Shown here piece after piece: positions 1-26,266 of a DNA stretch of 26,266 nucleotides. Numbering within the stretch: the stretch's first letter is position 1; each line of letters opens with the position of its first letter. Under the pieces are notes generated by a model. That model did not search any database. It worked only from the letters and a program-made list of their open reading frames with translations, and was not told the origin of the DNA. The DNA lies in IMG/VR virus record IMGVR_UViG_3300037961_001960, positions 1 to 26,266 of that record, one strand, 5' to 3'. The stretch is from a virus. Made by a program: the position numbers and the translations under genes.

Positions 1-38
1 CGAAAGCGTCCAATGCTATCGGCATTGCTGATGAGACC
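1..38 (+). ncRNA. Type II hammerhead ribozyme-like element, copy 1 (cut by window edge)
   Basis: The hammerhead core is present in permuted (type II) order: CGAAA at 1-5, cleavage triplet GTC at 8-10, helix I CAATGC (11-16) paired with GCATTG (22-27) around loop TATCG, CTGATGA at 28-34, then GACC at 35-38 for the 3' strand of an open helix II. The 5' strand of helix II lies left of the window except for C1. Helix III is almost absent: only A5 and T9 could pair, around GCG, whereas copies 2 and 3 have six pairs. This copy may therefore be weak or inactive, or may work with a partner strand. Predicted cleavage falls after C10, 68 nt before the ATG at 79. Confidence 0.72.
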
Positions 39-78
39 ATCAGTATCCATAAAACCAATACAAAAGAAAGTAATACAT
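39..78 (+). promoter_or_regulatory. Conserved post-ribozyme leader, copy 1
   Basis: Untranslated leader between the hammerhead core and the ATG at 79. It holds AAAACCAATA at 51-60 and TAATACATATG at the start codon. Both elements recur, with small changes, in the leaders at 434-467 and 802-843. There is no strong Shine-Dalgarno; only a purine run AAAAGAAAG sits about 10 nt upstream. The repetition suggests a shared translation or RNA-stability signal, but its function is unknown. Confidence 0.5.
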
Positions 79-381
79 ATGAAAAACAAAAGCGATAACA
101 ACACATGGGCAGTAATCACTCGCAAGAGCATATTCGTAGATGCACCATCCGAAACCTACTACTTCAAGAAACTGGATGAAGCAAAGCAGTTCCTAGATCG
201 CATACTCAGATTGCCACTGGACAATGAGCAAGCCCAGCTGGTCAAGGTCATGGAGTGGCATGAACAGGAGGAAAACTGCACTGACTACCACACTGCTATC
301 GGACATACCTACGATCAGAGTGATGATGAGGTCGATGAGTTTTATGCCGATGGCATCAAGAAACTCTGGAATCAATGTTAA
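79..381 (+). CDS. Small hypothetical phage protein (100 aa)
   Basis: I do not recognise this protein. It starts MKNKSDNNTWAVITRKS and is rich in acidic residues in its second half (EQEEN, SDDEVDEFYADG). No membrane segment or signal peptide is visible. The start at 79 is preferred over an in-frame ATG at 13 because positions 1-38 are the ribozyme-like element and because the ATACATATG context recurs at neighbouring starts. The gene lies between two hammerhead-like elements, and its stop codon is one base before helix II of copy 2, so it would be released as a single-gene message if both ribozymes cut. Confidence 0.72.
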   Translation: MKNKSDNNTWAVITRKSIFVDAPSETYYFKKLDEAKQFLDRILRLPLDNEQAQLVKVMEWHEQEENCTDYHTAIGHTYDQSDDEVDEFYADGIKKLWNQC

Positions 382-382
382 A

Positions 383-433
383 GGTCGAAACACCCACTGG
401 GTGTCTGGCAGTTACTCTGTCACTGATGAGACC
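383..433 (+). ncRNA. Type II hammerhead ribozyme, copy 2
   Basis: All conserved hammerhead parts are in type II order. Open helix II: GGTC (383-386) pairs with GACC (430-433). GAA is at 387-389. Helix III: ACACCC (390-395) pairs with GGGTGT (399-404) around loop ACT. The cleavage triplet GTC ends at C405. Helix I: TGGCA (406-410) pairs with TGTCA (418-422), including one G-U pair, around a 7-nt loop. CTGATGA is at 423-429. The element begins one base after the stop codon of the upstream gene. Cleavage after C405 would leave that message with a 24-nt 3' tail ending in helix III, and the next message with a 62-nt leader that starts in helix I. Catalysis has not been tested. Confidence 0.9.
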
Positions 434-467
434 ATCAGTATCAATAAAACCAATACATATAAATATC
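434..467 (+). promoter_or_regulatory. Conserved post-ribozyme leader, copy 2
   Basis: Leader between hammerhead copy 2 and the ATG at 468. It shares ATCAGTATC and AAAACCAATA (446-455) with the leader of copy 1, followed by CATATAAAT. It has no clear Shine-Dalgarno, so the conserved motif itself may matter for translation or stability. Confidence 0.5.
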
Positions 468-746
468 ATGACAATTGAATATATAACATTCGGAGTAATC
501 GATAACCTAGTAATGATCATCGGAGCCATGACTGGCTACGAGGTTGAACGCTATCTGCCCAAAACACTACAGAAAGGTCTGGGTGCAGTGGTGGGTGCTG
601 GTCTGGGTAATGCATCCAGCGACTGGCTGGGTGGATTCGTAGCTGGCAACCTAGGCATGGCTAATGGCACTGCACTGGGATGCATCATTGGTCTGGGATT
701 CATCCCAGCTATCCTACTGATTAAGAATCTCCGCAAAGACAAGTAA
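468..746 (+). CDS. Small glycine-rich membrane protein (92 aa), unknown function
   Basis: Starts MTIEYITFGVIDNLVMIIGA, with a hydrophobic N-terminal stretch. A long glycine/alanine-rich hydrophobic region (about residues 40-85) contains small-residue repeats such as GAVVGAGLG, GGFVAGNLG and GCIIGLGFIPAILLI. It ends in the basic tail KNLRKDK. This looks like two or three membrane segments with glycine-zipper packing and a positive inside end. I cannot assign a function; a holin-like or membrane-remodelling role is only a guess. The start at 468 is chosen over an in-frame ATG at 375 because 383-433 is a ribozyme. Its stop codon TAA (744-746) directly abuts ribozyme copy 3. Confidence 0.75.
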   Translation: MTIEYITFGVIDNLVMIIGAMTGYEVERYLPKTLQKGLGAVVGAGLGNASSDWLGGFVAGNLGMANGTALGCIIGLGFIPAILLIKNLRKDK

Positions 747-801
747 GTCGAAACACCCACTGGGTGTCTGGCATGGTTGGCTACCATGTCACTGACGAGA
801 C
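747..801 (+). ncRNA. Type II hammerhead ribozyme, copy 3
   Basis: Same plan as copy 2. Short open helix II: GTC (747-749) with GAC (799-801). GAA is at 750-752. Helix III: ACACCC (753-758) with GGGTGT (762-767) around ACT, identical to copy 2. The cleavage triplet GTC ends at C768. Helix I is extended to nine pairs: TGGCATGGT (769-777) with ACCATGTCA (783-791) around loop TGGCT. The catalytic segment reads CTGACGA (792-798); the varying base is core position 7, which is not conserved in hammerheads. The first ribozyme base follows the TAA stop with no gap. Helix I has grown while keeping its base pairs, which is good evidence for selection on RNA structure. Confidence 0.9.
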
Positions 802-843
802 AAGCCGTATTAACAAAACCAATACAAAGTAATACATATAAAA
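802..843 (+). promoter_or_regulatory. Conserved post-ribozyme leader, copy 3
   Basis: Leader between ribozyme copy 3 and the ATG at 844. It contains AAAACCAATA at 815-824, then TAATACATATAAAA up to the start codon, very like the leader of copy 1. After cleavage at 768/769 the ATPase message would have a 75-nt leader starting with the nine-pair helix I. Confidence 0.5.
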
Positions 844-2271
844 ATGAAAAACGATAATGATTACCTAAAGGAATTCCTCCGCAAGTATACCAATGAAGAA
901 TTGGAGCTAGCTGGAGTTCCCAAGACAAAGCACGATACTCGTGCAAAGAATCCCAGTGTGAGAGATGCAATCAATCATGCTGAATACGATGATCTAGCAA
1001 AGTGGGTGGAAACCCTAAAGCATGATCCACTCGGAATCATCAACGCTGGTCGCAAGGCAGATAAAAAGCCTACGCTGATACGCAAGTCAGCTGGGACATC
1101 ACCATCACCAGCACCATCACCAGCACCAGCTACACCAGCACCAGCTGGTATGACATCACTCACTCCAGATCAGATGAATGCCATTGGTGTTTTGCTGGGT
1201 GGCAACTCAGTCGATCCAGCCAAAGTCAGAGAGATAATGGATGAGGTCATCGCTGAAGATGTGAAGCCATGTATTGATGATCTCAATACAAAGGTTGATC
1301 GTCTTGAGCCACTGGTCGAAACACTGGAGAGTGTTGCCAATGCAATGAAGGGTGGAGCTAGCAAGCGTATGCCGATTGCTACATCCATCGCTAGTGGCAC
1401 GACTCCCATCTTGGATGTCATCGCTCCATACTACACAGCTGGAGAGGAATGTCCGACTAAGCTATGCGTCTCTGCTCCACCATCCTATGGTAAGAGTTAC
1501 AGTGTCGGCATACTTGGTCGCAGTTACGATGCATTCATCACACATGGATGCAATGGTGACATGGATGAGTGGTCGATGCTACTTGGTGGATGCCAGCCAA
1601 AGAAAGAGGGTGGCTTCATCATAGTGGATGGCAAACTCACTGAAGCTGTCCGCAGTGCAAGTGATGGTAAGGATACACTGCTATTCTTAGATGAGGTCTT
1701 CCGCATGTCTAACACCACAATGGAAGCCATGCTTGCATTCCTAGCACCACAACCAGATGCCAATGGAGACTTGGTATACCAGCTGACCACCAAGCAGAAT
1801 GATGGTGGCGTGCTGGAAGTGCTGACATGCAAGGCAGACAAGTTGCACATTGTATGTGCGACCAATCTGTCTGAGGTCGATCCACCAGAGGCATTCATGG
1901 ATCGCTTCCTATTCAAGCATGTTCGCTACAACCAAAAGGATATCGAGAATATATCCAGAGGTGTTGCCAACCATCATGGTATCGATAATGTCGATACACT
2001 GGCAGTCGGATTCGCAACAGTCATGGGCAAGTCTCGCGAGAAGTTTGCTCAAGGTCAGATTAAGAAGCCATTGAGTATTCGTGATCTGTCTCGAGGATGC
2101 ACTCACAGCAAGGATGCTACATGCGAGAGCGTTGCTAGCTGGATAGCTGATGAGGGTCTCGACGGAATGCTCATGTGGAATGGGGATTCTGGGGATATCA
2201 TCAAAGACAGCGAGGTCGGTGTGAATCAGCTCCGAAAGGAACTGAAGGATAGATGCAGTGATCGTCCATAA
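844..2271 (+). CDS. MoxR/CobS-like AAA+ ATPase (475 aa)
   Basis: Probable ATP-driven remodelling or chelatase-type motor. An N-terminal domain (about residues 1-80) is joined by a Pro/Ala/Ser linker (about 85-102, repeats of SPAP) to a short charged segment and then the AAA+ module. Walker A is APPSYGKS (211-218), Walker B is LLFLDE with D283-E284, sensor-1 N341 lies in CATN, and an arginine-finger-like DRF is near 354-356. MoxR and CobS ATPases typically act with a VWA-domain partner, and that partner is the next gene, 18 bp downstream behind the ribosome site AGAAAGGAT. Cyanophages are known to carry CobS-like genes. Whether this pair is a metal chelatase or a chaperone system for host or virion proteins cannot be read from sequence. 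Confidence 0.85.
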   Translation: MKNDNDYLKEFLRKYTNEELELAGVPKTKHDTRAKNPSVRDAINHAEYDDLAKWVETLKHDPLGIINAGRKADKKPTLIRKSAGTSPSPAPSPAPATPAPAGMTSLTPDQMNAIGVLLGGNSVDPAKVREIMDEVIAEDVKPCIDDLNTKVDRLEPLVETLESVANAMKGGASKRMPIATSIASGTTPILDVIAPYYTAGEECPTKLCVSAPPSYGKSYSVGILGRSYDAFITHGCNGDMDEWSMLLGGCQPKKEGGFIIVDGKLTEAVRSASDGKDTLLFLDEVFRMSNTTMEAMLAFLAPQPDANGDLVYQLTTKQNDGGVLEVLTCKADKLHIVCATNLSEVDPPEAFMDRFLFKHVRYNQKDIENISRGVANHHGIDNVDTLAVGFATVMGKSREKFAQGQIKKPLSIRDLSRGCTHSKDATCESVASWIADEGLDGMLMWNGDSGDIIKDSEVGVNQLRKELKDRCSDRP

Positions 2272-2289
2272 TAACAGAAAGGATATTGT

Positions 2290-3825
2290 ATGAGAAAATT
2301 CGATACAGCTGTTATAGCAAAAAAGGCATTCAGTAATGCGTGCCGTAAAATCGTTGGCAGACAGAAGGGTGGCGTGATCACTCGTATGTGTGCCGACTTG
2401 AATGAAGATTGCCAGCCAGTGATCGATCCCAGAGTGCCAACCGCAAACTGGCACTGGGATGGCAAACGACATGTGATCAAATGCGGAACATCACTGGATC
2501 AGATAGCAAACGCCAGCACAGTTGCCAGCGATGCCAAGTTGAAGCGATTCACTGAAGCAGTGATTCGACATGAGACTGAGCATGGTCGGCTTACTGATCG
2601 CTCGGACGATGTGCCCAATGCATGTCAGAGTCATGACATCCCATTTAGATTGTGGAATCTATTTGAGGATGTTCGCATCGAATACGCCAGTGCCACTCGC
2701 AAGGGTGGCGATGGTGCATTCCGCTGGATCAACTTCCAAGATGTGGAAGACAGCTACACATCAGCTGTAAACCTACTGCTGGCGTGCAAGCTCAATGAAG
2801 CTGGAATAAAGAAGTCACCAAGCTCCGCTGTGCCGAAGTGGATGGGTGCTGAGCATGTCATGTATAAAGGCAAGTTGAAGAAAACGCGATTGGTCGTGTT
2901 AGACTTCTATCGTCGTGCATGTGCATGTGTATCCAGTATGTCACTACTTCCAGTCATACTGGAGTGGATCGACATCTTCGGCAAAGAAGCTCCAGCTGGT
3001 GGCGATGCCAGCATCAATGGTGTCACTGATCCCAATGATAAAGATACACTGATTCAAAGTGATCGCAAAGATAACAAGACTGAGAAGTTAGACGATGACC
3101 AGCATCCAGAAAACAAGCCAGCTGGAAGGTGGTCATCTCGACCCAATAAGAAAATGAATCATGACCAGATATCCAGAATTGCGAGAGCAATGGGTAGAGT
3201 CATGACCAATGCCAAGGTCGTTAAGAATCGTCTCAACTGCAATGGTCACAAGCTGAATGCCAACCAAGCCATGCAAGGCAGTGAGAAGGTCTTCCAGACC
3301 AGAGGCAGACAACGAGGCAAGCGATCACTCACTCTCATCGTAGATATGAGTGGATCGATGGATTACACCTATACACTGCATGGTGGTAAGGAGTTCATCT
3401 TGGCGTTCCGCAAGCTAGCCAAGCAAGGCAAGATCGATCTGAACATACTGCTCACCCAGAATTGGGGTGGCAGTAAATCTGCATCGTATCGTATCAAATC
3501 CACTGATACAGATGAGTGGATTAACTCACTGAGACCAGATGGACATGGCGAGCGTATCATGCACTGCATGAAGCGTTTCGATAGACTGATCAAGTCAAGC
3601 ACGACCTCGGTGATATTCACTGATGCCGATCTGACTGACAGCGACATCGATATCACAATGTATCGCCAGAAAGGATACAACACCATCGGTGCATACATCG
3701 AAGCTCACGAAGAAAATCTTGAGGTTTCTCGTCGAGAGATGAATGAACACTTCGCCAGAAGTGCTATCGCCACTGAGCCAGTTGAGCTGGCACAGCGTCT
3801 AATGAGGGAAATACTAAAGGATTAA
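2290..3825 (+). CDS. Metallopeptidase-like/VWA domain protein, CobT-like partner (511 aa)
   Basis: The C-terminal half is a von Willebrand A domain. Its MIDAS motif DMSGSM begins at D352, followed by a hydroxyl-rich strand and a late acidic segment (IFTDADLTDSD). The N-terminal half has HETEH at 94-98 and, after a gap, LFEDVRIEY with E126, resembling the zinc site of DUF2201/CobT-like VWA proteins. The central part (about 255-290) is charged and probably flexible. MoxR-type ATPases and VWA proteins form two-component complexes in which MIDAS-bound Mg2+ touches the ATPase, so this gene should work with the 844-2271 product. Whether the HETEH site cuts peptides or only binds metal is open. Confidence 0.82.
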   Translation: MRKFDTAVIAKKAFSNACRKIVGRQKGGVITRMCADLNEDCQPVIDPRVPTANWHWDGKRHVIKCGTSLDQIANASTVASDAKLKRFTEAVIRHETEHGRLTDRSDDVPNACQSHDIPFRLWNLFEDVRIEYASATRKGGDGAFRWINFQDVEDSYTSAVNLLLACKLNEAGIKKSPSSAVPKWMGAEHVMYKGKLKKTRLVVLDFYRRACACVSSMSLLPVILEWIDIFGKEAPAGGDASINGVTDPNDKDTLIQSDRKDNKTEKLDDDQHPENKPAGRWSSRPNKKMNHDQISRIARAMGRVMTNAKVVKNRLNCNGHKLNANQAMQGSEKVFQTRGRQRGKRSLTLIVDMSGSMDYTYTLHGGKEFILAFRKLAKQGKIDLNILLTQNWGGSKSASYRIKSTDTDEWINSLRPDGHGERIMHCMKRFDRLIKSSTTSVIFTDADLTDSDIDITMYRQKGYNTIGAYIEAHEENLEVSRREMNEHFARSAIATEPVELAQRLMREILKD

Positions 3826-3829
3826 GAAT

Positions 3830-4288
3830 ATGGATCACTACATTGAAGTCACATTCTACATCCTAGTATTCATCTTGGCATCCATCCTCACCGACCCAGC
3901 TGTAATGTATGCTGGGGAGGTCGAGGTTAGCCAGTCGGACATTGTAGTTGCCACGCTGATACTGGAAGCTGGTGGCGAATATGCTGAGGGTGCGATGGAG
4001 GCAGTGCATGAGGTCATACTCAATCGCTCCGCCATCCGCCAGATGACTCCAGCTGAAGTCTGTCTCCAGCCACACCAGTTTGCCAGCTGGTCGGTCGAGG
4101 ATCAGCTCGCACAGCTGAACAAAGCCAAGTCTCACCCTAGATGGGGTGAGGCTTTTATCATCACACTGTATCCACAAACCAACTACACCAGTGGTGCAGA
4201 TCACTTCCATGCGGATTACATCGATCCCAGCTGGAATAAACACATGAAGGTTACCGCCAAGATTGGTCGGCACATCTTCTATAAATAG
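3830..4288 (+). CDS. SleB/CwlJ-type cell wall hydrolase, probable endolysin (152 aa)
   Basis: Matches the Hydrolase_2 (SleB) pattern throughout. It has the catalytic-type glutamate in LILEAGGE (E46), EVILNR, the conserved VCLQPHQF, then GADHFHAD (H125, H127) and a closing IGRHIFY. Such enzymes cleave peptidoglycan as lytic transglycosylases or amidases. An N-terminal hydrophobic stretch (about residues 5-28, FYILVFILASILT) is a signal peptide or signal-anchor, so export by the host Sec system is likely. It starts 4 bp after the VWA gene stop, placing lysis in the same operon as the AAA+/VWA pair. No holin is adjacent; small membrane proteins elsewhere (468-746 or 23422-24120) could supply that role. 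Confidence 0.85.
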   Translation: MDHYIEVTFYILVFILASILTDPAVMYAGEVEVSQSDIVVATLILEAGGEYAEGAMEAVHEVILNRSAIRQMTPAEVCLQPHQFASWSVEDQLAQLNKAKSHPRWGEAFIITLYPQTNYTSGADHFHADYIDPSWNKHMKVTAKIGRHIFYK

Positions 4289-4299
4289 AAAGAAAACCA

Positions 4300-4542
4300 A
4301 TGAAATATAAATGCATATCAACTGAGCATTACCTTGCTCCCCACTACGAGTGGGAACTTCTAGAGAAACATGGCATCGATATCAGCGGATACTCTGAGAC
4401 AGTTACTGAATCAGACTCCATGGTGGATGCATGGAATGGTATCGATGGTGTCACTACATGCCATGGTAATTGCAATGTAACTCCCATTGATGGATGGAAA
4501 CATCTCTATGCCAATGGTAAACTAATCAGAGAGGAGGGTTAA
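4300..4542 (+). CDS. Small hypothetical protein (80 aa)
   Basis: I do not recognise it. It starts MKYKCISTEHYLAPHYEWEL and has three cysteines, one in CHGNC, which might bind a metal. It is acidic overall. The start is directly preceded by AAAACCA (4293-4299), so the AAAACCAAT motif of the ribozyme leaders overlaps the ATG here. It lies 11 bp after the lysin gene and is probably co-transcribed with it. Confidence 0.65.
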   Translation: MKYKCISTEHYLAPHYEWELLEKHGIDISGYSETVTESDSMVDAWNGIDGVTTCHGNCNVTPIDGWKHLYANGKLIREEG

Positions 4543-4545
4543 ATC

Positions 4546-4815
4546 ATGCCAGAGATAACAATAGAAAAATGCAAGTATGGTGGCTGGAGCGTATACGAGT
4601 TTGATGTATACCCAAGGTCATCAGTGCTAGCTGGTCAGACTCGTAAGCGTTTCATCAATACATATGAGAAGCTGGAGGAAGCTGAGAAGCATTACCCATC
4701 AGCCGATGTAGGCTACAGGGACGCACACAATTCCTTCGACCATCTGCCAGATGACGATATGGAATCCTACGAGCGTGAATGTCTCCGAAGGGAGCAAAAC
4801 ATGTTAGACTGGTAG
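4546..4815 (+). CDS. Small conserved phage-type protein (89 aa), unknown function
   Basis: Function unknown. The central VYPRSSVLAGQTRKRFIN followed by an acidic helix (EKLEEAEKHYPSADV) is of a kind I have seen in small marine phage proteins, but I cannot name a family. The C-terminus is strongly acidic (DDDMESYERE). The start at 4546 lies 3 bp after the previous stop with GAGGAGGG about 10 bp upstream, a good ribosome site. It is the last gene before the terminator at 4850. Confidence 0.7.
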   Translation: MPEITIEKCKYGGWSVYEFDVYPRSSVLAGQTRKRFINTYEKLEEAEKHYPSADVGYRDAHNSFDHLPDDDMESYERECLRREQNMLDW

Positions 4816-4849
4816 CCCAACTTTCCAGCTGATATTCCAGCTGGGATTC

Positions 4850-4882
4850 AAGCTCACACTCTTCGGGGTGTGGGCTTTTTTT
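4850..4882 (+). terminator. Strong rho-independent terminator
   Basis: Twelve-pair stem (4850-4861 with 4066-style complement at 4866-4877, two G-U pairs) closed by a TTCG tetraloop, followed by seven T residues (4876-4882). It ends the left operon that holds the AAA+/VWA and lysin genes. Confidence 0.93.
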
Positions 4883-4914
4883 GTGTCCGCACGCAAAAAA
4901 TTTCAGATCCCCCC

Positions 4915-4937
4915 ACTATGGACACACTCTGACCCTA
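4915..4937 (+). repeat. 23-bp direct repeat, copy A
   Basis: Perfect copy of 4948-4970 with a start-to-start spacing of 33 bp, about three helical turns. It begins ACTATGGACACAC and ends CTGACCCTA. It lies in the gene-free stretch between the terminator and the tmRNA-like RNA, where a repressor or activator site would be expected. No good -35/-10 pair is visible inside it. Confidence 0.85.
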
Positions 4938-4947
4938 GCCCCTCGCT

Positions 4948-4970
4948 ACTATGGACACACTCTGACCCTA
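4948..4970 (+). repeat. 23-bp direct repeat, copy B
   Basis: Identical to 4915-4937. It is followed by a T-run (about 4973-4979) and, 18 bp downstream, by TTGACA (4989-4994). That hexamer looks like a -35 box, but the best -10 candidate (TATGCG, 5017-5022) is 22 bp away, too far for a standard sigma70 promoter. An operator pair is the likeliest reading. Confidence 0.85.
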
Positions 4971-5025
4971 AGTTTTTTTGGAAAACCCTTGACACCCATT
5001 CGCAGTTTTGCAAACCTATGCGATT

Positions 5026-5090
5026 GGGGATGCATGGTATCGATCTGATTTCGGTCAGAGACGGAGGTTCGATTCCTCCCATCTCCACCA
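5026..5090 (+). ncRNA. 65-nt tmRNA/tRNA-Ala-like RNA without anticodon arm
   Basis: Folds as a tRNA-like domain. Acceptor stem GGGGATG (5026-5032) pairs with CATCTCC (5080-5086) over all seven positions, with a G-U wobble at the third pair (G3-U70), discriminator A and encoded CCA (5088-5090). The T arm is GGAGG (5063-5067) with CCTCC (5075-5079) around TTCGATT. Only 30 nt lie between these arms. They hold a stemless D-loop-like GGTATCGAT and one five-pair hairpin, TCTGA (5044-5048) with TCAGA (5055-5059). G3-U70 with A73 is the alanyl-tRNA synthetase identity signal shared by tRNA-Ala and tmRNA, and the acceptor differs from that of E. coli tmRNA at one base pair. No tag reading frame is present. 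Alternatives are a phage attachment site copied from host ssrA, or a processing signal. Confidence 0.6.
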
Positions 5091-5111
5091 AACCAATAAC
5101 CAAATATAAAA
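5090..5111 (+). promoter_or_regulatory. AAACCAATA leader after the tmRNA-like RNA
   Basis: Directly after the encoded CCA comes AAACCAATA (5090-5098) and then AAATATAAAAATG, closely matching the leaders that follow the hammerheads at 51-60, 446-455 and 815-824. If host RNase cleaves at the 3' end of the tRNA-like fold, the downstream message would begin with this leader. Confidence 0.45.
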
Positions 5112-5354
5112 ATGATAACAAAAAATAAACCTAAAACTAAAAACGAGACCGCCTTACTGCGGAACTCAGTAATAGCATACACTCGCAAAGAGTTGAACCA
5201 AGACCTAGAAAAACTTCTAGGAAAACCAGTCAGAGTAAATCAAGCTCAGTGGGATATGGTTGCAGACTTGATACACAGTGATAACTACGCTTGGAGTTAT
5301 ATGGATGATGCGATAAACAAAGCGATTGGGGAGATGGCAGATAGCTTAAAATAA
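5112..5354 (+). CDS. Small hypothetical early protein (80 aa)
   Basis: Function unknown. The N-terminus is basic (MITKNKPKTKNETALLRNS), followed by a mostly helical segment, and it ends AINKAIGEMADSLK. It is the first gene after the gene-free stretch, so it is a candidate early gene. The ATAAAAATG start context is shared with 844 and 5357. Its stop precedes the next start by 2 bp. Confidence 0.65.
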   Translation: MITKNKPKTKNETALLRNSVIAYTRKELNQDLEKLLGKPVRVNQAQWDMVADLIHSDNYAWSYMDDAINKAIGEMADSLK

Positions 5355-5356
5355 AA

Positions 5357-5674
5357 ATGCAAATAACAAAACATAACGCCTACGCGATCCTTCAAGAACT
5401 TGACCACCAAGCCAAGGACTGCGATATACTTCAGCGAGAGATAGCATCCGCTATGCAAGTGGTCGAGAATACTCCAGTATTCTTTCGAGAGCAAGACCCA
5501 GATTCCTGCGATGTAGTGTGGACTATTGAGGATGTCATGGATCGATCCGATGAGGACTTAACAAAAGAGCAAGCCAGAGAAGTGCTGAGAGTCTTAGAAG
5601 ACAATCACGATGCTGAGTTTGGCATTAACTGGTATGCAATCGATAACGCCATTGAGGAAGTGGTTGGATCATAA
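5357..5674 (+). CDS. Hypothetical acidic protein (105 aa)
   Basis: Function unknown. A strongly acidic, helix-forming protein (EQDPDSCDVVW, EDVMDRSDEDLTKEQARE). Its last base is the first base of the next start codon (TAATG), which indicates translational coupling. Acidic small early phage proteins sometimes mimic DNA, but nothing here proves that. Confidence 0.68.
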   Translation: MQITKHNAYAILQELDHQAKDCDILQREIASAMQVVENTPVFFREQDPDSCDVVWTIEDVMDRSDEDLTKEQAREVLRVLEDNHDAEFGINWYAIDNAIEEVVGS

Positions 5675-5937
5675 TGGGAAGCTATCAAGAAATGCTAAGA
5701 GAGAAAACATACTCCGCTGAAGAGGTCGTGGACTTCATCATAGATAACCAGATAGCTTGGCATACAATGGGACTCCCCATCGAAGGTGATGGGGAGATTC
5801 ATTACACCAGAAAGGTCGGCAAGTTTTCCGCAGAGCAAGACCTAGCTAAATATCCTTGGCTGGATGGCAAAAGCATCATAGAGGGTCTTTGGTTTTTAAT
5901 GGACATGGAGAAGATGAAGAAAGATGCTGACATTTGA
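5674..5937 (+). CDS. Hypothetical protein (87 aa)
   Basis: Function unknown. It starts MGSYQEMLREKTYSAEEVVD, with a middle part containing GEIHYTRKVGKFSAEQDL and a helical end rich in Met and Lys. Coupled to both neighbours: TAATG at its start, and a 14-bp overlap with the winged-helix gene at its end. Confidence 0.66.
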   Translation: MGSYQEMLREKTYSAEEVVDFIIDNQIAWHTMGLPIEGDGEIHYTRKVGKFSAEQDLAKYPWLDGKSIIEGLWFLMDMEKMKKDADI

Positions 5938-6340
5938 CCCCAAACATGTAGAAAAATACGGACTCAAGGAAGCGATCATTTTAAACAAGATTATATTCTA
6001 TGTTCTTCTCAATGAAAAAGAAAAAAGAAACCTTCGCAAAGGTCGTTACTGGACATTTAACTCAAGAGAAGGCTGGAGAGAGACTTTCGGAATCTTTTCT
6101 TACGATCAAGTATGGAGATCACTCAAGAGCCTTGAGAAAAAGGGTGCTTTGGTCTCTGACTCGTTCAATAGAAAAGCATACGATAGGACTCGCTGGTATT
6201 CTCTTTCGGAATCCACAGCCAAGGAAGCCAAGTCAAGTGAGTATTGGCAAAAAGCCATTCGCAATTCTGCGATAAGCAATCGCAAAAATGCGAAACCAAT
6301 ACCATATAACAAAGAAATAATAAAAATAACACCCTACTAA
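5924..6340 (+). CDS. Winged-helix replication initiator-like protein (138 aa)
   Basis: The first ~95 residues have the pattern of the N-terminal winged helix found in many phage replication-initiator proteins of the DnaD/O-protein sort. A helix with AIILNKIIFYVLL is followed by GRYWTFNSREGWRETF, a recognition-helix-like SYDQVWRSLKSLEKKGALV, and a wing ending DRTRWYSL. The tail (about 95-138) is basic and short, so the helicase-loading domain usual in longer relatives seems to be missing or very divergent. It probably binds origin DNA or recruits the DnaB-type helicase at 9431-10774. No iteron array was seen inside the gene. Confidence 0.65.
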   Translation: MLTFDPKHVEKYGLKEAIILNKIIFYVLLNEKEKRNLRKGRYWTFNSREGWRETFGIFSYDQVWRSLKSLEKKGALVSDSFNRKAYDRTRWYSLSESTAKEAKSSEYWQKAIRNSAISNRKNAKPIPYNKEIIKITPY

Positions 6341-6342
6341 TT

Positions 6343-6534
6343 ATGAATAATAAAATCGAAGCTCAGATAGAGCGTATACAAACTAGGATCGAAATGGTTC
6401 GCACCGAATCCAGAGTGCTATCCCACAAGATAGAGAGAATGGAACAGCAAAGAAAAGAGCTACAGGACGAGAAGCGTAGGCTGAAAGACCTAATGTCCGA
6501 CATCTATGCAGATAGAATAGGAGGTGAAAAGTGA
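6343..6534 (+). CDS. Small coiled-coil protein (63 aa)
   Basis: Almost entirely charged heptads (IEAQIERIQTRIEMVRTESR, then KIERMEQQRKELQDEKRRL), so a dimeric or trimeric coiled coil is expected. Function unknown. Its stop TGA overlaps the GTG start of the nuclease gene, and GGAGGTG inside its last codons serves as the ribosome site for that gene. Confidence 0.68.
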   Translation: MNNKIEAQIERIQTRIEMVRTESRVLSHKIERMEQQRKELQDEKRRLKDLMSDIYADRIGGEK

Positions 6535-7292
6535 GCCACTTCTACGATTGCGATTCTTCTGAGCCATTCTTGACTGAAGCCAGAACGCCCACCCAAGCAA
6601 AAAAAATAAATGCGTATCCATCAGTGACTACTGTCATGGGAATAATCAAAGACCCATTTCTTGATGGAATCTGGTCACCCAATAAATTTGTCCAGCTGGC
6701 TCGCGAAAACAAAGACTGGGACATGGACGAAATCTTTAGACGCAAGTTTGGGATGCGGACTTCTCCGATAGATGGGGAAGAAATCACTTCCTCGGAGTTT
6801 GGCACATCTGTCCATGCTCGTCTGGAATATCATACGAATGCTATCATAGCTACAGAAAAACCTGCACAGTGGGACTCCGAGTGGGACAGCTGGGCTGAAC
6901 CATTTCTGAAACACATTTCGGACAACAACATTGAGCCAGTTGCTTCTGAGCTTATTGCGTGGGATGATGAGCTGAAGGTAGCTGGGAGTGTGGACTTCAT
7001 TGGCAAGATGCCAGACGGAAAATATTATATGGCGGACTACAAATGCAGGGACTGCAAGGGTCGTGGGGGCAAGTTCTATGAGAAAAAGGACTGCACCCAG
7101 CTGGCGATAGAAAGCTGGATGCTAGCTCGCATGTGGGACTTGGATTATCTGCCTTGGATCACCAGCGTTTGTATAGACATCGAAACCAAGAAGCATTACC
7201 ACAAAGAGTGGACTTGGAAGCAAATGCAGAAGGGCATCGAAAGATTCAAGCTCATGGCAGAAATCTACTGGATGGATTTTATGAACCCCTAA
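6531..7292 (+). CDS. PD-(D/E)XK exonuclease, RecB/Cas4-like (253 aa)
   Basis: Motifs of the PD-(D/E)XK fold are in order: GTSVHARLEYH (G91, H95, E99), SVDFIG with D155, MADYKC with D169 and K171, and a downstream QLAIESWML (Q about 191). This is the arrangement of RecB-like and phage 5'-3' exonucleases that make single-stranded tails. It fits the neighbouring ERF annealing gene, as in lambda Exo/Beta-type pairs. GTG start, supported by AGGAGGTG at the right distance. There is no iron-sulphur cysteine set as in Cas4; C-R-D-C near 172 is the only pair. TAATG coupling leads to the next gene. Confidence 0.82.
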   Translation: MSHFYDCDSSEPFLTEARTPTQAKKINAYPSVTTVMGIIKDPFLDGIWSPNKFVQLARENKDWDMDEIFRRKFGMRTSPIDGEEITSSEFGTSVHARLEYHTNAIIATEKPAQWDSEWDSWAEPFLKHISDNNIEPVASELIAWDDELKVAGSVDFIGKMPDGKYYMADYKCRDCKGRGGKFYEKKDCTQLAIESWMLARMWDLDYLPWITSVCIDIETKKHYHKEWTWKQMQKGIERFKLMAEIYWMDFMNP

Positions 7293-7564
7293 TGAATGCA
7301 TACAAGTTTTTTTACACACATGCGGACAACGATGGCTGGGAATATTCTACGACAAAAATTGCTAAGGACGAAAAAACAGCTTTCAAGTATGCCTTTGGTA
7401 AAACTCAAAGAAAAAAGGATAAAATTATTTCCACCAAGCGTGGACTTAGAATCATTCTAAATAAGATTGAATGTCATGAAGTATCTGAAGTATTCCGAAT
7501 TAGCCCACTACCGAAAAAAGAATCTACCAAAGAAGTGTCCGATAATGGAGACTGGATGCTCTAG
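7292..7564 (+). CDS. Hypothetical protein (90 aa)
   Basis: Function unknown. It starts MNAYKFFYTHADNDGWEYST at an ATG that overlaps the previous stop (TAATG), so an earlier in-frame ATG at 7133 inside the exonuclease gene is not used here. Lysine-rich middle (KTQRKKDKIISTKRGLRIIL). Its last ~89 bp overlap the endonuclease VII-like gene in the +1 frame, an unusually long overlap for this genome. Confidence 0.58.
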   Translation: MNAYKFFYTHADNDGWEYSTTKIAKDEKTAFKYAFGKTQRKKDKIISTKRGLRIILNKIECHEVSEVFRISPLPKKESTKEVSDNGDWML

Positions 7565-7919
7565 CCCATGCGTGGATCACAACCACGACACTGGAATGGT
7601 TAGGGGCGTGCTTTCCATGGAGGGCAATACATTTTTGGGGCGTGTAGAAAACAGCTTCAAAAGATTTGGAACCGCTTCTACAGCTGGGCTTCCAAGAATA
7701 CTCAGAAACATGGCTGACTACATAGAAAAGGGTGATACAAATTACCTACATCCAGTTGGATTGCGTCAGCTTACATCTAGGTTCAAAAGGTTAGTTGTTG
7801 AAGACCAAGAGTTTGCATTAAAAAAGATGGGAGCAAAAAAAAGTGAAATTAATTCTTGCATTAACTCAAAGGGTCGAGCAAAATTATATAGAAAGTTAAT
7901 TACTAATCATGGAAAATAA
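7476..7919 (+). CDS. Endonuclease VII-like His-Me finger nuclease (147 aa)
   Basis: Core VDHNHDTGMVRGVL (D34, H35, H37) followed by N and then LGRVENSFKRFG matches the recombination endonuclease VII family, which resolves Holliday junctions and branched DNA before packaging. A cysteine-rich CPIMETGCSSPC precedes the core; the second CxxC zinc pair usual in T4 endonuclease VII is absent, as in several marine phage relatives. The C-terminus is basic (KSEINSCINSKGRAKLYRKL). Start chosen at ATG 7476; TTG 7467 or ATG 7545 are possible. The KYSELAHYRKKNLPKKCP segment looks like part of the fold, so I favour the early start despite the overlap. Confidence 0.78.
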   Translation: MKYLKYSELAHYRKKNLPKKCPIMETGCSSPCVDHNHDTGMVRGVLSMEGNTFLGRVENSFKRFGTASTAGLPRILRNMADYIEKGDTNYLHPVGLRQLTSRFKRLVVEDQEFALKKMGAKKSEINSCINSKGRAKLYRKLITNHGK

Positions 7920-8358
7920 AAAGAACATACTACAACTGATCCAATCGGAACTCAAAGCTCCGAAGGGACAACGCAATAACTTTGGCAATTACAATTATCG
8001 TAGTGCTGAAGATATTTTAGAGGCAGTGAAGCCTCTGTTGAAAAAACATAATTGTGCATTAGTTATCAATGATGATATAGTCGAAGTGGCTGATCGTGTT
8101 TATGTAAAGGCTACTGCTATGCTGGCTATTGAAAACACTCCATTCGCCAGTGCCACTGCATTTGCTCGCGAAACACTAGTTAAGAAGGGCATGGACGAAG
8201 CTCAGATTACTGGTTCGGCTAGCTCCTACGCTCGCAAGTATGCACTGAATGGTTTACTAGCCATCGACGATACGAAGGATGCCGACTTCACAAACAAACA
8301 CGGCAAAGATTCTCCAGCTACCAAGAAGGTGGCTACAAATAATAACGACCTAATATAA
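7909..8358 (+). CDS. erf: ERF-family single-strand annealing protein (149 aa)
   Basis: Clear ERF family protein (P22 Erf-like). The N-terminus KAPKGQRNNFGNYNYRSAED is followed by LEAVKPLLKKHNC, a beta-rich middle, and the diagnostic QITGSASSYARKYALNGLLA. ERF proteins form rings on single-stranded DNA and anneal complementary strands. Together with the exonuclease at 6531, the nuclease at 7476 and the SSB-like protein at 8371 it makes a complete strand-annealing recombination set. The polar, threonine/asparagine-rich C-tail is probably flexible. It overlaps the upstream gene by 11 bp; its ribosome site is weak. Confidence 0.9.
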   Translation: MENKKNILQLIQSELKAPKGQRNNFGNYNYRSAEDILEAVKPLLKKHNCALVINDDIVEVADRVYVKATAMLAIENTPFASATAFARETLVKKGMDEAQITGSASSYARKYALNGLLAIDDTKDADFTNKHGKDSPATKKVATNNNDLI

Positions 8359-8370
8359 GGGAGGTAAAAA

Positions 8371-8601
8371 ATGAGTGATGTAACTCAAGAGTATGACAAT
8401 ACCAATAGAGGTGCGATGTTTAAAAACAGTCGCAAGGAAAAGGATACCCATCCAGACTTGGGTGGAACTATCAATGTGGAGGGTAAAGAATTCTTCATAA
8501 ATGCATGGAAGAAGGAGTCAAGGAAGGGTGTTCCCTTTTACTCTCTCTCTGTAAAAGAAAAGGTAGCCAAAGAAGCAGTGGCTGAAGAAGCACCTTTCTG
8601 A
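8371..8601 (+). CDS. SSB-like small OB-fold protein with acidic tail (76 aa)
   Basis: The pattern RGAMFKNSRKEKDTHPDLGG, then INVEGKEFFINAWKKE and PFYSLSVKEK, is shared with small phage proteins of the DUF736/SSB-like kind that adopt an OB fold. The final residues EEAPF resemble the acidic-aromatic C-terminal tip (DDIPF) by which bacterial SSB recruits partner proteins. A role in coating single-stranded DNA for the ERF protein is likely but inferred. It has a strong ribosome site GGGAGGT, so abundant product is expected. The operon terminator follows 38 bp after the stop. Confidence 0.68.
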   Translation: MSDVTQEYDNTNRGAMFKNSRKEKDTHPDLGGTINVEGKEFFINAWKKESRKGVPFYSLSVKEKVAKEAVAEEAPF

Positions 8602-8639
8602 TTTTTCTATCATGGTGTTAGAATAACAAGGTAATCATT

Positions 8640-8679
8640 GGGGGGTAGGAGTTATTGGTCTCCTATCCCCCTTTTTTTT
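8640..8679 (+). terminator. Rho-independent terminator after the recombination genes
   Basis: Twelve-pair stem: G-rich 8640-8651 with 8660-8671, one G-U pair, 8-nt loop, followed by eight T residues. It separates the ERF/SSB group from the nucleotide-metabolism and helicase genes, so a new promoter or read-through is needed downstream. TATACT at 8687-8692 is a possible -10 without a good -35. Confidence 0.93.
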
Positions 8680-8728
8680 GAAAATGTATACTAATTCAAA
8701 TAGGCATAGAATGCGTAAAAATATAAAA

Positions 8729-9088
8729 ATGGAAAACAATAAAAGCAGTGTGCTTCCGTCCAGTGGAAGCATGACGAACTTTGAAACTGGAGCAGTGAGG
8801 GATGCAATGGATGGCAAGGGTTTGCCTTCTTTGATTCCCACTTGTGCGTTGAGATCAATAGCAAAACGCTTTGAGGATGGTGCTACCAAGTATGGTAGAG
8901 ATAACTGGATGAAGGGCATACCCCTATCTAGATATTGTGATGCCAGCCACCGACACCTTTGGGCATTGCGTGATGGCGAAACTGACGAGGATCATTTTGG
9001 TGCAGTTCTCTGGAACATAGCTTGTTGGCAGAGAACAAAAGAAATGATTGACAAAGGAGAGCTACCAGAAACTCTAAACGATTTATAA
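8729..9088 (+). CDS. dATP/dGTP diphosphohydrolase-like protein (119 aa)
   Basis: Shows the pattern of the family known as DUF5664 or 'dATP/dGTP diphosphohydrolase, N-terminal': GAVRDAMDGKGLPSLIP, LRSIAKRFEDGATKYGRDNW, GIPLSRYCDASHRHLWA and DEDHFGAVLWNIACW. The conserved acidic and histidine residues would bind metal and hydrolyse purine deoxynucleotides, adjusting pools during phage replication. The start at 8729 (MENNKSS) is favoured by the ATAAAAATG context used by other genes here; in-frame ATGs at 8684 and 8711 are possible but lie close to the terminator. The helicase gene is two genes downstream. Confidence 0.75.
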   Translation: MENNKSSVLPSSGSMTNFETGAVRDAMDGKGLPSLIPTCALRSIAKRFEDGATKYGRDNWMKGIPLSRYCDASHRHLWALRDGETDEDHFGAVLWNIACWQRTKEMIDKGELPETLNDL

Positions 9089-9089
9089 A

Positions 9090-9431
9090 ATGGATTACAT
9101 AGATAGATACAGGCAAGCTCGTAGGAATGAATTCTCCACTGACGAGGATAAAAAAATACAAAGAGAATTCCCAGACCTAGTTCGCAAGGATATTGAGTGG
9201 GCTAAGAAAAATAATCTAATTAGAGGTCTTAGCTTTGAGGAGTATATGGAGCAGGAGGCAAAGCAAAGATATACAGAGATCACTCCAGAGATGCGTAAGG
9301 TCATTACACTTGAAGACCCAAAGATTCCTTCTTGGATCATTGGTCAGTATTACGATATCCCACCCACCACTGTGAATAACATTAGAGCAAAGGCTGTTGC
9401 TAAAAAGAGGAGGGAAGGGAAATCGTGTTAA
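9090..9431 (+). CDS. Small protein with C-terminal helix-turn-helix-like segment (113 aa)
   Basis: Function unknown. The N-terminal two-thirds is charged and helical. The segment IPSWIIGQYYDIPPTTVNNI (about residues 80-99) followed by basic RAKAVAKKRREGK reads as a helix-turn-helix with a DNA-binding tail, so a regulator or replication accessory is plausible. It begins 1 bp after the previous stop, and its TAA overlaps the helicase ATG. Confidence 0.65.
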   Translation: MDYIDRYRQARRNEFSTDEDKKIQREFPDLVRKDIEWAKKNNLIRGLSFEEYMEQEAKQRYTEITPEMRKVITLEDPKIPSWIIGQYYDIPPTTVNNIRAKAVAKKRREGKSC

Positions 9432-10774
9432 TGGATTTAGATAATACCACAACAGACCCCCAGACCTTCAAAAGTCTAGAGGCGGAAAAGAGCGTTATCG
9501 CCAGCATCATTGCCGAACCAGATGGCAGTGTGTATGATGATATTTCCAGAATAATTACCGAAGAAGATTTTTACTGTCCCAATAATCGACAGCTTTGGAA
9601 ATCCGTTAAGTCCTTGGTAAACAAAAAAGAACCCATAGATGAGGTTACATTGAGTGAGGAACTCAGGGTGAACAACCAGCTGGAATCCGTAGGAGGTATG
9701 CCATACTTATTTTCTTTGATGGATAGTCCGCAGACTCCGCTATCTGGTTTAGCTTCAGCAAACATCGTCCGCAAGCACAGCCAGTCCAGAAACTTAGCTA
9801 GGCATTACAGACTTCAGCTGGAGTCCCTAAAGGAGAATCAAGCTCCATCGGATGTCGCCATCAAGACGGAGTCCGAGGTGAGAAAGATTATGGAGTCCGT
9901 CGATGACAGCAAAGAAACTCTTGCTTCCTCTGCGGAAAGCCTTCGATCCCAGCTGAAAAGCATGTGCGATGGCACATATGTTTCCAGAAAGATACCAACT
10001 GGAATTACACATCTGGATCAAAAACTTGATGAGGGTGGCATTGGCAGGGGCGAAGTTTGCGTCGTGGCTGCCCCAACCAGTTGCGGCAAATCCCAGCTGG
10101 CTTTAAATTTTGTGCTACGAGCGTCGCTTCACGCAAAAATTCCTTCTGCTATTTTTTCTTTTGAGATGCCAGCAAACCAGCTGACCAAAAGAATGACCCA
10201 GACATCTTCCGCTGTTAACTTGGGAAAGGTAGCCGATGGGGTTGCCACCGATAAAGAGCAGAAGCAAGTGGACGAAGCCATCACAAAGATTGCCGAAGCC
10301 CCAATATATACAGAACACACTGTCAGAAATATCGACGACTTGAGGTCAAAGGCTAGGCGATTGAAGCGTAGGCACAATGTGGAGATCATAGTGGTAGACT
10401 ATCTACAGCTGATACCATTCAACCACAAACTGAGCAAGCACGAGGGCATATCTCAAGCATCCCATGGCATCAAACAGATGGCTATGGAGCTAGATGTAGT
10501 GGTCATTCTCTTGGCTCAGATCAATCGGACAGGTGCAATGCGTGATTCTGGATTAGTTCTCTATGACCTAAAGGATTCTGGGGATATTGAGAACGATGCA
10601 GATATAGTCATTCTTATGTATCCCAGAGGGGGAGATGTAGACCACTGCCGAGATATTGATCCCCATGGTGTGCCTTACCTTGCAATGGATTACAATGTAG
10701 CAAAGAATCGTGAAGGTGAAAGAGACCTAAAAGGAACATTCAAATTCATCAACTCCATAGGGAGATTTCAATAA
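9431..10774 (+). CDS. DnaB-type replicative DNA helicase (447 aa)
   Basis: Two-domain DnaB architecture. The N-terminal domain (about 15-110) has LEAEKSVIASIIAEP, EEDFYCPNNRQLW and VGGMPYLFSLMD; the C-terminal RecA-like motor has Walker A APTSCGKS (214-221), FSFEMPANQLTKRM, Walker B IIVVDYLQL with D323, and LAQINR. It would unwind the fork 5'-3' as a hexamer. There is no primase domain, so primase must be host-encoded or elsewhere. Start ATG 9431 overlaps the previous TAA; an upstream GTG at 9425 is less likely. The first Walker glycine is alanine, a common variation in phage DnaB. Confidence 0.93.
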   Translation: MDLDNTTTDPQTFKSLEAEKSVIASIIAEPDGSVYDDISRIITEEDFYCPNNRQLWKSVKSLVNKKEPIDEVTLSEELRVNNQLESVGGMPYLFSLMDSPQTPLSGLASANIVRKHSQSRNLARHYRLQLESLKENQAPSDVAIKTESEVRKIMESVDDSKETLASSAESLRSQLKSMCDGTYVSRKIPTGITHLDQKLDEGGIGRGEVCVVAAPTSCGKSQLALNFVLRASLHAKIPSAIFSFEMPANQLTKRMTQTSSAVNLGKVADGVATDKEQKQVDEAITKIAEAPIYTEHTVRNIDDLRSKARRLKRRHNVEIIVVDYLQLIPFNHKLSKHEGISQASHGIKQMAMELDVVVILLAQINRTGAMRDSGLVLYDLKDSGDIENDADIVILMYPRGGDVDHCRDIDPHGVPYLAMDYNVAKNREGERDLKGTFKFINSIGRFQ

Positions 10775-10977
10775 TGAGTAAAAAACAAGATAAAAAAACA
10801 CAAATCTTTAAACCAGATACCGAGGATGTATTGGTTCGTGGTCTAAATGCCATGACTAGAGCTTGTGACGCACTATCCCAGCAGAATGAACAGCTAAACC
10901 AAGATGTCGAATCCTTGAAGAAGAAGATATCTAGGTTGCAAGAAAGAATCCTAGTGGATCAGACCGAGAGAGAATGA
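10774..10977 (+). CDS. Small coiled-coil protein (67 aa)
   Basis: Function unknown. Basic N-terminus (MSKKQDKKTQIFKP), then a long heptad region (ALSQQNEQLNQDVESLKKKI) predicted to form a coiled coil. Its ATG overlaps the helicase stop (TAATG), so it is translationally coupled and may be a helicase partner; that is inference. Confidence 0.65.
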   Translation: MSKKQDKKTQIFKPDTEDVLVRGLNAMTRACDALSQQNEQLNQDVESLKKKISRLQERILVDQTERE

Positions 10978-11001
10978 CCTCTAAAATTTTTGTGTTATAA
11001 T
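10974..11001 (+). promoter_or_regulatory. Sigma70-like promoter for the HNH gene
   Basis: Perfect -10 TATAAT at 10996-11001 with an upstream TGTGT (10991-10995), and ATGACC at 10974-10979 as a 4/6 match to the -35 with a 16-bp spacer. Transcription would start near 11008, only about two bases before the ATG at 11010, so the message may be leaderless or nearly so. Confidence 0.6.
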
Positions 11002-11009
11002 TAACGCCC

Positions 11010-11234
11010 ATGGCTAGAAACTACAGAAAAGAATACGATAACTACCAGAGTAAACCAGAGCAACGGAAAAGAAATGATGCTCGCAAGAAGTCCAGACGGA
11101 AGATGGTAAAGGCTGTCGGTAAGTCAAGACTGAGGGGCAAGGATGTAGATCACAAAGACCGCAATCCTCTGAATACCTCTAGGAGAAATCTTCGTATTCA
11201 AACGAAAAAAAGAAATAGGTCTAGAAATGGTTAG
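11010..11234 (+). CDS. HNH endonuclease-like protein (74 aa)
   Basis: Short, very basic protein. Its end carries DVDHKDRNPLNTSRRNLRIQ, the compact HNH motif of phage nucleases and homing-type endonucleases (His of DVDH; Asn of N-P-L and N-L-R). HNH proteins of this size often sit beside terminase genes and assist packaging, or act as free-standing mobile nucleases. The N-terminal ~45 residues are lysine/arginine rich and probably bind DNA. It appears to have its own promoter and no Shine-Dalgarno in front of the ATG, unlike its neighbours. Confidence 0.72.
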   Translation: MARNYRKEYDNYQSKPEQRKRNDARKKSRRKMVKAVGKSRLRGKDVDHKDRNPLNTSRRNLRIQTKKRNRSRNG

Positions 11235-11316
11235 CTTGTCGGTAATCCAGCTGAGTAATCGTTGGAGTGGGGGTTCTATTTGTTATTCCTCCTTTATTAA
11301 GTCCGACTATAAAAGT

Positions 11317-11351
11317 CCTCATCCTCTATAGGGGGGGTGAGGCATTTTTTT
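11317..11351 (+). terminator. Terminator abutting the next start codon
   Basis: Ten-pair stem (11317-11326 with 11333-11342, two G-U pairs), 6-nt loop, then seven T residues at 11345-11351. The ATG at 11352 follows the last T of the run except for the shared junction base A. The 3' stem strand GGTGAGG lies 10 bp before that ATG and would be its only ribosome site, so stem formation would both stop transcription and hide the ribosome site. The 80 bp before the stem (11235-11316) hold nothing I recognise. Confidence 0.85.
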
Positions 11352-11870
11352 ATGGGGAAAGATTGGTCAAAGACAAAAACTTGGAAGATGGGGAAAGACA
11401 TCGAAGCCAATCGATTCAAGGATGTCATGTCCCTAATCGATCCCAATATAAAAAAGTCAGCCAGCTGGGAAGACAAACGCCATCACATAGACTACCACAC
11501 AATCGTCGGCACTGTAGATGTTAAGGCTATGAAAAGGGTCGCTAGGTCTGGACATCAACAAACTAAATACCTTTGGGTTGAGTTCAGAAATGTCCAAGGG
11601 ATGAATGGGTGGCTATATGGTAAGCAAAAATGGGTTGCTCTTGAGAAAGAAGATGGGTTTTTGTTTGTAAAAAGAGAGGACTTAAAAAATCTAGCTATAG
11701 AGAAATGCGACACAGAAACCTATGTAAATACTGCTAGGGATGCTTTATATAAAATGTATACCAGAGATAACGCAGAGGATGTTATTTCGATGATAAAGTA
11801 TTCTGACTTGGATGAGATACCCAGTTTTTTCGTTAGGGATTGCAAGTATGAGGATTCTATCTCTCTCTGA
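11352..11870 (+). CDS. PD-(D/E)XK nuclease-like protein (172 aa)
   Basis: Probable nuclease. IDYH with D47, followed by VGTVDVKAMK with D56 and K58, has the spacing of a PD-(D/E)XK core. The next strands LWVEFRNVQGMNGWLYG and WVALEKEDGFLFVKREDL fit the fold as seen in small phage and archaeal resolvase-like enzymes. ATG 11352 is chosen over an in-frame GTG at 11337, which lies inside the terminator stem. The gene is convergent with the virion block, and its end overlaps the end of the 1948-aa gene by 14 bp. No terminator was seen between them. Confidence 0.62.
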   Translation: MGKDWSKTKTWKMGKDIEANRFKDVMSLIDPNIKKSASWEDKRHHIDYHTIVGTVDVKAMKRVARSGHQQTKYLWVEFRNVQGMNGWLYGKQKWVALEKEDGFLFVKREDLKNLAIEKCDTETYVNTARDALYKMYTRDNAEDVISMIKYSDLDEIPSFFVRDCKYEDSISL

Positions 11871-14800
11871 GACCAGTGCTTTTTCTGAGACCAGAATCCG
11901 ATCTGAACCTAGATAGTTTCTCTTCGACATCTACGCCCTTACCTTCACGCCAGTAAAGAAGTTTACCGATGATTGGGAAATACTTTAGGCTTCTGGCTTC
12001 GATTAGCTTGATGCCGTCCACTTGACCCAGCTTTCCTCTCAACAAGTCAGTTCCGATATCATCTATGATGCTGGCTTGAGGGGGGAGAATTGTTTTTATC
12101 ACAGCCTCTCCGATACCCTTATCTCTAGCTGTAATAGTTGTATACTTTGTGATGCCAAATATTCTTAGGAAGTGATTCCACCAGAAGTCCTCGTCATCTA
12201 TCTCTCTGTTAAACAAGATCGCCTTTAGCACATCGGCTGATCCATTAGCTAATGCACCAAAAGCCAAGATTCGCATTAAATCCACACTTCCCTCTGAAAA
12301 CATTTTAACATTCCCTGTCTTTGCACCCTGATATATTTTTGCAAAAGCTCTTTCGCGGACAAAGTTAAACTGTTTTATGGTATAGGATTTTAAGCTGTAA
12401 ACTATTCGTAGATTTGGATTAGAGGCATAGGTCTCTGGCATCTCTGTAAGAGATATGGGAGCTACATCGGCTAGCTCATTATACAGTGCCTCAATGACAA
12501 AATCGCTTTTTACTCCATTCTGGAGGTCTGCAATTGTTTTGAAAGCATCGTTGCCCTGCGTTCTTTTTAATCTAGTAAGAGTTTTTTGATATGCTTTGCT
12601 GTTTTGATTTGATTTAGCTCCCTTTTGGAGAACTCGGTAAGCCGCATTTATGTTTGTATTTTTGGCGAGCCTATCCATTGCCGTGAGACCAGTTATCTTG
12701 AATACTTTATCTACAGACTTTCCAAAAAATCCCACTCCGTCCTTGGTTTCTATGGTAACCAAGTCCTTGGCTATTCCCAAATCCTCTGTGGTGATTACCT
12801 TTGAACCAAAAGCCGCACGAATTGTAGGAAGCAATCCGTTCTGAACCATTGTGAAGTAAAAGTCTCCCAGCTGGGTTAAGGTAGAGCCAGTGTTGCCCAT
12901 CGTTGCTAGGTATCCAGCGTTTTTCATACCCTTCACAAATCCATACTGACGACCATGCTGACCAAATCTAGCTTGAACAGCTCCCTGAATGACATCTATT
13001 TGATCCTGCCGTAGTCTACCTTGACTTGCCAGCTGATCCATTGTTTGTCCAAGCGTTCCAGCTACCTGTGTTCTTCCCACAGTCCTGCCAGACTGGGCAT
13101 CCCCTATGAGCCTTTTGGTTTCTATGGTGTTTACCATGCGTTCTATATATTCATCAAGTGCCACTTGGGGTTCTGCATAATACTTGAGTTCACTTGTTCT
13201 GACAAAGTCCTTGCGTCTTTCCTTTAGGTTCTTCGGCTGGCTGATGCCACCCCTATACATTTTAGAACGAGCTAACTTCTCATACATTTTTTGGCGTTCT
13301 ACTGGAGTAAGCCTTTGACCAGTTGTGGCTTCGTGCCGTCTGATCTCTTCATCAATGCCCACTGTTTGACCAATGGACTTCTTGAAGCCCTCTAAGTCCT
13401 TCATTAGTCTTGGGAAGTAATTTTCTATGTAGTTCATATCAAGCCCCAGTGCCTGATATTCGTCTTTCAGCTGTTCTAAAACATTGCGAACCTCTTGGTA
13501 GCTGCGAACCATATTGTATTTTTCTAGAATCTGGAGTCCCTCGTTAGACAAACCCCTTGCTCTTTCTATATCGCTAGCAGTGTATTCTCTGGGTTCTCTC
13601 TTCTTTCTAGGTCTTTTCTTTTGCTCTCGGATATCTGTAGATTTTTCACTAAAAGTTCCCCTATTCCCTATAGCTGACTTTATCATGCTAGGAGAAAATA
13701 CAGCTAGCGTTTCGTGTTCTGCGTCGGAACCCTTTGCAGATGCCTCTTCGGAAAGAAGCATTGTGTCATACCCCTTGGTCTTCAAGAAGTCCACCATGGG
13801 CTTGTTTTCATAAACAGTCCAGTTGCCAACCCTGTATCTACCTTGTTGTATTAGTTGGTTTACTGCGTCTACTTCTCTTTTTTTGCCAGTTTTTTTAGCT
13901 TCCCTCAGAACAAAGTCCTCGGCTATTTTGAAATCAACTCTGGGATCAAATATTTTTTTAGAATTTAAATACACTGGGTATATAGCTGTATCAATAACAT
14001 CTTCGCTCATCCTAGATTTTCTGGGATGCTTTGCATACATTTCTTCGTAGTATGGACTTATGCCTCCAGCTGTGGTGTCTTCTTCTCTTTGAACACGATC
14101 CCAGTCTACGGAACGCTCCCACGCCTTATCCTCTTCGCGATTTCTTCTTGCCCTTTCTTCTCGTTCCTTGATTCCAGCTGGGCTTTTTCTGTCTCGTATT
14201 CCACCAGTTCCCCTGACCCAGTTTTCTGCAAACTCTGGGTTTGTGCTAAAAAATATTAATCCCTCTGATCTAGCTGACTTAAAGGAAGTTATGTCATCCT
14301 GCTTGCTTCCATGATAAAGAACCATTGGATCACCATTTTCAAACTTAAGCACGCCATTTCCAAACCACTTTTGAAATGCCTTGTTTCCGCGAACTTTTTG
14401 TTTCTTGGGCTTTCTAAGAATAGTTTCTTGTAATTCTTGAGGAGTAACTTCTTTTGCATCAGTTGCCTCTTCGACATCTTGTTCAGCACCAAGCTCTTCA
14501 GCTGTCTCAGCTGTAAACTCCTTCATGTTTCTATAGTCAAGCAGAGGACCTTCGTATTCTGGGTCGCTCATTCTTTGCTCTATCTCGGATAGGGTTAGCG
14601 GAGGAGTCTGTGCAGTCCCAGTAAAGGGATCGACAAATATATATTTTGTTGTTCTTGGTTTCTGCTGTTTGTCTTGTCGCAACACATCAACCCCAGCTTG
14701 CATCTGCTCTGCCGTAGCTGGCTTCTTCAGTAGTGCTTTCTCTCTGGCTATAGCATCGTTGATTTGCTTTTGGGTTGTTTGTTTTAGGTCTGTTCCACGA

Positions 14801-17703
14801 TATGGTCGATAAGTTTGCTGACTTCCAGCTAGCTTTGCCCCAAGAACCTTCTCGCTTTTATTTTTATTTCTTGCTTCTTTTCTAAAAGCATCCATGTATT
14901 TTTCAGAAAGGATTTCAGAAATGTTAATCCTTCTGTCTGGAGTCCCCAAAAACTTTCCTTCAACTCCCACATTATATGTGCTGTGCATATTGGAATCTGT
15001 CCCAAATTTTCCATTGGGTTCAAATACGGCATATATGTCACGAATGCCAAAATTGTTTTTGACCAAGTGACCATCTCTGAATTCATTTTCAGAAGGTAGA
15101 ATGTTCTTTATATCATTCCAAAGTTTTTCGCTAGTTGCTCCTTGTTGATTTACTGCATCTTGTCTTTTCTTTATGAATTTAGATACTTCTTTTCTGGCTA
15201 GGGAATTTATGTATGATTCTCTTTGATCCTTTGAGTCCAAGTCCTTTGTGAGAGCTTCGATATTTCTTCCCAAAGTATTGTCCGCAGTATTTTTGCTTTG
15301 CAAAAGGTTATCTATAAACTGCTCTAGAGAACCTTGGGATGCTATTATGTTGTCGTAAACGATTGCAGAAAACTCTTTGTTGAAGAAATGCATACTCTGG
15401 GGTTCTCCAGAAATCATAAAAATCAAATCAGCTTTAGATACTTTTCTGGCAATGTCCTCGTCACTAGTAGCCCAAACATATTTTTCTCTTCCCTTTGCTG
15501 TGCTTTTAGCAAATCCAAGACCAGCATCCAAGTCATATACTTTATTTGAGACTGGACTTGTGTAGTCTCCTATTCCCAGCTGATCTGCTTGCCAGAAAAT
15601 AACATTTTTGTTTTTTGCTACAGCATCATTTATTACTGAAATAATATCAACGGAATCCTGATCAGTAATGTTGGATAAATTTTCTGGAGTTGAACTAAAC
15701 TCAACCCTAGGAGCTAGCGTCAAATCTTTGAGCGTAAATTTGCTCGCCCTTATGGGTTCTAGTATTGTATTGTCCCCCTCGACTCCACTTTGAATTAATG
15801 CCCCATCTGCACCAGTAAGTGCCTCTGGTGTTCCAGCAAACCTAGCAAATGCATTCAGCTGTTCAATGACTTCGGCATCTGTCTCTGCTTGTTTGAAGAT
15901 ACCATCTATACCAAGAAGCCTCATGGCTTGATTAATCCAGAGCTTTATTCTTGTTCTGGTATTCAAGTCCAAGGTGGTGTATTGCCTAGAAAGTTCACCC
16001 ACTGTTTGTGCAAGGAACTCTTCGTTTTGAATGTTTGTATCATACTGGGATACAAAATCCTTCAGCTGTTCGTTTATAGACGATCCGTCAACAGAACCAC
16101 GAATGACGCTATCGAACATATCCCTTGTTAGGACTTGCAGTTCTTGGTCTGTTTTGACTGCCCTACCAATAATGGCATGAAAGTATTCGTGACCCACTGT
16201 AGAAGCGTCCGCTTGTGTAGCTGATATTGTTATTACATTTGCGTTTGGATCGTATTGAGAGTTGCCCTCCTCAACTATCTCTATTCTGGTATTTAACCCC
16301 CTTTGCTTGAGGGCTTCTCTTGCGGATTCAATCTGAGATGTTATCAGCTGGGCATCTGGATTCGTATCAAGCAGTAGCTTTTCGCTGGACGAAAAGTTGA
16401 TCTCTGGCTGTATCTGAGCTTTTTTCTCAAGAGCCTTTTGTGTGCTTTGTGGAAGAGATTCGGAAAGTTCGTTAGCATTAGCCAAAGCCAAAGAAAGTGT
16501 CTCGTAATCCTTGGGACTAGTTTTCTTCAATTTTTGCATTGAAGTCTGAAAATCTAATATTCTTTTTCTAAGGTCCTTTGTTTTTACGCCTACATCTAGC
16601 TCATATTTTCTGAACGCCCTTACTATATCCTTTCCTGCACGACCCAGTCTTCGACTGAGAGGAGTAAGAGATTTGGAAACAAAATTGTTCCATTTGTTGG
16701 GATCGGTAATCCTTTGCTGTTGGGCAGTGTCCGCTTCTGGGATGGCATTATTTTCAATTGCAACCTCGGTTAACTTGCTTCCAATGTCTGGATCAATCAC
16801 ATCCTTGGGATTTATGCTTCCGTCCTGAATGCCAGCTGCTAGTCGATCTGCTTGAGTAAACTTTCGTTGAACAGTATCTACACCCATGTTTACTCCTCCG
16901 CCCACAAGAAAGCCTATAAGGGCAGATTCAGCCATTCCAGCTGTAAATGGGCGGTTGGGGTCATACTTCCTTGCTTCCGCAGCAATAGCGTTAATTATGC
17001 CTGACTGGGTGGCTTCTGTTAAACCTTCACCTACCCCTGCCATAGCATATTGTTTGATGCGGTTCATAACCTGCCCAGCTGGGATAGGACCTCGCATAAA
17101 TGGTCGAAGTATTAATCCAGCTCCCAAGCGTTCAGCTAAAGCAATGGGTATCGCACCAATAGCACCAGCCCTGTTGGATTCAGCCATTTGTTCGTCCGAA
17201 GCAGTTTCAGAAGTTACGCCCTGCGTTGCTAAGTAATCGTCGCGAACCTGTTGTCCAGCTGAAGATAGAAAGAAAGCATTTGCTGCTGCTTTTGTAGCCA
17301 GCCCACCCCTTCTTGAAACTAATGCTGCGGCTAAATATGGAACAGTGCTTCCGAAGCCAGAGGCGATCTTATATGCAAAATCCGATTGAATCTCGTCTGG
17401 AGCGTCGCCCATAATGACATCGTTTATATCTTCCCTGTAGTCCCCAATCTTTCTAGCTAGATTGTAGTTCCCAGTGAACTCTCCTATAGCCGAAGCAAAG
17501 CCCTCTCCAGCACCCAGCGTAATATCTACAGCTGTAGCTGGGACAGTTCTTAGATAGTCCGTAAAGGCTATACCCCTCTGAGCTGGGGGCAATGTATCTT
17601 GCACAAATGAACTATATTCATCGTTGGATAATATAGTAAATGGTTGTGTTTGAGCGTTGCCCCTGAAGGACTCATACTCTTCTCTAGTGAGAATATCAGC
17701 CAT
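11857..17703 (-). CDS. Giant polyvalent internal virion protein (1948 aa)
   Basis: A very large protein of the 'polyvalent' kind that phages pack in the virion and inject with DNA. Order of parts: N-terminal region with small hydrophobic segments (about 50-290); a zincin-like motif HEYFH at 505-509; a domain near 690-800 with VIFWQADQLGIGDYTSP and LDAGLGF typical of large polyvalent-associated domains; an ADP-ribosyltransferase-like domain (about 1108-1350) with KWFGNG, YHGS (Y1130-H1131-G1132), IFFSTNPEFAENW and closing SPSMIKSAIGNRGTF; and a long helical C-terminal region ending LKYFPIIGKLLYWREGKG. Virion ejection and enzyme activities are inferred from family resemblance. It begins 2 bp after the 693-aa gene and is the last gene of the late block. 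Confidence 0.85.
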   Translation of the reverse strand: MADILTREEYESFRGNAQTQPFTILSNDEYSSFVQDTLPPAQRGIAFTDYLRTVPATAVDITLGAGEGFASAIGEFTGNYNLARKIGDYREDINDVIMGDAPDEIQSDFAYKIASGFGSTVPYLAAALVSRRGGLATKAAANAFFLSSAGQQVRDDYLATQGVTSETASDEQMAESNRAGAIGAIPIALAERLGAGLILRPFMRGPIPAGQVMNRIKQYAMAGVGEGLTEATQSGIINAIAAEARKYDPNRPFTAGMAESALIGFLVGGGVNMGVDTVQRKFTQADRLAAGIQDGSINPKDVIDPDIGSKLTEVAIENNAIPEADTAQQQRITDPNKWNNFVSKSLTPLSRRLGRAGKDIVRAFRKYELDVGVKTKDLRKRILDFQTSMQKLKKTSPKDYETLSLALANANELSESLPQSTQKALEKKAQIQPEINFSSSEKLLLDTNPDAQLITSQIESAREALKQRGLNTRIEIVEEGNSQYDPNANVITISATQADASTVGHEYFHAIIGRAVKTDQELQVLTRDMFDSVIRGSVDGSSINEQLKDFVSQYDTNIQNEEFLAQTVGELSRQYTTLDLNTRTRIKLWINQAMRLLGIDGIFKQAETDAEVIEQLNAFARFAGTPEALTGADGALIQSGVEGDNTILEPIRASKFTLKDLTLAPRVEFSSTPENLSNITDQDSVDIISVINDAVAKNKNVIFWQADQLGIGDYTSPVSNKVYDLDAGLGFAKSTAKGREKYVWATSDEDIARKVSKADLIFMISGEPQSMHFFNKEFSAIVYDNIIASQGSLEQFIDNLLQSKNTADNTLGRNIEALTKDLDSKDQRESYINSLARKEVSKFIKKRQDAVNQQGATSEKLWNDIKNILPSENEFRDGHLVKNNFGIRDIYAVFEPNGKFGTDSNMHSTYNVGVEGKFLGTPDRRINISEILSEKYMDAFRKEARNKNKSEKVLGAKLAGSQQTYRPYRGTDLKQTTQKQINDAIAREKALLKKPATAEQMQAGVDVLRQDKQQKPRTTKYIFVDPFTGTAQTPPLTLSEIEQRMSDPEYEGPLLDYRNMKEFTAETAEELGAEQDVEEATDAKEVTPQELQETILRKPKKQKVRGNKAFQKWFGNGVLKFENGDPMVLYHGSKQDDITSFKSARSEGLIFFSTNPEFAENWVRGTGGIRDRKSPAGIKEREERARRNREEDKAWERSVDWDRVQREEDTTAGGISPYYEEMYAKHPRKSRMSEDVIDTAIYPVYLNSKKIFDPRVDFKIAEDFVLREAKKTGKKREVDAVNQLIQQGRYRVGNWTVYENKPMVDFLKTKGYDTMLLSEEASAKGSDAEHETLAVFSPSMIKSAIGNRGTFSEKSTDIREQKKRPRKKREPREYTASDIERARGLSNEGLQILEKYNMVRSYQEVRNVLEQLKDEYQALGLDMNYIENYFPRLMKDLEGFKKSIGQTVGIDEEIRRHEATTGQRLTPVERQKMYEKLARSKMYRGGISQPKNLKERRKDFVRTSELKYYAEPQVALDEYIERMVNTIETKRLIGDAQSGRTVGRTQVAGTLGQTMDQLASQGRLRQDQIDVIQGAVQARFGQHGRQYGFVKGMKNAGYLATMGNTGSTLTQLGDFYFTMVQNGLLPTIRAAFGSKVITTEDLGIAKDLVTIETKDGVGFFGKSVDKVFKITGLTAMDRLAKNTNINAAYRVLQKGAKSNQNSKAYQKTLTRLKRTQGNDAFKTIADLQNGVKSDFVIEALYNELADVAPISLTEMPETYASNPNLRIVYSLKSYTIKQFNFVRERAFAKIYQGAKTGNVKMFSEGSVDLMRILAFGALANGSADVLKAILFNREIDDEDFWWNHFLRIFGITKYTTITARDKGIGEAVIKTILPPQASIIDDIGTDLLRGKLGQVDGIKLIEARSLKYFPIIGKLLYWREGKGVDVEEKLSRFRSDSGLRKSTGLRER

Positions 17704-17705
17704 AT

Positions 17706-19787
17706 TTATCTAGTTCTTGCAGCCATTATTTCTGCAAATTTTTCTTTGCTCATCCAGTCGATGTGTTCTATTTGACCATTTTTCTTTTGGAAAACTCTTC
17801 CATCATCGGCTCGAATAATTCCACCTTCTGGTTGATTATTCATTTCTCTGCGAACAGTGGGAGGAGCTTGCAAGAAATAATCTGCATTAGGAAGTTCTTC
17901 AAGTCTTTGATATAGATCGGAATCTGGATGAAGTGGATGTAACTTATCTGCAAAAATAGAAACATCTTCTACCTTAGAAAATGTTCCAGTCATTGGATCA
18001 TATTGAATGGGCATTATCTGCTCAACATTTTCAACAAACTGTCTTAATTCTTTTGCAGATGGCTCTTCAACTTCTTCTGGCTTGAGCAAATCTCTTTCTG
18101 CTTCAATTAAATCAATTTCACTTTTCCTCAATCCAATTTCCGCAGCTCTATCTGCAATAGCTTGCCTATTTCTTTCTCTTTTGAGTTCACCCATTTCTGA
18201 GGTAGCCGCAGCTTTCGCTTCCGACCTATTCATTCCCTCTTCCTGATACTTTCTTACAAGACCATTATACATCTTTCTTTCTGCCTTGTTTCGATCATTA
18301 GCTGGAACTGTTTTGCCCTCGTAGTTTGTGAAAGTAGGGGTATTGAAATCAACTTCAGGTTGTGATCTATCTTCTATGCCATCTTGATTTCTGTCTTGGA
18401 ACTCTGTTGTCTCGGCTTGAGTTACTATATTTCCAGACCTGTCATTAACTTTTGGAAAACCCCCTCTATCCATATTAGGATTGAAGCCAGCTGGAGCAGC
18501 TGGAGCATTATTCATTTGATAATTATCGTATATATCCTGACTGAACTCCTTAGAGTATCCAGTTTCGGGATCAAAAGTGCGTCCCATGGAAGCCGCGAAA
18601 TCTTTGGCTTGTGCAATTTGTTGCGGAGAGATGCCTTCTTCGCTATCCCTAGCTCTCTCAAAGTTCTCTTGAGGAGAAAGCCTTGGGGCAGATGGAGCTT
18701 CTGGAGCTTCTGGAGCTTGTCTGCTAAAGAACTCTTCCTGCAAAGCCTTTCTAGCTCTTTCGTCAGCACCATCAAAATCTTTAAAGACTGATTCCCTAGC
18801 GGCATTTTGTAGTTCAGAATATCGCCTTATGTATTCCTCTTGGCTCATGGGCTTTGCAAAAGGAACTTGTTGTTTTATGGGCTGGAAGTCTCTAGTAGTC
18901 CCAGCTCCATCTACAGTGTAGCCAGTATTGATAGCAGCATCATTGCCATACATGACATTTCCTTGTTGGTCTATAAACTGTCTTAGACCTTCAGCTGGAG
19001 TTCCAGAAATCATAGGGGCATTTGCCACCTGCATGTCCTTGTTCATCTGAGCAATTTGCTCATCAGTCATTTCGACAGCATCCTTATAGCGATCACCAGC
19101 CTTAACTCCAAAAAGTTTACCATCTCTTTCAAAACTTGATTCAAATATTTCTGGGTTGGCGGTGGCTTCTGGATTAGCCAGCATTTCTTTTGGGGGAGTA
19201 AGCGTTTCGTCCAGAGTCTTGTATCCTACAATTGTTTTTTCTGGAACTTTTATTTCCATTGGACCACCATAAGGACTACCTGACATGCTTCTGGTCTTCA
19301 ATACATCTTCATAGATTGGCTCGTTTGGATTAAAACCCTGATCTATCAGAGCTTGATCCTTCTTCTGCTTTTCCATATAATCTATATTGTCAGGTGCAAA
19401 AAAATTCGCTGCTTTTTTGCTAATACCAAAACGATCATTGAGATATTTTCCAAATAAATATGAAGAAAGACCAGTAGTTGTTACAGCTAAACCTGTTGGG
19501 TTAGCCAAACCTCTACCAAGCATTGCAAATTTTGGAAACTGTTGGAGGAGCTTTCCCAAGCCAACCGATCCCCCTGTAATTAAGCCTTCTGTCGCTAAAT
19601 TTTTTGCTAATTTTTTTTCTGGCTCAAAAATCGAATTAGAAGTTTCTGGAGACTGTGTAACTTCCTGAGACTGTGGAGATTGCTGAGACTGTTGAGCATC
19701 CTTAGCTGCCTGAGCCAATTCCTCTTGAGACTTGGTCAATTGCTTGTTTGTTTTATATTGATCTCCGTATGTAAATCCTTCTGCCAT
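17706..19787 (-). CDS. Probable internal virion protein (693 aa)
   Basis: I do not recognise a named family. The N-terminus is Gln/Ser rich (SQQSPQSQEVTQSPE), followed by a hydrophobic glycine-rich stretch (about 65-125, LITGGSVGLGKLL and TGLSSYLFGKYL). Then come long low-complexity regions with Ala/Pro/Glu repeats (APEAPEAPSAPR) and charged helices. Its position directly before the polyvalent protein, as with the paired inner-core proteins of podoviruses, suggests it is packaged and ejected together with it. The last ~80 residues (VFQKKNGQIEHIDWMSKEKF) look more globular. Confidence 0.72.
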   Translation of the reverse strand: MAEGFTYGDQYKTNKQLTKSQEELAQAAKDAQQSQQSPQSQEVTQSPETSNSIFEPEKKLAKNLATEGLITGGSVGLGKLLQQFPKFAMLGRGLANPTGLAVTTTGLSSYLFGKYLNDRFGISKKAANFFAPDNIDYMEKQKKDQALIDQGFNPNEPIYEDVLKTRSMSGSPYGGPMEIKVPEKTIVGYKTLDETLTPPKEMLANPEATANPEIFESSFERDGKLFGVKAGDRYKDAVEMTDEQIAQMNKDMQVANAPMISGTPAEGLRQFIDQQGNVMYGNDAAINTGYTVDGAGTTRDFQPIKQQVPFAKPMSQEEYIRRYSELQNAARESVFKDFDGADERARKALQEEFFSRQAPEAPEAPSAPRLSPQENFERARDSEEGISPQQIAQAKDFAASMGRTFDPETGYSKEFSQDIYDNYQMNNAPAAPAGFNPNMDRGGFPKVNDRSGNIVTQAETTEFQDRNQDGIEDRSQPEVDFNTPTFTNYEGKTVPANDRNKAERKMYNGLVRKYQEEGMNRSEAKAAATSEMGELKRERNRQAIADRAAEIGLRKSEIDLIEAERDLLKPEEVEEPSAKELRQFVENVEQIMPIQYDPMTGTFSKVEDVSIFADKLHPLHPDSDLYQRLEELPNADYFLQAPPTVRREMNNQPEGGIIRADDGRVFQKKNGQIEHIDWMSKEKFAEIMAARTR

Positions 19788-19810
19788 CGTTTTATTGTAT
19801 CATAGGGGGT

Positions 19811-20407
19811 TTAAGTAATTGGTGTGGTTCTGAGGGTCACAGTAACCTTCACATCGTAGCCCACATTGTTGTTATAGATATCCCCAGAACTTCCTGAAAT
19901 ATCTACAATATGACCACAAACCTTGGGTTCTGTAAAATTGTGGGTAACTGTCTCGTTAAAAGTTTTTGTGTTAGAAAATGGGGCTGTAGCAGGGGGTCTA
20001 GGGGTAGAGCCATCACTTTGAAAGTTTTTTATTAAATTTCCATCTATAGTAATATTTAATGTGTCAAAACCTGCCCCATAGGTGTCTGCCCTGCCATATA
20101 CTTGGATATCTATTTTTTCTGCACAAGGAGTTACTCCAAATTTTATTCCTCCATCTAGTCTTGGGTTGTCTTTAAATTCGTTAGCTGGTGGTCCTCCAGT
20201 AGTTCCCAGTGCTTGATATATGTTAAATATATTGTCTCCAGTAAAAGAAGGATCACCTGCAGTAGCGGCTACTTTTGGAGTAGTAGTGGCTTCTCCACTA
20301 AATATCGGATCGGTAAAATTTTTGTAAGGCTCGTCATCATTAACGCACTTGGGATCAGTGCCAGTTTCTACCAATATGGGTTTTAGTAATATAATTTCAT
20401 CGCTCAT
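19811..20407 (-). CDS. Predicted structural/appendage protein (198 aa)
   Basis: No family recognised. Composition is typical of phage surface proteins: Thr, Gly, Asn and Asp rich with predicted beta strands (KIDIQVYGRADTYGAGFDTL, DVKVTVTLRTTPIT). Three cysteines are spaced through it. Its start codon overlaps the stop of the 303-aa gene (shared base at 20407). It belongs to a set of three consecutive genes with similar composition. Confidence 0.7.
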   Translation of the reverse strand: MSDEIILLKPILVETGTDPKCVNDDEPYKNFTDPIFSGEATTTPKVAATAGDPSFTGDNIFNIYQALGTTGGPPANEFKDNPRLDGGIKFGVTPCAEKIDIQVYGRADTYGAGFDTLNITIDGNLIKNFQSDGSTPRPPATAPFSNTKTFNETVTHNFTEPKVCGHIVDISGSSGDIYNNNVGYDVKVTVTLRTTPIT

Positions 20408-21318
20408 TAGTCTGCAACTGGTTTGCTCATGAGTATATAGGCAGTAGAAGCAACTCCATTATGGCATACCTTTACCTCTCGTATCTTCATGCAGTCGTCA
20501 TCTTTTGCGTCAGCTGGTAAGTCTGCAAGTTCAAGCTCCACCCTAACCCCAGTATCGTCTGCCATCTCAAATTTTTTTACTGAAAAAGCACCACCCCCAG
20601 TTTTGTTTCCCAGTGTTACAGTTTCAGTTGCAGCGTCCCAGTCTTCGTATGCTGGCGATACTTCTTTTGATCTAAGATATGGTCCAGTGTGAACTTGAGT
20701 AACATACACCCTTCTGATGTTACTGAAACTAGTAGCTCTAACAGTTCCTATGTGGAAGCAGAATATTGGATTATCTTCCTTAAGGTCAGAAAAACCTATC
20801 TTGTCGTCCATATTATCTGATTCTATTGCGAATATACGACTACTCGCATTAACTATATTTGAATACTGTCTAGTGCTAGAATCTCTCCCAAAAGTAACTT
20901 TTCCGTATACTATAAATTCTTTAAATCCATCGCTAACTGGGAAATCTCCAGTCTCGTTTTGATTCATGCTAATTGATTGACTCAACGGATTACTGCTGGG
21001 GCGAACTATAGGAGCATCTAAAGTAAAGCTTCCGCTGTTTACAGAGATAGTAAAACTACTCGCAGGTATAACAATTCCATCAGAACCCTGCGTTGGGGCT
21101 GTTCCATTTATTTTAATTGCAAATTCATCATCCGCAGTTCCAGTGTCTCCATTGGGGTCTGAATCTCCATCTGAAGAATCCCTTGCAATTCCACCAGAAG
21201 CGTTGCTCCCATAAAAATTGGGAGTAGGAGAATAAATAACCTGATTCAAGACATGTTTATTTCTGGGTCTTGTTATTCTATCAAAAGTAGCATCAAATTT
21301 TTGAAATTCACTGGACAT
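20407..21318 (-). CDS. Predicted structural/appendage protein (303 aa)
   Basis: No family recognised. A beta-rich protein with an acidic Asp-rich loop near residues 47-65 (DSSDGDSDPNGDTGTADDE) that could bind calcium, and segments such as VTQVHTGPYLRSKEVSPAY and GRVTFGR-like strands. Likely part of the tail or baseplate. Four bp separate it from the 451-aa gene. Confidence 0.7.
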   Translation of the reverse strand: MSSEFQKFDATFDRITRPRNKHVLNQVIYSPTPNFYGSNASGGIARDSSDGDSDPNGDTGTADDEFAIKINGTAPTQGSDGIVIPASSFTISVNSGSFTLDAPIVRPSSNPLSQSISMNQNETGDFPVSDGFKEFIVYGKVTFGRDSSTRQYSNIVNASSRIFAIESDNMDDKIGFSDLKEDNPIFCFHIGTVRATSFSNIRRVYVTQVHTGPYLRSKEVSPAYEDWDAATETVTLGNKTGGGAFSVKKFEMADDTGVRVELELADLPADAKDDDCMKIREVKVCHNGVASTAYILMSKPVAD

Positions 21319-21322
21319 AAAA

Positions 21323-22678
21323 TTAAGGAGTTGGTTCAGGAATGCTGTAAGTTATTACTTCATAATACTTTGTGCCATCTACAGCAGTTAATACATGACG
21401 AATTGCTCTCTTTATTATTCCAAACTCCTTATACGAAGCTGGCTCGGCATTTGCCCCACTTGCAATTAGTTCAGTTTTCTCAAAGGCAAAACCACTTCTA
21501 AATTCTATACCATCTCCATCTGAATCTAAAAAGGGTGTTGACGAACTTTGATAGTCTACTTCTTCACTTGTTGGACTAGTGCCAGTAAAAAAACAACCAT
21601 CATATGTTTGTATTGATACAGAATTGTCAAAATTTCTGCTAAATCCAGTTTCAGAACGAGTAAAAATTCCACTGGTTGCGGTAACAGTGTTTCCTCCCTG
21701 AACATTATCCGTAGTTTTTATACTAGTAATTGAGCAAGAAGCATCTCCTAAATTATATGCAATATCGTCTGTAGATGTATCTGGTATTGTATCAACAATT
21801 TCTATCTTTACATCAGCAGTAACTGATTTTCTTCTTGTTGGGGTATGCTCTGGAATTGCAATTTTTCCCAAAACAACATCGTCCTTATCTTTTACATCTT
21901 GTGTTTCAATTGCGACTGTTCCAATTTCTTCGACTTCTACTATATCTTTGTATTCAGCAACAACTCCAGTTAGATCATCGTCGCTAGAAGCCGAACTGTC
22001 CAAATTTTTTAAAGTAACTCTGGTGTATGTTTTGAATCCATTAGCATCTTCGTCCCTTGAAAAGATCAACCTTCCAGCTGGAACTGTAGGGGTTTTTCCA
22101 GTAGAAACATTTGTAATTTTAACTACCTGAGAAAACTCTCTTGGAGCATCTTCAGTTGTTTCACTAATTAGACCAGTCTCAAGATATACCTCTGTTAGCT
22201 CTGCGAATGCAGTATTGTCTTCTATTTTGGAACTCGCAAGTAATTCACCAGTAGCGAGTTCTGTAGTTCCCACTGTGTTTGAGCTAGTAGTTCCAGATAC
22301 AGCACGATAAACTTTAGTTATCTTTTTTAGCCCACTCTCTGCTATTTCAACAGTGGGATCACTTATCTCAACAAAACTAGATGTAAGAGTTTCGTAGGTT
22401 TTTGTTAGAACTGCATTATCAGCATTTGAAAGAGAATTAAAACGAGTATCAACTTCAACAGAAATAAGTCTGCAATCAGTATACCCCTGTCCAGATATTT
22501 GTTCACCAGTTGTGTCCAACGCACCAAAGTCTCCCATAAGAGAACCCAGATTTGAATTATCTACATCTTCTCTGGTAAACTTTTGAAAACGACGAACAAC
22601 CCTAATGCGATCATTGGGTAGCTTTACAACTTCTGGTATATCACCCTGCTGGTGAAGACTGGTGTTACCTAGACTCAT
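21323..22678 (-). CDS. Predicted structural/appendage protein (451 aa)
   Basis: No family recognised. Long beta-rich protein with many Thr/Ser/Asp/Glu residues and a calcium-loop-like DSDGDGIEF near the C-terminal third. The N-terminus MSLGNTSLHQQGDIPEVVKL precedes a basic RVVRRFQKF segment. It probably forms a fibre or a baseplate-attached appendage together with the 303- and 198-aa proteins. Its ATG overlaps the TGA of the preceding 91-aa gene (ATGA). Confidence 0.72.
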   Translation of the reverse strand: MSLGNTSLHQQGDIPEVVKLPNDRIRVVRRFQKFTREDVDNSNLGSLMGDFGALDTTGEQISGQGYTDCRLISVEVDTRFNSLSNADNAVLTKTYETLTSSFVEISDPTVEIAESGLKKITKVYRAVSGTTSSNTVGTTELATGELLASSKIEDNTAFAELTEVYLETGLISETTEDAPREFSQVVKITNVSTGKTPTVPAGRLIFSRDEDANGFKTYTRVTLKNLDSSASSDDDLTGVVAEYKDIVEVEEIGTVAIETQDVKDKDDVVLGKIAIPEHTPTRRKSVTADVKIEIVDTIPDTSTDDIAYNLGDASCSITSIKTTDNVQGGNTVTATSGIFTRSETGFSRNFDNSVSIQTYDGCFFTGTSPTSEEVDYQSSSTPFLDSDGDGIEFRSGFAFEKTELIASGANAEPASYKEFGIIKRAIRHVLTAVDGTKYYEVITYSIPEPTP

Positions 22679-22950
22679 TTCTTTCTTCTAACTGATTTTA
22701 CCCTTCTGGGCTTTCCAGCTGGCTGTCCTAGCTTTTTCTTTTGTGATATCCTTGAACGCTTTTCTGCGGAGGTCAGCTCTCCAGCAGTGGCAGGGGTCTT
22801 TGAGCTTACACGCTTCGATGGTCTGCAATAGGGCGTTCCTCGCTTTTCTCCCTTGCGTCTGCCGCAGGGCTTCCCAGATCGAACATCTATCCAGTTCTCC
22901 TTGAACCACCTTTTTAGGGCTAGTCCTTTTGCTGTCTTTCTGACTGCCAT
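22675..22950 (-). CDS. Small basic DUF5872-like protein (91 aa)
   Basis: Contains WIDVRSGKPCGRRKGEKRGTP then YCRPSKRVS, the pattern of small basic proteins annotated as DUF5872 in marine phages. It is very rich in Lys and Arg (ending KPRRVKSVRRKK), so DNA binding or condensation is likely but unproven. The ATG directly follows the stop of the 48-aa gene (TAGATG) with no gap. Confidence 0.75.
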   Translation of the reverse strand: MAVRKTAKGLALKRWFKENWIDVRSGKPCGRRKGEKRGTPYCRPSKRVSSKTPATAGELTSAEKRSRISQKKKLGQPAGKPRRVKSVRRKK

Positions 22951-23097
22951 CTACTTCCTGCGTTTTGCTTTGGTCTTCTTGTTTCCCCAATTTGCAGCTC
23001 CTACCTTTCTGCATTTAGCAATAGCACCAGATGCATAGGCAGAGGGAAAAACCTTATACCTAGCTTTTACCTTTTTATAGCAAGCATCCTTGGGCAT
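22951..23097 (-). CDS. Tiny basic protein with YKVFPSAYASGA motif (48 aa)
   Basis: MPKDACYKKVKARYKVFPSA followed by YASGAIAKCRKVGAANWGNK is a pattern common in small marine phage proteins. Two spaced cysteines (C6, C29) and a lysine-rich tail. Function unknown; a DNA-binding or virion-associated basic peptide is plausible. Its ATG overlaps the stop of the upstream 40-aa gene (TAATG). Confidence 0.75.
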   Translation of the reverse strand: MPKDACYKKVKARYKVFPSAYASGAIAKCRKVGAANWGNKKTKAKRRK

Positions 23098-23219
23098 TAT
23101 TTCTTTCTCCTACTTCCTGCTTTTTTTCTTGCAAGAGACCTAAGTGTTCTAGCCTGACCAGCGTGTGCCTTTGATGCTTTTTCAAGTTTTTTGGCAACTG
23201 TGATTAGCTTTTTGTGCAT
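23097..23219 (-). CDS. Tiny basic protein (40 aa)
   Basis: Starts MHKKLITVAKKLEKASKAHA and ends in Arg/Lys (SLARKKAGSRRKK). Fully helical and highly cationic, with no other recognisable feature. Chained to both neighbours by overlapping TAATG junctions, which is the main support for it being a gene. Confidence 0.68.
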   Translation of the reverse strand: MHKKLITVAKKLEKASKAHAGQARTLRSLARKKAGSRRKK

Positions 23220-23323
23220 TACTTGCACTTTCCTTTTTTGCCCTTTGAACCCATTCTGCCAGTTCCTCCCTTTTTAGGTGGACGACCGACTTTACTTCCA
23301 TATGTTCCTTTTCCTCGTGGCAT
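23219..23323 (-). CDS. Tiny Gly/Lys-rich protein (34 aa)
   Basis: MPRGKGTYGSKVGRPPKKGG is a short glycine-lysine peptide of a type I associate with marine phages; GRPPKK resembles an AT-hook core (GRP), which binds the minor groove of AT-rich DNA. Ribosome site AAGGAAAT lies upstream. TAATG overlap with the next gene. Confidence 0.7.
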   Translation of the reverse strand: MPRGKGTYGSKVGRPPKKGGTGRMGSKGKKGKCK

Positions 23324-23325
23324 AA

Positions 23326-23421
23326 TTATTTCCTTATTTTAGTGATTAATTTTAGGGTGAATGATTTTACAAAGTAAAATACTTTGTCTTTAGTTTTGCA
23401 GATAAAACATTTCATTTTCAT
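23326..23421 (-). CDS. Possible tiny protein with CxxC (31 aa)
   Basis: MKMKCFICKTKDKVFYFVKS and a basic end. The CFIC pair could bind a metal with a partner. It starts inside the stop of the 51-aa gene (ATGA overlap) and ends 2 bp before the next start, which fits the close packing of the region. The short length keeps confidence moderate. Confidence 0.48.
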   Translation of the reverse strand: MKMKCFICKTKDKVFYFVKSFTLKLITKIRK

Positions 23422-23573
23422 TTTTTTCTCTTGTTGTGAAAATCAAACAGAACTTTTACTTTTTCTGCTAGAGATTCAAGATTGTAGTGCATTCTGGCTA
23501 ATACAATAATTAATGTGATAATGGCGATTAGAACTGGAGTAATGGCTGATATGACTTGAAGAATTTCATTCAT
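23418..23573 (-). CDS. Small single-span membrane protein (51 aa)
   Basis: MNEILQVISAITPVLIAIIT continues hydrophobic to about residue 25, then a basic-amphipathic end (LAEKVKVLFDFHNKRKK). One membrane span with a positive cytoplasmic tail, as in small holins, antiholins or i-spanin-like proteins. No function can be fixed. ATGA overlap with the 131-aa gene. Confidence 0.68.
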   Translation of the reverse strand: MNEILQVISAITPVLIAIITLIIVLARMHYNLESLAEKVKVLFDFHNKRKK

Positions 23574-23965
23574 TTAATAGTTGATGACCCAAAATAAAAT
23601 CCAACAATAGCCAAAACTGTTTGACGAACTTCAGGCAAAATCAAGTAGCCATTTAGAGTTTGATACTTGATTCCCTTAAATAATCCAAAGAAGTGAGATG
23701 TCTCTTGTCCCACTGTGACTCCTTCTGGGCTGTGAGCCAACAAAAAGGGGGCTACAACGACCGCAAACAGGACAGTGCATACGATGACTCGCCTGACCCA
23801 CTCTCCGCCCCTTGTAGCGGCTTTCTGGTGGCTTTCGTCCGCAGCTGCCTGTTTCTTGATCATGGCATCTACAGTATTTTGCTGATTGGCAACCAACTGC
23901 CCAATCAATTTAAATACAAAGCCAGAAGCACCTCCGCCCAGCATAGCTATAAGTTCAGTAGTCAT
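23570..23965 (-). CDS. Membrane protein, holin-like candidate (131 aa)
   Basis: The N-terminal MTTELIAMLGGGASGFVFKL is followed by a polar helix (AADESHQKAATRGGEWVRR), a clear membrane span (about 58-80, VIVCTVLFAVVVAPFLLAH), and a second weaker span near the C-terminus (VLAIVGFYFGSST). Similar proteins occur next to tail genes in marine phages. Holin activity is a guess from topology and from being flanked by two other small membrane proteins; the lysin is far away at 3830. Confidence 0.72.
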   Translation of the reverse strand: MTTELIAMLGGGASGFVFKLIGQLVANQQNTVDAMIKKQAAADESHQKAATRGGEWVRRVIVCTVLFAVVVAPFLLAHSPEGVTVGQETSHFFGLFKGIKYQTLNGYLILPEVRQTVLAIVGFYFGSSTIK

Positions 23966-24120
23966 TTGAGTTCTTTAATTAATTTATAGATTGAAAGTCC
24001 CAAAAATACAAAGGTCATTACACCAACAATCAAACTGACTGCACTGTTAATACTTTGCAGTCCCATACAGGCAAAAAATCCAGTTGATCCCACTGTTCCT
24101 CTAAGCATTGTTTCCATCAT
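23962..24120 (-). CDS. Small membrane protein (52 aa)
   Basis: MMETMLRGTVGSTGFFACMG then a strong hydrophobic segment (about 28-44, VSLIVGVMTFVFLGLSI) and a lysine-containing tail (YKLIKELK). One or two membrane spans. TAATG overlap with the tail fibre stop and ATGA overlap with the 131-aa gene place it firmly in the late operon. It could form a holin/antiholin set with its neighbours; unproven. Confidence 0.7.
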   Translation of the reverse strand: MMETMLRGTVGSTGFFACMGLQSINSAVSLIVGVMTFVFLGLSIYKLIKELK

Positions 24121-25544
24121 TAAAAAGCTGTTCCCACAGTTTGATCTACATTATTTTCAAACCCTGCTGATTCCCCAATAACCATGTATTCAACACGAAT
24201 ATACCATTCTCCATCTGGAGAGTTGGCTTCAGAGCTAGGGTAATTTAATCCCTTGAGAACTATATCTCTATTTGCAAATTGTTTGGATTCAATGTTTCTA
24301 AAAGTTTTGTGCGACAGCCAGTCCCCTGTGTTTTCAGCAGTTGAAACTGGTAGCGTTAAGAATGGTGCAAAATTTCCTGTATTATCAGAGTTTTGAAAAG
24401 TTCCAATTTGAATTGAAGCCTGTGATCCTTGACTACCCCATTCTCCTGCCCTTGTTCCATAATCATTAAAAACAGTCATCTCAAGAGGAACATTATATTT
24501 TCCTGTTCCAGCTGCAGGAACAATTTGAACAGGAGTTCCTAGTCCAGTAAACCCAGTGCCTTGAAGTTTAAGTGTTTTAATAAAAGTTTTCTCTACGACC
24601 TTGCCGTTATTGCCAAATGCTGGAGTTGTCTTGGGTTGATTTTCTGATCCTGTAATAGCCGCAAATGTTCCTTCTCCGTATTTTTCGGCTTGTATGTAAT
24701 CGTCAGTGCCATCTACATAAAAAACTTTAGCATTAACATTTAGGGAATCTGCTTTTATTGTTCCGCCTACATCTAGTGCCGCAGTTGGTGTTTTTCTGAT
24801 ACCCAGCTTTGCATCGCTTTCACCAAATTTAGCTCCAGTTTTTGAAGCAAAATCTAAAACTGTTGCACCATTTAAATCTTTTAAATTTCTTTCATCCGAA
24901 GCTAACTTAATAGCTATTTGACTGCTGTGTTCAATGGAATCCTCTTTTATGGTCATTCCACTGGTTCCAACTGTTAACTCTCCGCTACTGCTAGTAATTT
25001 CTAAACCAGTATCATCCAAAGTTATACCACCATTGCTAACAGTAATATCATCTTTAAATTCAGTTGTATCTTCAAATTCAACTGTAGATTCAAATGTAGC
25101 AGTGTCTTTTAAAGTAATATCATCAAAGACTGTTACTCCTGCATCTGCATTTAAAGTAAGCGTGCCAAGGGCAGCATCTATACCAATATTATCGCTTGGA
25201 GTCCCATTAACATGTGCTGTTAAAAAATTTCCAACACCTGTGCCTGCACTATCTTTACCAGCGAATCTTATAGTGCTACCAGAAAGATCAACTTCTAAAC
25301 GATCACCCCCCGAACTTCCTACAATTAATTCTGGAGTTTCTACAGTCCCAGTAAATGTCGGTGAAGCAATTGGTGCTTTTAACGCCAAAGCATTAACCAA
25401 ATCAGTTTGAGTAGTTAAAGTCCCAGTAATTTGTCCCCACTGAGCCTTCGTGTCTTCTAAGCCCAAGAATGCAGCTGCCTCCTCCTTGGTGGATTTGCGA
25501 AGAAGAGTATCAATGTCGGATGAAACTTTAAAATTTGAGGGCAT
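24120..25544 (-). CDS. Tail fibre-like protein (474 aa)
   Basis: The segment WGQITGTLTTQTDLVNALAL followed by KAPIASPTFTGTV (about 36-68) is the classic tail fibre/collar repeat. After it come beta-helix-like repeats (DDITLKDTATFESTVEFEDT, then TEFKDDITVSNGGITLDD), a KLGIRKTPTAALDVGGTI strand set that often precedes intramolecular head domains, and a C-terminal globular receptor-binding part. No chaperone autoprotease motif was seen. Probably decides host binding. The start lies in a sparsely coding 90-bp gap with weak ribosome signals. Confidence 0.85.
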   Translation of the reverse strand: MPSNFKVSSDIDTLLRKSTKEEAAAFLGLEDTKAQWGQITGTLTTQTDLVNALALKAPIASPTFTGTVETPELIVGSSGGDRLEVDLSGSTIRFAGKDSAGTGVGNFLTAHVNGTPSDNIGIDAALGTLTLNADAGVTVFDDITLKDTATFESTVEFEDTTEFKDDITVSNGGITLDDTGLEITSSSGELTVGTSGMTIKEDSIEHSSQIAIKLASDERNLKDLNGATVLDFASKTGAKFGESDAKLGIRKTPTAALDVGGTIKADSLNVNAKVFYVDGTDDYIQAEKYGEGTFAAITGSENQPKTTPAFGNNGKVVEKTFIKTLKLQGTGFTGLGTPVQIVPAAGTGKYNVPLEMTVFNDYGTRAGEWGSQGSQASIQIGTFQNSDNTGNFAPFLTLPVSTAENTGDWLSHKTFRNIESKQFANRDIVLKGLNYPSSEANSPDGEWYIRVEYMVIGESAGFENNVDQTVGTAF

Positions 25545-25554
25545 CTTATATTAT

Positions 25555-25629
25555 TTATGGAGTTACATTTTGAGACACTACGACAATAGTATCAGTAACA
25601 GACATACTAAGTGCTAGTGACATTTTCAT
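25555..25629 (-). CDS. Possible tiny peptide (24 aa)
   Basis: MKMSLALSMSVTDTIVVVSQ then NVTP. It fills most of the gap between the tail fibre gene and the 83-aa gene, starting 4 bp after the latter's stop. Close packing supports it; the short length and lack of a recognisable motif argue for caution. Confidence 0.35.
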   Translation of the reverse strand: MKMSLALSMSVTDTIVVVSQNVTP

Positions 25630-25633
25630 TGAA

Positions 25634-25885
25634 TTAAGCGTTATATGCTTCGATTGAGCCAGCGGATACAGTAATGCTTGTGAAGTTACCATAGCTAGTA
25701 TATCCAGCAGGAAGAGTTCCCACTAAGTTGCTAGCTCCAGTCTTATTTGAGCAAGTAATAGCATCCAAAGTAGCTCCACTTGGACCAGCAACGATAATTG
25801 CAAAGCTCCCAGTGACTGGACCTCCAGTAATTACTGTGCTACCACGCTTGCCTAAACTTTGTTCGGTTATTGCAGGAGTTGACAT
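25634..25885 (-). CDS. Small structural protein (83 aa)
   Basis: MSTPAITEQSLGKRGSTVIT then GGPVTGSFAIIV, and a beta-rich C-terminus with LPAGYTSYGNFTSITVSAGS. Proteins of this pattern are frequent between tail and adaptor genes of marine phages and are probably decoration or fibre-base proteins; exact role unknown. It starts 2 bp after the stop of the adaptor-like gene. Confidence 0.7.
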   Translation of the reverse strand: MSTPAITEQSLGKRGSTVITGGPVTGSFAIIVAGPSGATLDAITCSNKTGASNLVGTLPAGYTSYGNFTSITVSAGSIEAYNA

Positions 25886-25887
25886 GA

Positions 25888-26259
25888 TTATATTATTAGT
25901 TGGTTGTAGTTAGTTCGCACATTTTTTACAATATACGAGTTTGCGATATCTTGATCGGAAATTTTTGCTAGCTGGTCTTCTAAGATTGAGTTTACTAAGC
26001 TCAAAGATAGTGTGAAGTTTTGTTGACTTGCGTTTTGTTCTACACTTCTTTGCCAAGTATATGCAGCTAGGTGAGCCATGTATTCCACAAACTCCGAAGG
26101 AACTTCTTGAGTTGCTGCTCCATCTGATTGCAAATCTATATCCAGCTTCTTTTTGTAAGTTACATAAACTTGCTTTATAGTATTGTCCGAGCTGGGCTGT
26201 AGGTAGTAGTCATTTTCTGTATTTAAATACAGACCACTTTGAGGAACTCCGCCCTCCAT
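25888..26259 (-). CDS. Probable head-tail adaptor/connector-like protein, possibly partial (123 aa visible)
   Basis: The helical segment VPSEFVEYMAHLAAYTWQRS followed by VEQNASQQNFTLSLSLVNSI resembles the late helices of phage adaptor proteins of the DUF6682/tail-tubular-A sort. The frame stays open to the window edge (26266), so ATG 26259 may be internal and the true start further right. The order adaptor, small structural protein, tail fibre fits a late operon entering from the right. Confidence 0.6.
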   Translation of the reverse strand: MEGGVPQSGLYLNTENDYYLQPSSDNTIKQVYVTYKKKLDIDLQSDGAATQEVPSEFVEYMAHLAAYTWQRSVEQNASQQNFTLSLSLVNSILEDQLAKISDQDIANSYIVKNVRTNYNQLII

Positions 26260-26266
26260 TGTTAGC

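Follow-up and report, generated by a model that had tools for sequence, protein, structure and literature searches.

Perreault et al. (2011; PMC3088659) described clusters of hammerhead ribozymes, some of them type II, around single small genes of phages and already proposed that such clusters process a transcript into single-gene messages. In that paper three tandem sets are reported to cleave in vitro, one of them also when expressed in E. coli, and the type II consensus stresses a pseudoknot between loop I and the tail. The corresponding Rfam family (RF02276, Hammerhead_II) shares its permutation, core and cleavage triplet with the ribozymes considered below, one of which (HHR3) aligns with it end to end. 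Hammerheads are also at work in synthetic insulators of the RiboJ type, which are engineered from a plant satellite RNA: the ribozyme trims the 5' leader, and a hairpin downstream presents the ribosome-binding site. That hairpin is separate from the ribozyme, whereas the one described here re-employs the catalytic core.

The DNA under consideration is a window of 26,266 bp, bases 1-26266 of a 37,001-bp virus record (the contig) that comes from a marine phage. An earlier note on it took the tandem set of hammerheads at its start for a distinct new system, a claim that is not supported: arrays and processing are both found in Perreault et al. (PMC3088659), whose clusters likewise have several hammerheads around single small genes. 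What seems to be undescribed is a hairpin that covaries and refolds the catalytic core. As far as the text of PMC3088659 is accessible, this RUCAG hairpin, the occurrence of mixed topologies next to one gene and arrays of 8-12 copies, all of them found here, go unmentioned; nor is the covarying hairpin mentioned in the open-licence literature searched (supplements excluded), a scope that does not establish priority.

The hammerheads and their operon

HHR2 (383-433, + strand; predicted cleavage at 405/406) begins 1 nt past the stop codon of gene 1 and is a complete type II hammerhead, with helix II GGUC/GACC, GAAA, a 6-bp helix III, the GUC triplet, a 6-bp helix I and CUGAUGA. HHR3 (747-801, +; predicted cleavage at 768/769), likewise complete, adjoins the stop codon of gene 2 (744-746) and has helix II GUC/GAC, a 6-bp helix III, a 9-bp helix I and CUGACGA. 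Both satisfy a strict type II descriptor, for which ~0.02 matches per window are expected by chance; a chance origin of the motifs was ruled out with shuffles. Of HHR1 only the 3' part (1-38, +) lies in the window, as the overlap of the contig ends and a covariance model (R1, below) indicate. Window 1-62 is identical to contig 36879-36940, and the complete ribozyme, at contig 36869-36916 (GGTCGAAACGCGAAAGCGTCCAATGCTATCGGCATTGCTGATGAGACC), has helix III ACGC-GAAA-GCGU and a helix I of 6 pairs. The GAAA at window 2-5 is therefore the tetraloop of helix III; the core GAAA lies beyond the window, together with the 5' strand of helix II at the opposite end of the contig. What the window does hold is the 3' half of helix III, C17 at position 10 with the cleavage site at 10/11, helix I (11-27), the core CTGATGA (28-34) and the 3' strand GACC of helix II (35-38).

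The earlier note had counted three full type II hammerheads, and was right about HHR2 and HHR3; it misparsed the first element, assigning the GAAA at 2-5 to the core and 5 pairs to helix I. Once the other end of the contig is included, all three copies possess the CUGANGA core, GAAA and an NUH cleavage triplet, and all three have the type II topology, with helices I and III closed and helix II open; self-cleavage 3' of C17 is predicted for each of them. The proposed distance of 62-75 nt from cleavage site to ATG is borne out (cuts at 10/11, 405/406 and 768/769; ATGs at 79, 468 and 844). That every element directly follows a stop codon or the edge of the window is true to the extent that HHR2 and HHR3 follow stop codons; HHR1 is preceded by a ~300-nt leader without a conserved gene. 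With the first element reparsed, the type II topology, the array and the idea of processing retain the support of covariation, of placement between stop and start codons, here as in many phage contigs, and of an apparently single transcription unit.

R1 was built from 16 copies, HHR1-3 among them. It scores HHR2 at 72.9, full HHR1 at 64.6, HHR3 at 51.4 and truncated HHR1 at 27.5 bits, values that are high by construction because all three copies belong to the model's source set. The informative part of the search is instead the absence of extra copies: with filters off, R1 finds no further hammerhead in the 37,001-bp contig. In the 16-copy alignment 97.6% of the cells are paired, and 12 of the 16 pairs show two-sided changes. 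Covariation scores 0.682; controls with slid partners do not exceed 0.12. At the HHR1 position of the relative L006 the strands of helix II are swapped, GGUC/GACC having become GACC/GGUC. Comparison with the Rfam type II model, the check that had been suggested, proved weak, for RF02276 reports HHR3 alone, at 29.3 bits and below its cut-off of 37, and gives no reported match to HHR1 or HHR2; an Rfam search of the whole window with E up to 1 returns a tmRNA match only, HHR3 having emerged from a short slice. The model overlooks most ribozymes of this sort: its cut-off is passed by 2 of at least 11 copies in the array contig L132 and by none in several other hammerhead-bearing contigs.

Between a promoter-like and a terminator-like site the order is a ~300-nt leader, HHR1, gene 1, HHR2, gene 2, HHR3, gene 3 and further genes. 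Gene 1 (79-381, +; 100 aa) has a weak match to phrog_1254, of unknown function; gene 2 (468-746, +; 92 aa) is TMEM65-like (PF10507); gene 3 (844-2271, +) encodes a MoxR/CobS-like AAA ATPase by weak profile matches only, and is preceded by a hammerhead in several relatives as well. Window 844-3825 holds a gene pair with weak matches to a MoxR/CobS-like ATPase and a CoxE-type VWA protein, all of the Pfam matches being below cut-off. The promoter-like site, TTCACA-17-TATAAT at contig 36554-36582, scores 11/12, and L006 preserves its -10 region, although such sites are no commoner in a promoter scan than in shuffles. The terminator-like element, a 12-bp hairpin with a T run (4850-4877, +), lies after the final gene of the set and closes the operon. 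Separation does not reach every gene, since a single message would serve gene 3 and those after it. An ORF running through HHR1 was dropped, being out of frame with gene 1.

The leader upstream of HHR1 (contig ~36590-36870) is conserved, apparently non-coding and ~85% identical in L006. That of gene 2 (439-467, +) is A-rich, unstructured by folding, and contains AAAACCAATACA, which the HHR1 and HHR3 leaders have in common with it. Leaders at 39-78, 439-467, 803-843 and 5091-5111 share AAACCAATA and an A-rich stretch, with no obvious Shine-Dalgarno sequence before the ATG. At the end of the contig (36916-37001; L004 16916-17001) the HHR1 leader runs straight into the beginning of gene 2, so that gene 1 and HHR2 are left out; this junction is possibly a deletion variant that arose through the repeated leader, or else an assembly artefact or branch.

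The last of these leaders, at 5091-5111, belongs to a second operon and is preceded by a 65-nt tRNA-like element (5026-5090, +), just 3' of a TTGACA motif, that scores as a tmRNA (52.7 bits, E 2.7e-18) with the entire message part missing; its CCA is encoded. In relatives (L013 9952-10017; L165) it has a UUCG-capped stem with two-sided changes. ARAGORN calls no tRNA in it, and a search of 84,980 bacterial and archaeal genomes for a 30-nt piece of the element gives no exact match. Upstream, at 4915-4975, CTATGGACACACTCTGACCCTA is present twice; motifs related to it (CTATGGAC) recur in non-coding DNA close to the end of the contig.

A hairpin that excludes the catalytic fold

The core of HHR1 and HHR2, together with the bases that follow it, reads CUGAUGAGACCAUCAG and is predicted to form a hairpin, CTGATG-AGAC-CATCAG (28-43 and 423-438, respectively, both +; from folding, and from covariation at N7 in relatives), in which the RUCAG located 3' of helix II is complementary to the core CUGAY. 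HHR3 has no such hairpin. This hairpin and the catalytic fold are mutually exclusive, and it is therefore probably either a lock that would close after cleavage or a brake on cleavage. It is the predicted minimum-energy fold of uncut HHR1 and HHR2, lying 2.4 kcal/mol below the hammerhead (tertiary terms excluded), and so could instead inhibit cleavage: as a brake or timer it would form on the nascent RNA once AUCAG has emerged, compete with helix II and keep some of the transcripts from being cut, so that the array would set the proportion of cut to uncut messages. We regard this main rival as unlikely though serious. Synthesis of helices III, I and II is finished by the time the AUCAG is made, which would give cleavage a short head start; the 3' products predicted for HHR1 and HHR2 consist of two neighbouring hairpins and then an open leader; and these two considerations favour a lock that acts after cleavage. 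Relatives retain hairpins of other sequence that sequester the core or helix II, such as GAGGU/ACCUC at HHR1 of L006, and these fit a lock or a brake alike. The earlier note had anticipated a 5' hairpin on the cleavage products; what it lacked is that in HHR1 and HHR2 this structure would be, more specifically, the refolded catalytic core.

Among the matches listed from a first scan of viral contigs and from relatives, 37 of 198 type II copies (19%) have the complementary base and TCAG soon after helix II, in a sample that is less biased than the later scans for a purine followed by TCAG. Two such scans, allowing either purine before TCAG, were added and gave 247 structured copies, of which 150, from 131 loci, remain after removal of copies that are 75% or more alike. 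Here core base 7 and the R opposite it combine as U7:A 79 times, as U7:G 4 times and as C7:G 67 times, and C7:A does not occur (Fisher p = 2e-38, a figure that ignores residual relatedness among the copies). The relation is absent where the TCAG is missing. Since U:G, unlike C:A, can form a wobble pair in RNA, the asymmetry at base 7 points to pairing in RNA; and position 7 is the sole site of the 5' arm that could covary, the other bases of the core being invariant. The collection contains no copy with a purine at 7 and the matching pyrimidine before TCAG. Genomes of 84,980 bacterial and archaeal species yield 21 pattern matches, among them 4 fully structured ribozymes in 3 contigs, all U7:A, compared with more than 200 viral loci that have copies of the hairpin type. 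Extending the hairpin to all type II copies was tried and is weakly supported: their tails fold better than shuffled tails but barely better than swapped ones (-3.68 versus -3.50, sd 0.08).

As for the pseudoknot of the published consensus, pairing of at least 4 bp between loop I and the tail is, across the class, in clear excess over swapped tails only in copies that lack the hairpin (16% versus 8%). HHR3 is one of these: its loop I GGCU (779-782, +) may form a pseudoknot with the AGCC tail 3' of helix II (803-806, +), in a region that aligns with RF02276. HHR2 has a possible pairing of this kind, UACU:AGUA, which is absent from relatives, and HHR1 has none. Divergent hammerhead-like copies in two relatives (L008 5506-5559, L011 5393-5446) carry an AAGCC tail of the HHR3 type and, at the base of helix II, a U-U mismatch that is kept in both.

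The hairpin might alternatively be a landing site for a protein or for the ribosome, its overlap with the core being incidental to catalysis. The conserved stem and AGNC loop, a location just upstream of the ribosome-binding region and a median of 28 nt from helix II to the ATG in hairpin copies would all suit such a site; set against them are the variation of the helix II strand within the loop and at the end of the stem (GACC, GTCC, GGCT, GACT) and the fact that no common binding protein has been identified, and we consider the proposal quite improbable. What the comparisons show directly is structure, covariation, placement and the fact that the hairpin is conserved. The prospects are about even, to judge from the sequences, that one widespread group of type II hammerheads in phages consists of self-locking processing sites, in which CUGAYG also pairs with YRUCAG, so that cleavage would lead to refolding, a destroyed ribozyme and a structured 5' end on the message of each gene.

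Arrays in other phages

The first scan gave at least 120 stretches of viral contigs and, because it required helix II GGUC/GACC, is biased towards that helix; together with relatives it provides at least 198 distinct complete type II copies at 129 or more loci. Among the matches listed, which come from 119 other loci, each of the 46 multi-copy loci has all of its copies on one strand, the median spacing of copies is 420 nt, and the gap between copies is filled by a sense ORF to a median of 87%, versus 38% for antisense. A larger set, chosen in part for the hairpin, has 107 multi-copy contigs, of which 104 keep every copy on one strand; arrays in it reach 12 copies. About 62% of copies have a stop codon no more than 6 nt upstream, against a background of 21%. 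Several hammerheads of one orientation flank single phage genes here and in the wider set.

Homologues of gene 2 occur in 29 contigs and in the cultured Pelagibacter phage HTVC109P (MH598805; L135), whose gene 2 homologue is the only relative brought up when the window and two large arrays were compared with phage records by BLAST. HTVC109P has predicted hammerheads of type II at 563-621, type I at 1105-1164 and type II at 2325-2378. As in the present phage they follow stop codons among the small genes with which the genome opens, but the copy beside gene 2, directly 3' of it, is of type I there and of type II here. The HTVC109P hammerheads are unannotated, the record having CDS features only, and the annotated start of gp03 (589) falls within the first of them. 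Type I copies also lie downstream of gene 2 homologues in L155, L160 and L162, type III copies upstream in L159 and L161, and a type II copy upstream in L136; the remaining homologues have no hammerhead within ~80 nt. The conjecture that the gene 2 cassette always bears a ribozyme was rejected accordingly. Different topologies next to one gene suggest repeated recruitment.

Such patchiness is what would be expected if the ribozymes were mobile or decaying passengers of small gene cassettes, with no selected role in processing. Phage C75C1, the nearest named relative found (terminase 72% identical), contains no hammerhead that the type II descriptor detects, which implies that the array is not essential across the wider lineage; most gene 2 homologues are without one; and the junction at the contig end, from a repeated leader, looks as though gene 1 had been lost or the assembly had branched. 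Passengers, however, would not be expected to have helices maintained by compensatory changes, to lie nearly always in the sense orientation between stop and start codons, or to recur in different topologies next to the same gene, and we hold this explanation to be improbable.

Proposed processing followed by refolding

The best explanation, and a probable one on the comparative evidence, is that three hammerheads process one transcript into separate messages and that the core then refolds in HHR1 and HHR2. Published arrays cleave and nothing in HHR1-3 speaks against activity, which makes processing the most likely role. The operon would be transcribed from the promoter-like site at contig 36554-36582 to the terminator-like site at window 4850-4877, and the nascent RNA cut after C10, C405 and C768, giving a leader RNA of ~300 nt (contig ~36590-36870, freed as a separate RNA by the HHR1 cut), one message each for gene 1 and gene 2, and a joint message that covers gene 3 and the genes downstream. 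The 3' end of each upstream product would be the compact hairpin of helix III, bearing a 2',3'-cyclic phosphate and, in the messages of genes 1 and 2, lying just past the stop codon; downstream products would start with the helix I hairpin, at or beside the first nucleotide past the cut. In the HHR1 and HHR2 products the freed CUGAUG would pair with CAUCAG to form a second hairpin beside the first, followed by the unstructured A-rich leader up to the ATG; HHR3, which lacks this second hairpin, may have the loop I-tail pseudoknot in its place. Refolding would abolish the catalytic core, render cleavage irreversible and leave a structured 5'-OH end. Cleavage in the cell, the function as a lock and any effect on mRNA stability are what we infer.

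Hammerhead cleavage is reversible, and tandem copies give circles in eukaryotic retrozymes; cleavage and ligation among neighbouring hammerheads might in the same way yield circular or spliced RNAs instead of linear messages. This is highly improbable for the present locus, where a core-destroying hairpin would oppose ligation. Perreault et al., moreover, report that spliced and circular products were sought and none detected (PMC3088659).

Refolding of the core into a second hairpin may aid the design of insulators. If phage type II hammerheads of this subclass are indeed self-locking, position 7 of the core, which has been thought free, is constrained by a second fold. The role of phage hammerheads has been under discussion since 2011; the many sense-oriented, gene-spacing arrays, and the differing topologies found by one gene, favour message processing over drift.
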